DNA of 64,000 bases, taken from the NCBI GenBank assembly GCA_031275405.1, contig JAISOV010000018.1:1-64000 (forward strand). The letters are read 5' to 3'. A model generated the notes under the pieces. The model had not been told where the DNA came from. It saw nothing but the letters and a program-made list of their open reading frames with translations, and ran no database searches. The translations under genes were made by a program, and so were the position numbers. This document shows, piece by piece, positions 1 through 64,000 of the stretch. Source of the DNA: Clostridium sp. (GTDB lineage Bacteria; Bacillota; Clostridia; Lachnospirales; Lachnospiraceae). Each line of letters opens with the position of its first letter. The first letter of the stretch is position 1.

Positions 1-35
1 CCGTATAAGGCGGCAAGCGTGGGGTCGATCCTCAT
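1..35 (-). CDS. 5' end of an unidentified CDS running off the left edge (MRIDPTLAALYG...)
   Basis: ATG at 35 on the minus strand preceded by GGAG (ACGGAGCAACGATG); open to the window edge; too short to identify. Confidence 0.35.
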   Translation of the reverse strand, partial: MRIDPTLAALY

Positions 36-109
36 CGTTGCTCCGTTTATGCCGCAGTTGAATTGTTGACCGTAACTCGTGGGATTATACCATTTACACT
101 AAATTTAAG

Positions 110-561
110 TCAGTCCCGAATTTGTTGCAAGCCTTTTGTTGTGCCAATTTCAATCGTACCAAGTAGCAAACTGCCAAACAGCGCATACGCCTTTGATTTG
201 CTTTTGCTGTCAATAGTTTCATCGCTGTATGTGAACCACTCAATAAAACGATTTGCTTTCTTGCTTGGAAAATTTTTCACAAGCTCGATAATGCGGTCAT
301 AATCAAAGCAGTCGGTTGAGTATTTTTTGCCGTCAGCGTCGGTCAATTTCAATTGGTTAGTGTCACTAACCAATTGCGAATTTTCTTTTTTCAATTTTAT
401 TTCCATATATTTCTAATAATTTCGGTTTTTATCGTAATCTTTTTCATCCGCAAAACACCGACAATATCAAGCACCGAAAACTACCATTTTGAATGTTCAT
501 CATACCAAATAGCACGAACCTCTGCGTCATCGAAAAATCGGATTGAGATTTTTTGTGGCAT
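110..561 (-). pseudogene. Bro-N/phage-antirepressor-like protein, disrupted
   Basis: Fragments MPQKISIRFFDDAEVRAIWYDEHSKW*FSVLDIVGVL and (shifted frame) DEKDYDKNRNY*KYMEIKLKKENSQLVSDTNQLKLTDADGKKYSTDCFDYDRIIELVKNFPSKKANRFIEWFTYSDETIDSKSKSKAYALFGSLLLGTIEIGTTKGLQQIRD; TAG at two expected Trp positions plus one frameshift. Confidence 0.7.
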
Positions 562-1298
562 TAAACTCGTCCTCCTTTTTGGCTTTCGATTATTTTACAG
601 TAAGCATAAAAGATTGCATCTGCTATCTCACAAGCATCGACATCTATATTGTCTTTGCCATAGGAAATACGAATAGCTGATTTTCCATCAAGTTCCGTTC
701 CGCTTTCTTTGACATAGGCTATGATTGCTTCATCAGTTTCTTCAATTTTTCTGCCAAGTATTTCGCTTACAAATTTTCTGAGTCTTCCAGTTTGTATCTG
801 CGAAGAATAAGCAAATCCGTTAGAAAACTTTTCTGAAAGAACTAAATCAATAGCTGAGCAGACATTATCGGATTTGATTGATTTAAGCGGTTCTTTAATT
901 GTTTTTGTTTCAACAATAGGTTCGTCATTTTCTTCTTCCGTTTTTGCTGACGCATTTTCTTTTAAGAATAAATAATACAATTCAGAACTTAGTTTGTAGA
1001 GCGGCATAGCCTTATGGCCAATAAGAACGCAGAATATTTTATCCTTAATAGCTCGCTTGTGAATCAAGGAAAATTCGATAGCTTGCTCTATTTCCCAAAT
1101 AGATTTATCTGTATATTTTCTTTTCACCAATAGCTTAGAGGCCTTGGAAAGAGAGTTGATTATTCTTGCGGGAGTGTAGTTTTTGCAGTTTGCATTTTTC
1201 AGCCATTCAAAAAAGGTAGCCTCGTTTGCAGATGACCCCAATCAACCCTGCATGTTTACAGAGCTTTCGATATGTGTTTTGAGGTTAAATGCAGTCAT
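561..1298 (-). pseudogene. Hypothetical protein; 226-aa ORF whose natural start appears to be upstream of an in-frame TGA
   Basis: ATG at 1298 with AGGAG RBS gives MTAFNLKTHIESSVNMQG then TGA (1242-1244), in frame with the 226-aa ORF; TAATG overlap with the Bro-N remnant. Confidence 0.5.
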
Positions 1299-1332
1299 TT
1301 TTTGGCTCCTTTCATAAAACTATGCGGGTAAG

Positions 1333-1550
1333 CTACTCTTTTACTATCTCGTCGGGAACTACTTCCATAATATCATCCGTGTTGCATTTCAAAGCATTAC
1401 AGATTTTAAGGAGGACATCTGTGGTCACATTGCCCCCTTTCTCATTTTCGTCAAAGATGCATTTGATACGCCTTACATTTCTTTCCAATCTTTATTCGTC
1501 AGGTCTCGGTCAATTAAAAGTTTCCAGAGTTTCTTATAGCTCATCGCCAT
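1333..1550 (-). pseudogene. XRE/Cro-type HTH regulator, disrupted
   Basis: MAMSYKKLWKLLIDRDLTNKDWKEM*GVSNASLTKM / frameshift / EKGGNVTTDVLLKICNALKCNTDDIMEVVPDEIVKE*. Confidence 0.7.
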
Positions 1551-1699
1551 AAATGCGACCTCCTTTTTTCAAACATGATTCCGTTGTGATTCGACATATA
1601 CTTTGATATTTTAACACTATTCCCCTCGTAAATCAAGCCATATTTTGCGATTGTTTTTTTTTGCGTTCGCAGTAAAAATTGCTGTTACGTAGAGCGACA

Positions 1700-1734
1700 A
1701 ACGCCCCGCTATTCACTTCGAATAGCGGGGCGTT
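1700..1734. terminator. Perfect 15-bp hairpin, likely intrinsic terminator
   Basis: AACGCCCCGCTATTC-ACTTC-GAATAGCGGGGCGTT with flanking T/A-rich tracts. Confidence 0.75.
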
Positions 1735-1858
1735 TTCGTTTATTCAGATATAAACCTCTACCGTAATATCCTGCCATTGAAATTCCCGCAGATAATTCCC
1801 GGTAGCCTTACGAAAGGCTTTCGCCGTTTCGTAGTCGATGGTAAACTCGAAGTAGAGT

Positions 1859-4495
1859 CTACGCCTCCCTCATGCGTATCGCCGCCTGGGCCGCCGCCAG
1901 CCTGGCGATCGGCACCCGGTAAGGCGAACAGGAGACATAATTCATCCCGATTTTCTGGCAGAACTCCACGGTGGAGGGATCGCCGCCATGCTCGCCGCAG
2001 ATGCCCAGTTTGAGATCCGGGCGGACACTCCGCCCTTTCTGTGCCGCCAGCTGCACCAGCCGGCCTACGCCGTCCTGATCCAAGCGGGAAAAAGGATCGG
2101 ATTCATAGATCTTGGCCTGGTAGTAGGCGTCCAGAAATTTCCCGGCATCGTCACGGGAAAGCCCGAAAGTCATCTGCGTCAGGTCGTTGGTTCCAAAAGA
2201 GAAAAACTCCGCTTCCTCCGCGATGGCGTCCGCCGTAAGCGCGGCGCGGGGGATTTCGATCATGGTTCCGATATGATAGGGAATGTCGGAATGCTTCTCC
2301 TTCTTCACCTGTTCCGCCACTTCGACCACGACCTCCTTCACGAATTTCAGCTCCCTCCTTTCACCTACCAAGGGGATCATGATTTCCGGCACGATGTCAT
2401 AGCCTCTTTCTTCCCGGACTTCCATCGCCGCTTCCATGACCGCTCTGGTCTGCATCCTGGCAATTTCCGGATAAGTCACCGCCAGACGGCAGCCCCGGTG
2501 TCCGAGCATGGGGTTGAACTCATGCAGCTCCGCGCATTTTGCCTGTACTTCCTCTACGGTCAGCCCCAGTTCCTGGGCGAGCGCCGCGATGTCCTCTATC
2601 GCAACGGGAACGAACTCATGGAGGGGCGGATCCAGATAACGGACGGTCATCGGGCGATCCTCCAGGATTTCGTACATGGCCTTGAAGTCCTCTTTCTGGA
2701 ATACCAGCAGCTCCCCTAGCGCGGCTTCCCTTGCCTGCGGGGTGTCCGACAGGATCATCTTGCGGATCTTGGGGATCCTCTCCTCCCCGAAGAACATATG
2801 TTCCGTACGGCACAGGCCGATCCCCTCCGCTCCCAGCTTCACCGCGTTGACGGTATCGGCGGGCGTGTCCGCGTTGGTGCGCACCCCCATCACCCGGAAC
2901 TGATCCGCCCAGGCCATGAGCCGCCCGAAGTTGCCGCTCACGGAGGCTTCGGCGGTCAGGATGTCGCCTTGGTAGACCTTTCCTGTGCTTCCGTCCAAGG
3001 AGATGTAATCTCCCTCGCGGAAGGTCTCCCCGCCTAAGGAAAAGGTCTTGGCTTCCTCGTCAAGCCGCATTTCCCCACAGCCGGACACGCAGCAGGTTCC
3101 CATGCCCCGCGCCACCACCGCCGCGTGGGAGGTCATGCCCCCTCTTCCGGTCAGGATGCCCTCTGCGGCGCGCATTCCTTCGATGTCTTCCGGGGAGGTC
3201 TCCAGGCGCACCAGGATGACGCGCTCGCCTCTGCCGCCTTTTCCCGCCGCTTTCGCGTCCTCGGCGGTGAAATAGACTTTTCCGGCCGCCGCGCCGGGGG
3301 AGGCCGGAAGGGCTTTGGCAAGGACTTTCCCGGCGTCCAGGGCTTTTTCGTCAAAGGTCGGGTGCAGCAGCTGATCCAGCGACCTGGCCTCGATCCGGCA
3401 GACGGCTTCTTCCGGGGTGATCTTGCCTTCGTCCACAAGGTCGCAGGCGATGTTGATGGCGGCGGCGGCAGTCCTCTTGCCGTTGCGCGTCTGTAAAAAA
3501 TACAGCTTGCCCTCCTCGATGGTAAACTCCATGTCCTGCATGTCTCTATAATGTTCTTCCAGGGTCTTCGCGATCCGGATAAATTCCTGATAGCACTCCG
3601 GCAGATCCCGCTCCAGCCTGGTGATGGGCTGCGGAGTGCGGACGCCCGCCACGACGTCCTCGCCCTGGGCGTTGATCAGGTATTCCCCGTAGATCCCCTT
3701 TTCCCCGGTGGAGGGGTTGCGGGTGAACGCCACGCCTGTGCCGGAGGTCTCGCCCATGTTGCCGAATACCATGGACTGCACGTTCACGGCGGTTCCCCAG
3801 TCGCCCGGAATATCGTTCATGCGCCGGTAGACGATGGCCCTGGGGTTGTCCCAGGAGCGGAACACCGCCTGGATGGCGCCGAGCAGCTGCTCTCTGGGAT
3901 CCTGCGGGAATTCCTCGCCGTTCATGGCCTCTTTGTATACCGCCTTGAATTTCTCCGCCAGTTCTTTCAGATCCCGGGCCGTCAGCTCCGTATCGTATAC
4001 GACGCCTTTTTCGGCTTTCATTCCGTCAATGAGTTTCTCAAAATGGGATTTGTGGACTTCCATCACCACGTTGGAATACATCTGGATAAAGCGGCGGTAG
4101 GAGTCATAGGCGAACCTGGGATTCCCGGTCTTTGCGGCGAAGCCCTCCACGGACGCGTCGCTCAGCCCAAGGTTCAGGATCGTATCCATCATGCCGGGCA
4201 TAGAGGCCCTCGCCCCGGAACGCACGGACACCAGCAGCGGATCCTGGGTGTCGCCGAAGGTCTTTCCCATCCGCGCTTCCAGGTCTTTCAGGTTCGTGAA
4301 GATCTGCTCTTGGATCTCCTGTGAAATCCGCTTCCCTTTCCGGTAATAGTCGTTACAGGCTTCCGTGGTCACGGTAAAGCCTTGCGGGATCGGAAGCCCC
4401 AGATTGGTCATTTCCGCCAGATTGGCGCCTTTCCCTCCGAGCAGATCCTTTCTGTCCGCGCTTCCCTCTTGGAACTTGTACACCCATTTCTTCAT
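1859..4495 (-). CDS. ppdK: Pyruvate, phosphate dikinase
   Basis: 878 aa; GGKGANLAEM N-terminus, GGMTSHAAVVARGMG phosphohistidine motif, PEP-binding C-terminal domain. Confidence 0.97.
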   Translation of the reverse strand: MKKWVYKFQEGSADRKDLLGGKGANLAEMTNLGLPIPQGFTVTTEACNDYYRKGKRISQEIQEQIFTNLKDLEARMGKTFGDTQDPLLVSVRSGARASMPGMMDTILNLGLSDASVEGFAAKTGNPRFAYDSYRRFIQMYSNVVMEVHKSHFEKLIDGMKAEKGVVYDTELTARDLKELAEKFKAVYKEAMNGEEFPQDPREQLLGAIQAVFRSWDNPRAIVYRRMNDIPGDWGTAVNVQSMVFGNMGETSGTGVAFTRNPSTGEKGIYGEYLINAQGEDVVAGVRTPQPITRLERDLPECYQEFIRIAKTLEEHYRDMQDMEFTIEEGKLYFLQTRNGKRTAAAAINIACDLVDEGKITPEEAVCRIEARSLDQLLHPTFDEKALDAGKVLAKALPASPGAAAGKVYFTAEDAKAAGKGGRGERVILVRLETSPEDIEGMRAAEGILTGRGGMTSHAAVVARGMGTCCVSGCGEMRLDEEAKTFSLGGETFREGDYISLDGSTGKVYQGDILTAEASVSGNFGRLMAWADQFRVMGVRTNADTPADTVNAVKLGAEGIGLCRTEHMFFGEERIPKIRKMILSDTPQAREAALGELLVFQKEDFKAMYEILEDRPMTVRYLDPPLHEFVPVAIEDIAALAQELGLTVEEVQAKCAELHEFNPMLGHRGCRLAVTYPEIARMQTRAVMEAAMEVREERGYDIVPEIMIPLVGERRELKFVKEVVVEVAEQVKKEKHSDIPYHIGTMIEIPRAALTADAIAEEAEFFSFGTNDLTQMTFGLSRDDAGKFLDAYYQAKIYESDPFSRLDQDGVGRLVQLAAQKGRSVRPDLKLGICGEHGGDPSTVEFCQKIGMNYVSCSPYRVPIARLAAAQAAIRMREA

Positions 4496-4611
4496 ACGCT
4501 TGTCTCCTTGTTTTGCGGTGTTTAACCTTATTTGAACATTATAGCAATCCGACCGGAAAATAGCAAGTTATTCAGGTGTCCTTTCGGAGACGGGGCAGGA
4601 AAAATTTTTCC

Positions 4612-4650
4612 GGGGGATTTTCCGGCGGGTTTTCCCGCGGGTTTCCCCGC
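4612..4650. repeat. 12-bp tandem repeat, about 3 units
   Basis: GGGGGATTTTCC / GGCGGGTTTTCC / CGCGGGTTTCCC upstream of ppdK. Confidence 0.6.
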
Positions 4651-4774
4651 GGACAGCTTCACAGGCACGGTCAAACACTGGGCTTGCTTCCGCCGGGAAG
4701 ATATGTTAAGATAGTTATGTAACAGATCGGAAGCGGGGGGAATGCCGCTTCCGCGTCCACACGGGAGAAACACT

Positions 4775-5545
4775 ATGGCATTGGATTCGGAGAAGGATCT
4801 CCGGCAATGGAGGAACCGCTTCCGGGAACTGGCGGACAAGTCTTTTCGCCGGGGCGTATATACTTTCACCGGCTTCCTGGGACTGGGCGAGCAGGAGGTC
4901 TTCCGGCGGATGGAAGCGCAGCTTCGGCACGTGCCTTACCGGTTCTGGGGCGGCATGGAGGATACGGAACGGAAGATCCTGCGGTTCGGCTCCGCAGAGG
5001 ATCTGGGCTACGAGGAGCCGTATCCGATTTCCTGCATCCATATGCGCCCGCTGTCCGCGAAATTTTCCGACACGCTTTCCCACAGGGATTTCCTGGGGGC
5101 CTTGATGAATCTCGGAATGGAGCGCGCCGCCATCGGCGACATCCAAGCGGAAGAAAAACAGGCGTATCTTTTCTGCCTGACTTCCATGGCGGCTTATATC
5201 TGCGAGAACCTGAACAGGGTCAGGCAGACCGCCATCCGGTGCGACGTCACGCAGGAGACGCCTCGGATCGCGCGGGAGCAGCCCCGGACGGAGGAAATCC
5301 TTGTGTCTTCCCTGCGCGAGGATGTGCTGATCGCCAAGGTGTACCATGAGTCACGGGCGGAGGTGCTGAAACATTTTGCCGCCGGAAAGGTCTACCGCAA
5401 CGGCAGGCTGTGCGAAGACCCCTCTCAGCCGCTGAAACGCGGCGATGTGGTGAATGTGAGGGGCTTGGGGAAATTCATCGTGCAGGAACAGCTGTATGAA
5501 ACGAAAAAGGGGAAGCTGTGCGTGAAGACGGCGGTGTATCCTTAA
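4775..5545 (+). CDS. YlmH-like S4-domain RNA-binding protein
   Basis: YlmH-like N-terminal region (FTGFLGLGEQEVFRRME) and C-terminal S4 region (SSLREDVLIAKVYHESRAEVLKHFAAGKVYRNGR). Confidence 0.85.
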   Translation: MALDSEKDLRQWRNRFRELADKSFRRGVYTFTGFLGLGEQEVFRRMEAQLRHVPYRFWGGMEDTERKILRFGSAEDLGYEEPYPISCIHMRPLSAKFSDTLSHRDFLGALMNLGMERAAIGDIQAEEKQAYLFCLTSMAAYICENLNRVRQTAIRCDVTQETPRIAREQPRTEEILVSSLREDVLIAKVYHESRAEVLKHFAAGKVYRNGRLCEDPSQPLKRGDVVNVRGLGKFIVQEQLYETKKGKLCVKTAVYP

Positions 5546-5580
5546 AAATGATGGACAAAAGCGGACGGATGGGAGCAAAA

Positions 5581-6534
5581 ATGTACTCATACAATATCTT
5601 TCAGTGGATGTTCTTTTTCCATTTTTATTGTTTTTTCGGCTGGTGCGTGGAGTCGGCTTATGTATCCTTTCATCATAAAAAGTGGGTGAACAGGGGATTC
5701 CTGAAAAGCCCTTTTCTGCCGCTGTACGGCTCCGGGGCGCTTATGATGCTCATCGTCTCCGCCCCTTTCCAGGATCACCCGCTTCTGGTCTTCCTGGCGG
5801 GCTGCGTGGGCGCGACCGTTCTGGAGTTCGTGACGGGGGCGGTGATGGAAGCCTTGTTCCACGTAAGGTACTGGGATTATTCCAAGCAGAGATTCCAGTT
5901 TCACGGCTATATCTGCCTTGCCACCTCTCTTTCCTGGGGCGCGCTGACGGTGCTGATGACGGAGGCGATCCATAAGCCGGTGGAGCGGCTGGTGTTCCGG
6001 CTGCCCGAAAACGTGCTGACTGTCCTTGCTCTGGGCGTGGCGGCGCTGATCTGCGGGGATTTTGCGCTTTCTTTCAAAGCGGCGCTGGATCTGCGCGATA
6101 TTCTCATCGGGATCGAGAAAGCGAAGAACGAACTGCGGCTGGTACAGAAGCGGCTGGACGCGATCCTTGCGGAAGCCAACGCGGAGTTCTGCGCCAGAAA
6201 GGAGACTTTGTCCGCCAAGCGGGAAGAACTGGCGGACAGGCTTTCGGAAAGCCTGGAAACCTACCTGGAAGAAACGCTGCATAATGTCGAGAGCAAAATG
6301 GACAGCCTGAAACAGCTTGCGAAAAACCGCCCTTCCGAGTACCTGGAGAGCGTCAGGGAAGAACTGCGCGACCTATGGGGCAAGTACCGTCTGCACGTCG
6401 CCGCGGGGGAGCAGCTTGGGAAGCTGAAAGCTTTTTATCAGAAAAGGATCTTCCGCTCCAACCCGACGCTGACTTCCTTCCGGTTCCGGGAAGCTCTGGA
6501 GGAACTGAAACAAAAGACGGAAAGAAAGGACTAG
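5581..6534 (+). CDS. CmpB-like putative ABC transporter permease (COG4905/PF06541-type)
   Basis: FFGWCVESAYVSFHHKKWVNRGFLKSPFLPLYGSGALMM signature; coiled-coil C-terminus. Confidence 0.8.
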   Translation: MYSYNIFQWMFFFHFYCFFGWCVESAYVSFHHKKWVNRGFLKSPFLPLYGSGALMMLIVSAPFQDHPLLVFLAGCVGATVLEFVTGAVMEALFHVRYWDYSKQRFQFHGYICLATSLSWGALTVLMTEAIHKPVERLVFRLPENVLTVLALGVAALICGDFALSFKAALDLRDILIGIEKAKNELRLVQKRLDAILAEANAEFCARKETLSAKREELADRLSESLETYLEETLHNVESKMDSLKQLAKNRPSEYLESVREELRDLWGKYRLHVAAGEQLGKLKAFYQKRIFRSNPTLTSFRFREALEELKQKTERKD

Positions 6535-6673
6535 CTCCAGGGGTTCTTCCGGTCAGCCGTCCGCGCCGCCACGCTCCATCCCTTCTCCCGCGCCCGTGAA
6601 ATTCGTACCGCTGCTACCCGCCGTCTTACTCCGGCGGCTGCCTATTCCTTTCTCCCGCCGCCCTCTCCGCCCT

Positions 6674-7441
6674 TCACAGCAGGCTGCGGTAGCGGTTCGC
6701 CGACATCCCCGTCAGCTTTTTGAACACCTTCGCAAAGTGCGCCACGTCCAGGAAGCCCGACAGCTCCGCCACGTCCCCCACCCGCAGCCCCGGCTCCCTC
6801 AGGAAGCACTTCGCCCTCTCGATCCTCTCCCTGTTGACGATGTCGGAGAAGCTCTGCCCCGTATGGCGGCTGATCAGCTTGCTCAGGTGGCACGGGCTGA
6901 CGTAGACCTGCCGCGCCACGTCCGTCAGCCTCAGCTTCTCCCGGTAATGTCCCCGGATGTAGGCAAGGGCGCTGTTGACGATGAAGTTCCCCGCCCCGCC
7001 CTCCGCCCCGCCCGCTTCCGGTCCGGAGCCAGGCTCCTGCGGCTCGCCCCGCCCCGGACCCTCCCTGGCTCTGAGCTTCCCCACCATGGCGTCCACCGCC
7101 TCCTGCAGCTCCTCCATCCTGGAGGGCTTGAGCAGGAGCCTCGTGGCGCCCAGGCGGATGGCCTCCTGGGCGTACCCGAAGTCCCGGTGCCCGGTGAGGA
7201 TGGAGACCTCCAGGCCGGGGTACTCGGAGCGCAGCGCGGCGACCATCGCCAGCCCGTCCGTCTCCGCCATGCAGATGTCCGCGATCAGGATGTCCGGCAG
7301 GGTCTCCGCCACCACCCGCAGCCCTTCCTCCGCGCTCTCCGCCGTGCCGACCACCTGGCAGCCCGCCCGCTCCCAGGGGAAGACCTTCGACAGCCCCTCC
7401 ACGATGGCCGGCTCGTCGTCCACGATCACCACTCTGAACAT
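6674..7441 (-). CDS. Response regulator, AraC-type output domain (YesN-like); no adjacent histidine kinase seen
   Basis: REC domain (VVIVDDEPAIVEGL...DILIADICMAETDGL) plus two-HTH AraC C-terminus. Confidence 0.9.
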   Translation of the reverse strand: MFRVVIVDDEPAIVEGLSKVFPWERAGCQVVGTAESAEEGLRVVAETLPDILIADICMAETDGLAMVAALRSEYPGLEVSILTGHRDFGYAQEAIRLGATRLLLKPSRMEELQEAVDAMVGKLRAREGPGRGEPQEPGSGPEAGGAEGGAGNFIVNSALAYIRGHYREKLRLTDVARQVYVSPCHLSKLISRHTGQSFSDIVNRERIERAKCFLREPGLRVGDVAELSGFLDVAHFAKVFKKLTGMSANRYRSLL

Positions 7442-7761
7442 GCCGTATCCCTCCTTTCTCTCCTGCCCTAGGCAGCCCGCCTTCCTCTCCCGCCCCCGAC
7501 CCAGGAGCAGGACGGATCAGGAGCCGCGGCTGCTCCTCAGCCTTTTCCCCACGGCCTCCTTTGCGTCCGTCCCGCTTCTGTATCGTATCCGCACATATGG
7601 ATCCGCCATCTGTGTCTATTATAACAGAAACCGCGCCGTTTTGCAAGAGGGCGCCGGGCGGCTCGCGGCTGCATTGTTTGAATTCCGCGCCAATCCGTCC
7701 ATGCCATACCCACGTATGCCCATACACGGGTATGGGTACTCATTGCTCCGCGGGATATTCC

Positions 7762-7810
7762 CCGCTTAGCTCTTTGCGCGCCGGCAGCGGGGGAAGGCCG
7801 ATCTGCGTTC
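7762..7810. repeat. Dispersed ~49-bp repeat R2, copy 1
   Basis: CCGCTTAGCTCTTTGCGCGCCGGCAGCGGGGGAAGGCCGATCTGCGTTC; near-identical to 17205-17253. Confidence 0.75.
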
Positions 7811-7982
7811 AAAACCCGAAAAAAAACGCGAAAACGGTTGATAGGAGGCGGATCCTGTGCTATAGTAAAAACATATCGGCGCGATAGGGCCGACAGACAG
7901 CAGGGAAACGCGGAAGCACGGCGCACGGCGGCTCCCGCACGGCGCAGCCCGCACAGGGGGGCGGGCAGGGGAGGCGACAGTT

Positions 7983-10469
7983 ATGAGGCTACTGAAAAAA
8001 AGACCCGTCATGAAGGAAAGATCCGGCGGCGGAACCCCGGATTTTCGCGCTTTGGAACGCGAGGCTCCGGCGCACGGCGCTTTGGATGTCTGCCCGGTAC
8101 CCGAGGCTGCGGCTCCGGCATATAGCACGCCGGATCGCGGCGCGCCGCGCCCGGCGCTTTGGCCCGTCCGGGTCGCAGTCGCGCTGGCGGCGCTGGCCTT
8201 GGCGGCCCCGCTGGCGGCTGCGGCACAGGACGGCGCAGCGGACACGAAGAAGTACACGGTGCGGCTGGCCTACTATGACAGCGTCCAGATCCGCTACATG
8301 CACCGGGAGGGTCTGGACAGCTGGTGGACCGGGGCGGGCGACATCCCGCTCGGTGGGGCGTACCTGGATTACGGCACGGGTCAGCAGGCCCTCAAATTGG
8401 CGCAGATCTACTGCGTGGACGCGCAGGTGCCTTTCCATTCCCAGGTGACGGGACTGGGCGGCGGCACCTCATGGCCGGGCGGCGTCACGACGGACGTCCT
8501 CGGGGACTACGTAGCGGCGGCGCCGGAAGCGCTGCCGGCTTTCCTGGCCGCCCACTGGGCGCAGCTGGACTATGTCCTGCGGCACGGCTATTCGGACGAC
8601 TATCTCGGCGGCGGCACGGCCAGCCTGACCGCCATGAACGCGGAGTTCGGCCCGTTAAGCGACTCTATCGGCTCGCTGGGTTCTTTCCCCAAGGACGTGG
8701 CGGTCATGGCGACCAAGGTAGCCGTCTGGCACTTCACCAACCCGGACGTCGCCGTCCTGAGCACGAGCTTCTTCGACGCCGGCAAAGGCGATAAGCTCAG
8801 CCCGGGCGGGATCAAGCACAGGCAGTTTGCCGCGCTGCTGAATGCGCTGATCACAAAGGCGGAAGCAGCCGCGACGACAGCTTCGGAGGAAGAGCATTCC
8901 CCGGCGGCGGTACCGCTTGCGATCGATACGACATCGGCAACGTCCGCGACCCTCAGCAACAGCCCGAAAGGCACGGTCTACGGGCCGTACCAAGTCAAAG
9001 TCACGGTTTCCTCCGGCGACAACGGCTATGCGCTCGACGGGAAAGTTCATCTGTCGATGAGCGACCTGTCGTCCGCGGGCGCGGGCAGCTTCGGATTTTA
9101 CTGCAATGCCGACTGCACCGAGCCGCTACCGGGCAATACCCCGGAATACGGTACAGGATACACCGGCCCGGGGATCGGTCAGGATACTAATTTTTACGTC
9201 CATGTGCCGGAAGGTTACACGGGCAAAGTCAGCGACTTTGAAATCATAGCTCTGGCGCGGGGTACCTACGCAAGCGGGGACGACCGGATGCCCGTCGTGC
9301 TGGTGCATCAGAAGGCGGACGGCACCCATGACTGGAACGCCGTGCAGGCATTCATCGGTCTGGCGCAGACTCCCCGCACCGCCTACGGAACCGCCCGGAC
9401 GGCGCTGCCCGCACCAGAGCCAGAGGCACCAGAGCCAGAGGAACCAGAAACAAAGACACCAAAAAACGGCCTGATCATCGTCGAGAAGAAGCCGCTAGAG
9501 GGCGGCATCTCGGACGGCACCTTCCTGTTCCGCCTAAGCAACAGCCACGGAAACCCAGTCGCGCTGACAGAGGAGCAGCTTAAGTTCTCTCAAAGTAATC
9601 AGGCCAACGTTCTGCTCCTTGAAGAAGGCCCCGGTATCTTTCGGCTGTCACCGGGAGCTAACGTGGAGATCTCGGATCTGCCCTTCGGCGGCTATACCGT
9701 CACGGAGCTGATCAGATCTTCCGCCGGGTTGACGGTCTCCTATTCCGTCTCGCAGGGGGATGCGGTTTCTGCGGACGCCGGCAGGAGCGCCGCCGTAACG
9801 CTCGCGGCTGGGAAGGCGAGGACTTCCGTCACCTTTACCAACAAAGCCGTAACCGTCCACCAGCTCCTGCTGAGAAAGACCGGCGGGGCGGACGGCAGCC
9901 AGCCGCTGGCGGGCGCGGTCTTTTCGCTGAGGGACGGCGGCGGCAAGGACTACGGCAGCCGGACGACGAACGCGAACGGCGACATCGAACCTTTCGATCT
10001 GCCGGCTCCGCCTCAAAATCACAATATGCCTATGACTATCACCTTATACCTGGAAGAAGTCTCCCCCCCCGCCGGCCACCGGGGGCTGTCGGCGCCCCTT
10101 ACCGTCACAGTCGACTCCAATGGCAAGGTCACTTTTGAGGAGGAGCTGCCCGCAGGGATCGCGGCGATGGAATTAGGAGGCACAGGCAGTATCACGCGCA
10201 CCACCGTCTTCGTTCCCAACACCTACCTTCCTTCGTCTCCGCAAGAGCCGGGGCAGCCTTCCCAGCCCGGCTCCGACGTTCCGCAGAACCCGGAGGCTCT
10301 TTCAGCTCTTTCGGCTCTTTCCGCTCTCTCCAGCCCCAAGACCGGGGAGCCGGGACTGCTCCGCGCGGGAGGCGCGGCGCTGCTGGCGGGAACCTTGGCC
10401 TACGCCGCCGGGCGCAGACGGCGGACACACAAGCGTACCGGCGCAAGGCATACCGGGCGCGGGGGATGA
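7983..10469 (+). CDS. Cell-surface adhesin: thioester-domain-like N-terminus, Cna-B/SpaA-type repeats, C-terminal sorting signal
   Basis: IYCVDAQ ... TKVAVWHF (TQxA-like region), Cna-B-like domains (YTVTEL, LEEVSPPAGHRG), C-terminal SPKTGEP-hydrophobic-GRRRR. Confidence 0.8.
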   Translation: MRLLKKRPVMKERSGGGTPDFRALEREAPAHGALDVCPVPEAAAPAYSTPDRGAPRPALWPVRVAVALAALALAAPLAAAAQDGAADTKKYTVRLAYYDSVQIRYMHREGLDSWWTGAGDIPLGGAYLDYGTGQQALKLAQIYCVDAQVPFHSQVTGLGGGTSWPGGVTTDVLGDYVAAAPEALPAFLAAHWAQLDYVLRHGYSDDYLGGGTASLTAMNAEFGPLSDSIGSLGSFPKDVAVMATKVAVWHFTNPDVAVLSTSFFDAGKGDKLSPGGIKHRQFAALLNALITKAEAAATTASEEEHSPAAVPLAIDTTSATSATLSNSPKGTVYGPYQVKVTVSSGDNGYALDGKVHLSMSDLSSAGAGSFGFYCNADCTEPLPGNTPEYGTGYTGPGIGQDTNFYVHVPEGYTGKVSDFEIIALARGTYASGDDRMPVVLVHQKADGTHDWNAVQAFIGLAQTPRTAYGTARTALPAPEPEAPEPEEPETKTPKNGLIIVEKKPLEGGISDGTFLFRLSNSHGNPVALTEEQLKFSQSNQANVLLLEEGPGIFRLSPGANVEISDLPFGGYTVTELIRSSAGLTVSYSVSQGDAVSADAGRSAAVTLAAGKARTSVTFTNKAVTVHQLLLRKTGGADGSQPLAGAVFSLRDGGGKDYGSRTTNANGDIEPFDLPAPPQNHNMPMTITLYLEEVSPPAGHRGLSAPLTVTVDSNGKVTFEEELPAGIAAMELGGTGSITRTTVFVPNTYLPSSPQEPGQPSQPGSDVPQNPEALSALSALSALSSPKTGEPGLLRAGGAALLAGTLAYAAGRRRRTHKRTGARHTGRGG

Positions 10470-10667
10470 GATCCGCCCGGCCATAGCCCAACCTCCGCAC
10501 GGATCCGGCTTCCGGACACAGAGCGGCATTCCTCCGTCAGCCATCGATCCGGACAGGTTCCGCCTTCCACAGACGCGGCGGGAACCTTCCTATGTCAAGC
10601 GCTCCACAGACAGGCGCAGGCCCGGACTTCCGGAGCCGCGGCAGGAAAGGACAAGGATACAGCCCGT

Positions 10668-12530
10668 ATGAAGACCGTCGATCTGCACGTTCATTCCGTC
10701 TGTTCGGACGGCAGTCTGTCGCCCACGGAACTGGTAGACTATAGCATCCAAAAAGGCCTGGCGGCCTTTGCCCTCACCGACCATGACACCGTCGCCGGGC
10801 TGGATGAGGCTCTGGCCTACGCCGCCGGACTGCGCGGAAAGGGCGTCGCCGCCCCCGAAGTCATCCCGGGTATCGAGCTGTCCACGCAGTACGGGGACAG
10901 GAGAGGCCGTGCCCATGACCCGGTCTGCGGCGGAGGCCAGGCCGGCGCTGACAGCCATGCCCGCACCCATGACCCGCTCTGCGGCGGAGGCCAGGCCGAC
11001 GCTGACAGCCATGCCCGCACCCATGACCCCGCCCGCGGCGAAAGCCAGGCCGGCGCTGACAGCCATGCCCAGGCTTCCGCCGCCGTGAAAGACATCCACA
11101 TCCTTGGGCTGTTCCTGGATTACCGTTCCCCCGCTTTCCGGAAGCAGCTGGAAGAAGTCGCTCTTTCCCGAATCCAACGCAACCTCAAGATGTGCCGCCT
11201 GCTCCGGTCGGCAGGGCTGGACGTCGCTTATGAAAAGCTGACGGAAGCCTATCCGGACAGCGTGATCACCCGCGCCCACTACGCAAAATACATGCTGGGC
11301 CAAGGTTACATCCGCACGATCCGGGAAGCCTTTGAACGCTACATCGGCGAAGGCTGCCCCTGCTACGTTCCCCGGGAAAAGGTCACTTCCGCCCAGGCCA
11401 TCCGGATCATCCTGGAAGCGGACGGGATCCCCGTCCTTGCTCATCCTTTCCTCTACCATCTCACCGATCCCGAACTGGAGTCCATGGTCGGGCAGCTGGC
11501 GGAAGACGGGCTGCTCGGCATAGAAGCCGTCTACAGCTCCCATACCCCGGCGCAGGAACGCCAGATCCGCAGCCTTGCGGAAAGACAGTCCCTGCTTGTC
11601 AGCGGCGGCTCCGATTTCCACGGCGCCCTCAAGAAAGGACTGGATCTGGGCGTAGGCTACGGCGGGCTTGCCGTCGGGGAAAACGTCCTGGAAACGCTCC
11701 GCGCTTCCAAGCTGCACAGGATCCTGTTTACGGATCTGGACGGCACGTTATTAAAGGACGGCGGCGAAATCAGCCCAGCCCTGAAAGAAGCTCTTGACCG
11801 GATGACCCGGAAAGGCCATCATCTGGTGCTTGCCTCCGGCAGACCCCTCCACAGCATCCTGGAGATCCGTGAGAAGCTGGGGCTGACCTATCCCGGAATG
11901 CTGGTCGTCTCCTACAACGGCGCGCTGGTCTGGCACTGCGATACCAAAAAGAAACTGGTAGATCTGCGGCTCCGCGCCGAAGACATGCGTCACATCCTCG
12001 GAGAGGCCCGCAAGCAGGGCCTGCACATCCATGCCTATTCGGACGCGGAAACGATCTGCTCCAGCCGTTACAGCGACCGCGACGTGATCGACTACTATAG
12101 CAGCCGGATCCGCCTGCCTTTCCGCTTCGTGGAGGACATCCCCGCCGCCCTGCCCCAAGGCTCCCACAAGCTGCTTGCCGTCCATCTGACAGACCGCCGG
12201 CGTCTGGAGACGTTCCGGGCTTCCCTGCTGCCCTATTGCGAAGGGCGTATCCAGCTGCTTTTCTCCAGCGAACGTTTCCTGGAAATCCTCCCCGCCGCCG
12301 CCGGAAAAGGGCAGGCTCTGCAAGCGGTACGCCGCTTCCTGCGTATCCCGCCCTCCCACACTTACGCCGCCGGGGACGCCGAAAACGACATATCCATGCT
12401 GGACGCCGCCCATATAGGCATCGCCATGCAAAACGCCCCCGCCCCAGTCCGGGAACACGCCCGGCTGGTCACGGAAAAGGATCATAACCACGACGGGCTG
12501 CTGGAGGTCGTGGAGAAATATTTCCTGTAG
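10668..12530 (+). CDS. PHP-domain phosphoesterase fused to Cof-type HAD phosphatase
   Basis: N-terminal DLHVHSVCSDGSLSP / FALTDHDTV; C-terminal FTDLDGTLLKDGG ... YAAGDAENDISML. Confidence 0.9.
   Translation: MKTVDLHVHSVCSDGSLSPTELVDYSIQKGLAAFALTDHDTVAGLDEALAYAAGLRGKGVAAPEVIPGIELSTQYGDRRGRAHDPVCGGGQAGADSHARTHDPLCGGGQADADSHARTHDPARGESQAGADSHAQASAAVKDIHILGLFLDYRSPAFRKQLEEVALSRIQRNLKMCRLLRSAGLDVAYEKLTEAYPDSVITRAHYAKYMLGQGYIRTIREAFERYIGEGCPCYVPREKVTSAQAIRIILEADGIPVLAHPFLYHLTDPELESMVGQLAEDGLLGIEAVYSSHTPAQERQIRSLAERQSLLVSGGSDFHGALKKGLDLGVGYGGLAVGENVLETLRASKLHRILFTDLDGTLLKDGGEISPALKEALDRMTRKGHHLVLASGRPLHSILEIREKLGLTYPGMLVVSYNGALVWHCDTKKKLVDLRLRAEDMRHILGEARKQGLHIHAYSDAETICSSRYSDRDVIDYYSSRIRLPFRFVEDIPAALPQGSHKLLAVHLTDRRRLETFRASLLPYCEGRIQLLFSSERFLEILPAAAGKGQALQAVRRFLRIPPSHTYAAGDAENDISMLDAAHIGIAMQNAPAPVREHARLVTEKDHNHDGLLEVVEKYFL
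10908..11069 (+). repeat. 54-bp tandem repeat x3 inside the PHP domain (18-aa units)
   Basis: RAHDPVCGGGQAGADSHA / RTHDPLCGGGQADADSHA / RTHDPARGESQAGADSHA. Confidence 0.95.
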
Positions 12531-12671
12531 CCGGAACCGTTTCACCCCACCCGGACAGCCGGAAAAGCGCTCTGTTTCCGGTTCTCTGCCGGCCTGTAAA
12601 GAAAGCCGGAAGTGATTTTGCAGACGGATCCGAAATTTTATCCAATAAGATTATTTTTTTTAGAAATATAC

Positions 12672-12700
12672 TTGACAGTCATAGTAATATGTGTTATATT
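12672..12700 (+). promoter_or_regulatory. Sigma-70-type promoter upstream of the PadR gene
   Basis: TTGACA - 17 bp - TATATT. Confidence 0.75.
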
Positions 12701-12774
12701 GATTTTGGTCAGTTACAGGTATATGTTAGACGATCCTTCGTGTCAGTCCCTCATAGGTCTTTGACTTTCATACG

Positions 12775-12858
12775 CAGGATACGCCAGCCCTACGCACCGA
12801 CCGACACAGGCGGCAGGATACGCCAGGCGGCCCTACATACCAGTCGGCACAGGCGGCA
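12775..12858 (+). repeat. Two imperfect direct repeats (~40-45 bp) in the padR leader
   Basis: CAGGATACGCCAGCCCTACGCACCGACCGACACAGGCGG and CAGGATACGCCAGGCGGCCCTACATACCAGTCGGCACAGGCGG. Confidence 0.7.
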
Positions 12859-12882
12859 GATAAGACCAGAAAGGAGCGGCGC

Positions 12883-13221
12883 ATGGAACCAAAACTGTCT
12901 TCGGATCTGCTTCGCGGGCATACGGAAACCATCGTGTTAGGCATACTTCTCCGGCAGGACCGGTACGGATTTGAGATCTACAACACGATCCTGGAACGCA
13001 CCGCCGAAAAGTACGAGCTGAAAGAAGCCACCCTGTATTCCAGTTACAAACGGCTCGAAAAGGACGGCTATATCACGTCCTACTGGGGCGACGAGACGCA
13101 GGGGGCCAGACGCAAGTATTACCGTATCACCGACAAGGGGCGCGACCTGTACCGCCAGAACAAGCTGGACTGGGAGTTCACCCAGGAAATCATCAACCAT
13201 TTATTAAAGGAGGACGCATGA
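12883..13221 (+). CDS. PadR-family transcriptional regulator
   Basis: ILLRQDRYGFEIYNTILERT...LKEATLYSSYKRLEKDGYI...RRKYYRITDKG. Confidence 0.92.
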   Translation: MEPKLSSDLLRGHTETIVLGILLRQDRYGFEIYNTILERTAEKYELKEATLYSSYKRLEKDGYITSYWGDETQGARRKYYRITDKGRDLYRQNKLDWEFTQEIINHLLKEDA

Positions 13222-14099
13222 TGGACACACGGAAACATATTGACGCTCTGTTCCTGGGCTATGAGGAAACGGCCGCGCTGGCGGATTTCAAGGAGGAACT
13301 CCGAAGCAACCTGGACGACCGGATCGCGAGCCTCTGCCGGAAAGGCCTGGACGAAAAGGCAGCCTTCCGGAAGGCCGCCGCCGAACTCGGCGACATCTCC
13401 GCGCTGGCGGATGAAATCAGCTTAAAAAAGAAACAGGAGGTATATTCGGAAATGTATATGAAAACAAGAAATTATATGGATACGAAACGGGTCGCCCTCT
13501 ATGTACTCTGCGGGGCAACACTCTGCTTCGGGGTGATCACCGCGCTGCTGACGCGTTTCCACACGCCGGAACCCTCCGCGCCGATGGGAGTCCTGCTGGT
13601 ATTCGGGGGGATCGCCGTCCTCGGCTTCGTGTTCCTCGGGCTGACGCAGGAAACGGCGGCACAGGAACGCATGTCGCCAAAACGGGCGTTCTGGTACGTC
13701 GCCGCAAGCGGCATACTCCTGTTCGGGCTGTTCGTATTCGGCGTCACCTATTTTTACAGCGAAAGGGGAATCGCGGACTCCGTCGCCACGCTCATCCCTT
13801 TCGCCCTGCCCGGCGCTGCCCTGGGCATCTTCCTGATCCTGACGGAAAAGGACCGGCGCAAGCCTTGGGTCAGGAAGCTTGCCGATGAACAGCTGAAACG
13901 CGAGATGGAGCGCTTCGCAAGCCCGGCGCAGGCGGAACGGTTCGGACTGATCAGCGGCGCGCTGTGGATCGCCGCCGTCACGGTATTCATCGTGCTGACC
14001 CTCCGGGTCGGGCTTCTTTATTCGTGGCTGGCGTTCGCCGGAGCGCTCGTGGCGCAGCTGCTCGTGCTGGCGCTGCTCTCCAAGGGGAGCCAAAGATGA
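13218..14099 (+). CDS. Membrane protein with N-terminal permease-prefix/HAAS-like domain; partner of the PadR gene
   Basis: Overlaps the PadR stop; helical N-terminus (DDRIASLCRKGLDEKAAFRKAAAELGDISALADEI), then TM segments. Confidence 0.75.
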   Translation: MMDTRKHIDALFLGYEETAALADFKEELRSNLDDRIASLCRKGLDEKAAFRKAAAELGDISALADEISLKKKQEVYSEMYMKTRNYMDTKRVALYVLCGATLCFGVITALLTRFHTPEPSAPMGVLLVFGGIAVLGFVFLGLTQETAAQERMSPKRAFWYVAASGILLFGLFVFGVTYFYSERGIADSVATLIPFALPGAALGIFLILTEKDRRKPWVRKLADEQLKREMERFASPAQAERFGLISGALWIAAVTVFIVLTLRVGLLYSWLAFAGALVAQLLVLALLSKGSQR

Positions 14100-14222
14100 T
14101 TCATCCCTGTATTGTATGAGCGGGCGGAACGCACCTCAATCCATTCCGTGAGAGAATGGTAAAATACACCTTTTGCATTTGCAAAGCATTTGCCGTATGA
14201 TAGTGTATCAAGAAGGGGTGCG

Positions 14223-14528
14223 ATGAAATTGGCAACCAAAACAATAACCGTTCGAGTGGACGAAGACACCAAGCAGCGAGCAGAGGTCATCTGAAAAGAT
14301 ATGGGCTTGAATGTCACAGGATGATTTAACGCTTGCCTGAAGGCCGTGGTACGAGAAAAGCGCGTGCCGTTTGCCTTAGTCAGCAGCGAATATGAGCTGG
14401 ATCAAATGATTAAGGTCAAACTGGAAGAATCGGAAGCCGTAGCAAACGATCCGACTGCCAAGCGTTACACGCATGAGGAGATTTTCACACCGCTAAGAAA
14501 GCAGTATGGCTATGAGTTGCAGGATTGA
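14223..14528 (+). pseudogene. RelB/DinJ-family antitoxin with two in-frame TGA codons
   Basis: MKLATKTITVRVDEDTKQRAEVI*KDMGLNVTG*FNACLKAVVREKRVPFALVSSEYELDQ...; TGA at 14292 and 14322; no toxin ORF follows. Confidence 0.8.
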
Positions 14529-14537
14529 GTATATCAC

Positions 14538-14625
14538 TTATCGGAAGCCGCGCAGCGGCCTCCGATAAAAGGCGCTGGTCCCGCGCCGCAATTGGATTAC
14601 AGGAAGCGGTCTTGCTTCCTGTAAT
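14538..14625. repeat. Three-hairpin dispersed element, copy A
   Basis: Stems TTATCGGAAGCCGC/GCGGCCTCCGATAA, GGCGC/GCGCC, ATTACAGGAAGC/GCTTCCTGTAAT. Confidence 0.85.
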
Positions 14626-15307
14626 AGACATTCGTCTGGAAGCTGCGCAGCAGCTGTCCGTCCTTGCTTTCCCAGTCAAAAACGGCGTTCATCTCATCGA
14701 TAAAACCCGCGTATTCCGGCGAAGCCGGACGCGGCGAGCCGGAATGAGAGAGCATGAACGCCAGCCAGTCCTCACGGCTGTAATACCTGGGGTTGGGGAA
14801 TACGGCGCGTTCCATACCGCCGCCGAAAAAACGGCGGATGTTTTCCTCGCGGCGAATCACCTCCGCTTCATGAACCCTGTTGGCGCGGTCTAAATCGCGG
14901 TTATACAGGATGACGACCCGTCCGCCCGGACGCAGGATCCGTCCGCATTCCGCCCGGAACGCTTCCGGATCGAACCAGTGAAAAGCCTGGGCGCATAGAA
15001 CCGTATCCACGCTGCCCCGTTCCAGCGTGGTATGTTCCGCGCTTCCCTCCACGGCCCGCGCGTTCGGATAGGAAGCAAGCAGCCGAACAAGCTTCGTCCG
15101 CATATCGGCGTTCGGCTCGACGGCGTAGACCGTGCTGCCGCGTCTCGCGAGCAGCTCGGTCAGCTTCCCCGTCCCCGCCCCGATGTCGGCAAGCACCGCT
15201 CCCCGCGGCGCCAGTTCGTCATACAGGAAAGAAACCGCTTCGGCGGCATAACCCGGACGGGCTTTCGCGTAATTCTCCGCCAGTCCGGTAAATTTTTCCA
15301 AGTTCAT
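14597..15307 (-). CDS. SAM-dependent class I methyltransferase (ORF can extend to 15469 through the 18-bp repeat)
   Basis: NLEKFTGLAENYAKARPGYAAEAV...VLADIGAGTGKLTELLA...VLCAQAFHWFDPEAF. Confidence 0.9.
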   Translation of the reverse strand: MNLEKFTGLAENYAKARPGYAAEAVSFLYDELAPRGAVLADIGAGTGKLTELLARRGSTVYAVEPNADMRTKLVRLLASYPNARAVEGSAEHTTLERGSVDTVLCAQAFHWFDPEAFRAECGRILRPGGRVVILYNRDLDRANRVHEAEVIRREENIRRFFGGGMERAVFPNPRYYSREDWLAFMLSHSGSPRPASPEYAGFIDEMNAVFDWESKDGQLLRSFQTNVYYRKQDRFL

Positions 15308-15308
15308 A

Positions 15309-15470
15309 TTTCCCACGGCTCCCACATTTCCGACGGCTCCCACATTGCTCACGGCTCCCACATTGCTCACGGTTCCCACATTTCCGACGGCTCCCACATT
15401 GCTCACGGCTCCCACATTTCCCACGGCTCCCACATTTCCGACGGCTCCCACATTTCCCACAGTTCCCATT
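15309..15470. repeat. 18-bp minisatellite x9 at the junction of two genes
   Basis: Units TTTCCCACGGCTCCCACA / TTTCCGACGGCTCCCACA / TTGCTCACGGCTCCCACA. Confidence 0.97.
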
Positions 15471-15762
15471 GATATTTCTCCATCTCTACGCGTCCGTCCT
15501 CGGTAAAACCCACGCCCTCGCCCTCCAGCAGGATCCTCTGGGTGTCCACGCCGCCGAACGCAAAGGCGCGACTACAGCAGCCGAGCCGGTTCACCACCCG
15601 ATGGCAGGGGATCGCGGCGGGGTCGGGGTTGACGTGCAGGGCATAGCCGACCACCCTTGCCCAGCGCGGATGGCCCGCAAGAACGGCGATCTGTCCGTAG
15701 GTCGCGACCTTGCCGCACGGAATCTGACGCACCACCTGGTAGACCTGTTCAAAAGCATTCAT
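15403..15762 (-). CDS. MGMT-family (O6-alkylguanine-DNA alkyltransferase-like) protein with repeat-encoded tail
   Basis: FEQVYQVVRQIPCGKVATYGQIA...PAAIPCHRVVNRLG; tail WELWEMWEPSEMWEPWEMWEP. Confidence 0.9.
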   Translation of the reverse strand: MNAFEQVYQVVRQIPCGKVATYGQIAVLAGHPRWARVVGYALHVNPDPAAIPCHRVVNRLGCCSRAFAFGGVDTQRILLEGEGVGFTEDGRVEMEKYQWELWEMWEPSEMWEPWEMWEP

Positions 15763-15834
15763 CGCCCCGCCTTTCCGGACGCAAAGATCCCCTTCCTACT
15801 CGGCAAGGGCAGCCGCGCAGTCACAGTTTCCGTC

Positions 15835-17049
15835 CTATTCATGCCGCAGCGCTTCGATAGGGCTTAGCCTTGCCGCTTTCCGGGCGGGATAGATCCCGAA
15901 GAAGATTCCGATCCCGGAGGAAAACAGGCTGGCAAGCAGTACCGTTTCCGCCTGGATGGTCGCCGAAAAACCGATGAGGGAACACACCGCTATGGCGCCG
16001 GACACCCCGATCAGGATCCCGATGATCCCTCCCAGCAGCGTGATGACGGCGGACTCCGACAAAAACTGCATAAGGATGGAACCGGTTCTGGCGCCCAAGG
16101 CTTTGCGGATGCCGATTTCCCTCGTGCGCTCCGTCACGGACACCAACATGATGTTCATGACGCCGATCCCGCCCACCAAGAGGGAAATGGCCGCCACGAG
16201 AACCACAAAGATCGTAATATAATCCAGTATCTGGTTCATCTGCCCCATGGAATCGCTGAAATTCTGCACCCCGATCACGTCTTTCCCCCGGACGTTGTGG
16301 CGGCTTTCCATGAAGTTTACCACATTCCGCGCCACTTGGGAAGAATGTTCCGCAGACTCGCTGACGATCAGCAGGTCGCTTACGGCATAGGAATATCCAT
16401 AAGAAGAGGAAACCACGCTAAACGGCGCTTCCACGGAAAGAGTGTCGCCGCTCACAAGCCCCATCAGCATGGAAGCGCTGTCCTGGCGAAGACCGATGAT
16501 CGTGAAATCCCGCGAAGTTCCGTCTAACGCAACGTCCACCGTCATGCCCAGGACGTTCGTCGTACCGAACAGGGTCTTGGCGCTGCTTTCCGTCATGACA
16601 CAGACCCTGTTGGCGGAGTAATAGTCGCTTTCCGAAAAATACCTTCCGGCGATCAGCGGATCTTTTGAAGAATATTCCAGTCCGGTCCTGCCAAAAGAAA
16701 CCTGCGCTGAAAAACTGCCTTTCTTTCCGGAAACCGCCCCGTAAAAATTCAGCATGGGCGTGGCTGCCTTCACGTTCGGTATTTTTTCCAGGATCGCATC
16801 CGTGTCTTCATCGGTAAACTCCAGCTGTATCCCCTCTTCCTGATTCCCGGAAGCATAGATGTAAAGCTGCCCTCCCGCCAGGGCGTTCAGTTCGTCGTTG
16901 ACGCCGCCTTTTACGCCGTTTCCGATGGAAATGATCATAATGACGGAAGAGATCCCGATGATGATGCCCAGCATGGTAAGGAAAGAACGGCCTTTATTGC
17001 TCCGGATGTTCATCAGGGCGATTTTGACGTACTCCCATACTTGTGCCAT
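15835..17049 (-). CDS. MacB-like ABC transporter permease (FtsX/MacB_PCD)
   Basis: NIRSNKGRSFLTMLGIIIGISSVIMIISIGNG ... VTERTREIGIRKALGA. Confidence 0.93.
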   Translation of the reverse strand: MAQVWEYVKIALMNIRSNKGRSFLTMLGIIIGISSVIMIISIGNGVKGGVNDELNALAGGQLYIYASGNQEEGIQLEFTDEDTDAILEKIPNVKAATPMLNFYGAVSGKKGSFSAQVSFGRTGLEYSSKDPLIAGRYFSESDYYSANRVCVMTESSAKTLFGTTNVLGMTVDVALDGTSRDFTIIGLRQDSASMLMGLVSGDTLSVEAPFSVVSSSYGYSYAVSDLLIVSESAEHSSQVARNVVNFMESRHNVRGKDVIGVQNFSDSMGQMNQILDYITIFVVLVAAISLLVGGIGVMNIMLVSVTERTREIGIRKALGARTGSILMQFLSESAVITLLGGIIGILIGVSGAIAVCSLIGFSATIQAETVLLASLFSSGIGIFFGIYPARKAARLSPIEALRHE

Positions 17050-17204
17050 ATTGATACCCAGCCTTTCTGAAATCAACTTCCAAACACGAGCCGATCCGAG
17101 CGATCACTCTCATCCAGGAAAGCGGATATTCGCGTTCCGCCGCGCCGCATGCCCAGGAACGCGGGCTGCTTCGCAGCCAGGAAGCAGTCTCCCTATCCCC
17201 TCCG

Positions 17205-17253
17205 CCGCTTAGCCCTTTGCGTGCCGGAAGCGGGGGAAGGCTGATCTGCGTCC
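17205..17253. repeat. Dispersed ~49-bp repeat R2, copy 2
   Basis: CCGCTTAGCCCTTTGCGTGCCGGAAGCGGGGGAAGGCTGATCTGCGTCC. Confidence 0.75.
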
Positions 17254-17302
17254 CATCTCGGAAAGCGCCCCGCTTTCTTTGAGAAGCGCCCTTCTTCCAA
17301 AA

Positions 17303-18853
17303 TCACCCTACAGACGGCAGGATGGCCGCCGTCATGCCCTCCGCCAGTGTGCCGTAGGAAGTCAGGATGACCTGGGCAGCTTCCGCGATCCCCTCCCGGA
17401 TTTCCACATAAGTATCGGAAGAAATACCGCACACCACCGACTTGCGCGCCACTGCGCCTCCTTCTACCACATACAGGAAGTCGCCGTCCTTGTCGGCGTT
17501 CACCGCTTCCACCGGAACCAGCAGCACGCCTTTTGCCTCGTGGGTATGCACCTCGATCTTCGCGTCCAGTCCTAAGATGATCCTGTCGTCCGGGTTCAGG
17601 ATGGTGATCTCGACGTCCACCATAGGAGTCCCCGAAGTGTTCACGGCCGCCATGCGGTTGATCTTGCTGACTTCCCCCTCATAGGCATTCCCGGAAATCA
17701 CGATGTCCGCTTTCTGCCCGATTTCCAGTTTTTCTAAGTCATATCTGGAAGCGGCAAACTTTACGCGCAGGTTCCGGCTGTCCGCCAGCGTCAGAAGCTG
17801 GACGCCGCCGGTCACAGTGGCTCCCTCGACCGCCGAGAGATTCATGACCACGCCGTCGAATTCCGCGACCACGCCTTTTTGGGCTTTCTCGTAGTTGTCT
17901 GCCGTTTCCTGATAAGCCAGCCGCGCCAGTTCCTGATTCGCCGCGTACTGCTCCTGCTGATAGGCATCCAGCACCATGGTCTCACTGGACGACTTCTGGC
18001 TTTCCATCCGGGCTTTATACGTTTCGTACTCCGCAAGCAGCTCCGTCACCCGGGTGATCTCCTGGTTCATCTCCCGCTCGTACTGCGTGGAGGAAGAGGA
18101 GGCAAGCTGCTGCTGATAGTTGTTGTTGAGGATGGCTCCCGCTATGCCGCTGAGTTCCTGCTGTAACCGCGTCAAGGTTTCCTGCTCCTCCCCGCTCAAA
18201 CTTCCTTTGGACTGTAACGCCGTGATCTCCCTCTGCTTGCTGTTCTGGCTCTGCGCCAGGGAATTGCCCTGCGCCATCAGGGCTTCCGTATTTTCCCGTT
18301 TCTTGGTACTGAGCTGATCCTGCAGCTGCTGGAGATAATTCTTGTTGTCCGCGATCTGCTGTTTCAGAACCGCCAGATTGGCGTCGGCTTCCCGCAGCTT
18401 CGCCTGGCTGTCGGAACTGTTTTTCAGCGTGCTCTGGTAGGAGCTGGAGCTGGCTTCCTGCTGCAGGCCGGCTTCCCGCAGGGATTTCTCCATCCATTCC
18501 ATATTATAGGTGATCAGCACGTCGCCGCTTTTTACGCTGTCTCCCGCCGCCGCGTTGATCTCTCCCAGTATGCCGCTCACCGGGGCGAAATAGACTTTCT
18601 GCTCCTTGCTGACCACCGTGCCGCTGGTCGCCACCGTCTCTTCCACATCCCCGAAAATGGGCGCCGTCACCTCCACGACCGCCGTTTCCGCCCCCCCGCC
18701 GCCGCAGGCGAACAGGCGCACCGCCAGCAGCACGACCAGAAGAAGCACGGCGAGGATGATCCACGTCCTACGTCTCATGTTTTTCTTTTTCCTGCGCGGG
18801 AGGCTTCCCGCAGGAGCCGCCGCGACTGCCGTATCCCTCTGATTCTTTTTCAT
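17303..18853 (-). CDS. MacA/HlyD-like periplasmic adaptor subunit
   Basis: N-terminal TM, biotinyl-lipoyl-like segments, long coiled coil, YEGEVSKINRMAAVNTSGTPMVDVEITI. Confidence 0.9.
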   Translation of the reverse strand: MKKNQRDTAVAAAPAGSLPRRKKKNMRRRTWIILAVLLLVVLLAVRLFACGGGGAETAVVEVTAPIFGDVEETVATSGTVVSKEQKVYFAPVSGILGEINAAAGDSVKSGDVLITYNMEWMEKSLREAGLQQEASSSSYQSTLKNSSDSQAKLREADANLAVLKQQIADNKNYLQQLQDQLSTKKRENTEALMAQGNSLAQSQNSKQREITALQSKGSLSGEEQETLTRLQQELSGIAGAILNNNYQQQLASSSSTQYEREMNQEITRVTELLAEYETYKARMESQKSSSETMVLDAYQQEQYAANQELARLAYQETADNYEKAQKGVVAEFDGVVMNLSAVEGATVTGGVQLLTLADSRNLRVKFAASRYDLEKLEIGQKADIVISGNAYEGEVSKINRMAAVNTSGTPMVDVEITILNPDDRIILGLDAKIEVHTHEAKGVLLVPVEAVNADKDGDFLYVVEGGAVARKSVVCGISSDTYVEIREGIAEAAQVILTSYGTLAEGMTAAILPSVG

Positions 18854-18931
18854 TTTTATGACCCCGCTCCTTCCACCCGCCACTTTTTATCCTCTTTCTA
18901 TGGGCTTTTGATTTGCAGGCTTTCCAAATCC

Positions 18932-18959
18932 GGAGACTTTGTGCTACGTACAAAGCTCC
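18932..18959. repeat. Palindromic hairpin repeat R4, copy 1
   Basis: GGAGACTTTGTGCTACGTACAAAGCTCC; related copy at 63057-63084. Confidence 0.75.
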
Positions 18960-19039
18960 GTCCTCTCAAAAAATCGGCCTGTTTTTTCTTTCCGCCGCCT
19001 GCTTTCCGGGAAGCATACCAGAGGCTCCCCGGCCTTTTG

Positions 19040-19768
19040 TTATGTTTCCGGCGGGGCGGAAACGCCCGGCCCCGGCGCGGTTTCCCGCTGGCCGGAATCC
19101 TGCTCTACCCTGCCGTCACGGATCTTGATGATACGTTTGGTCTGGGCGGCGATTTCGCCGCTATGGGTGATGATGATCACCGTATGTCCGCCTTCGTGCA
19201 GCCCTTTCAGGATCTGCATGATTTCCCTGCTGGAACCGGAATCCAGGTTTCCCGTAGGCTCATCCGCCAGGATCACCGGCGGCGCCTGGGCGATGGCTCT
19301 GGCGATGGCCACCCGCTGCTGCTGGCCGCCCGACATTTCTGACGGCTTATGCTTCATACGATCCCCCAGCCCCACCTTTTCCAATGCCTGCTCGGCCATC
19401 CGCCGCCGTTTTGTTTTGGAAATGCCCCGGTAGATCAGCGGCAGCTCCACGTTTTCCAGTGCCGACAGGTTCTGGATCAGGTTGAACCCTTGGAAAACAA
19501 ATCCGATCTCGCGGTTGCGGATGTCGGAAAGCTCGTTGTCGTCCAGATCCGACACATCCTGCCCGTGCAGCAGATAAGTGCCGCTGGTAGGGACGTCCAG
19601 ACAGCCCAGCATATTCATCAGCGTCGATTTCCCGCTGCCGGACTGGCCGATGATCGCTACGAACTCGCCCTCCTGAATCGTGACGCATACATGATCCAAG
19701 GCCCGCACTTCGTTTTCCCCCGGATGATAGACCTTGCAGATGTCCTTGACCTCCACTAGCGCATTCAT
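19040..19768 (-). CDS. ABC transporter ATP-binding protein (MacB/LolD type)
   Basis: Walker [14 protein letters not shown], signature [15 protein letters not shown], Walker [16 protein letters not shown]. Confidence 0.96.
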
Positions 19769-19811
19769 TCTGAATGACCACCCTTTCCAGGAACCTTGGG
19801 AGGCTGAAGGT

Positions 19812-20858
19812 TTATGCGGAAGGTTTCTTCCTCCCTTTCAGCCTTGCCCCTTTTTGTAACATTGTATTAGTCGCATGATACAGTAGCGCGAAAAGGATGT
19901 CAATAGGAATTTTCAAATTTGTTTTTTTTTCATAATCCGGTAATCTATCGTTCATTTTTGGAAGCGCGCCGGAGCGGGGCAAGGGCGGCAAAGCCGGAAC
20001 GCGCGCCCGACGGACGCGGGAAATGATCCCCTGACGAAAAGTCCGCGTCCGCGGACTTTTCCGGTATTTGTTTTCAGGCCGCCGGCTGTTTTCAGGCCGC
20101 CCGGCTGTTTTCAGGACAGGGCTTAGGCGTTTGTAGAGCAGGAGCGTCAGCGCGGAAACGAAAGCGCCTTTGAGCAGATTGAACGGCGCCACCACAAGGC
20201 ACGCAAACGTCGCCATATCGGTGATCGCCGGGTTGAGAGCGGTACCCATGGCGATAATATTTTCCAGCGGCCATCCGTAAAGCCTGGCAAACGCGGGAAG
20301 CAGATAGACGGCGTTAAAAACCGTACCGAAAAAGGTCATGCACAAAGTTCCCGTCACCAAGGCAAGCCTTGCCTGCTTCTTGGTTTTGGAGATCTCATAA
20401 AAAACGGAAGCCGGGAGAAGAAAGCTGCAGCCTACCGTAAAGTTGGCAAGTTCGCCGACAAAAGCGGTCTCCGTGCCGTCCATCAAAAGATTCAGGAGGA
20501 TCTTGCCCAGCTCCGTCATCACTCCCGCCACAGGCCCGAACGCAAACGCTGTAATCAGGATGGGAAGCTCGCTGATGTCCAGCTGATAAAAGCCCGGAAA
20601 AAAGGGAAGCGGAAACTCAAACAGCATGAAGATGACAGAAATGGCACAGGAAAGGCCGATTGTGGTAAGCTTACGGATATTCCATTTTTTTTCAGATCTC
20701 CCCGCTCCGGGCGTCTTTTCCCCGGGAAGCTTTCTCCTTTGGAACCTGCGGAGCAGGTACTCCGCCAGATACGCCGCCAGAAAGAACGCCGCCACCACCC
20801 CCAGGAACGCTGAAACGAACAGCGCGTTTTCCGTAACACTCGTTATGATACTTTTCAT
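19812..20858 (-). CDS. ribU: ECF transporter S component, riboflavin-specific (RibU)
   Basis: LPFFPGFYQLDISELPILITAFAFGPVAGVMTELGKILLNLL; downstream of an FMN riboswitch. Confidence 0.9.
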   Translation of the reverse strand: MKSIITSVTENALFVSAFLGVVAAFFLAAYLAEYLLRRFQRRKLPGEKTPGAGRSEKKWNIRKLTTIGLSCAISVIFMLFEFPLPFFPGFYQLDISELPILITAFAFGPVAGVMTELGKILLNLLMDGTETAFVGELANFTVGCSFLLPASVFYEISKTKKQARLALVTGTLCMTFFGTVFNAVYLLPAFARLYGWPLENIIAMGTALNPAITDMATFACLVVAPFNLLKGAFVSALTLLLYKRLSPVLKTAGRPENSRRPENKYRKSPRTRTFRQGIISRVRRARVPALPPLPRSGALPKMNDRLPDYEKKTNLKIPIDILFALLYHATNTMLQKGARLKGRKKPSA

Positions 20859-20916
20859 GATTTTCCTCCTATCTGTCCGCTTTAGCCTGTAAAGCGTCCT
20901 TTGCGGATACACATGC

Positions 20917-20948
20917 AAAAACCCCCCGAACGGATCCATTCGGAGGGC
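20917..20948 (-). terminator. Intrinsic terminator between the FMN aptamer and ribU (probable expression platform)
   Basis: Minus strand CCCTCCGAATGGATCCGTTCGGGGGGTTTTT. Confidence 0.8.
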
Positions 20949-21031
20949 GACGGAAAAAATATAGACGGCAAGATACGATACCGGATTCTCCGGATATTCC
21001 ATCTTATTTCTTGCCTTCCCCTATCTTCTTC

Positions 21032-21173
21032 CATCCAGACTTTTACTGTTGGTTCCGGATTTTCACCGGATCAGCCGTCTGTATGCCGGTACGCCATGAC
21101 CCTGCGCCGACCACAGACGGGTTGCGGACTGTTCTCACCGCCAGTAGGGATTTGCACCCGTCCCCGAAGATTC
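21032..21173 (-). ncRNA. FMN riboswitch (RFN element)
   Basis: Minus strand AATCTTCGGGGACGGGTGCAAATCCCTACTGGCGGT ... CGGAACCAACAGTAAAAGTCTGGATGG. Confidence 0.95.
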
Positions 21174-21221
21174 TCTTCTTCCTCTTGCCGGAAGCCGCTT
21201 CGCAGCTTCCGGTTAAGCTGT

Positions 21222-21250
21222 ATTATAAGCGCTTCATTTCCCGCTGTCAA
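21222..21250 (-). promoter_or_regulatory. Consensus sigma-70-type promoter for ribU
   Basis: Minus strand TTGACA - 17 bp - TATAAT. Confidence 0.85.
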
Positions 21251-21268
21251 TACCGTTTTCAACAATTT

Positions 21269-21782
21269 ACTGCTTCCAGACGGCTACTGTTTTCAGACGG
21301 CTGCCGCTTCCAACGGTTGACTGCTTCCGGACGGCTGCCGCTTCTAACGGTTACTGCTTCCGGACGGCTGCCGCCTCCAACGGTTGACTGCTTCCGGACG
21401 GCTGCCGCTTCCAACGGTTGACTGCTTCCAGCCAGCCGCCGCCTCCAACGGTTGACTGCTTCCGGACGGCTGCCGCCGCCAACGGTCACTGCTTCCAGTC
21501 GGCTGCCGCCGCCAACGGCTACTGCTTCCGGACGGCTGCCGCCTCCAACGGTTGACTGCTTCCAGCCAGCCGCCGCCTCCAACGGTTGACTGCTTCCAGT
21601 CGGCTGCCGCCGCCAACGGTCACTGCTTCCAGTCGGCTGCCGCCGCCAACGGTCACTGCTTCCAGTCGGCTGCCGCCGTCAACGGTCACTGCTTCCAGTC
21701 GGCTGCCGCCGCCAACGGTCACTGCTTCCAGTCGGCTGCCGCCGTCAACGGTCACTGCTTCCAACGGTTGACTGCTTCCAGC
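21269..21782. repeat. 33/34-bp minisatellite, about 13 full units plus partial units
   Basis: CTGCTTCC(GGA/AGT/AGC)CGGCTGCCGCCxCCAACGGT(CA/TGA) tandemly repeated between tex and the ribU promoter. Confidence 0.96.
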
Positions 21783-21885
21783 AGCCGATCACCTTCCGCA
21801 GGGTCGGCGAAATGGCATAAAGTCCACGCAGCAGCTTTTCCGGAGACCGTCAGCTGCCCCTGCTAAGCAGGAACGCTTACCGTCT

Positions 21886-24165
21886 TCAACGTTTCTTCAT
21901 CGTCAGCGCGATCCGCTTCTTGGCCGTATCCACCTCCAGCACCTGAACTTCCACAATATCTCCGACACTGACGGCTTCCAAGGGATGTCTGATAAAGCGT
22001 TCCGTCATCTGGGAGATATGCACCAGGCCATCCTGGTGGACACCGATGTCCACAAAAGCGCCGAAGTCGATCACATTGCGCACGGTTCCTTTCAGGACCA
22101 TCCCCGGCTTCAGGTCTTTCATCTCCAGGACGTCGCTGCGCAGGATCGGCCCGGGCATATCGTCCCTTGGATCGCGGGCGGGCTTTTCCAGCTCTTTCAA
22201 AATATCACTCAAAGTGATCTCCCCGATTCCCAGTTCCTCGGCCAGCCGTTTCCTGCTCGGGATCCGCCGTTCCAGACTGACTGCCGCCTGCCCGCCTGCC
22301 GTATTTGCGCTGGTCGTCCGCCCGCCTGCCGTCTTTGCGCCCGCCGCTTTTTTCTGCGCTTCCCGGACGTCCGCCATGGTCAGCCCCAGTCTGTCCAGCA
22401 GCTTTCTGGCCGCCTCGTAGGATTCGGGATGTATGCCCGTGGCGTCCAGAGGATTTTCCCCGTCCGAAACGCGCAGGAACCCGGCGCACTGCTCAAAAGC
22501 CTTGGGGCCTAGTTTCGCGACCTCCAGCAGCTGTCTCCGGCTGCGGAACCGCCCGTTCGCTTCCCGGTACTCCACGATATTTTTCGCCACCGCTTTGCTG
22601 AGACCGGAAACATATCCCAGCAGAGAGACGGACGCCGTGTTCAGATCCACCCCGACTTTGTTCACGCTGTCCTCCACCACTCCGTTCAGGGCCTGGCCGA
22701 GCTTCTTTTGGTTCATATCGTGTTGATACTGCCCCACGCCGATGGACTTCGGGTCGATCTTGACCAGTTCCGCCAAAGGATCCTGCAACCGCCGGGCAAT
22801 GGAAACAGCGCTTCTCTGCCCCACGTCAAGCCCGGGAAATTCCTCCGTCGCCAGTTTGCTGGCGGAATAGACGGACGCTCCGGCTTCGTTGACAATCACA
22901 TAGGAAACCGGTCTGTCCAGTTCTTTTAACAGTTCCGTGATGACCTGTTCCGACTCTCTGGACGCCGTTCCGTTCCCGAGGGAAATCAGATCCACCCGGT
23001 GTCTCCGGATGAGTTGTTTCAGCTCCGCCTTGGACTCTTTCACTTTATTCTGGGGGGCGGTGGGGAAAATGACCGTGGTATCCAGCACTTTACCCGTAGG
23101 ATCTACCACCGCCAGTTTGCAGCCGGTACGGAACGCGGGATCCCAGCCCAGTACCACTTTCCCCGCGACGGGGGGCTGGAGCAGCAGCTGCGCCAGATTT
23201 TTGCCGAAGACGGCGATGGCTCCGTCCTGCGCTTTTTCCGTCAATTCATTGCGGATTTCCCGTTCAATAGCAGGCGCTATCAATCGCTCGTAGCTGTCCT
23301 GTACGACTTCTTTGAGTACCGGCACAGTAAAGGGGTTGTCGCGGGTGATCAGCTTCGTCTCCAGGAAGCGCAGGATACGCTCCACAGGCGGGTTCAGCCT
23401 GACGGTCAGGATCTTTTCCGCTTCTCCCCGGTTCAGCGCAAGCACCCGGTGGCCGGCGATCTTTTTCAGCAATTCTTCAAACTGATAATACATCTCATAT
23501 ACGCCGCTTTTGAGCTTCTCCTTGGAAGCGTCCTTCCCCTCCCGCTTCCCGTCTCCGGCTTCCTGGGAAACGCCTTTCCCTCCGTTCCTGGCGGCGCTGG
23601 AAATCGTGCCTTCCGCCATGGTGGCATTGCGGATAAAAAGCCGATCATCCGCTTCGTCGGAGATGTTTTCCGCCAGAATATCTTTTGCCCCTTGCAGGGC
23701 ATCCGTAACAAGCGTTATTTCTTTTTCTTCCGACAGATACTTCGCCGCTTCTTCCTCTAAGGGGAGCCGGGTGTTCTGTTCCAGGATAAACCTGGCCAGC
23801 CCCTCCAGGCCTTTTTCCCTTGCCACGCTTGCCCGGGTCTTGCGCTTGGGGCGGTATGGGCGGTACAGGTCATCCACCACGACCAGCGTCGGAGCTTCCT
23901 GTATTTTCCTTTTCAATTCCTCCGTGAGCTTCCCCTGCTCTTCCAGGCTGCCGAGTACCTGGGCTTTTTTTTCCTCCAGGCCGCGCAGATAATTCAGGCG
24001 TTCCGCCAAGTCGCGCAGCTGCTCATCGTTCAGAGCGCCGGTCGCCTCTTTCCGGTAACGGGAGAGGAACGGAATGGTGTTCCCCTCGTCCATCAGCTTC
24101 ACGGCAGCTTCCACCTGCCATTTCCCTACGTTCAGTTCCTCTTTCAGTTGCTGTAAAATATCCAT
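21886..24165 (-). CDS. tex: Tex-family RNA-binding transcription accessory protein
   Basis: Tex N-terminal and YqgF-like regions; C-terminal S1 domain (GMVLKGTVRNVIDFGAFVDIGVHQDGLVHISQM). Confidence 0.96.
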   Translation of the reverse strand: MDILQQLKEELNVGKWQVEAAVKLMDEGNTIPFLSRYRKEATGALNDEQLRDLAERLNYLRGLEEKKAQVLGSLEEQGKLTEELKRKIQEAPTLVVVDDLYRPYRPKRKTRASVAREKGLEGLARFILEQNTRLPLEEEAAKYLSEEKEITLVTDALQGAKDILAENISDEADDRLFIRNATMAEGTISSAARNGGKGVSQEAGDGKREGKDASKEKLKSGVYEMYYQFEELLKKIAGHRVLALNRGEAEKILTVRLNPPVERILRFLETKLITRDNPFTVPVLKEVVQDSYERLIAPAIEREIRNELTEKAQDGAIAVFGKNLAQLLLQPPVAGKVVLGWDPAFRTGCKLAVVDPTGKVLDTTVIFPTAPQNKVKESKAELKQLIRRHRVDLISLGNGTASRESEQVITELLKELDRPVSYVIVNEAGASVYSASKLATEEFPGLDVGQRSAVSIARRLQDPLAELVKIDPKSIGVGQYQHDMNQKKLGQALNGVVEDSVNKVGVDLNTASVSLLGYVSGLSKAVAKNIVEYREANGRFRSRRQLLEVAKLGPKAFEQCAGFLRVSDGENPLDATGIHPESYEAARKLLDRLGLTMADVREAQKKAAGAKTAGGRTTSANTAGGQAAVSLERRIPSRKRLAEELGIGEITLSDILKELEKPARDPRDDMPGPILRSDVLEMKDLKPGMVLKGTVRNVIDFGAFVDIGVHQDGLVHISQMTERFIRHPLEAVSVGDIVEVQVLEVDTAKKRIALTMKKR

Positions 24166-24441
24166 ATGAGTCCTTTCTTTCCGTTACGAGTCCTTTCTTT
24201 CCGTTGGGTATGCAGGCGGCGCCTGGCTTGCAGACAGCCTTTGTAAAATCGGTTCTTTTTATGATTATAGCGTCAAGCCGCTCTATTTTTCAAGCGCGGA
24301 CGGGAGGAATTTTTTTGCCGAACATTTTTCGGAAAGTCGGAAGCAAATGTTTGCATATTCCACGGGAAGGTGATATGATAGGACTATTCAGACAGGGATC
24401 TACCGAAAAGTCAATTTTATTGTGAGGATAGCATAGTATTT

Positions 24442-24900
24442 ATGGATCATAGTAACCATTCGGACAAAGACCTCTGGACTTACCGGGATTCCAGCAAGAG
24501 TCCTTATTACAACCAGCCGACCTTTGATCCTCACAAGAAGGACGCTTTTTCCATCGCTTCCTTGGTTCTGGGGATCCTGGCTCTGCTCTTTGCCTGTACG
24601 GTTTTTCTGCCGATTCCGCTGGGGTCGCTGGGGATTCTTTTTGCGGTGCTTTCGTTTCGCAGGAAGCGCCCGTTTCCGCCGTTTGCCTTGGCCGGGAGCC
24701 TGCTTTCCGGAATCGCGCTGGCTCTGTCGGCAGCGCTGATTGTTTCTTCCTTGGCCATGCTGCCGAAGATGCTCCAGGAGGAAGCTTACCGCCGGCAGCT
24801 GGATCTGCTGTCCGAACAGCTCTACGGGCAGGATTTTGAAACTATGCTGGAGAAGGTTTATGATTTTGATATAGGGCAGTATTTAGAAGAACCCGAATAA
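24442..24900 (+). CDS. DUF4190-like small membrane protein
   Basis: KDAFSIASLVLGILALLFACTVFLPIPLGSLGILFAVLSFRRK. Confidence 0.7.
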   Translation: MDHSNHSDKDLWTYRDSSKSPYYNQPTFDPHKKDAFSIASLVLGILALLFACTVFLPIPLGSLGILFAVLSFRRKRPFPPFALAGSLLSGIALALSAALIVSSLAMLPKMLQEEAYRRQLDLLSEQLYGQDFETMLEKVYDFDIGQYLEEPE

Positions 24901-25090
24901 GACCGGTCATACAAGGGGCAGGAATCGCTTTTGATCCTCCAATAACGGATCCAGGGAACGCGCCTTTTACCGAAAGCCGCTCCGCGGCTGATTTGTCCTG
25001 TGGACTGTGTGATCCGGGAACTTGAAGCTGCGTTATGTCAGAAGTATCCGAAACTTGATTTTCATGGTATCTTTTAGGAGGGCTTTCGGT

Positions 25091-25777
25091 ATGGCAAGTT
25101 CTTTTTCGCCCGTTACGAATTTCTCATATGCCAGGAGCGCCTACGACAGGAATCTTTCCGGCGGCGGCGCCTTTTCCGGAACGACGTCCGCGCAAGACAT
25201 AAGCCTTGGCATGGATGTTTCCGGCGGCGCAAGCTTCGGCGCCGCGTCCGCTCAGGACATAAGCCCCGGCGTCAGCCTTTCCGGCGGTACGAATCCGCTC
25301 GGCGGCGCGTCCTCCGCAGGCGCAAAAACAGCCGACGCCGCGAAGCCCTCCGCGACCGGCGCGGCCGCCGTATCCGGCAAGGGGGATCTTCGCGCTCCCG
25401 CAGCCACGGACGAGGAACGGGATCGGGAATGCCAGACCTGCAAGAACCGGAAATATCAGGACGGCTCAGATGAGATGGTCTCCTTCAAAAGCCCCGCCCA
25501 CATTGACCCGCAGTTTGCCGGCGGCGCGGTACGCGCCCATGAGCAGGAGCATGTCAGCAACGCTTACACGAAAGCCGCCGAAAAGGGCGGGAAAGTCCTG
25601 TCCGCCGCCGTGACCATCCACATGGCAGTCTGCCCGGAATGCGGACGTTCTTTCGTTTCCGGCGGAACGACCCATACCAAGATCCAGTATCCGAACGAGA
25701 AGAACCCTTACCAGAAGCACCGCAAGGCCACGGACTTTATCAAATATGGCGGCAGGAATGCCGATTATGGCGTATAG
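25091..25777 (+). CDS. SprA-related putative metalloprotease
   Basis: ECQTCKNRKYQDGSDEMVSFKSPAHIDPQFAGGAVRAHEQEHVSNAYTKA; HEQEH motif; AGGAGG RBS upstream of ATG 25091. Confidence 0.75.
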   Translation: MASSFSPVTNFSYARSAYDRNLSGGGAFSGTTSAQDISLGMDVSGGASFGAASAQDISPGVSLSGGTNPLGGASSAGAKTADAAKPSATGAAAVSGKGDLRAPAATDEERDRECQTCKNRKYQDGSDEMVSFKSPAHIDPQFAGGAVRAHEQEHVSNAYTKAAEKGGKVLSAAVTIHMAVCPECGRSFVSGGTTHTKIQYPNEKNPYQKHRKATDFIKYGGRNADYGV

Positions 25778-25794
25778 GCAGGGCAGCATATCAC

Positions 25795-25895
25795 TTCCCG
25801 GAAGCTGCGGAGCAGCTTTCGGGAACAGGCGCTGTCCTTCGCCGTGAACCGATTACGTGAACCGATTATCAGAAACTGTCCTCGCTTTCCGTAAT
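25795..25895. repeat. Three-hairpin dispersed element, copy C (diverged)
   Basis: TTCCCGGAAGCTGCGGAGCAGCTTTCGGGAA, GGCG..CGCC, ATTATCAGAAACTGTCCTCGCTTTCCGTAAT. Confidence 0.6.
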
Positions 25896-25949
25896 ATCAT
25901 GGCTGAATGCAACATCACGCGGAAAGAAGGAACCTCGAACAGGAGTACA

Positions 25950-26681
25950 ATGACCAGATACCAGAGCAACGCACAATTAAAGACCCTCGCAAAAGACAGG
26001 CTTACGAATCATTACCGGACTGCGGTGACGGTTTTTTTCCTTGCATGGCTGATTCAGTTTGTCTCCTCCGAAACGGCGGAAAGGCTGGTTCCCTCTACGA
26101 CAGTGCCTGGCACCGCCTTGTTTCTATGCCTGTCTTTCGCCGTCTCCGTGGCAGCGGGCGTACTGGACGCGGGAATTTCCTGCTTTTTCTTGCATCTTGC
26201 CTGTGGGCGGCCCTGCTCCCTTACAGCCTTATTTTACGGTTTCCGGGAACAGGCGGACAAGGCCCTGTCCCTTTCTTTCGTCTCAGGCTCGCTTCGGCTC
26301 GTCTGCTTTACGCCCTGGCGGCTCGTGTTCCGGCAGTATCTCCTGAGCCGCGCGCCCGGCTTTCTGTGGCTTACGCTGGCCTGCCTGGCCGCCGGGCTGT
26401 TCGTTTATGTGCCTTTCTCCCTGATGTTCTCCCAGTCTTTCTACCTCATGCTGGACTTTCCCGGCTGCGGCGCGGTACAGATCCTGAAAATGAGCGCCCG
26501 GATCATGAAAGGACACAAGAAAAGGCTGCTGTGCCTGGAGGCGGGCTTCCTCCCCTTAATGCTCCTCGGCTTCCTCAGCCTCGGGTTCGGCTTCCTGTGG
26601 CTCCTGCCTTACCGGCAGATGGCAAGGACTTTCTTCTTCTTGGACGTCATGGCTCCCGACCGGCCCGACTCCCATGTTTGA
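25950..26681 (+). CDS. DUF975-like multi-pass membrane protein
   Basis: YQSNAQLKTLAKDRL N-terminus, ILKMSARIMKGHKKRL segment, multiple TM helices. Confidence 0.65.
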   Translation: MTRYQSNAQLKTLAKDRLTNHYRTAVTVFFLAWLIQFVSSETAERLVPSTTVPGTALFLCLSFAVSVAAGVLDAGISCFFLHLACGRPCSLTALFYGFREQADKALSLSFVSGSLRLVCFTPWRLVFRQYLLSRAPGFLWLTLACLAAGLFVYVPFSLMFSQSFYLMLDFPGCGAVQILKMSARIMKGHKKRLLCLEAGFLPLMLLGFLSLGFGFLWLLPYRQMARTFFFLDVMAPDRPDSHV

Positions 26682-26704
26682 CCATCCGGCACAGGCGCAA
26701 GGCG

Positions 26705-27886
26705 TCAGCAGGGCTGTATCTTGACGGCAGACCCGGCTCCCGTGCCTGGCCGGCCCTGCACGAGCGCAAGGTACCTCTGCTGGAAGACCCTGTCGTCCAC
26801 CGGCAGGGATACCCATCGGTTCGTCCAGGCGGAGAGCCAGGCCGCAAAGACCATCCCCAGACTGTTCTTCCCCTCATGCGCCGGGCTGACGGGCGGCGTG
26901 CCTTCTTCTATGCCCCGGAGGAAGTTCGTGACGACTGCCATCCTGTCCTTCCGCCAGCGGTCCGGATCGGAGAAGACGAGGCTCCGCTCTTCCCCCCGGA
27001 TACGGGTGGTCAGCCTATCTCCGGCCAGAACCGCCCTCCCGTTCCTCCCTGCGACCTCCAGGCGATCCCCGGTACCCTCTTCGTCCACGGTCGCCAGGAA
27101 AGTGCCTGTCAGTCCTCCCCGATAGCGGAACATCACCGTCGCCTGGTCTTCTACCTCAATATCCCGGAACGCCCCGAACCGAACGCTGGCGACGGCTTCG
27201 TCCGGCAGGCCGAACAGGTGCTGCCACAGATCCAGCTGATGGATCGCCTGGTTGAGCAGGACGCCGCCCCCGTCCGTCCGCCATTTTCCAGTCCAGCTGC
27301 GGCTTCCGTCATAATAACTCTGCGGTCGGTAATACTGCGTCACCCGCCAGCAGATACGCTCCAGATCGCCCAGGGCGGGCAGGAGCCGCTTCAGCTCCCG
27401 GAATGCCGGGTGGACGCGCAGCTGGAACATGACGGAAAAACACAGCCCCGCTTTCCGGGCAAGGCCGTCCAGCTCGTCTATCTCATCCAGGCTTAGCCCG
27501 ACCGGCTTTTCCACCAGCACATGCTTCCCATGAAGCAGCGCCTGTCTTGTAAGCGCCGCATGGGTCTGGTTGGGCGTCGCGATGACGACCGCGTCCACTT
27601 CTTTTCGCGCAAGCAGCTCTTCCGCGGCGGAAACCGCCAGGACTTCGGGCATTTCCTGTTCCACGCGCTCCCGTTTTTCCCTGGAGCCGGAGCAGACGGC
27701 AGTTACTCTTGCAAGGGGAGCCGCTGTTCCGGCGCCGATTTCCGCACGGCCAGCAGTTTGGGAAGCGGCGGCAGATTCTACGGCAACGGCGGGTTCCGCA
27801 CGGTCGGCGTCCGCCATCCCGGCCGTGATTTCTTGCAGATAGCGCTGCCCCATGTTGCCAAGGCCGATGATTCCAATCCGTACCAT
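26705..27886 (-). CDS. Gfo/Idh/MocA-family oxidoreductase
   Basis: RIGIIGLGNMGQRY; DAVVIATPNQTHAALTRQALLHGKHVLVEKPVGL. Confidence 0.93.
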   Translation of the reverse strand: MVRIGIIGLGNMGQRYLQEITAGMADADRAEPAVAVESAAASQTAGRAEIGAGTAAPLARVTAVCSGSREKRERVEQEMPEVLAVSAAEELLARKEVDAVVIATPNQTHAALTRQALLHGKHVLVEKPVGLSLDEIDELDGLARKAGLCFSVMFQLRVHPAFRELKRLLPALGDLERICWRVTQYYRPQSYYDGSRSWTGKWRTDGGGVLLNQAIHQLDLWQHLFGLPDEAVASVRFGAFRDIEVEDQATVMFRYRGGLTGTFLATVDEEGTGDRLEVAGRNGRAVLAGDRLTTRIRGEERSLVFSDPDRWRKDRMAVVTNFLRGIEEGTPPVSPAHEGKNSLGMVFAAWLSAWTNRWVSLPVDDRVFQQRYLALVQGRPGTGAGSAVKIQPC

Positions 27887-27902
27887 ATTTCCTCATCCTT
27901 TC

Positions 27903-28200
27903 CAGTGCGCCTCCGCAGGCGGCGCAGAAGCACCGTTCCTGTTCCATAGCTATCTTATCCCCGAAGACAGGCCGTGCCTCACGATAGCCGCGGCGCAGGG
28001 ACACTCCCGTTCCACAGCCGTCCCATCCCCCAAGACAGGCCGCGCCTCACGATAGCCGCGGCGCAGGGACACTCCCGTTCCACAGCCGCCCCATCCTCCA
28101 AGACAGGCCGCGCCTCACCATAGCGGCGGCGCAGGGACACTCCCGTTCCACAGCCGTCCCATCCCCCAAGACAGGCCGCGCCTCACCATAGCGGCGGCAC
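27903..28200. repeat. 68-bp tandem repeat, 3.5 clear units plus a degenerate leading unit
   Basis: AAGACAGGCC start points at 27964, 28032, 28100, 28168 (exactly 68 bp apart). Confidence 0.96.
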
Positions 28201-28201
28201 G

Positions 28202-29437
28202 TTACAGCCAGCGCGTCCAAGGCTGTTCCCGCGCCGCAACCTCTTTCCCGGTCTTTGCCGCTTCCTCCAGCAGCAGCGTCAGGTAGAAATCCTGCGCCGC
28301 CTCCGCAAAGCTGTACCCTGGCCTGCCGCCTCCGCAGTAGTCCTTCATCCTGCTCAGGCAGGTCGCTACGGCGATTTCATCATCGGAAAACCGCACCTTG
28401 GGGTAGGGGTTCTGATAAATCCACGTTCCCTCAAAAAGAATCCCTTTCAGCCCGCTCCCCTCCATGTTTTCATTCTCGCCCTTGTTGATCCTTAGGAACG
28501 GGGAATAAACAGGCGTGCCGCCGTCTCTCAGGTAACGGACTTCGCCGTTATTGATCTCGCCGTTATCGCCTTTGATCTGTATGTGCTGGGAACGGATATA
28601 GCTGCGGTGCTGATCGTCCTCAAAATTATAGATCCCCTGGCGGCCGCCAAAATCAAAGGTCGCCAGCGTCTGGCTGTACATCCGCGTCACGGCCTCTTTG
28701 GGCGGGCCGTCCCGTTCAAAACCGGGTCTGCCCGGAACGTGGAAACGCTGTGCCCTGATAACAGCCTGATCCCCTTTTTCACCCAGGAATTTCCTGATCA
28801 AACTGATCGCGTGATAGTTGTTCGTCAATGAAACGAGCGCCTGCACCGGTCTCCCGAGTCTGCCGCTTTCGATACAGGCAAGCCGCGCCGCGTGGTCAGG
28901 TCTTAAATAATACTGTTCCGCCACCTGGAACTTGACGGTACCCAAGATATGTCTGGAGAGTTCCGTCAGTTCTTCGTAGCTGGACGCCACCGGGGTTTCC
29001 GCCAATATCGGCAGGCCATGCGCCATGACCTGCCTGGAGACTTGGGACGCCGCTTTCCTGCTGACACAGACCACCGCAAACGCGGGGGTTCCCGTCCGCA
29101 GGCCTTCCTCTAACGTCCGGACACAGAGAAACCCCCTTTTTGTATAAGACTGCCGTAAAACGGCATTGGAAGTCACGATAGCGGAAATCTGAAATGTGTC
29201 CGGCAGCTTTTCCGCGATCCGTATAAAAAACTCGGCGCGCCACCCGCTGCCGATGAGAAGAAATTCCGCAGGCACGGGGGATTCATCACAGAGTACGCAT
29301 GTTCTATCTTCTGCGGCTGCCGTTCCCGGCGACGCCGGAGATTCCTCAAGGAGTACGCATGTTCCGTCTTCTGCGGCTGCCGTTCCCGGCGATGCCGGAG
29401 ATTCCTCAAGGAGTACGCATGTTCCGTCAGCAGACAT
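28202..29437 (-). CDS. Gfo/Idh/MocA-family oxidoreductase with repeat-encoded N-terminal extension
   Basis: EFLLIGSGWRAEFFIRIAEKL Rossmann region; ILAETPVASSYEEL. Confidence 0.85.
   Translation of the reverse strand: MSADGTCVLLEESPASPGTAAAEDGTCVLLEESPASPGTAAAEDRTCVLCDESPVPAEFLLIGSGWRAEFFIRIAEKLPDTFQISAIVTSNAVLRQSYTKRGFLCVRTLEEGLRTGTPAFAVVCVSRKAASQVSRQVMAHGLPILAETPVASSYEELTELSRHILGTVKFQVAEQYYLRPDHAARLACIESGRLGRPVQALVSLTNNYHAISLIRKFLGEKGDQAVIRAQRFHVPGRPGFERDGPPKEAVTRMYSQTLATFDFGGRQGIYNFEDDQHRSYIRSQHIQIKGDNGEINNGEVRYLRDGGTPVYSPFLRINKGENENMEGSGLKGILFEGTWIYQNPYPKVRFSDDEIAVATCLSRMKDYCGGGRPGYSFAEAAQDFYLTLLLEEAAKTGKEVAAREQPWTRWL
29281..29428 (-). repeat. 60-bp tandem repeat (20-aa units) encoding the extreme N-terminus
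   Basis: DGTCVLLEESPASPGTAAAE repeated; units align exactly at 29281, 29341, 29401. Confidence 0.96.
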
Positions 29438-29585
29438 GTGTTCCCTCCTTTCCTGAATCCTGATCTTCTACCGAACAGCCGAAGAAGCTCGCCTGTTCTA
29501 TGCGAAGTCATTTTCCGTATTTTATTGTCGCACACATTGGAAATAGCGTCAAGCTGATGTTGGGATCATTCCGGGCATTCGTCCG

Positions 29586-30440
29586 TCAAAAAGAAAAAGG
29601 GCGGCTTCCCAGACGTCTCAGCCCCTCGTACAGTTCCTCCCGGCGATCCATTTTCAGCGGAAACTCCCGGCGGTACTGTTCCGCCAGGCCGGGCTGGACG
29701 GCGCACAGCAGCAGGGCGGATGGTTCCGCGGTCCCTATCCGCTCCGCCTTGACCCTGTTTCCATAGGGATCAAAGGCCATGCTGCCGGGCGCGTAGACAG
29801 ATCCGCCCCCTTTTCCCACGCGGTTTACGCCGACCATATAGCACTGGTTCTCAATCGCCCTCGCCCGCAGCAGGGCTTCCCAATGTCCCGCGCGTTCCCG
29901 CGGCCAGTTGGCAATCACGGCAATGGCTTGGCAGGATGCGGAAGCGAGCTGGAAGACCTCCGGGAACCGCAGGTCATAGCAGATGAAGAACCCGAAAGAA
30001 AGCCCTCCGGCCATACACGAAGACAGGCGGCTCCCTCCCGCATAATGCTTCCCCTCTTCCCCATAAGTAAACGGATGGATCTTCTCATATACGGTCAGGA
30101 TCCGCCCTCCGCCGACCACGGCCAGGCAGTTCCTGCCCAACTGTCCGTCCCGGCTCCGGTTGGGCCTGCCCACATACCCGAAGCAAATGGAGATGGAATA
30201 TTTTACTGACCACTCCAGCATTTTTTCCACCGTCTCCGTCACCGGGAACCCGCCCTCTACGCGAAGCGTTTCCTCCCCGATTTTTTCCACGTCCATGGAA
30301 AAACCCGTGAAGGACATTTCCGGAAAGAGGATCATTTCCGCCCCCGCTTCCTTGGCTTCGCGGGCAAGCTGCTCAGCCGCCCGCAAATTTTCTTCTTTCT
30401 CTTCCCAGATGATATTCATCTGCGTCAGCGCAAGTTTCAT
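29586..30440 (-). CDS. Carbon-nitrogen hydrolase (nitrilase/omega-amidase family)
   Basis: LILFPEMSFTGFSMD-type Glu motif, EKIHPFTYGEEGKHY Lys motif, FFICYDLRFPEVF Cys motif. Confidence 0.93.
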   Translation of the reverse strand: MKLALTQMNIIWEEKEENLRAAEQLAREAKEAGAEMILFPEMSFTGFSMDVEKIGEETLRVEGGFPVTETVEKMLEWSVKYSISICFGYVGRPNRSRDGQLGRNCLAVVGGGRILTVYEKIHPFTYGEEGKHYAGGSRLSSCMAGGLSFGFFICYDLRFPEVFQLASASCQAIAVIANWPRERAGHWEALLRARAIENQCYMVGVNRVGKGGGSVYAPGSMAFDPYGNRVKAERIGTAEPSALLLCAVQPGLAEQYRREFPLKMDRREELYEGLRRLGSRPFSF

Positions 30441-30677
30441 CAAGAAAAGTCCTCCTGCCGCGTCCCGATCGCGGCGACCGTCTTTTCTGAAAGGCTCTCC
30501 TCATCGGCGGCAATACCACCGCGGACCGCCGCCAGGTTTGCCGTGGCGAAAACGTTCCGAGCCAGAAAACGCGGCAGCATACGGACACGCGCCGAATCTT
30601 TTTCTATCCTGTCCACTCTGGACAGCTCTATCATGAACCTCGTGGGATACTCCCGCGGAACAGGAACTCTTACTGCC

Positions 30678-30706
30678 ATTGTACGCCCGCGCTTTCCGAG
30701 TGTCAA
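30678..30706 (-). promoter_or_regulatory. Sigma-70-type promoter upstream of the nitrilase gene
   Basis: Minus strand TTGACA - 17 bp - TACAAT. Confidence 0.75.
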
Positions 30707-30707
30707 C

Positions 30708-30799
30708 TTCCACTTCCGAGTTTGGCGCGGCTTCACTTCCCCATCCGGTACGGTTTTACTTCCCCATCCGGCATGGCTTCACTTCCGGATTCGGCGCGG
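30708..30799. repeat. 23-bp tandem repeat x4 spanning the pepD stop codon and abutting the next promoter
   Basis: CTTCACTTCCCCATCCGGTACGG and variants at 30708, 30731, 30754, 30777. Confidence 0.93.
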
Positions 30800-32255
30800 C
30801 TTCCTCTTTTTCTTCTAAGAGACGGATCAAAAATTCCCACACCCGCTTCACGGAAGAAATGCGCAGCGCTTCTTCCGTAGTGTGGACGTTTTCCATGTCC
30901 GGCCCGATGGACACGCAGTCCAGCCCTTGGATTTTCCCGAAAAACAAGCCGCATTCCAGTCCGGCATGAATGCCTTCCACTTTAGGAGGCTTCCCGTACA
31001 TGGCTTCATATACCCGGAGCATTTTCCTGCGCCAGGGAGAATCCTCCCGATATTTCCAGCCGGGATAATCCCCCGTTACCTCCAGCTTCGCCCCGGCTGT
31101 CCAGCCGAGGGCTTCCAGTCTGGCAATCAAAGCCCGTTTTCGGCTCTCCACGCTGCTCCTGACGGCAAAGCGTACACGAAGCCCACCTTCTTCCAGCCAG
31201 AACATCCCAAGATTCAGGGAAGTTTCCACCAAATCCGCCGTCTCTTTGCTCATGGCCTGCACCCCGTCCGGCAAAGAAACCAGAAACGCCGCGCATTTGG
31301 CTGCCTGTCCGTCCGCCGCGCAGCGCACTTCCTCTTTCCCGTTTCCCAGGGGCTTTACGGAGACAGCCACCTCCGGCTCTCTTTTTCCCAGTTCTTCCTT
31401 GACTTCACTTTCCGTCCGCTTCACGATCCGTAAAAATAACTCCTGTTCTTCTTCTTTAATAACAAGTGTTACAATTGCTTCCCTCGGGATGGCGTTGTCC
31501 GCCAGGCCGCCTGTTCCTGTCCGGATACCGATCCCGCAGGTACGGGTCAGCTCCCACAGCAGTCTGCCCAACAGACAGTTGGCGTTTCCCCGCCCTTTAT
31601 GGATTTCCATGCCGGAGTGGCCTCCCAGCAGCCCGGTTACGGCCACTTCATAAAGCAGCCCCTCTTTCCGCGAAAACGCAAGGGGCAGGAAGCAGTCCAC
31701 TCTGGCGCCCCCGGCACAACTGGCCAGGAAAACTCCCTCTTCCTCGGAATCCAGATTCAAGAGCCGCTTCCCTTGGAGGGCAGACAAGTCGATGGCCCTG
31801 GCTCCGTCCATCCCTACTTCCTCGTCCGCGGTAAGCACCACTTCCAGTCTGGGGTGCCTGTACCGGTCAGAGTCCAGCAGGGCAAGGGCATAGGCGACCG
31901 CGATTCCATCGTCGCCACCCAGACTGGTTCCCTCCGCGTACACCTTGTCGCCTGCCACCGCCAGACGCAAGCCCTCGTTTTCCAGGTCGAACCGAAGCCC
32001 CGGCTTTTTCACCGCCACCATATCGATATGTCCTTGCAGAATGACAGCCGGCTCGTTTTCATAGCCGGAAGTCGCTTCCTTGATGATCATGATATTTTTC
32101 CACGCGTCTTGGGTCACAGACAGATTCCGGTTTCCGGCAAACTGCGCCAGGTAATCGCTGAGCCTCCCCACGTTCCCCGATCCATGGGGGATCCCGCATA
32201 TTTCCTCAAAAAAATGAAACACTTCCATCGGCTCCAACCGTGACAAAACACCCAT
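30756..32255 (-). CDS. pepD: Aminoacyl-histidine dipeptidase (PepD, M20 family)
   Basis: FFEEICGIPHGSGNVGRLSDYL; ILQGHIDMVAVK; LTADEEVGMDGA. Confidence 0.93.
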   Translation of the reverse strand: MGVLSRLEPMEVFHFFEEICGIPHGSGNVGRLSDYLAQFAGNRNLSVTQDAWKNIMIIKEATSGYENEPAVILQGHIDMVAVKKPGLRFDLENEGLRLAVAGDKVYAEGTSLGGDDGIAVAYALALLDSDRYRHPRLEVVLTADEEVGMDGARAIDLSALQGKRLLNLDSEEEGVFLASCAGGARVDCFLPLAFSRKEGLLYEVAVTGLLGGHSGMEIHKGRGNANCLLGRLLWELTRTCGIGIRTGTGGLADNAIPREAIVTLVIKEEEQELFLRIVKRTESEVKEELGKREPEVAVSVKPLGNGKEEVRCAADGQAAKCAAFLVSLPDGVQAMSKETADLVETSLNLGMFWLEEGGLRVRFAVRSSVESRKRALIARLEALGWTAGAKLEVTGDYPGWKYREDSPWRRKMLRVYEAMYGKPPKVEGIHAGLECGLFFGKIQGLDCVSIGPDMENVHTTEEALRISSVKRVWEFLIRLLEEKEEAAPNPEVKPCRMGK

Positions 32256-32417
32256 GACCGCTTGCTCCTTTTTTTCCAACAACTATGGCAGAACTCCGCT
32301 GCGGCCTTCGCAGCCCGCGCGGTTCTTGGCGCCTCTTCAATATCTCTTCAATATATCATGAATACATCGTTACATAAGAGATCCGTAGATCCATAGAGCA
32401 GTCTGCTGTAAAGCTGC

Positions 32418-32639
32418 TTACACCGATACCTGAATGACCTGATCCAGACGGTCCATGCTCAGCCTGCTTCCGTCCCGGAACAGCACGTTGCCGGAACCCT
32501 GGTACCATTCGTAGCCTAACACTTCGTGCGTTGTTTCTCCTTGGGCCGCTTCCCCTTGGGCTGTTTCCGCCGCGGGAAACCGTACTTTGGAGCCGATGGG
32601 GAGGTCATGGCTAAGGCGGTATAAATTGGTCGGATACAT
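32418..32639 (-). CDS. Small hypothetical protein
   Basis: 73 aa MYPTNLYRLSHDLPIGSKVRFPAAETAQGEAAQGETTHEVLGYEW... Confidence 0.55.
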   Translation of the reverse strand: MYPTNLYRLSHDLPIGSKVRFPAAETAQGEAAQGETTHEVLGYEWYQGSGNVLFRDGSRLSMDRLDQVIQVSV

Positions 32640-32738
32640 GGGACGCGCTCCTTTTTTCCGTAAATTTGAAATACTTTCTTAGTATTTACGGCTGCCTCCC
32701 AAAATATACCGCCCGGGCGGAGACGCTATTGCGCTTAT

Positions 32739-32784
32739 CCCGCTGCCCTTGCCGGACTTCTCCCGCTGCCCTTGCCGGACTTGT
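32739..32784. repeat. 23-bp tandem repeat x2
   Basis: CCCGCTGCCCTTGCCGGACTTCT / CCCGCTGCCCTTGCCGGACTTGT. Confidence 0.85.
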
Positions 32785-32850
32785 CCGGTGACTGGATCCC
32801 CCGAAGCTGATTTTGCGTACATCGCGCCTTGTGCAAAATGGTAGGAATCG

Positions 32851-33651
32851 TTACTCCCAGCTGATTTTGAAACACGGCGAACAAGGCCATTCTGTCCGTG
32901 TGCTCATCCAGACCGAGCCTTTGATGCAGATCGTTCCCGGTAAGTCGGTATCGTTTCGCAGATACGGAGAAAGCCTAAGAAGCTGCTCCTGCCGCAAGGT
33001 GGTGTCGATTACGGTAAGGCCAGCCTGCGCGTTTCGCGCCAGAACCACGTGATCCTCCCTGTCCGTCTGTAACTGCACGGCAAGATTCCCGTTCCTGGCG
33101 GCGGAACGCAGGACATAGGACAGATAATCCACGCCCCATTCCACATAGCCGGGCTTTCCCAGAAGCCTGTCGCGGATCTGTTTGTAACGTCCGGGCAGCA
33201 CTGGCGAAAGGAATGTTTCCGTCTTTTCCCCGCCGCCAGGAACGTGCAGGATTTCCGTCTTTTCCTTCTGGACGACGTGAAAACCCAGGCCCTCATAATA
33301 AGGAACCATGCCTTTCACCGGAACCAGTACGGGAATCCGCCGCCCTTCGCCGCGTCTTGCCACCTCCCGTATCAACGCGCCATAATAGCCTTTTCCCCGG
33401 AGTTCTTGCCGGGTGGCGCCGCCGTAAAGGTACAGAACCGGCAGTTTCGCGCCGTTTTGGCCTGTCCAGACCGTTGCAGGGATCCCATAAATGACCGCCG
33501 CCGGACTTTGATCCGCCAGATAGCACCAGGAAAGCTCTTCCCGGAAAAGGTACTGATGGAACAGGCGGATTTCTTCTTCCTCATCCTGAAAAGCTTCTTT
33601 CCACATCTGCGTCAGACAGGGCAGCCACTCCCTTCTTGCATTTACAATCAT
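32851..33651 (-). CDS. GNAT-family N-acetyltransferase
   Basis: LYLYGGATRQELRGKGYYGALIREVARRG acetyl-CoA motif; ATG 33651 with AGGAG RBS. Confidence 0.85.
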   Translation of the reverse strand: MIVNARREWLPCLTQMWKEAFQDEEEEIRLFHQYLFREELSWCYLADQSPAAVIYGIPATVWTGQNGAKLPVLYLYGGATRQELRGKGYYGALIREVARRGEGRRIPVLVPVKGMVPYYEGLGFHVVQKEKTEILHVPGGGEKTETFLSPVLPGRYKQIRDRLLGKPGYVEWGVDYLSYVLRSAARNGNLAVQLQTDREDHVVLARNAQAGLTVIDTTLRQEQLLRLSPYLRNDTDLPGTICIKGSVWMSTRTEWPCSPCFKISWE

Positions 33652-33755
33652 CCCGCGCTCCTGTCGGATACTTCCGCCCACGCTTCGCCCCATATTCTCA
33701 TTCCTGGCCATCTGCCTCATCCCGCGCTCCTGTCGGATACTCCCGCCGTGCTTGC
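33649..33755 (-). repeat. 69-bp in-frame duplication of a stop/start junction
   Basis: CATCCCGCGCTCCTGTCGGATACT at 33649 and 33718. Confidence 0.85.
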
Positions 33756-34685
33756 CGAATATTTTTTCAGCAGCGGCTCCGGATAATAGGACAGCTTCGC
33801 TTTCCGCAGACCTTCTTCTCCCATGTCGTCCTCCCGGTTCACGTAACGGTAGCCGTCCATGTTGTGGATCACGAACTGCTGGTTCAGCATGGGGTAGGCG
33901 CCCTGTACGTGGGTATACGCCTTTTCCACATGCACCACATAGGTGTCGGAATTGAGCGGTTTCCCGATACAGAAACCTACCGTCTCGCCGTTCTGTTTCA
34001 GGATTCCCCCTTCCAGCCCCAGTTCCCGGAAATACGCGAAACAGCCGTTCACCACCGCTTTCTCCTGTTCGATAGAAGGCTTGAGCCTGTTGTAATTCTC
34101 GACTAGCCAGTCCTGGTACATATCCCGGCATTCCCCGAGGTTCCCACGGAGACTGCCCGAAGAAGAAACGTCCGCCGCCTGTAGCTGACCCGGCGCGGAG
34201 ACGGCGCGGATGGGTTCATACGACCAGTCGCCGCCCTCCAGGAACCGGGCAATGTGGTTGCGCTTCCCATGATATTTACGCCCCGCCAAGTTCTTCAAGG
34301 CTTCCACCGGGTACAGGTAATCCCAGCTGCTCCGCGTCTCTTGATAGGAAAAGACGCCCGGAAACACGCTCTCCATCCATCCCTTTTCGGTCTCCGCGAG
34401 GCCTCGGAAAATGCTGGCCTTTCCCCTCTCCCTGTCGTCCGCAAGCAGGATCCGCACCGCTTTCTCCGGATTCGCGCCAACCGGAAACAGATGGACTGCC
34501 GCTTTTTCCGTCTTGGTGTCCATGGTACACAGACAGCCCTCGATCTGCGTCACATCCGTCCCGAACAGCCCGCCCCAAAGAAACAGATTGGAAAAACAAT
34601 ACTCGCAGCCCCGTAAATCTCCGTATTTCAGCGCCTCATTGATCCAGCCCTGATCCTTGAATGATATTTTCCTGTATACAACCAC
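33717..34685 (-). CDS. DUF2156 (phosphatidylglycerol lysyltransferase C-terminal-like) protein
   Basis: RGCEYCFSNLFLWGG ... GGILKQNGETVGFCIGKPLNSDTYVVHVEKAYTHVQGAYPMLNQQF. Confidence 0.85.
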   Translation of the reverse strand: MVVYRKISFKDQGWINEALKYGDLRGCEYCFSNLFLWGGLFGTDVTQIEGCLCTMDTKTEKAAVHLFPVGANPEKAVRILLADDRERGKASIFRGLAETEKGWMESVFPGVFSYQETRSSWDYLYPVEALKNLAGRKYHGKRNHIARFLEGGDWSYEPIRAVSAPGQLQAADVSSSGSLRGNLGECRDMYQDWLVENYNRLKPSIEQEKAVVNGCFAYFRELGLEGGILKQNGETVGFCIGKPLNSDTYVVHVEKAYTHVQGAYPMLNQQFVIHNMDGYRYVNREDDMGEEGLRKAKLSYYPEPLLKKYSASTAGVSDRSAG

Positions 34686-34930
34686 TGCCTTGTCTCCCGT
34701 CTCTTATGACGTATCCGGATTGATCTGTAGATCTGTAAGCGGGCATTCGCCTTCCGCTGCGCTACCTGCCCATGGACGCAGGCTGCTTCGCGGCTATGCC
34801 GGCAGGGGTTTTGCTTTTCATTCCCCGCCGGCATTCAGCGTACCCCCCTATACCCGCCCAGCCCCTCGCGCGCGGGAAGCGGAGGAAGGGTTCCTCAAAC
34901 AGCCCCGCAGCCTTGCCCGGCAGCTTCTGG

Positions 34931-34974
34931 TTCTTTCCGTGCCGGAAGCCGGGAAGGCTTATCCGCGTTCAAAC
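34931..34974. repeat. Dispersed repeat R2, diverged copy 3 (overlaps the GH2 3' end)
   Basis: TTCTTTCCGTGCCGGAAGCCGGGAAGGCTTATCCGCGTTCAAAC. Confidence 0.55.
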
Positions 34975-37900
34975 AAAAAGGAATGGAAATCAAAATCGCT
35001 TCCCGGCAGGAACACAAACTCCACCTTTCCTTTTCCGGAAATCCTTTCTAAAGAAAACACCTGTTTTTCCTCCCCGCAGGCTTCTTTTCCCTGAAATTCC
35101 ACCATCCGGTTCACCCTTTCCTGATTTTCCCCGGTAAAGTAAACGTGGATGGTATTCGCGCGAAGCGGCGTGCTTCCCCATATGGTAAGGCGGCTTACGC
35201 CCTCCGTTCCGAAATCCATGTTTGCATATTCCAAGGTGACATTATTGCCGATCCCGGTAACGGCTTCCTCTCCTACCGTAAACTGGTCGCCGTAGACCCG
35301 GCTGCACTCCGCCGCCGGCAGCCGGCTTACCGCCTTTTCATACTGACGGAACCGGAAGCCTTTGATGTGGACTTTCGCGTGGAGCAGGAAAGCGACCGTC
35401 GCCACGCCTTTCAGCCGGCAGGGCAGTTTCCATGTTTCCTCCTGATATACGTTCCAGATGGGAGGCTTCCGGTAAATCGCCCGGAGCAGGAGCCTGCTGT
35501 CCGCTTCGCCCGGCTTTCCCTGCCAGATTTCTATGGGATATTCTTCCTCTGACAAGGCGAATACCGGAACTGTGATTTCATCGGAGCCGTAGTCGCCGAA
35601 CTGGATCTGGGAATAAACGACGCCGCTTGTGCCGTCCCTTGCCGTGGCGATTCCCTTGTCATTCCCGCTGCCCACCTCCCCTATAGTCTCCGTATACAGG
35701 CTCGCGCTGATCCAGTCATAGGGATCCAGGAAAGCCTGTCCCAGGCCCTGTGCCTGGAATTCCAGCTGGGAGATCAGCCTGACCTTGGAGGTTCCGCTTT
35801 TGGACATACAGCGGATCCAAAACTCCCCGTCGCCGAAAGCGGTCACTTTCGCCAGATTTTTAGAAATTTCTTCCACTTTTGCAAAATGGACTTCCACCCC
35901 CGCGGCATTGACCGCTTTCCAGATCAGTTCCCGGTCGTCCGCGTTTTCGGGAAAAATACGGGCCTCCACCGACGCTTCGTTCCGCTCGGGGGTCAGGCGG
36001 TTCGTTCCCCGCAGGATCCGCAGCTCGACTTTCCTGACCGGGATCCGGCTGCCCGTCCGGGGTTCGCCCTCCGCCGCCCCGTTCCGGCCGGGATCCGGCT
36101 GCCCGTCCGGAATTCGTCCACCGCCGCTCCGCTCCGGCCGGGATCCGTCCTCCGCCGGTTCGCTCTCCGCCGCCCGGGATTCGTTCCACCGCGCACAGGG
36201 TTTCCCCGCCTGCAAGGCTTCCGTGACGCTGATTCCGGGGCGGCTCCGCGCCGGCTCGGAAAAGAGGCTTACCTGCGCCCCCTCCAGTCCTTCCCCTGTC
36301 ACAGTCACCTTGATTTCCCCCGCCCGCAGGGTCGTCGCGACGACCGCCAGCAGTTTTCCTTGGAACAGCTTCCGGCAGGTTCCCTTGTATTCGTCGTAAT
36401 CCGTGCTGTCGCCGTTGTCCAGCCCTAACAGCCGCCCTTCGCCCTCTACCTTTACGCGGACATAGCTGGACGCGTTTTCCACGAGCCGCCCTTCCGCGTC
36501 CTCCGCTTCCACCGTCAGGAAACTGAGATCCTCTCCGTTCGCCGCCAGGTGTTCCCGGCACTGCGGCGTCAGCGCCAGCCGTACCCCGTCTCCGAAAGAG
36601 CTCCGGCTCTTCTCGGCGATCACGGCGCCGCCCTCGTCATAAGCGACCGCGCGGATACTGCCTTTCCGGTACGGCACCTGCCATTCCCCTAACAGTTTCC
36701 GCGCCGTCTTCTCCTGTCTGCCCCAGGATTCCCCGTTCACGAACAGTTCCACGGCCGCCCCGTTGGTGCAGGCCCGCACGTCAATCAGCTGCCCCTCGTT
36801 GAAATCCCAGTAAGGAAAGACATGCACCATCGGCGCTTTTGCCGCGTCCGTCCACTGCGACTGAAAAATATAATAGGAGTCCTTAGGAAAGCCCGCCGTA
36901 TCCAGCTGCCCGAAATAAGAATTTTTCGTGTGGTACGGCGTCGGCTCCCCGATATAATCAAAGCCCGTCCAGATGAACTGCCCGAACGCGAAGTCCGTAT
37001 CCCGGTCGTCTATGATACAGCTCTCGATACTCTTCGCCCCCCAGCTTGTGGAAGAATTGCCCAGGGCGGAACACTGCTCGTCTTCTTCCGAAAGCGACGG
37101 CTGCGCCAACGGAAAATGGTACACGCCGCGGCTCTGCACGACAGACGAAGTTTCGCTTCCGTAAATCACCCAGTCCGGATGGGCCGCGTGATGAGCCTCA
37201 TAATAACGTTCGGCATAGTTATAGCCCGCTATTTTCACCAGGTCGGCGCATTTCCGGGCATTTTCCCAGGGCATATAGTTGGAGGCGAGGGTAAGGCCGG
37301 CATTCCCTTTCGGGTCATGGAGCCTTACCAGAGCCATCAGCCTGGAAGTGATTTCCTGTCCATGGGCGTCCGCGTGGGTGTCGTAAATCTCATTGCCGAT
37401 GGACCACAGCAGCAGGCTCGGATGGTTGCGGTCACGGCGGATCCAGCTTGCCACATCCCGCGCCGACCACTCCTTGAAGAATCTGGCATAATCATATTCG
37501 GTCTTCCGGCGTTCCCACATATCGAAAGCTTCATCCACCACGAGGAAACCCATCCGATCCGCCAGCTCCATGAGTTCCGGCGCGGGCATATTGTGGCTGG
37601 TGCGGATTCCGTTTACTCCCATTTCCCGCAGGATCCGGAATTTCCGTTCCATGGCTCCGCGGGAAAAAGCCGCTCCCAGACAGCCTAGGTCATGATGTTC
37701 GCAGACCCCATGTACTTTCAGCCTCTTTCCATTCAGCAGAAGGCCCTGCTCCGGGTCAAAGGCCACGGTGCGGAAACCCACGGTCAGCCGCCGCTCATCC
37801 CAAAGGTCAGCCTGTCCGCCGTCCGCCGCGTCCTCATTTTCCTCCGAACGATACAGACCTACCCGCAGCTCATAGCAGGCGGGGTTTTCCGTATCCCAGA

Positions 37901-38744
37901 GTTTCGGGGCTTCTATTTTCGCGCGGACAAAGGCTTTCCCGATGACGGAGGCATTGCCGGCGACAGGGGAACCCGCAGCCGCTTCCGGGGCATTCCCAAG
38001 GCCGGAAGCAGCCCCGGCGGCGGAGGAACCCGCAGCCGCTTCCGGGGCATTCCCAAGGCCGGAAGCATTCCCGGCGCCGGAGCAGGCAGCAGGCGCGTTC
38101 CACGCGACGACAGGCTTCCGCCCCAGCTCCGCCGCCAGTTCCCCTTCCTGCCACAGGGAATAGGCGCAGAACAGCGGAACGCCGCCCGCGATTTTTTCCC
38201 CCTCCGCTTCGCCGCCCGCGACCTCCGTTTCCGCTTCGAGCCAGAAAGCTTCCCCGTCCTTGCGGATGTTCACATAGACGCCGTCCTCAGGCAGATACGC
38301 CGGCCTACACTCTTTCAGCCAGACATCCCGATAGATCCCCGCTCCGGAATACCAGCGGCTGTTCGGCGACCGGTGCCTGATTTTGACCAGCACCTCATTT
38401 TCCCCGCGCCGCAGGCAGGCCGACAGATCCACCTCGAAAGTGGAATAGCCGTACTTCCATTCTCCCGCTTTCCCGCCGTTCAGATACACTTCGCAGTCCA
38501 TGTATACCCCGTCAAAACGCAGGATCGCCGTTTCTCCTTTGGACGTGTCCACGTCGCACACGAAACGCTTGTAATACCAGCCGTATCCGCTTTCATACAG
38601 ATCCTTCACCTGGTAGATCAGCCAGTCATGAGGAAGATCCACCGGCACAAATTCCCGCTTTTCCGACAGGATCACCTCTGCCGGAACTTCCTCCAGAGTC
38701 TTGCGAAAAGACCACTGATCGTTAAACAACCTCACCTTGCTCAT
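34959..38744 (-). CDS. Glycoside hydrolase family 2 protein (beta-galactosidase-like) with C-terminal accessory domains
   Basis: GVCEHHDLGCLGAAFSRGAMERKFRILREMGVNGIRTSHNMPAPELMELADRMGFLVVDEAFDMW; NHPSLLLWSIGNEI. Confidence 0.93.
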   Translation of the reverse strand: MSKVRLFNDQWSFRKTLEEVPAEVILSEKREFVPVDLPHDWLIYQVKDLYESGYGWYYKRFVCDVDTSKGETAILRFDGVYMDCEVYLNGGKAGEWKYGYSTFEVDLSACLRRGENEVLVKIRHRSPNSRWYSGAGIYRDVWLKECRPAYLPEDGVYVNIRKDGEAFWLEAETEVAGGEAEGEKIAGGVPLFCAYSLWQEGELAAELGRKPVVAWNAPAACSGAGNASGLGNAPEAAAGSSAAGAASGLGNAPEAAAGSPVAGNASVIGKAFVRAKIEAPKLWDTENPACYELRVGLYRSEENEDAADGGQADLWDERRLTVGFRTVAFDPEQGLLLNGKRLKVHGVCEHHDLGCLGAAFSRGAMERKFRILREMGVNGIRTSHNMPAPELMELADRMGFLVVDEAFDMWERRKTEYDYARFFKEWSARDVASWIRRDRNHPSLLLWSIGNEIYDTHADAHGQEITSRLMALVRLHDPKGNAGLTLASNYMPWENARKCADLVKIAGYNYAERYYEAHHAAHPDWVIYGSETSSVVQSRGVYHFPLAQPSLSEEDEQCSALGNSSTSWGAKSIESCIIDDRDTDFAFGQFIWTGFDYIGEPTPYHTKNSYFGQLDTAGFPKDSYYIFQSQWTDAAKAPMVHVFPYWDFNEGQLIDVRACTNGAAVELFVNGESWGRQEKTARKLLGEWQVPYRKGSIRAVAYDEGGAVIAEKSRSSFGDGVRLALTPQCREHLAANGEDLSFLTVEAEDAEGRLVENASSYVRVKVEGEGRLLGLDNGDSTDYDEYKGTCRKLFQGKLLAVVATTLRAGEIKVTVTGEGLEGAQVSLFSEPARSRPGISVTEALQAGKPCARWNESRAAESEPAEDGSRPERSGGGRIPDGQPDPGRNGAAEGEPRTGSRIPVRKVELRILRGTNRLTPERNEASVEARIFPENADDRELIWKAVNAAGVEVHFAKVEEISKNLAKVTAFGDGEFWIRCMSKSGTSKVRLISQLEFQAQGLGQAFLDPYDWISASLYTETIGEVGSGNDKGIATARDGTSGVVYSQIQFGDYGSDEITVPVFALSEEEYPIEIWQGKPGEADSRLLLRAIYRKPPIWNVYQEETWKLPCRLKGVATVAFLLHAKVHIKGFRFRQYEKAVSRLPAAECSRVYGDQFTVGEEAVTGIGNNVTLEYANMDFGTEGVSRLTIWGSTPLRANTIHVYFTGENQERVNRMVEFQGKEACGEEKQVFSLERISGKGKVEFVFLPGSDFDFHSFLFERG
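36038..36187 (-). repeat. 50-bp tandem repeat, about 3 units, inside the GH2 gene
   Basis: CCGGGATCCGGCTGCCCGTCCGG at 36038, 36088; diverged unit at 36138. Confidence 0.9.
37968..38085 (-). repeat. 57-bp tandem repeat (19-aa units), about 2 units, inside the GH2 gene
   Basis: GGAACCCGCAGCCGCTTCCGGGGCATTCCCAAGGCCGGAAGC at 37968 and 38025. Confidence 0.93.
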
Positions 38745-38794
38745 CCTGCCTCCTTGCCGCCGCTGCTGATCCATCCGCTTCCCCGCCGCCGCTC

Positions 38795-40942
38795 TTAATC
38801 ATAAATCCGCCGCCCCGCCGCTTCCGCCAAAGCCCCGCCTTTTTCATCGGGGATGCCGCTTTTGCGGAAAAAATAAGTATTGACCTGATCGCGCCATTCC
38901 CGCGCGTTGGCAAGCTGTCTGCCAAAACGCTCCCTCACCAGCCCATAAGTCTCTCCGGCAAGCTTGCCCCGCAGGCTCTCCCAGGCGGCGATCATTTGCT
39001 CCACTTCTTCCACGCCCTCAAAATGGCTGTCATAGATATGCTGGATCAAAGTCTTCCCGCTTCTGAGACGATGGGTATAAGGAACATGGTGGAAAAACAG
39101 CAGCAGTTCCTCCGGACAGGCAGAAAGGTCATTGTAGCGGGAAGCGTTCGGCTCATGGTACTGCCTGACATATCCGGTTCCGCTGTCGGCGCGGTCCACG
39201 CCAAGCCCGAAGTGATCCGCCCGATGGTAGGTACCCCACCGGGAATACTCGAAACCGTCCACATCAGGCCCGTAGTGGTCTGCGGGCGACACCATCCAGC
39301 CAATCCCGAGCGGACTGGTATATTTTTCATAGCTTTCCCTGGAAGAAAGCAGAATCCGCTCCACCGTCCCCAGGACTTCCTCCTTGGCGGAGAGGGTCAT
39401 GGCAATCCACTCCCGCGCGACCTCCCGCGCCGTCAAGGACGTGCAAAAGCTGAGCCTGCCGAACCCATAGAGATTCGCCGCCGCCAAGTCATTCCCTGTC
39501 CAGTTGGCGTCATCCCCCGTATTGCAGACCGCCGCCATGCCGCAGAGGGAGTTCCCGAAAGCGCGGCCGCTCACGATGTCCGCCACCGTATCCTGATCCG
39601 GCACGCAATAAGTCCGAAAATCCAGGATTTCCTTGAACATAGGGATCAGATAGCACACGTCAATCTGCTGCCCCGTATATTCCTGTGCGAGCTGTACTTC
39701 CAATATCTGGTTGGTTTTGCGCAGGCCTCCTAAAAGAGGCGAAACCGGTTCCCGGATCTGGAAATCCATCGGCCCGTTCTTGATCTGTAAGATCACATTG
39801 TCGCGGTAAATCCCGTCCGTCTGGATAAAATTGTCATACCCCGCCTTTGCGCGGTCTGTCTTGCGGTCCCGCCAGTCCTGGGTACAATTATACACAAAAC
39901 AGCGCCAGATGACAAGGCCTCCATAAGGCTTCAGCAGCGCCGCCAGCATATTGGCGCCGTCCGCCTGTGTCCGTCCGTAGGTAAACGGACCCGGACGTCC
40001 CTCGGAATCCGCCTTTACCAGGAATCCCCCCAGGCCGGGAACCGCCTGGTAGACCTCCGCAAATCTCTCTCGCCACCAGTCCACGACCGTTTCCTCGAAA
40101 GGATCCGCGCTCAGGTTCCCCAGCTGCGCGCTTGCCGCGTAATCCAGGCTCAAAAACAGTTTTATCCCGAAGCCCTCGAAAATATCCGCCAGGGCCGCCA
40201 CTTTTTCCAGATAGCGCGGCGTGATCAGCCAAGTCGCCGCGTCCTGCACGTTCACGTTGTTGACCGCCGCCCCGTTCACGCCGATGCTTGCCATCAGACG
40301 AGCATAATCCACAGTACGTTCGTCCACAAGCACTTCATTCTCCCGGAAAAAGAACGACTGCCCGGAATAGCCCCTCTCAATACTGCCATCCATATTGTCC
40401 CAGTGGTTGAGCATACGCAGAGGATTGTCGGGATTGCAGACCAGATCCAGCCCTTTCAGCGGGCGCTCCATGGCGACCTGCCGCAGGATATGAAAAATCC
40501 CGTATAAGAAACCGCTCTCGTCCGCCGCTTCCAAAGTCAGGGCGCCTCCTCCGGCAGGGACGTCCTTTCCGCTCTCCGCTTTCAGGCGGTATCCCCCGGA
40601 CAAGAGTCCGGTATCCGTCCTGCGAACCAGCCGGAGTGCGCCGGACACGGGGGCAGAGCCTGCCGCGCCGTCCGCCGTATCAGGCTCCGGCAGACCCTTG
40701 CCGCTTCCTTGCCTACGTCCCGCGGACTCTCCCGTTTCGTCCGGCACGGCGGCAATCTCCGTCGGCGTCGTCCCCAGCATTCCCTCTATGCCCCTTATCA
40801 GCTCCCGCAGGGCATTTTTCACCATCTTCCGCTCCCTGTCGAAGCCTTCCAGACAGAAGCTTCCGACAAAAGCGCTGTTTCCGCATTCTTTTTTGGTTTC
40901 GTATTTCAGCCATAGCTGCGTCCACTTCTTCTGCTTTCCCAT
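38795..40942 (-). CDS. Alpha-glucuronidase, GH67
   Basis: NPLRMLNHWDNMDGSIERGYSGQSFFF; GFLVKADSEGRPGPFTYGRTQADGANMLA. Confidence 0.95.
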   Translation of the reverse strand: MGKQKKWTQLWLKYETKKECGNSAFVGSFCLEGFDRERKMVKNALRELIRGIEGMLGTTPTEIAAVPDETGESAGRRQGSGKGLPEPDTADGAAGSAPVSGALRLVRRTDTGLLSGGYRLKAESGKDVPAGGGALTLEAADESGFLYGIFHILRQVAMERPLKGLDLVCNPDNPLRMLNHWDNMDGSIERGYSGQSFFFRENEVLVDERTVDYARLMASIGVNGAAVNNVNVQDAATWLITPRYLEKVAALADIFEGFGIKLFLSLDYAASAQLGNLSADPFEETVVDWWRERFAEVYQAVPGLGGFLVKADSEGRPGPFTYGRTQADGANMLAALLKPYGGLVIWRCFVYNCTQDWRDRKTDRAKAGYDNFIQTDGIYRDNVILQIKNGPMDFQIREPVSPLLGGLRKTNQILEVQLAQEYTGQQIDVCYLIPMFKEILDFRTYCVPDQDTVADIVSGRAFGNSLCGMAAVCNTGDDANWTGNDLAAANLYGFGRLSFCTSLTAREVAREWIAMTLSAKEEVLGTVERILLSSRESYEKYTSPLGIGWMVSPADHYGPDVDGFEYSRWGTYHRADHFGLGVDRADSGTGYVRQYHEPNASRYNDLSACPEELLLFFHHVPYTHRLRSGKTLIQHIYDSHFEGVEEVEQMIAAWESLRGKLAGETYGLVRERFGRQLANAREWRDQVNTYFFRKSGIPDEKGGALAEAAGRRIYD

Positions 40943-41027
40943 CCTATCCTCCCGTTTCCTCTCCCTGAAAATCTTTCGATCCCAGACTCTCCCGGTCGCC
41001 GCCCCAAACGGTCGCCAGCCGCAGGCA

Positions 41028-41091
41028 TTCCCCGTCCAGCTCATTCCCTGTCCGGGCGGTTCCCCGTCTAAGCAGCTCCCCGTCCAAGCAA
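41028..41091. repeat. 16-bp tandem repeat x4
   Basis: TTCCCCGTCCAGCTCA / TTCCCTGTCCGGGCGG / TTCCCCGTCTAAGCAG / CTCCCCGTCCAAGCAA. Confidence 0.7.
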
Positions 41092-41138
41092 AACCACTCC
41101 CATTCATGGATTCCGTGAATGGATTCCTTAAAAGAAAG

Positions 41139-41177
41139 GGGCCGCCCTGCCGTTTCCACTTTCCGGCAGGGCGGCCC
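41139..41177 (-). terminator. Intrinsic terminator downstream of the GH3 gene
   Basis: Perfect 14-bp stem GGGCCGCCCTGCCG/CGGCAGGGCGGCCC followed on the minus strand by CCTTTCTTTT. Confidence 0.85.
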
Positions 41178-41250
41178 TGTCTGTCGCTGTCTGACACGAT
41201 CCGCCGGACACATTGGCACGATCCGCCAGGTGGCAGCCTCTTCTTACTGT

Positions 41251-43401
41251 TTACGCAAGATCTTCGGCGATCGTCACGGTAAAGCTCTTCACCCGCCGGC
41301 CGGTCAGCTTCTCGCTGCGGCTGTCGGGCGCCTGCCCGCCCACATAAATCCAGGCCGTTCCTTTGCGGATACGGAATTTCCCTTCCTCGTCATACAGCCC
41401 GAACGCTTCCGGCGGCAGCTGGATCACTACTTCCCGTTCCTCGCCCGGCTCTAAAGATAGCTTGCGGAAGCCTTTCAGCTGCGCGTTGGGCGTACCCTCC
41501 CGGCAGATCTTCACATACACCTGGAGTGTCTCCGCCCCTGCCATAACACCTGTATTTTTTACCGAAGCCGTCACGGCAATGCCGGACAGCCCCGCTTCCT
41601 CCCCGCTGACCCGTACCTTGTCTATGGAAAAAGTCGTATACGACAGCCCGTACCCGAACGGATACAGCGCTTCCCCTTCCATATAACGGTACGTCCGCCC
41701 TTTCATGCTATAGTCCGCAAAATCCGGCAGCTGCTCCGTGGAGCGGTAGAACGTGACCGGCAGTTTCCCGCCCGGATTCCTTTTCCCGAACAAAAGATCC
41801 GCAACCGCTCTTCCGCCCTCCGCTCCCGGATACCAGGCCTGTAGGATCGCCGGAACATGTTCGTCCGCCCAGTTCACCGCCAGCGCGCTCCCGGACAGCA
41901 GCACCAGTACCACCGGCTTGCCAAAGCTGGAAATTGTTTCTAAAATTTCCTGCTGAAGCCCCGGAAGCTCCAGGTTCGGCTTGTCGCCGCTGGCAAACTC
42001 ATTGGAGGCGTCGCCCTCCTCCCCTTCCAGGCTGGCGTCCAGTCCCATGCAGGCAATGACGACGTCGCTCTCCTCGCAGACCGCTTTCACCTCCGAAAGC
42101 CTGTCGTTCCCCCTGCTCAAGGCGGACGTGCGGTCATGGCACAGGTGGCAGCCTTCGGAATACAGGATCCGCGTCTCGTCGCCCAGGATTTCCTGGATCC
42201 CCTCCAGGACGGTGACGTATCTGGAAGCGGTACCCTCGTAATTCCCTACCAAGGCTTTCCGGCTGTTGGCGTTCGGCCCGATCACGCCTAAGGTTTTCAG
42301 CCTGCCCCGGTCAAGGGGAAGCAGGCGATCCTCATTTTTGAGAAGCACCGCGCATTTTGCCGCCGCTTCCCGGTTCAGTTCGCGCATAGGCTTGCTGTCC
42401 ACCACGGAATACGGGATCCGGTCAAAAGGATTATCCGCCGGCCCGTCAAACGTTCCCAGCTTGATCCGGGTGGTGAACAGGTTCACCAGCGCCTCATCCA
42501 GACGCTTTTCCTCTACCAGCCCTTCCGCCACCGCCTGTTTCAGGAAACGGAACTGGTTCCCGCAGTTTAAGTCACAGCCGTTATTGATCGCCAGGGCCGC
42601 GGATTCCACCGGGGTATCCGTCACGTGATGGCCCTCATGGAAATCCTGGATTGCCCCGCAGTCACTGACCACATGCCCCTCAAAGCCCCATTCGTCCCGC
42701 AGGATTTCCCGCAGAAGCAGGGACGAGCCGCAGCAAGGCTGGCCGTTCACGCAGTTATAAGCCCCCATGACCGCTTCCACGCGCCCCTCCCGCACACAGG
42801 CGCGGAACGCGGGCAGATAGGTTTCATACAGATCCTGCTTGGACACCACCGCGTCAAAGCTATGGCGGACGTCCTCCGGCCCGCTGTGTACGGCAAAATG
42901 CTTCGCGCAGGCCGCCGCTTTCAGATAATTTTCATCATGCCCTTGCAGTCCTTTCACGAAGCGTACCCCGATCCGGGAAGTCAGGTACGGATCCTCCCCG
43001 AAAGTCTCATGCCCTCGTCCCCATCGCGGATCACGGAAAATATTTACGTTCGGCGACCAGAATGTCAGCCCTTTATAAATATCCAGATCGGAAAATTTCT
43101 GCTGCACGTTGAATTTCCCTCTTGCTTCCGTCGAGATGGCAGCCGCCAGCTCCTCCGCCAGCTCTTCGTCAAACGCCGCCGCCAAGGCGATCGCCTGGGG
43201 GAACACCGTGGCCACCCCTGCCCTCGCCACGCCATGCAGCGCCTCATTCCACCAGTTATAAGCCTTAATGCCCAGCCTTTCCACCGCCGGAGCCTGATAC
43301 AAGGTCTGCTCCACCTTTTCTTCCAGTGTCATCCGGGCCACGCACGCCGCCGCGCGCGCCCGGTATTCCGCGTTCTTCTCATGGTTTTCCGCCAGTTCCA
43401 T
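41251..43401 (-). CDS. Glycoside hydrolase family 3 (beta-glucosidase/xylosidase type)
   Basis: GRGHETFGEDPYLTSRIGVRFVKGLQG; RDEWGFEGHVVSDCGAIQDF; fibronectin-III-like C-terminus. Confidence 0.95.
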   Translation of the reverse strand: MELAENHEKNAEYRARAAACVARMTLEEKVEQTLYQAPAVERLGIKAYNWWNEALHGVARAGVATVFPQAIALAAAFDEELAEELAAAISTEARGKFNVQQKFSDLDIYKGLTFWSPNVNIFRDPRWGRGHETFGEDPYLTSRIGVRFVKGLQGHDENYLKAAACAKHFAVHSGPEDVRHSFDAVVSKQDLYETYLPAFRACVREGRVEAVMGAYNCVNGQPCCGSSLLLREILRDEWGFEGHVVSDCGAIQDFHEGHHVTDTPVESAALAINNGCDLNCGNQFRFLKQAVAEGLVEEKRLDEALVNLFTTRIKLGTFDGPADNPFDRIPYSVVDSKPMRELNREAAAKCAVLLKNEDRLLPLDRGRLKTLGVIGPNANSRKALVGNYEGTASRYVTVLEGIQEILGDETRILYSEGCHLCHDRTSALSRGNDRLSEVKAVCEESDVVIACMGLDASLEGEEGDASNEFASGDKPNLELPGLQQEILETISSFGKPVVLVLLSGSALAVNWADEHVPAILQAWYPGAEGGRAVADLLFGKRNPGGKLPVTFYRSTEQLPDFADYSMKGRTYRYMEGEALYPFGYGLSYTTFSIDKVRVSGEEAGLSGIAVTASVKNTGVMAGAETLQVYVKICREGTPNAQLKGFRKLSLEPGEEREVVIQLPPEAFGLYDEEGKFRIRKGTAWIYVGGQAPDSRSEKLTGRRVKSFTVTIAEDLA

Positions 43402-43704
43402 CTGCTGCCCTCCCTATCTGCCTACAGGCTCCTGCCCAGCCGGACTTGCACCGGCCGCAGTCTCCGGTCTCCTGCCCGCTGCCCTGAATATTTATTATAT
43501 AGCCGCCCAGGAGGGGGTGCTTCCTATTCCTTGCGGTCCTCTAAGCAATTGTTGCTATTTTGTGACGACTTGGCGGGGAACCCGCGGCGAAGGAGCGCCG
43601 ATAGGGCGGCCGCGTGGTCTGTGCGCATAGAGCCATGGAATCCCTCCTGAATGTGGTCAACAGCCCTTGCTGACCGACCGGCCGCCCCTGCCGAACAAGC
43701 CGCG

Positions 43705-45234
43705 CTATCTCGGGGAACGGGAAAGCAGCCGGAGGCTTCCGGCGCCGATTCCCAGAAACAGGACGGCCATCGGCCAGCTTACGAATCCGGCTGGGATTCC
43801 CGCCAGAAAGCTTAAGCTATAGGCCAGCAGATTGGCGCCGATGTGGATCCCTAAGGGCGCCCGGAAGCTTCCGAAATACACATAGGCGTATGCCATCAGG
43901 CAGCCCATGAGGAAACCGTAGACCCCCTGCACCATATTCCCATGGTACGCGCCGAAACACAACGCCGACGCGACCACCGCGAGTTTCAGATCCAGGAACC
44001 GCTTCATCCGGTTGAACAGGATCCCGCGAAACAGCAGCTCCTCCGCCACAGGGGGTAAAACGCCGTAGCAGAGAAGCCCCACCCCAAAGGCCGCCGAATA
44101 CTGGTTCGCCCGCACGGCCCGATAAGCCGCCGAACTGTCCGTCAGGCCCAGCAGCTCAAACAGCAGATTCAGCCCCACGACCGCGCCGACCGTGGCTGTG
44201 GCCGCCAGAAGGCAAGGCCGCGCCGACTCTTTTTTCCGCTGTGCCGGCTGCCTGTCTTTTGGGGCCCGGTCCAGCATGGCAAGCGCGGGCTTCCACAGGA
44301 CGGCCCCCGCCGCCGCAGACGCAAGCGCCGTCATGACGGCGGAAGCATTTCCGCTGAATCCCGTCACGGCTCCCGCTTCCTCCCGGAGGAACAGGAAATC
44401 GGAAACCGCGCCGCCGATCCCGGAATTTCCCAGAGACAGCGCACACAGACCCAGGACACTCAAGGCCGCCTGCCTGACCAGCAGAAACAAAAGGAACGGG
44501 AAACACAGCTGCCAAAGCGCCGGAACGGACAGCCCGGGTTTCGGCGCTTCCTCCGCGCCCCGGAGCAGGAAGCCGCGCAGTTCTTCCACCGTGCGCACCA
44601 CATAGTCCGCCTTCGCTTCCTCCAGCTCTCCCGCGCCGCCGTAGCCATACGCCGCCCCGACGCTCTCCACGCCCGCGGCTTTCGCGCCCTCTATGTCAAA
44701 ACGCCGGTCGCCGATCATATAGACCATCCGCCGGAAATGTCCCTCTGAAAAACCGGCTGCTTCCCCCGCTTCCCGCAGCAGCCGCAACGCTTCCTCGATG
44801 ACTTCGCTCTTGCCGCTCCTTCTTCCGTCCAGCTCGCTGCCGACCGCCACCGTAAAGTAGCGCCGGATCTTGAAATGCTCCAGGATCCGCTCCACATATA
44901 CCTGAGGTTTACCGGAAGCCACCGCCAGGCACATTCCCTTGGCCCGCAGCGCTTTCAGCATCTCCTCGATCCCGTCATATAATTCGTTTTCATAGATCCC
45001 GGTGTCCTGGAACCGTTCCCGGTATCTGCCCACCGCCTGCTGCGCCTGGGACTCCGTCATATGGTAAAATTTCATGAAGCTGTCTTTTAAGGACGGGCCG
45101 ATAAAAGGAACCAGCTTCTCCCGGTCAGGCTCGTCTATCCCCATCGCCTGTAAGGCATATTGGACACAGGCGGTAATTCCCGGGCTTGAGGCCGTCAAAG
45201 TTCCGTCCAGATCGAACAGTAAATATCGTTTCAT
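43705..45234 (-). CDS. HAD-family phosphatase fused to CPBP (CAAX/Abi) intramembrane metalloprotease
   Basis: N-terminal LLFDLDGTLTASSPGI; C-terminal PPVAEELLFRGILFNRM...FGAYHGN. Confidence 0.88.
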   Translation of the reverse strand: MKRYLLFDLDGTLTASSPGITACVQYALQAMGIDEPDREKLVPFIGPSLKDSFMKFYHMTESQAQQAVGRYRERFQDTGIYENELYDGIEEMLKALRAKGMCLAVASGKPQVYVERILEHFKIRRYFTVAVGSELDGRRSGKSEVIEEALRLLREAGEAAGFSEGHFRRMVYMIGDRRFDIEGAKAAGVESVGAAYGYGGAGELEEAKADYVVRTVEELRGFLLRGAEEAPKPGLSVPALWQLCFPFLLFLLVRQAALSVLGLCALSLGNSGIGGAVSDFLFLREEAGAVTGFSGNASAVMTALASAAAGAVLWKPALAMLDRAPKDRQPAQRKKESARPCLLAATATVGAVVGLNLLFELLGLTDSSAAYRAVRANQYSAAFGVGLLCYGVLPPVAEELLFRGILFNRMKRFLDLKLAVVASALCFGAYHGNMVQGVYGFLMGCLMAYAYVYFGSFRAPLGIHIGANLLAYSLSFLAGIPAGFVSWPMAVLFLGIGAGSLRLLSRSPR

Positions 45235-45372
45235 GCGTACTCCTGACCCCCGGCGGCAGTCCTTTGCCGGCGCCGTCCAACATCCGTCCAGCGGCTCTTT
45301 GCCACTCCCTTGAACATCCCTCTCCAACGGCTCTTTGCCTGCTTTCTCTCAAACGGCTTCCTGCCTGCTTCC

Positions 45373-45876
45373 TCAATAGCTCCTGATTTTGTCCGCGCTG
45401 TCGTCCGCAGTCTTGTCAATGCTCTTGATCCGCACGTCATACCCCACCGTTTCATTCACTTGGACATGCGCCAGATCCCCGCATTTTTTCTTGAGCAGCG
45501 CTTTTCCCAGAGGTGATTTGTCGCTGATCAGCCCCTCCAGAGAATTCCCCCGGACGGTGGTCACGATCCGGTAGGTCTCCTGCGTTCCATCGTCCAGGAA
45601 TTCCACGCAGACCGCGTTATCAATGCCTACTTCATCTTCCGCCGACTCGTCCGGAAGGATCTTCGCGGTGCGGACCATTCTTTCCAGATAACGGATCCGG
45701 CTCTCATTCTGGTTCTTCACGCGCTTTGCCGCAGAATACTCAAAATTCTCGCTCAGATCCCCGTGCAGCCTCGCTTCCTTTACGTCCTCCAAAGCTTTGG
45801 GGCGCACCACCAGCTTCCGGTATTCGATTTCTTCCTCCATCTTCCGAATGTCATTTTTCGTCAACGTATCATACAT
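45373..45876 (-). CDS. greA: GreA/GreB-family transcription elongation factor
   Basis: LTKNDIRKMEEEIEYRK...HGDLSENFEYSAAKRVKNQNESRIRYLE; ISDKSPLGKALLKKKCGD. Confidence 0.92.
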   Translation of the reverse strand: MYDTLTKNDIRKMEEEIEYRKLVVRPKALEDVKEARLHGDLSENFEYSAAKRVKNQNESRIRYLERMVRTAKILPDESAEDEVGIDNAVCVEFLDDGTQETYRIVTTVRGNSLEGLISDKSPLGKALLKKKCGDLAHVQVNETVGYDVRIKSIDKTADDSADKIRSY

Positions 45877-46290
45877 AATGACAACCATCCTTTCCCAGAA
45901 AGTAACGCATATTCTTTTTTCTCCTTTTATGGAATCCCTTGATTTATGTACCGCAGCCATGGCTTGCCGAACGGACACAGCTCCCTATTTTCTTTTGGGT
46001 GGGAACGCGAAACCCGCCATCCCTCATCCCTGCCTTCTGATCTTACCGTCCATATTTTAACACAACAGGGCTGGCGGAGGCAAGCTATTTCCGTTGCTGT
46101 CCGGCAGGATCCGCCAACAGTACTTCCCGCTGTCAGCAAGCTCTGCCGGTAACATTCCGCAAAGGCTTCTGACCGGCAGCTATTTACGCCGGTAGGCAGG
46201 GCCATCACAAAGGCGGCGCGAAGTCCCCATTCGCGCCGCCTTGCTTATAACCATAACTCTCAGCTCTTCCTTCCAAGCTTCCTGTTTCCC

Positions 46291-48060
46291 TTATTCCTCC
46301 GGCAGATCCACCGCGTCTCCGTACCTTGCTTCCCATGCCTGGGTACGCTCGTCGATGATGGCCTGCATACCGGAGTTAAGGTAATCCTGGTATCCGCTAT
46401 CCCATACGGTGTCAAACTGATCCGGCGTACAGGTGATCGCCTGCGCGAAGAGGGCGTCCCTCTTCTCCTTGAGCGGGGTGTTCATGCCTTCTTCCGACTT
46501 GATCTCGCTGAAGTGGAACGTCGGAGCCACAAAGCCGTAGTTGAAGTTGACTTCATATGTCCTTGCGATCAGAGCCGGATCCACGCCCGGAAAAGACAGG
46601 GCGCGCGTCGCGTAGGTCTTATCCGGATCCCCGTCGAACTGTACGCCGTTGATGGTAATGGTGTAGTCGATGTTGTTCAGGGAGTTCTGGATATACTCAT
46701 CCGTCGCGGTCAGCATCTGAATCGCGCCGTCCGCCGCGACCTCATGGTTCCTGCCTTCTTCGCCGACCTGGAGATACAGGCGGTTCTCAAGATCCGTGAT
46801 CCAGTTCAGGTACAATAAGGAAGCAATCGGCTCGTCATTGGTAGCCGGGAAGAACACTTTACGGTCTACCGTTCCGGCAATGTACTTTTTCGGAACGCCC
46901 GCGTCATTCAGGAACGGCTCGACAGCGATGTAATCGGCCTCTTCCCCTACGACGTTGTGCAGGTTGTAAGACCAGCCGTTCTCGCCGTCACGGTAAGGCT
47001 GGTTATGCTGGTGCTCCAGCGAGCCGACATAGCCGCTCTTGATCAGGTTATCCTCTGTGGTATCCCCTTCTCCGTACAGTGGGAAATCTTTCCAGATCAG
47101 GCCCTCGTTATACCATCTGTTCAGGATCTTTACGCTTTCTTTGACCCACGGCTTGCTGAAATGCCTGTCGTCAAAACCGTAAATATAGAGCTCCTTGTCC
47201 GTGATGTCGTCCGGGATGGAAGAACCCAGAAGGTTGTATGCCCTCCAGCCGACGTCAAAGCTTAAGCCAAACGGGATGATCTGACTCGCGTCCGCGCCCA
47301 GCAGCGTCTCCGCGTTGTCGCGGAAAGCAATCAGCACCGCCTCGAACTCTTCCAGCGTAGTAGGCAGTTCCAGGCCGAGTTTTTCCAGCCAGTCCTTCCG
47401 GACAAAGGTATTGATACGGCCGTTATCGGACAGGAAAGCCTCAAGCGCCCACAGCTGTCCTGTCACAGGATCCTTGTCATAGTACATATTGGTCGTTCCG
47501 AGCAGATCCCAGAGGGCGGGAATCAGCGCCGCGTATTTGTCCACGTACTCTGCCAGATCCGTCACGCCGCCCATGTTGGCATACTGCTGGATAGCAGCGT
47601 AGTTGTAAGTAACGCATACGTCCGGCGCGCTCCCGCTTGCCAGCAGATTATTGACGTCGTCCGCTTCCGTCCAGCGCGGAACCGGCACATAAGTCACGTT
47701 CACATTGTGGTCGCGTAACATTCCCTCCTTGATCCAGTCCGTCCAGACGTTGTCTTCCGGCGCCGTCTTGCCGCCGTCTAAGCCTCGGTCAAAAATTTCG
47801 ACCGTAATATCCCTGGTTTCCGTGAAACGGTATTTGTCGTCCACGAATTCCAGACCCAGTTCCGCCAAAGTCGCTTCGTCCAGCGCCCCTGTATCCGGCG
47901 GGGCGACTTCCGCCTGGGACGGCGTTTCCGCGGAGCTTACCGATTCCGCGCTCGAAGAAGACGCCTCTTCCGTCGCGTCGCCCGACCCGCAGGCCGCCAG
48001 CAGGGACAGGGACAAAACGGTCGCCATGGCAGCCGCAGCTGCTCTGTGTAGCTTTTTCAT
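46291..48060 (-). CDS. Extracellular solute-binding lipoprotein (LplA-type carbohydrate ABC transporter)
   Basis: Lipobox LSLLAACGSG; FDRGLDGGKTAPEDNVWTDWIKEGML. Confidence 0.93.
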   Translation of the reverse strand: MKKLHRAAAAAMATVLSLSLLAACGSGDATEEASSSSAESVSSAETPSQAEVAPPDTGALDEATLAELGLEFVDDKYRFTETRDITVEIFDRGLDGGKTAPEDNVWTDWIKEGMLRDHNVNVTYVPVPRWTEADDVNNLLASGSAPDVCVTYNYAAIQQYANMGGVTDLAEYVDKYAALIPALWDLLGTTNMYYDKDPVTGQLWALEAFLSDNGRINTFVRKDWLEKLGLELPTTLEEFEAVLIAFRDNAETLLGADASQIIPFGLSFDVGWRAYNLLGSSIPDDITDKELYIYGFDDRHFSKPWVKESVKILNRWYNEGLIWKDFPLYGEGDTTEDNLIKSGYVGSLEHQHNQPYRDGENGWSYNLHNVVGEEADYIAVEPFLNDAGVPKKYIAGTVDRKVFFPATNDEPIASLLYLNWITDLENRLYLQVGEEGRNHEVAADGAIQMLTATDEYIQNSLNNIDYTITINGVQFDGDPDKTYATRALSFPGVDPALIARTYEVNFNYGFVAPTFHFSEIKSEEGMNTPLKEKRDALFAQAITCTPDQFDTVWDSGYQDYLNSGMQAIIDERTQAWEARYGDAVDLPEE

Positions 48061-48159
48061 GATGGTTCCTCCTTTAATCATTGATGATGGCTGAAAAGAA
48101 AACATGGGGACTTTCCAGCTGCCTTTATGCCCACCGCAGCAAAGCTGCGGATAAAGCCG

Positions 48160-49092
48160 CTATTCCTTTACCGCGCCCAGGGTCACGCCGGTGATGAAAT
48201 ATTTCTGTAAGAACGGATAGATGATCAGGATCGGCACCGTGGCGAACATGACGGTCGCCGCCCGGATCGTCTCTCCCACGCCCGGCGTATTGAAGCCCTC
48301 CTGCTGCGCCACCTCGATACTGTTCGTAGAGTTCAGCAGGTTATACAGCAGCAGCTGGATCGGATAGAGGTCACGGTTGCGCACATACATCAGCGCGTCC
48401 GCGAAGCCGTTCCACCGCCCTACGGCATAGAAGAGGGCAAGGGTCGCCAGTACCGGGGTAGACAGCGGCAGATAGATCCTGATCAGCACCGTCAAAGGAC
48501 CCGCTCCGTCGATCTCCGCCGATTCCCGCAGACTCATGGGGATCCCGTAGAAGAAGCTTCTCATGATGATCATGTTGAATACGGAAAGGCAGCTCGGGAT
48601 GATCAGGACGAGCGCCGTATCCAGCATATTGAGGTTCTTCAGCAGCAGATAAGTCGGTATGGTTCCCGCCCCGAAATACATCGTCACGATGATGATCACG
48701 TTGAAGATCCCGCGCCCTTTCAGGTTCTCATAGGTCAGCGGGTACGCGCAGACGATGGTCATGAACAAGGAAACGAGCGTACAGACGACCGTGAGGGCCG
48801 CCGTCCATAACAGCGACCGGATATATCTTACATCGGTCAGGATCGTGGTATAGGCTTCAAAATTCAGATCCACCGGCAGAAGCGCCACCCTGTTCCCCAC
48901 CAGTGCCTCGGCGGAGGAAAGGGAACGCGCCAGCAGGTTCACCAAAGGCAGGACGCAGACGATGATAATTAACAGGCATAAGAAAGCAACGACCCAGTCG
49001 CCCGCTTTATGGGAGACGGATTTCACCATCCCGGAATGCCCCTGGAGCTTCTTTTCAAGATCCCCGGCTTTTTTACTCTTCGTAGTTTCCAT
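48160..49092 (-). CDS. Carbohydrate ABC transporter permease (LplC type)
   Basis: FNMIIMRSFFYGIPMSLRESAEIDGAGPLTVLIRIYLPLSTPVLATL. Confidence 0.95.
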   Translation of the reverse strand: METTKSKKAGDLEKKLQGHSGMVKSVSHKAGDWVVAFLCLLIIIVCVLPLVNLLARSLSSAEALVGNRVALLPVDLNFEAYTTILTDVRYIRSLLWTAALTVVCTLVSLFMTIVCAYPLTYENLKGRGIFNVIIIVTMYFGAGTIPTYLLLKNLNMLDTALVLIIPSCLSVFNMIIMRSFFYGIPMSLRESAEIDGAGPLTVLIRIYLPLSTPVLATLALFYAVGRWNGFADALMYVRNRDLYPIQLLLYNLLNSTNSIEVAQQEGFNTPGVGETIRAATVMFATVPILIIYPFLQKYFITGVTLGAVKE

Positions 49093-49159
49093 AAATCTAC
49101 ACTCCTCCTATTCCTAATGTTCCCTGTCTGACTCATTCAGATCTCTGTTTTCCAGAGGC

Positions 49160-49756
49160 CTATTTCTCGGAGAAATATTTCTCGGAGAAATACTTCTCCT
49201 GGGCGGCCTCCCATACGGGCTGATAATCGCTCACATCCGTGGGCGGACTGTCCGTTCCGCTATGCCGCCGCGCCAGGCGGCTGTCCTCTTCCAAGGAAAC
49301 GGTGCCGTAGTTCACGCCGGCGGCTACGTAATAGATGTTTCCGTTCGGCTGTGTGTTCCTTGTCAGAAACAGCAGATACTCTTTCCCCGCTTCCATCATG
49401 TCATATCCGGCAATGTGGTACCTCACATCTGCCTCCGGATCATAGACCTCATTTTCCAGAACCGTGATAAAATCTCCGGCTTCCAGCTCTGCCGCCGTAT
49501 CTTTATAGATTTCCGTGACTTCCACCTGCGAAAAGGTATAGCCGGAAACCAGAATGCCATGATCCAGGGTCAATACCGGCGTCTCCTGCTCTTTGCGCGT
49601 ACCCCTGATGATCGTGCTGCTGTACGCCTCCATTTCATCCAGCGTCGCGAAGCCCGGGAGTTTTGCTTCCACATCCTGGTGCTTCGTCCGGCTTCCGCAG
49701 CCTGCAAGAAACAAAACCGCCGCAATGATCGGGAGCATATTTACTTTTTTCCTCAT
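49160..49756 (-). CDS. Hypothetical lipoprotein with repeat-derived C-terminus
   Basis: Lipobox VLFLAGCGS; ends EKYFSEKYFSEK (15-bp tandem repeat at 49161-49190). Confidence 0.7.
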   Translation of the reverse strand: MRKKVNMLPIIAAVLFLAGCGSRTKHQDVEAKLPGFATLDEMEAYSSTIIRGTRKEQETPVLTLDHGILVSGYTFSQVEVTEIYKDTAAELEAGDFITVLENEVYDPEADVRYHIAGYDMMEAGKEYLLFLTRNTQPNGNIYYVAAGVNYGTVSLEEDSRLARRHSGTDSPPTDVSDYQPVWEAAQEKYFSEKYFSEK

Positions 49757-49785
49757 GAAATTCTCCTTTCCATCAGTATTTAATT

Positions 49786-50313
49786 TTAATAGATTGCCGA
49801 TATACCAGCAATATCATCCGACAGAGGATACGCTTTGTTATTAAATCCTGTGGCTCTCATAACAGAAATACTTTCCTTATCACTTTGACAATGGGCAAGC
49901 CCTAAAGCATGGCCTACTTCATGAACGATAGTTTCCTGTCTTTCACTGGCTGTCGCTTTAGTAAAAGCGTAATAATAAGTTATGACATGATAGTTATCAT
50001 TGTGGTGAAGGCATATTGCATATGTTCCATTGTCTACATTAAAATCTCCATAAAAATAAATATTTTCATTTGATGAAGCACTAGATATACCTATTTCAGA
50101 ACAGTATGTTTCCCACTTTTCTACATAAGTAATTGTTTCGGAAGTATATGGTCCGACAAACGTACTAATGTTGTACTTAACATTACTAGGATTACTCAAT
50201 ACCCAGCCGTTTGCTATATGTGCCCTTACTTCAATATGCCAAAAACTGGAAATAATTATAATGGTACAACAGTATAGTATAAAGCTTGCCGCTTTTTTAT
50301 TAAATTTTTTCAA
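49786..50313 (-). CDS. Matrixin-like (M10-type) secreted zinc metalloprotease
   Basis: Signal-like N-terminus; HEVGHALGLAHC (HExxHxxGxxH) followed by SVMRA Met-turn-like segment. Confidence 0.85.
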   Translation of the reverse strand: MKKFNKKAASFILYCCTIIIISSFWHIEVRAHIANGWVLSNPSNVKYNISTFVGPYTSETITYVEKWETYCSEIGISSASSNENIYFYGDFNVDNGTYAICLHHNDNYHVITYYYAFTKATASERQETIVHEVGHALGLAHCQSDKESISVMRATGFNNKAYPLSDDIAGISAIY

Positions 50314-50415
50314 AGCAGAAACCTCCTATTTAATAAGTTTATCATAGTTAACAGTTACATAAAAGCTTACCCAGTGGTATCATAATAAACGGAACTTAAT
50401 GCCTGTAGCGTCTCT

Positions 50416-51420
50416 CTACCAGATGCCCCGTTCGCCCATCTTCTCGGCAATGGCATTCGAGCCAAGGACGAAGATCAGCCCTACGATGGACTGGAATAAG
50501 CCTACCGCAGTCGCCAGGGCGAACTGGTTGCTCTTAAGGCCCCAGTTGTACACAAAGACCGACAAGACGTTGCTGACGTCCTTGACCATGGAATTGGCCA
50601 AGGTATACGGCCTGTCGAAATCGCTTCCCACGATACGCCCTAAGGCCATGATCAGCAGGATGATGATCGTCGGCTTCAGCCCCGGCAGGGTAATGTGCCA
50701 GATCTTGCGCAGCCTGGTCGCCCCGTCCACGGAAGCCGCCTCATAAAGTTCCGGGCTGATACTGGTGATCGCCGCCAGATAAATGATGGTGTTCCAGCCC
50801 ACGCTCTGCCAGATCCCCAGGAAAATATAAGTCAGCACCCAGTTCGCGGACTGATCCAGGAAATGGATCGGGCCAAGACCCAGACGGCCTAAAACAATGT
50901 TGATCAGACCCTGTGTCGGAGGGTTGGGCGCAAACAGCTGGAGCGCCATGCTGGAAATAATGATCCAGGAAAGGAAATGCGGCATATAGGCGACCGTCTG
51001 CGTGACCCGTTTGAACCGCTTGAAAGCCAGCTCGTTCAGCAGCAGGGCCAGTATGATCGGAGCCGGGAAGCCAAGCACCAGATCCAGCAGGTTCAGCGTG
51101 ACGGTATTGCGCAGGGCCTGCAAGAAATCCCGGTTCACAAACGCTTTCAGGAACCAATCGAAGCCGTTGTGGGCCGCCCAAGGCACTTCCCATACCGGCT
51201 TAAGGAAATTGTTCTCTTTGAACGCCATCAGAATGTTCGTCATCGGCGCATAGCGGAAAATAACAAAATAAGAAATGGGCAGCAGGAGCATGAGATACAG
51301 GATCCCGTGTCTCTTGAAATAGATGAGCCTCTTCTGTCCTTTGGTAAGCCTGATCTGCGACGTCCCGCCGCTTTCTGTTCCGGCCAAGCCGGTGAGACTT
51401 TTGGAGCTTTTTGCTTCCAT
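50416..51420 (-). CDS. ABC transporter permease (LplB type)
   Basis: LYEAASVDGATRLRKIWHITLPGLKPTIIILLIMALG. Confidence 0.95.
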   Translation of the reverse strand: MEAKSSKSLTGLAGTESGGTSQIRLTKGQKRLIYFKRHGILYLMLLLPISYFVIFRYAPMTNILMAFKENNFLKPVWEVPWAAHNGFDWFLKAFVNRDFLQALRNTVTLNLLDLVLGFPAPIILALLLNELAFKRFKRVTQTVAYMPHFLSWIIISSMALQLFAPNPPTQGLINIVLGRLGLGPIHFLDQSANWVLTYIFLGIWQSVGWNTIIYLAAITSISPELYEAASVDGATRLRKIWHITLPGLKPTIIILLIMALGRIVGSDFDRPYTLANSMVKDVSNVLSVFVYNWGLKSNQFALATAVGLFQSIVGLIFVLGSNAIAEKMGERGIW

Positions 51421-51760
51421 ATGTATCCCTCCTTATTCGTGAGACATGACGCCAGGAATCCGCTTCGCGGACTACATGGTTCGCGGGCATTCGCCTAACG
51501 GTTGCCCCGCAGCCGTTTTGGCCGCTTCGCAGCCGCTTGACTTCATACAGTCTTCTGCTTGTAAACCATCAGAATCCTCCTGTACTTGTCAAGGCCGCTT
51601 CGCGGCACAAAGTGTACTTCGCACACTTGGCTCCTTGCTTACGCGTATGCTGCCATGCTTGCCCCGCAATCATGGCAAGGGCATGGCCGTGCGGCCTATC
51701 CTGTCCTGCGGACAGGATCTCTTGATTCCCCCCTTTTGACGGGAGAACCATCCCGATCCG

Positions 51761-52015
51761 TCAGCCTTTTGCCGGATCCGGCTTCTGGAATGGTTTCAGC
51801 AGGTAGATCCACGCGATCCTCCAGAGGACATTCCCTCCGAAAAACAGCCCGAAAAAGAGGAACATCGACCAGATACCCATAATCTGGTTCGCCGCGCACA
51901 GCACCACCGTGCCGAACGCAATACCGAAGATCCCCGCCACATACAGGAACCCCGCGGCAGCCGTGACGACCGGATTCTTCTCCACCACAGGCATAAATCT
52001 GAATTTCTTCTTCAT
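51761..52015 (-). CDS. Small two-TM membrane protein
   Basis: 84 aa, MKKKFRFMPVVEKNPVVTAAAGFLYVAGIFGIAFGTVVLC... Confidence 0.6.
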   Translation of the reverse strand: MKKKFRFMPVVEKNPVVTAAAGFLYVAGIFGIAFGTVVLCAANQIMGIWSMFLFFGLFFGGNVLWRIAWIYLLKPFQKPDPAKG

Positions 52016-52435
52016 GCACCCTGTCCTCCCACATTTTTTATAAGATTTTTGGATATACAGCTGATCTTTTATTTATTTATACCATGAAATCAAGACTTCC
52101 GCTTATCAGATTTTGCTCTTTTGCCATTCATATATTGCTCATTTTCTTTTTATTCGCGATATTTTTTCAACATTTTTCATCATATTGTCTTTTTCTTTCA
52201 TCTGTGATAGAATGTTCGTGAAGAAATTGATGAAAATGACGCCTGATTTCCAGACGGCATTATCTATATTACCAAGTCCGTCCGCGTCCGAAAACTGCAA
52301 TTTCTGATTGGAGAAGCAGGGGCAACGGAGAGATGTTGAATCCGGAAAGGTCTGGGTGGAATGGGGTCTGGCGGAAATGGTCCGGCGGAAGAGTCCTGGC
52401 CGGAAGAATTTTATTAGGTAAGAAAGGAGTTCTAT

Positions 52436-53422
52436 ATGGAAAACATTTCTAACCAGCTATGGAACAACAACCTGATTCCTCAATATTTGCAGCAGCAGAC
52501 GGAAGACCAGTTCCACCGAATCGTAGAAGGCGATTACGAATTTGTGGATTACCTTCCGGGTTCCTCTCTCCGCTTCTGGGTCAACAATCTGCCTGTGAAT
52601 TACCCCCTGCACTGGCACCCTGCCGTAGAAATGATCATGCCCTTGGAAAACAGCTATACCGTCATCGTAAAATCGGAGGAATACCATCTTTCTCCCGGCG
52701 ATATTTTCATCATCCCAGCCGGGGAGCTTCATCATCTGATTGCCCCCGCCACGGGCGTCCGGCTGATTTACTTATTTGACTTCACGGTTCTTTCGCGGAT
52801 ACGGGGCTTTTCTTACCTGGCGACCTATCTTTCCCAGCCCATCCTGATTCCTAAGGAGAGCCAGAATGAATTTTATGACGCGCAGGCGCTGCTGATGCTG
52901 GAGATGTGCAACGATTATTTCAGCGACAACGCCCTGCGGGAGCTGCTGATCTATGCCCACCTTCTGCGTTTTTTCGCCGGTTACGGGAAGCGCCGCATGA
53001 ACGCGGAAAACGCGCTTCCCTACGGCAACGGGGCGGCCCGGCAGATGACCCTGCTGGAGAAACTGAACAAGACGTTTGAATACGTGGACAGTCACTTCAC
53101 GGAGAGCCTGACCTTGGAGATGGCGGCGGATGTGGCGGGCTTTTCCAAATTCCATTTTTCCAGACTGTTCAAGCAATGCTCCGGCTACAATTTCTACGAC
53201 TATTTATGCTACCGCAGGATCAAGTCCGCCGAAAGCCTTCTGCTGAAGCCCAGCCTGTCCATTACGGAGATCGCCCTGCAGTCCGGCTTCTGCAGCCTGT
53301 CTACTTTTAACCGCGTGTTCAAGAAGCTGAAAAACTGTACGCCCTCGGAATACCGCAGCCTGTACCATAAAGATCTGCATGATATGGTAGAAAAAACGAC
53401 CACTCCGGAAAGAAACGGCTGA
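52436..53422 (+). CDS. AraC-family transcriptional regulator with cupin-type sensor
   Basis: LHWHPAVEMIMPLENSYTVIV...YHLSPGDIFIIPAGELHHL; AraC C-terminus FSKFHFSRLFKQCSGYNFYDYL. Confidence 0.94.
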   Translation: MENISNQLWNNNLIPQYLQQQTEDQFHRIVEGDYEFVDYLPGSSLRFWVNNLPVNYPLHWHPAVEMIMPLENSYTVIVKSEEYHLSPGDIFIIPAGELHHLIAPATGVRLIYLFDFTVLSRIRGFSYLATYLSQPILIPKESQNEFYDAQALLMLEMCNDYFSDNALRELLIYAHLLRFFAGYGKRRMNAENALPYGNGAARQMTLLEKLNKTFEYVDSHFTESLTLEMAADVAGFSKFHFSRLFKQCSGYNFYDYLCYRRIKSAESLLLKPSLSITEIALQSGFCSLSTFNRVFKKLKNCTPSEYRSLYHKDLHDMVEKTTTPERNG

Positions 53423-53514
53423 TTTCCTGAAATCGGGAAAAGCAGGGATCTCCCATATCTTTTCTGTGTTCCGCCGCGTATATCCCTGCCTGTCCCTTTC
53501 ACGGCTCATAGGAC

Positions 53515-53603
53515 TTATCGGAAGCTGCCAGCGGCTTCCGATAAAAGGCGCGGCCCTATGCGCCGCAGTTCGATTGCAGGAAGCTGTTCCTGCTTCTTGT
53601 AAT
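53515..53603. repeat. Three-hairpin dispersed element, copy B
   Basis: TTATCGGAAGCTGCCAGCGGCTTCCGATAA, GGCGC/GCGCC, ATTGCAGGAAGC/GCTTCTTGTAAT. Confidence 0.85.
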
Positions 53604-54080
53604 GTAAGCTTCCACCCCGTCCCGGGGGATTTCCAGGGCCACGGCCAGCTCGCCGTAGAGATTCTCCTCCGCCATTTTGAAATATTTGGCATCTACGGCG
53701 GTCACTTTCCTGCCTGCCTGGATACGTTTCTGCTTCCGCTCAAAAATCGTCTTGATGATCTTGACCCACGCCTCGCACCGGTTGCTCTTCATGCACACCC
53801 GGTACTCCTGCTCCAGCATTTTTTCATTCGTGATGGTGATCAGCGGAATCTGCGGGATCCCCCGGATCAGCTCGTCCGCTTCTTCTCTGGTCAGCACGTT
53901 TCTCATGGACTCCTGCGCGGCGTCCACCGGGATATAGACCGTGCTGGCGGCCACATAAAGCGGTTTGAGGATATAATATTCCCGCTCCCTGTCCACGCCC
54001 GGCATATTCAACGTCGTAATGTCCTCAATGCTGCACACGCCCTTGCTTCCGCAGATCACACGATCCTTTTTCTTGAACAC
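53556..54080 (-). CDS. CarD-family transcriptional regulator
   Basis: MFKKKDRVICGSKGVCSIEDITTL...YYILKPLYVAASTVYIPVD. Confidence 0.88.
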   Translation of the reverse strand: MFKKKDRVICGSKGVCSIEDITTLNMPGVDREREYYILKPLYVAASTVYIPVDAAQESMRNVLTREEADELIRGIPQIPLITITNEKMLEQEYRVCMKSNRCEAWVKIIKTIFERKQKRIQAGRKVTAVDAKYFKMAEENLYGELAVALEIPRDGVEAYITRSRNSFLQSNCGA

Positions 54081-54602
54081 GCTTTCACTTCCTTTCTCCT
54101 AAGGCTCCCATCCATGTATTCCGGCACACGGCCTAAGATTCTCCCGCCACAAGTTATGGAAAAATGCTCTCCATAGAAAAGCCCTGCCGTCTCTGCCGTC
54201 TCTGCCGTTTTTGCCGTTTCTTCCGCCTTTTATCCTGCCTCCACCACAACCGTTATGGATCGTGCCTTTATCCTACTTCTATCATAACCATTCTGGATCG
54301 TGATAACCACATTTTAACAGATTAAATTGCCGAATGTCAGTAAAATTTTATCTTTCCAGCCAATTTCGTGATAATGTACAAAAAATGAGATGTTAATTTG
54401 TTCGGCTTGTCTAGTCTGCAACATGCAGCAGTCTCGGATCTTTCTGTGGCTGCCTCCCTCCCCACCAGCCAGCCCCGGACTTCCAGGTCTCTGTCCGAAC
54501 ATATATTCGGCGCTTTTTTCCAATTGCTTTACGGCCGGATCTGCGCTATACTAAGAACCAGGAAGCACGCCGGACAAGCCGGCGGCAGAAGGGACGACCG
54601 AC

Positions 54603-55721
54603 ATGACGAAACAGGAAATATCCGAAATCAAGAGACTGTTCACCCCCACGAACTGCTCCATTACCCGTATCTGCGGCTGCTATGTGGACGGAGAGAAAAA
54701 CAAGAAGGCCGAACTGAACCAGGCTTTCCTCTCCTTGGCGGAGGAAGATATGTTCAAGTATTTTGACCTCCTGCGCAGGCTCCTCTCCGGCAGGGTCGGC
54801 AGGAACCTTCTGACCTTGGAGTTTCCTTTAGAAGCAGAGAAAGAAGGAAGCGCCCACGAAGCCCTCCTGGAGCTGAAGGCCAGCAAGCTGAAAGAGGATT
54901 CTCTGCTGGAAGCCTTTTACGACCATATCATAGAAGCTTATGAATATACCGGGAATTACCTGATCCTTCTCATCCACGACGTGTATGACGTTCCCGGCAG
55001 GACGTCGGACGGCCTGACGATGGACGACGCTTCCGCTGACGTCTATGAGTACCTCTTAGCGGGTATCTTCCCTGTAAATCTCTCCAAGCCGGGGCTTAGC
55101 TACCATGCGGCGGAAAATACTTTCGGCAACCGGATACGGGACTGGATCGTCGGGCCGCCGGAAACCGGCTTCCTTTTTCCCGCTTTCCATGACCGTGGGG
55201 CGGATCTGCACAGCATCCTGTATTACTCCAAAAATCCGGAAGAATTAAAAGACAGCTTCGCGGCTCACATGTTCGGCGTAACGCTGCCCTTATCCGCTTC
55301 CGGCCAGAAAGAGACTTTCCATGCTCTGATCGAAAGAACCCTCGGGGAAACCTGTAACCTGGAAACGGTCAAAAGCATCCATGAGAAACTGAGCGAGCTG
55401 GCGGAAGAACATCAGGAAGAGCCGCAGCCTCTCCCGCTGCGCAAGGAAGAGGTGAAGAGCCTGCTGGCCGCCAGCGGCGCCGCCGATGAAAAACTGGCGG
55501 AATTTGATCGCTGTTATGAAGAAATCGCCGGGGAGAACGCTTCCCTCCTGGTAGATAATGTGATCAGCCGGAAAAGCTTTGACGTCAAGACCCCTGACGT
55601 CTCCATCCATGTCAATCCCCAGCGTCCGGATCTGATCCGTACCCAGACGGTGAACGGGAAAAAATGCCTGGTCATTGAACTGGACGGAACGGTGGAAGTG
55701 AACGGGATCACCTGTCAGTAA
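54603..55721 (+). CDS. DUF4317-like protein
   Basis: [45 protein letters not shown]. Confidence 0.75.
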
Positions 55722-56440
55722 TACATCCCTCTGCCGCAGCACATGCCGCCCCCGCCAAGGAACACGTTGCAGATGATATTCGCGATACATAATTTCAGGC
55801 ACATATTTCCGTTTCCCATGGCGGGATAGCCATAGGCGGCCTGACGCTGTTCGTACCAGCTGCTGCCGTTTTCAAACCGATGTACCAGGTTTTCATACTC
55901 CCGGCTGCTCGGTTCCATAGCGGCGGCCCTGCGGGCATGTTCCAGCCCCGCCACATTGTTGCCCAGGCCGGAGTGCGCGATGGCGCTGTAATAATACCAC
56001 CGGGCATTCCGCCCCTGCTGCCCCATGCCGTCCAGAGCCGTCCTCGCTTCTTTATAATAGCCGCTGCGGAGATAGTTCCCGGCGGCCCTTAAATAAGTAT
56101 CTTCCTCATACCCGGCGTTTTCGCTCTGCCCGAAGCCTCCATAGAAACCGCCAAATCCTCCGAAGCCGCCGAACGGATCCCTTTCCCGGCTTCCCCGGCC
56201 TGTTCCCGAACCGCTTCCGTAGCTCCCGCCGTCATAAGATCCATATCCCTCGGTGCGCTCTTTCATGACCTGCTGATAAGCCGACTGGATTTCCTTAAAA
56301 GTTTCCTCTGCCTGCTCCTTGCGGGGATTGTTGATGTTGGCATCGGGATGGTACCTACGGCTCAGTGATTTATATGCTTTTTTGATTTCTTCTTCGGTGG
56401 CATTCCTGCCGACACCCAGTACCTGGTATGGATCCCTCAT
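55715..56440 (-). CDS. J-domain (DnaJ-like) protein
   Basis: [38 protein letters not shown]. Confidence 0.92.
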
Positions 56441-57303
56441 CCCTTTTCTCCCACTTCACGATGCATGTCCGCGCCTTTTTTCCGGTTCCGTTTTTCTCTG
56501 ACCGTCTCATATCTGCACCATACGCCGGAATACAGAATGTTCCTAAGAATCTCCACATTCTCCAGAATCGGCAGTTTTTCAAACTCCTTGCAGCATTCCG
56601 ACATCATCATCGTCAGAATCGTCCTGCATTCTTCTTCAAAGTCCAAGGCATGGTACATTCTTTTCAGAGGATTATAGGTTCCCTTTCTGATGTCTTTTTC
56701 AATATCTTCATATGCGTCCAGCAGATAGATGAATTTGCCCAGGTAGAAGCCAAACCGGTACAGGGTATCCCCCCATTCGTCCTCCCGGCAGACCACAAGC
56801 TGAGCCATGACCTTCCCAAAGATCCCCGACATGGCATCTACGTCCAGTTTATTCTCTTTCTCCGCGACCGCAAGATCGTACAGCAGCAGATTGATGGAAC
56901 GGATCTTTTTCCCGTATATGGCTTTGAGCTTTTTGTTCTTCCTCTCCAGCGTCTTTCCATAGAGAAACTTAGGAAGCCGCTTTTCATCCTCCCAGTCGTC
57001 CTTACATTGATACTGGGTCAGCAGGATATTCATGTCGGCGACGTATTCCGTAAACTGATTGGTACGCACCGTCTGTTTTCCAAAAGGATGGGCGGCGCAC
57101 TTGTATTCCCCCTGAACCGTCTCCGGCTCATAAAGGCCCGTCAGGAGCAGCAGCAGGAACGTCATATCATAATTCAAGGACAGCTGACCGCTGAACCCGT
57201 ATTTTTCTTTCAGTTTTCGGCACAGGCCACAATAATAGGAATGATATAGGTCAAATTCCTTGAATTTCATCTCCGCCTTATTGACCATGATGTATCCGAA
57301 CAT
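56437..57303 (-). CDS. DUF5685-like protein, translationally coupled to the J-domain gene
   Basis: [36 protein letters not shown]; overlaps the next start by 4 nt. Confidence 0.75.
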
Positions 57304-57397
57304 GCCGCTCCTTCCCTATAAAAGCCGTACCGTTTCAGCGATTCCGCAAGAGGATCCCTTCCCGCTCCTTTCGGGCGGCAGCCCCGCGCTGTTCTAA

Positions 57398-57451
57398 GGA
57401 ACAGCAGCCCTTCGCTCTTCCTTTGGAACAGCAGCCCTCAGCTTTTCCTTT
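57398..57451. repeat. 27-bp tandem repeat x2 spanning a stop codon
   Basis: GGAACAGCAGCCCTTCGCTCTTCCTTT / GGAACAGCAGCCCTCAGCTTTTCCTTT. Confidence 0.85.
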
Positions 57452-57830
57452 GGAAGGTGGCGCCGCATTTCTGACAGCGGATCTCGATTTTCCCCTTCCC
57501 CCTGGGTACCCTGATCTTCTGCCTACAGTGCGGGCATTGATAGATGCGATGGGTTCTGCTCTGTATAAGCGCCTTCTTCTGCTTCTGGAAGAACCCCCGG
57601 ACTTTCCTCTCGTGTTTCAGGTAAGCCTGGTTTTCTCTGGCGCGTCCGTGGATGTTTCTGGAAAACATCCGGAAATACGCATACGCCATAAACGCCAGCG
57701 CCAAGAGGAAAAAAGGACTCCATCCGAAAAAAGAGAAGACCAGACAGACAAGCGCCGCTATGCTGATCACTTGGTTGAACCGGTCATTCCCGTAACGCCC
57801 CTGCATAAAACGAGCCCATTTTTCTCTCAT
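57438..57830 (-). CDS. Small membrane protein with C-terminal zinc ribbon
   Basis: CPHCRQKIRVPRGKGKIEIRCQKCGATFQRKS. Confidence 0.7.
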   Translation of the reverse strand: MREKWARFMQGRYGNDRFNQVISIAALVCLVFSFFGWSPFFLLALAFMAYAYFRMFSRNIHGRARENQAYLKHERKVRGFFQKQKKALIQSRTHRIYQCPHCRQKIRVPRGKGKIEIRCQKCGATFQRKS

Positions 57831-57953
57831 TTCACTTTCCTCCCGTCTGTCCGCCCATCGGCAGATCTGTCCTTTGTCCGGTTAAAACAAAAGGACGATT
57901 TCCCGCCCTTTGTCGTCTCTGCTTCCACTGATCCGGCAGGTCTGTCCGCCGCC

Positions 57954-60044
57954 TTACTGCTGTGCCGTGTCTTTCATGGAAAAGCTGATCCTGCCCATTT
58001 TGTCCTTGCCAAGGCACACTACGTTTACCATGTCGCCCAGGGCAAGCACATCTTCCACCCGGTTGATCCTCGTCTTGGCGATCTTCGATATATGAACCAT
58101 GCCCTCTTTGCCCGGCGCGAATTCGATAAACGCCCCGAATTCCTTTATGCTCACCACTTTGCCCCGGAAGATCTGCCCTTCCTGGAAATCAGTGGTGATC
58201 ATTTTGATCATCTCGACCGCTTTTTCCATCATTTCCTTATCCGTACCGCAGACCGATACCTGTCCGTCGTCGGAAATGTCAATTTTCACTCCGGTACGGG
58301 CAATGATCTCATTGATGGTCTTACCGCGCTGACCCACCACGTCGCCGATCTTCTCCACCTCGATCTGCACGGAGATGATCTTAGGCGCGTAAGGCCCGAC
58401 TTCCGGACGGGGAACGGCAATGGCAGGCTTCATGCAGGTATCCATAATAAACATCCGGGCTTCCCGGCACCTTTCGATAGCGCCTTCCACGACGGCCCTC
58501 GTCAGGCCATGGATCTTGATGTCCATCTGGATGGCGGTAATGCCCCTATCGGTTCCGGTGACTTTGAAATCCATATCCCCAAAGAAATCTTCCAGGCCCT
58601 GAATGTCGGTAAGCAGCACAAAGTCCCCGCTGCCTTCTTCCGTCACCAGGCCGCAGGAAATCCCCGCCACCATCTTCTTGATCGGCACGCCTGCCGCCAT
58701 CAGCGCCATGCTGCTGGCACAGGTAGAGGCCATCGAGGTGGAACCGTTCGATTCAAAGGTCTCGGACACGGTACGGATGGCATAGGGAAACTCTTCCTCG
58801 CTTGGAAGCACCGGAATCAGCGCTCTTTCCGCCAAAGCCCCATGCCCGATTTCCCGGCGGCCCGGCCCGCGGGAAGGCTTCGTCTCCCCTACGGAATAGG
58901 AAGGGAAATTATAATGATGCATATAGCGCTTGCTGATCTCATTTTCGTCCAGACCGTCCAGTTTCTGCTGTTCCGACAGCGGAGCCAGCGTACACACGTT
59001 GCAGATCTGGGTCTGCCCTCTGGTGAACATGGCGGAGCCATGCACCCTGGGAATAATATCCACTTCCGCCGCCAAAGGGCGGATCTGGTTCATCCCGCGC
59101 CCGTCGGGACGTTTCTGGTCTTTTAAGATCATCTTGCGAACCGTCTTCTTTTCATATTGGTAAACGGCGTCTCCGATCAGAGGCAGCCATTCTTCCTGAT
59201 CCGCAAGCGTCTCTTCCAGCTTCAAGGTGATTTCTCTGACCTTTCCCTCCCTGACCTGCTTGTCGTCCGTAAAGACAGCCGCTTCCATTTCCTCCGGTGG
59301 AACGATCTTCTCGATCTCCCGCGCCAGCTGATCCGGGATCCCATAGGAAAGGTACTCATGCTTGGGCTTTCCGACTTCCGCCACGATTTTTTCTATAAAA
59401 GCGATCACCGTCTGGTTGATTTCATGAGCTTTGTAGATCGCCTCGATCATCCTGGCTTCGGGTACTTCATTGGCTCCGGCTTCGATCATCATCACCTTTT
59501 CCTTGGTGGACGCCACCGTCAGGTTCAGGTCGCCGTTTTTCCATTGTTCCTGAGAGGGGTTCACGATAAGCTCCCCTTCCACCAGTCCGATCTGGGTCAT
59601 GGCACAGGGCCCGTCAAAAGGAATGTCCGACACGCTGGCGGCAATCGCGGATCCCAGCATAGCGGTCAGCTCCGGACGGCACTGCGGATCCACGCTCATG
59701 ACCATGTTGCTCAGGGTCACGTCATTCCGGTAATCCTTGGGAAACAGGGGCCGCATGGGCCTGTCGATCACGCGGCTGGTAAGCACCGAGTTCTCACTGG
59801 CCTTCCCCTCCCTTTTGTTGAACCCGCCGGGAATCTTGCCCACCGCGTACAGTTTTTCCTCAAACTCCACGCTCAAAGGGAAGAAATCAATCCCTTCCCT
59901 GGGCTTTTCCGACGCGGTGGCAGCAGACAGTACCGTGGTATCCCCATAATACAGAAACGCGCAGCCGTTGGCCTGCCTGCCCACGCGGTTCATATCCACC
60001 CGCAATGTACGCCCGGCTAATTCCATTGTATAAGTCTGATACAT
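57954..60044 (-). CDS. pnp: Polyribonucleotide nucleotidyltransferase (PNPase)
   Basis: Two RNase PH domains, KH (IGDVVGQRGKTINEIIARTGVKIDI) and S1 domains; next to rpsO. Confidence 0.98.
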   Translation of the reverse strand: MYQTYTMELAGRTLRVDMNRVGRQANGCAFLYYGDTTVLSAATASEKPREGIDFFPLSVEFEEKLYAVGKIPGGFNKREGKASENSVLTSRVIDRPMRPLFPKDYRNDVTLSNMVMSVDPQCRPELTAMLGSAIAASVSDIPFDGPCAMTQIGLVEGELIVNPSQEQWKNGDLNLTVASTKEKVMMIEAGANEVPEARMIEAIYKAHEINQTVIAFIEKIVAEVGKPKHEYLSYGIPDQLAREIEKIVPPEEMEAAVFTDDKQVREGKVREITLKLEETLADQEEWLPLIGDAVYQYEKKTVRKMILKDQKRPDGRGMNQIRPLAAEVDIIPRVHGSAMFTRGQTQICNVCTLAPLSEQQKLDGLDENEISKRYMHHYNFPSYSVGETKPSRGPGRREIGHGALAERALIPVLPSEEEFPYAIRTVSETFESNGSTSMASTCASSMALMAAGVPIKKMVAGISCGLVTEEGSGDFVLLTDIQGLEDFFGDMDFKVTGTDRGITAIQMDIKIHGLTRAVVEGAIERCREARMFIMDTCMKPAIAVPRPEVGPYAPKIISVQIEVEKIGDVVGQRGKTINEIIARTGVKIDISDDGQVSVCGTDKEMMEKAVEMIKMITTDFQEGQIFRGKVVSIKEFGAFIEFAPGKEGMVHISKIAKTRINRVEDVLALGDMVNVVCLGKDKMGRISFSMKDTAQQ

Positions 60045-60359
60045 AACTTCCTCCATTCCGCCGCCTATGCGGCATGGCCTGTTGTGAAACCGGAAACCGT
60101 CATGGAACAGAAACACACCGAAACTACTGAAAAACCCACGGAGCCTGCTCCCCGTACCCTTTTCAGCAACCTCGGAATCGTAAGCCTGTCCCGAAAGCGC
60201 AGCCGCTTTCTTTCACTGCCCTGTCACTGTCCCGGAAGCACAGCCGAGGTCTGCTTCCCCCCTTCCGCACCATCCAGACAATATGCCGGAAAAATCGGAC
60301 TTCCCCTCTTTTCCCGGCATATCGGTTCCCGGAAACAGTACGGAAGATTTCCCGGAAAC

Positions 60360-60626
60360 TTATTTGCGCAACCCAAGCTTCTCGATCAAAGAACGATACC
60401 TTTCAATATCTTTTTTCTTCAGATACTCTAACAGAGCGCGTCTTTGACCGACCATCTTCAACATGCCCCGGCGGGAATGATGGTCTTTCTGATGGATCTT
60501 AAAATGCTCGTTCAGTTCCTGGATCCTTGCCGTCAGGACGGCAACCTGAACCTCCGGTGAGCCGGTGTCGTCAGGCGTCCTTGCATGTCGGCTGATAATG
60601 GCTGTTTTCTTTTCTTTGGAAATCAT
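60360..60626 (-). CDS. rpsO: 30S ribosomal protein S15
   Basis: [54 protein letters not shown]. Confidence 0.98.
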
Positions 60627-60919
60627 TTCTTTGTTCCTCCTTGTTTTTCATCGCGGTATGCCAAGACAGGGCCGGAACCTCCCATATCCAAGCATCCGTT
60701 AAATACCTGTGTATCATAGCATAACCGGGCGGAAATGTAAACGGAAACTTTTTATTTTTCCATTTTTCCATTCATCCGGCTGATTGCAGGATCCAATGCG
60801 CCAAATCCCCATAGGACTGCCGTCAGCCTCCCAAGCCCCGTTAAGGCCGCAGCCAAGGCAGGACTGTGGGATGATGCCGCGTCTGCCGCCGCGTTTCCTT
60901 TTACAGCGAACCTTCCCCA

Positions 60920-62005
60920 TTAATCCTGCAAGATCCGTACTGCCTTTACCGGCGTCCGGTAATGATATTTGCTGATCTTGATTCCGGTTCTGGGGCTGCT
61001 GGCATGGATGACCTGTCCGCCGCCGATGTAGATTGCCACGTGGTTAACGCTTCCCGAACTATTGGCATAAAACACCAGATCCCCGGGTTTCAGGTCGGCA
61101 ATGCCGATCCTGGCGCCCTCCCCCGCCTGTGCCTTGGAAGAATGGCTTAAACGGATCCCGAAATGCTGAAACACACTCAGTACGAAGCCGGAACAGTCCG
61201 CGCCTTTCGTCAGGCTTGTCCCGCCCCACCGGTAGGGGTTCCCCAGAAACTGCTTTGCGTATTCCACCAGGTCTACCCTGACATCGGACACTCCCTGTCC
61301 ATACAGGAGTTCGGTCATGGTGACGGCTGTTTCCAGTTTTTCTTCCACCGTGACATGTTCCGCAGAGACATAGCCGTCCTCGCCGTCGATGGAAACCTTG
61401 ACCCAGCCGCCCAGCCGTTCCACAAATTCCAGTTCTTCGCCCGCAGGCACCTGGGTAAGCACCCCGCTGTCCAGACCGGCGCTGTCCCTCACCCGAAGTC
61501 CGTCGCCGTTCACCCTGACCACCGTTTCCACCAGCTCATCGGCGCGAAGCTTTGCCTGCGGACCCGTCAGAAGGAAGTCCAGGTTCACATACCCTTCCAC
61601 TTCCCCGGATTGGATGTAAGCCCAGCCGTCCCGCACGGCGCGCAGCTCACAGGCCGCGTTTTTCGGGAGCTTCCCCACCAGCTTCCCGTCCGTGGACGGA
61701 ACTGCGCGGATATTCAGGTTCCCGCTCTCCACATCCGCGATCCCCAGGTTGGTATAACCCCAGAGCGCCCCTTTGGCGGCCCGCGCCAGAGCAAGGTATT
61801 CCTCCCGGCTCAGACTGGACTGCACCAAAGAAGCCGCCCCGACCGGTTCCCAGATCCCTGCCGCCAGGCTGCTTCCCGCTGCCGACGACGGAAACGACGA
61901 GGCCGGAAGCGGCAGTATGCCCAGGCAGACCACGGCACTCAGCCCCGCCAGTCTGCCTCGCTGCGATCTTCTGCCAGACTTTTTTTTCATCCTGTTCTTC
62001 TGCAT
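60920..62005 (-). CDS. SH3-domain NlpC/P60 peptidoglycan hydrolase
   Basis: SH3-like repeats; YRWGGTSLTKGADCSGFVLSVFQHFGIRLSHSS...PGDLVFYANSSGSVNHVAIYIGGGQVIHAS. Confidence 0.94.
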   Translation of the reverse strand: MQKNRMKKKSGRRSQRGRLAGLSAVVCLGILPLPASSFPSSAAGSSLAAGIWEPVGAASLVQSSLSREEYLALARAAKGALWGYTNLGIADVESGNLNIRAVPSTDGKLVGKLPKNAACELRAVRDGWAYIQSGEVEGYVNLDFLLTGPQAKLRADELVETVVRVNGDGLRVRDSAGLDSGVLTQVPAGEELEFVERLGGWVKVSIDGEDGYVSAEHVTVEEKLETAVTMTELLYGQGVSDVRVDLVEYAKQFLGNPYRWGGTSLTKGADCSGFVLSVFQHFGIRLSHSSKAQAGEGARIGIADLKPGDLVFYANSSGSVNHVAIYIGGGQVIHASSPRTGIKISKYHYRTPVKAVRILQD

Positions 62006-62231
62006 TTTGATGGCCTTTCCGGAAAATCCCGTTACATCTTTGTTACGAATTTATTACATCCAACTAAATGATAACAAGACTGCCGACAGGTTGTCAACCA
62101 CTTCCATGCATTCCCTAAAATGACGGCAGCCCCTGCAAGACTGCCCGGCAGAATGTCCAGCAAAGCCCCTTCCGCGCAGAATATGCACAAAAGCGCGAGG
62201 AGACGACGAGTCAAGCCACGATTCGGATGTT

Positions 62232-62480
62232 CTTGCGGAAGATGGTCAGGCGTCCTTACGGAACGCGGGATTGTAATCCGTATGGATGTCCTCGGGGAGG
62301 ATGAAGACGTTCGGGCGTCCTTACGGAACGTGGGCGGCTTTTCTCGCAGAATGCGGGACACGGTTCTTGCCGGATGTGGCCGACGGCTCTTTCCAGATAT
62401 GGACGGCGGCCCTTGCCGGATCTGGTAGAACCCTCTCGCCGGATGTGGTCGGCTTCTCTTGACGGATAGGAACAGTTCCC
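62232..62480. repeat. Degenerate 23-bp periodic array, about 10-11 units, ending at the BMC gene stop codon
   Basis: Units e.g. CTTGCCGGATGTGGCCGACGGCT, CTTTCCAGATATGGACGGCGGCC, CTTGCCGGATCTGGTAGAACCCT, CTCGCCGGATGTGGTCGGCTTCT; one 19-bp unit breaks the phase. Confidence 0.85.
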
Positions 62481-63040
62481 TACAAGATCGACCGCCGGAT
62501 CTGCTCGTCCGGACGGGCGATGACGGAAGAATCCAGGTACATGCCTTTCTGTGCGCAAAAGGCTTTCGCCTTGGCGATGGCGGCTTCGACGGCGGCGACT
62601 TCCCCGGTGAGGGTAAGGTAGGACTTCCCGCACATCCCTTTGGCAATGCGAAGCTCGATCAGCTCCACAAGGGCGGTCTTGGCGGCAAGATCCGCGGCCT
62701 CAATGATACAGGCGGCGTCAAAGGTCTCCAGGATTCCGAGGGCGTCGATGGCGGCCACGCGGGTGGTGCCGTAGATGGCGGAGAAAATGCTTTCATGGGG
62801 GTTCCCGAGGATGAAGCTGTCGATATAGGCTTCCTCCTTTTGGGTCAGGGCGGCTTCGACAGCGCTCTGGACGGCGCTTAACTGCCCGGTGATGAGCGCG
62901 GTGTATTTGCCGGGGCAGACGACCTGTGCTTCCAGCAGTTCCACCGCCGCCGTTTTGACCATGAGATCCGCCGCCGCGATACCGGCTGAAACAGTCTTAA
63001 ATTCGATCATGCCAATTGCGTTTGCCATTTCTGTTACCAT
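62480..63040 (-). CDS. Tandem-BMC-domain microcompartment shell protein (BMC-T, PduT-like)
   Basis: ANAIGMIEFKTVSAGIAAADLMVKTAAVELLEAQVVCPGKYTALITGQLSAVQSAVE; second BMC domain AAIDALGILETFDAACIIEAADLAAKTALVELIELRIAKGMCGKSYLTLTGEVAAVEAAI. Confidence 0.94.
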   Translation of the reverse strand: MVTEMANAIGMIEFKTVSAGIAAADLMVKTAAVELLEAQVVCPGKYTALITGQLSAVQSAVEAALTQKEEAYIDSFILGNPHESIFSAIYGTTRVAAIDALGILETFDAACIIEAADLAAKTALVELIELRIAKGMCGKSYLTLTGEVAAVEAAIAKAKAFCAQKGMYLDSSVIARPDEQIRRSIL

Positions 63041-63056
63041 GCCCCTTCCAAGGTCT

Positions 63057-63084
63057 GGAGACTTTGCGCGTAGCACAAAGCTCC
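63057..63084. repeat. Palindromic hairpin repeat R4, copy 2
   Basis: GGAGACTTTGCGCGTAGCACAAAGCTCC. Confidence 0.75.
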
Positions 63085-63237
63085 GGCTGAAAGAACGCGG
63101 CTCTTTCAGCCTTACACTCCTCGTCCGCCTTGACGGACATCCATGATCAGATACTATATTTGGAAAGCGCTCTTTTTTCAAGCTGACGGACAAGCCTCCG
63201 CAGGCCATGCGCACAGGCCTGTTCTTCCCAAGAGCAG

Positions 63238-64000
63238 CTATCTCCGCGGCTCTCCGGTGATTTCCACATATTTTTCGGTGATCCGGGTCACGGTTCCGTC
63301 TATGGAAGCATGAACCGGAACACTAAGCCCTGCGGCGGCCTTGCCGATGAGCTGGCCGCGAGCGACCTTCTCCCCTTTTGCCACCACACAGAGGGCGGAC
63401 ATGCCGATATGCTGGGAAAAAGGAATGCGGACTTCCATGACTTTCTGGATGTCTTCCCGGAAAGGAGCCTCGGTTTCGTATCCGGACAGGCCGAGCCGCG
63501 CCTGTAGGCGGTGTTCCGGCACTTTCCGGTATTCCCTCGCCGACAAGACCGGGGCGGCGCTCATCCCTTTGGGCGGCGAGACGCCCGCCCTGCGCAGACC
63601 GTCCTTGCATTCGGCGATCAGAGAGCGCGGCGAAAGGCTCTGCGGACAGGAATAGCTTTCGCACAGGCCGCAGCCGCTGCAGAAAAAGAGGTTGAGAAAA
63701 GCGTCCGGATCCCGGAAATCATGGCCGCTTGCCGCCCGCATGAACTGATGGGGGCGGATGGGGTGTCCCAGGCTGTAGCGGGGGCATAAATCCGTACACA
63801 GCCGGCACTGGCAGCAGGCGGAAGCCGCCCTTTTCCTGCTAAGGGAAGCCGGGATCCGCCGTTTCTGGATCAGAGGGTGGGTTTTGGGAAGAACCAGGAT
63901 CGCGTTGGTGGTCTTGGTGACTGGATCGTAAGGACTTCCTATTTTTCCCATCATCGGGCCGCCGGCCAGGTACTGGCTTTCTTGGATGGCTTCGCCCCCC
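63238..64000 (-). CDS. PduS/RnfC-like Fe-S electron-transfer protein (partial, runs off the right edge)
   Basis: GGEAIQESQYLAGGPMMGKIGSPYDPVTKTTNAILVL; CCQCRLCTDLCPR and CSGCGLCESYSCP cluster motifs. Confidence 0.9.
   Translation of the reverse strand, partial: GGEAIQESQYLAGGPMMGKIGSPYDPVTKTTNAILVLPKTHPLIQKRRIPASLSRKRAASACCQCRLCTDLCPRYSLGHPIRPHQFMRAASGHDFRDPDAFLNLFFCSGCGLCESYSCPQSLSPRSLIAECKDGLRRAGVSPPKGMSAAPVLSAREYRKVPEHRLQARLGLSGYETEAPFREDIQKVMEVRIPFSQHIGMSALCVVAKGEKVARGQLIGKAAAGLSVPVHASIDGTVTRITEKYVEITGEPRR

Follow-up and report, generated by a model that had tools for sequence, protein, structure and literature searches.

What is a block of three consecutive hairpins doing at the very end of a methyltransferase gene, and how did it come to be there? 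The locus belongs to a Clostridium sp. of the Lachnospiraceae, a dominant family of the gut, and lies in a stretch of 64,000 nucleotides, here called the window. An earlier note, made from the letters alone, had described a dispersed three-hairpin element and thought of a terminator or a 3'-UTR stabiliser. Families of short bacterial repeats, BOX, ERIC and REP among them, were described decades ago, but for only a few is it clear how they are mobilised. Our analysis suggests that the feature is probably one member of a family of non-autonomous mobile elements of ~93 bp, which insert 3' of TATAATA with a one-sided target and by a logic like that of IS200/IS605.

The three-hairpin unit and its copies

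Copy A is a complete three-hairpin unit at 14537-14626 on the + strand (96.7 bits with covariance model R1; 87.6 bits, E 2.2e-13, with model R2). The earlier boundaries, 14538-14625, were close; the unit begins one base earlier and finishes one base later. In the predicted fold the three stem-loops described before are recovered. Hairpin 1 (14538-14568, +) has a 14-bp stem with one A-C mismatch and a 3-nt loop, hairpin 2 (14571-14587, +) pairs GGCGC with GCGCC, and hairpin 3 (14596-14625, +) is the perfect stem already noticed, of 12-13 bp. The 3' arm of hairpin 3 is the target-mimicking right end of the unit and reads TGTAATA here. The left flank (14528-14536, +), AGTATATCA, is a degenerate version of the TATAATA(TAR) flank that is found left of most copies. 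Compared with shuffled sequences, copy A folds at -48.2 kcal/mol (z -6.9) on the + strand and at -52.2 kcal/mol (z -7.4) on the - strand. On the latter the middle hairpin (14587-14571) is followed by TTTTATCGGA; the TTTTAT there is terminator-like and includes the four T reported earlier.

The gene is an ORF for a SAM-dependent methyltransferase (14597-15469, -; Methyltransf_11, E 4.1e-20). Its C-terminus, ...YYRKQDRFL*, is encoded through hairpin 3, with the TAA stop at 14599-14597 of the - strand, and the overlap seen before is thereby confirmed. Further upstream an MGMT-like gene (15403-15762, -) overlaps the methyltransferase gene, and an 18/54-bp tandem repeat occupies 15308-15468; it is translated in both frames, as GNVGAV repeats and as EMWEPWEMWEP.

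A second complete unit, copy B, lies at 53514-53604 (+; 89.6 bits with R1, 76.8 bits with R2). The strong similarity to 53515-53603 pointed out earlier amounts to 84% identity (E 3.5e-18). The C-terminus (YITRSRNSFLQSNCGA) and the stop of a CarD-like gene (ORF 53556-54080, -; CarD_TRCF_RID, E 6.9e-11) are encoded through hairpins 3 and 2 of this copy. A third copy at 25794-25896 (+; R2 53.1 bits, E 1.9e-7) is decayed; its hairpin 1 still pairs, and hairpin 3 carries a 13-bp tandem duplication (25843-25868).

The host genome is a 2.98-Mb draft of 59 contigs, 84% complete, with the window on contig C12. BLAST found 41 pieces in it with copy A as query and 66 with the consensus. The covariance-model search of the genome that had been proposed was run with R1, built from 29 copies, and revealed ~45 near-complete copies. 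Many stand head to tail: arrays with a period of 93-94 bp are present on C5, C8, C14, C23, C38, C40 and C52. Hairpin 3 alone is also found in tandem, with a 40-bp period and 5.5 repeats at C34:2-224 (L071 1-230) and a ~37-bp period on C23 (L072 region). Several contigs terminate in copies of the repeat, since repeats of such kind are expected to break assemblies.

Tandem repeats of other sequence occur as well. The whole 64-kb window yields 28 rows of them, among them a 33-bp array of ~15 copies (21268-21781) adjoining an FMN riboswitch (21019-21175, -) and a 54-bp in-frame repeat (10912-11070) within a gene for a PHP-domain/HAD-hydrolase fusion (10668-12530, +). The host genome seems prone to tandem duplication.

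Conserved architecture and the folded strand

The unit of ~93 bp has a constant order: a linker (TAG, GAG or TAA), hairpin 1 with CTTATC, AAAAG, hairpin 2, GTnAATCTG, and hairpin 3 ending in ...TAATA. Unpaired letters are conserved at the joints, AAAAG between hairpins 1 and 2 and GTnAATCTGA between hairpins 2 and 3, and AAAAGG ahead of hairpin 2 is kept in nearly all units. Covariation was measured on a MAFFT alignment of the 53 sequences from 21 genomes that make up model R2. Standard pairs account for 94.3% in the three helices, as against 39-49% after sliding one side by 1-3 columns. Changes on both sides that maintain pairing occur in 27 of the 31 pairs (helix 1: 94.1% paired, 12 of 14 pairs compensatory; helix 2: 100%, 4 of 5; helix 3: 92.2%, 11 of 12), and none of 500 shuffles reached any of these measures. 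The hairpins are therefore real. A lack of further copies and of covariation had been named as the outcome that would speak against a dispersed element of conserved structure; dozens of genomic copies and very strong covariation were found.

With each genome and column counted once, G-U pairs outnumber A-C oppositions by 54 to 14, and still by 30 to 13 once the two columns that dominate the count are removed. This excess shows that the + strand, as RNA or as single-stranded DNA, is the folded one. At the right end, TAATA pairs inside hairpin 3 and covaries with the 5' arm (GATTACAAG/CTTGTAATA to GATGACAAG/CTTGTCATA); it is therefore the element's own sequence and not a duplicated target.

Insertion sites and the explanations for spread

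Empty sites were sought with the joined flanks of the copies in genome G387 among the congeners G422, G423, G075, G421 and G424. The clearest case is locus L180, ahead of a gene named asp23 from its translation. All five congeners have one TATAATA ahead of the leader, and G387 reads TATAATA[GAG-unit-TATAATA]GATTATT, the empty form being TATAATA, junction, r. Four further G387 loci (L172, L175, L178, L182) are likewise empty in congeners, at greater divergence, and for L183 there is an apparent decayed orthologue in G422. In Lachnoclostridium phytofermentans the unit at L158 and L159 is absent from the counterparts in G801. One intergenic site with flanks ~90% identical carries clearly different subfamilies of the unit in two Lachnoclostridium species, G151 (L157) and G801 (L304), differing by compensatory changes in hairpins 2 and 3, which suggests re-insertion or replacement. 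A 63-bp tandem repeat is present at the G387 contig ends C2:16924-17103 and C41:6-116, flanking copy L184.

The left flank has the consensus TATAATATAR, with 0.4-0.9 bit at each position from -8 to -4. On the right only T at +1 is informative (0.47 bit), and beyond it the letters are near background. Target recognition is one-sided, on the 5' side only. The last three letters of the left consensus are taken as derived from the element, because they are specific to the lineage (GAG in G387, TAT in G220, TAG in G170 and G218) and because the same letters precede the first unit and separate the units of a tandem array. The position of the junction is ambiguous within 5-9 bp, and a short duplication of the target may be present at some copies.

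An alternative is a MITE of the classical type. A DDE transposase would move it, its terminal inverted repeats would be imperfect, and TA or 5 bp of the target would be duplicated. The outer stems of hairpins 1 and 3 do resemble each other as inverted repeats (TTATCrGAAG on the left, TTAyAGGAAG inverted on the right), imperfectly, and TA or short duplications stand on both sides of some copies (TATAA at L153 and L159, TAGAG at L172). We nevertheless regard this origin as unlikely: the target preference is one-sided, the right-end TAATA covaries with its partner in hairpin 3 and so belongs to the element, and the letters on the two sides are mostly unlike beyond TA(T). A duplication agrees with part of the copies only; a fixed length of 5 bp was rejected, as it suits L153, L159 and L172 and fails at L175, L178 and L180.

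The mobile element proposed here would enter intergenic DNA as a whole unit, directly 3' of a TATAATA-like sequence. Hairpin 3 would restore TATAATA(T) with its 3' arm, leaving a fresh target at the right end; since every insertion renews the target, the head-to-tail arrays are accounted for. We infer that the top strand would fold as single-stranded DNA and that an enzyme acting in trans, either a single-strand (HUH-like) or a site-specific recombinase, would read hairpins 1 and 3 together with the TATAATA core. The insertion signature fits site-specific recombination of a circular unit equally well. Arrays may also expand and contract by slippage or recombination. A partial next unit closes ~10-15% of arrays, which is unexpected under clean cut-and-paste and counts against a mobile element; unrelated tandem repeats are abundant, so that arrays could come from slippage alone. 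From the partial last units and the repeat-rich genome it follows that slippage, or events left incomplete, play a part as well.

A further point against mobility is that no mobilising enzyme was found, Y1 having been searched in nine carrier genomes. Y1_Tnp (PF01797) is absent from six of them, including the genome of the window (84% complete), G220 and G176 (99%), and the Y1 genes of the other three have no unit within 1.5 kb. A Y1/IS200 mobiliser was rejected accordingly, being missing in most carriers, unlinked, and different in its ends where these were compared. A transposase between closely spaced inverted copies in L. phytofermentans (C3:986.9-988.9 kb) was also considered and dropped, as the ORF translations there, judged by reading, are unlike a transposase. 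Reverse transcription with a + strand RNA was rejected too: the 5' end is constant and the 3' end variable, whereas target-primed reverse transcription would give the reverse, and only a minority have partial tails.

The target resembles a -10 box. TATAAT, matching at least five of six letters, sits 4 nt upstream of the unit at 51 of 117 left flanks. An excess of -35 sequences is weak (8 of 52 at 17-nt spacing, about 3 at other spacings), and therefore not every target is a promoter. The repeat might accordingly be read as a cis-regulatory RNA, its + strand transcribed from the adjacent -10 box, which ends 4 nt before the unit, into a three-hairpin 5' leader that stabilises or regulates the mRNA and has spread through its usefulness. 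The folded strand is the right one for this, and some copies do form leaders with promoter-like sequence upstream, clearly so at L180 (asp23), L026, L174 and L018 (TTGACA-N17-TAGTAT). Against it, the unit shows no bias of orientation to gene starts (30 on the right, 27 on the left), counterpart sites are empty in congeners, and a non-systematic look at the neighbours revealed no visible functional theme; we think it improbable that usefulness as a leader explains the spread. Under the mobile-element explanation regulation would be a side effect and not the cause of spread, some copies (e.g. at asp23) becoming 5' leaders through the overlap of target and -10 box. A more speculative version, to which we give little credence, is that a single-stranded-DNA transposon targets the transcription bubble. 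The folded 93-nt top strand would be inserted just downstream of the melted non-template -10 strand (TATAATA); the promoter would stay intact, the element would become a transcribed leader, and the -10 box would be regenerated, so that units stack in series.

The gene context was counted for 85 copies or arrays with greedy ORF calls of at least 100 aa, and the numbers are approximate. Intergenic positions account for 74 of the 85 (19% expected, p 2e-41), gene ends to the right and left for 21 and 20, and the neighbours are convergent in 10 of 77 cases and divergent in 20. Symmetric orientation and intergenic placement argue against a general role as terminator or leader and for a tolerated mobile passenger. 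A terminator or 3'-UTR element, in which hairpin 2 of the - strand with its TTTTAT ends upstream genes, is thus very unlikely, even though copy A has the terminator-like match, AAAAGG before hairpin 2 is so widely kept, and each of the two full copies in the window is found where a - strand gene ends. The stem has only 5 bp and is followed by only four T, the - strand has A-C mismatches opposite the G-U pairs of the + strand, and gene ends show neither a consistent orientation nor a convergent excess, for which the class of intrinsic terminators was rejected. As a general role, the function suggested by the earlier note is not supported; at copy A itself, hairpin 2 of the - strand, ~10 nt past the methyltransferase stop, could by its sequence act as an incidental weak terminator. 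Finally, near-perfect palindromes, frequent tandem arrays and a repeat-rich genome would suit template-switch (quasipalindrome) correction of the arms in replication, with spread by slippage or recombination only, but the asymmetry of G-U over A-C and the scatter of copies over unlinked sites whose counterparts are empty, which slippage could not produce, make this scarcely credible.

Distribution and comparison with known systems

Plain BLAST in 60 relatives gave no match, and the exact pattern of the host genome had none in other species. With model R1, an identical architecture was found in eight other genera of Lachnospiraceae among 397 genomes of the family; these relatives are mostly multicopy and maintain the ~93-bp unit and its period, with diverged letters. 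An exact hairpin-1 pattern, relaxed relative to that of the own genome, detected 51 loci in ~20 GTDB species, mostly labelled Lachnospiraceae, including L. phytofermentans KNHs2131 (an isolate; G151), a MAG labelled [Clostridium] symbiosum, RUG006 and SIG329. R2 matched in 11 of the 397 family genomes and in none of 390 further class-level genomes, some of these also Lachnospiraceae. As far as tested, the distribution is patchy and limited to Lachnospiraceae. Carriage by phages or viruses was rejected, as two patterns found no match in the IMG/VR viral contigs.

The possibility of an Rfam family had been raised as well. In Rfam 15 the whole window matched only the FMN riboswitch, located elsewhere, copy A had merely two sub-threshold matches at E≤10, and 12 loci from other genera gave none above the gathering score. 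With nothing above the curated gathering score, membership of any Rfam 15 RNA family was rejected. The literature searched held no paper on this repeat and no such repeat for Lachnospiraceae.

Since both the target and the unit are defined, empty sites are available and one carrier, L. phytofermentans KNHs2131, is in culture, the mechanism can be tested directly. Insertion at -10 boxes would be a natural way for genes to acquire structured leaders, and variable arrays are candidate markers for strain typing.

The repeat is a new one of a known kind, the small non-autonomous bacterial interspersed repeat (BOX, REP, ERIC), and fits no tested family definition. Like the repeat, BOX of Streptococcus pneumoniae consists of small modular intergenic hairpin repeats with tandem modules in variable number, has no known transposase of its own and is parasitic-looking in distribution (PMC3049150); in the repeat, the arrays of hairpin 3 alone on C34 and C23 are the counterpart of the tandem modules. 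BOX is reported with terminal inverted repeats and target-site duplications (PMC3049150); by description the repeat is set apart by another host family and unit length, a one-sided TATAATA, and the repetition of the whole 93-bp unit. The STAR elements of staphylococci, in the part of the description seen, are likewise interspersed intergenic direct repeats in Firmicutes (PMC3532100).

REP/REPIN elements with RAYT (TnpA-REP) share a strand-specific hairpin beside a short 5' tag, the intergenic position and the lack of an own gene (PMC8266576, PMC3733652, PMC3116915), and (A/G)TAG stands directly 5' of hairpin 1 in several carrier genera. They are, however, palindromes of 20-40 bp, and the repeat is a three-hairpin unit in a single orientation. 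Instead of the inverted pairing of REPIN/BIME, its arrays run head to tail with a 93-94-bp period; no Y1 (HUH) gene is flanked by it, PF01797 being confined to three of the nine carriers; and instead of a conserved GTAG the tag is ATAG, GTAG, AGAG, ATAA, AGAA or ATAT by lineage.

The ends of IS200/IS605 elements come close in logic. Inverted repeats are not required, top-strand hairpins lie near both ends, insertion occurs 3' of a specific short sequence, and the right end resembles the target; the repeat, too, has a one-sided target at its 5' junction that is mimicked by its own right end. No autonomous IS with matching ends was found: in L. phytofermentans KNHs2131 the IS200 copies differ in their ends and are flanked on the left by T-rich sequence, and the Y1 element ends in G208 and G218 were checked for R1 matches only. 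In contrast to the guide and cleavage layout of IS608 (PMC8266576), hairpin 1 begins at the left junction and the right-end core lies within the stem of hairpin 3. Membership of IS200/IS605 fails because Y1 is missing in most carriers, the IS200 ends differ and the hairpins abut the junctions. The 93-bp three-hairpin head-to-tail unit and its targeting of TATAATA set this repeat apart from those compared here.
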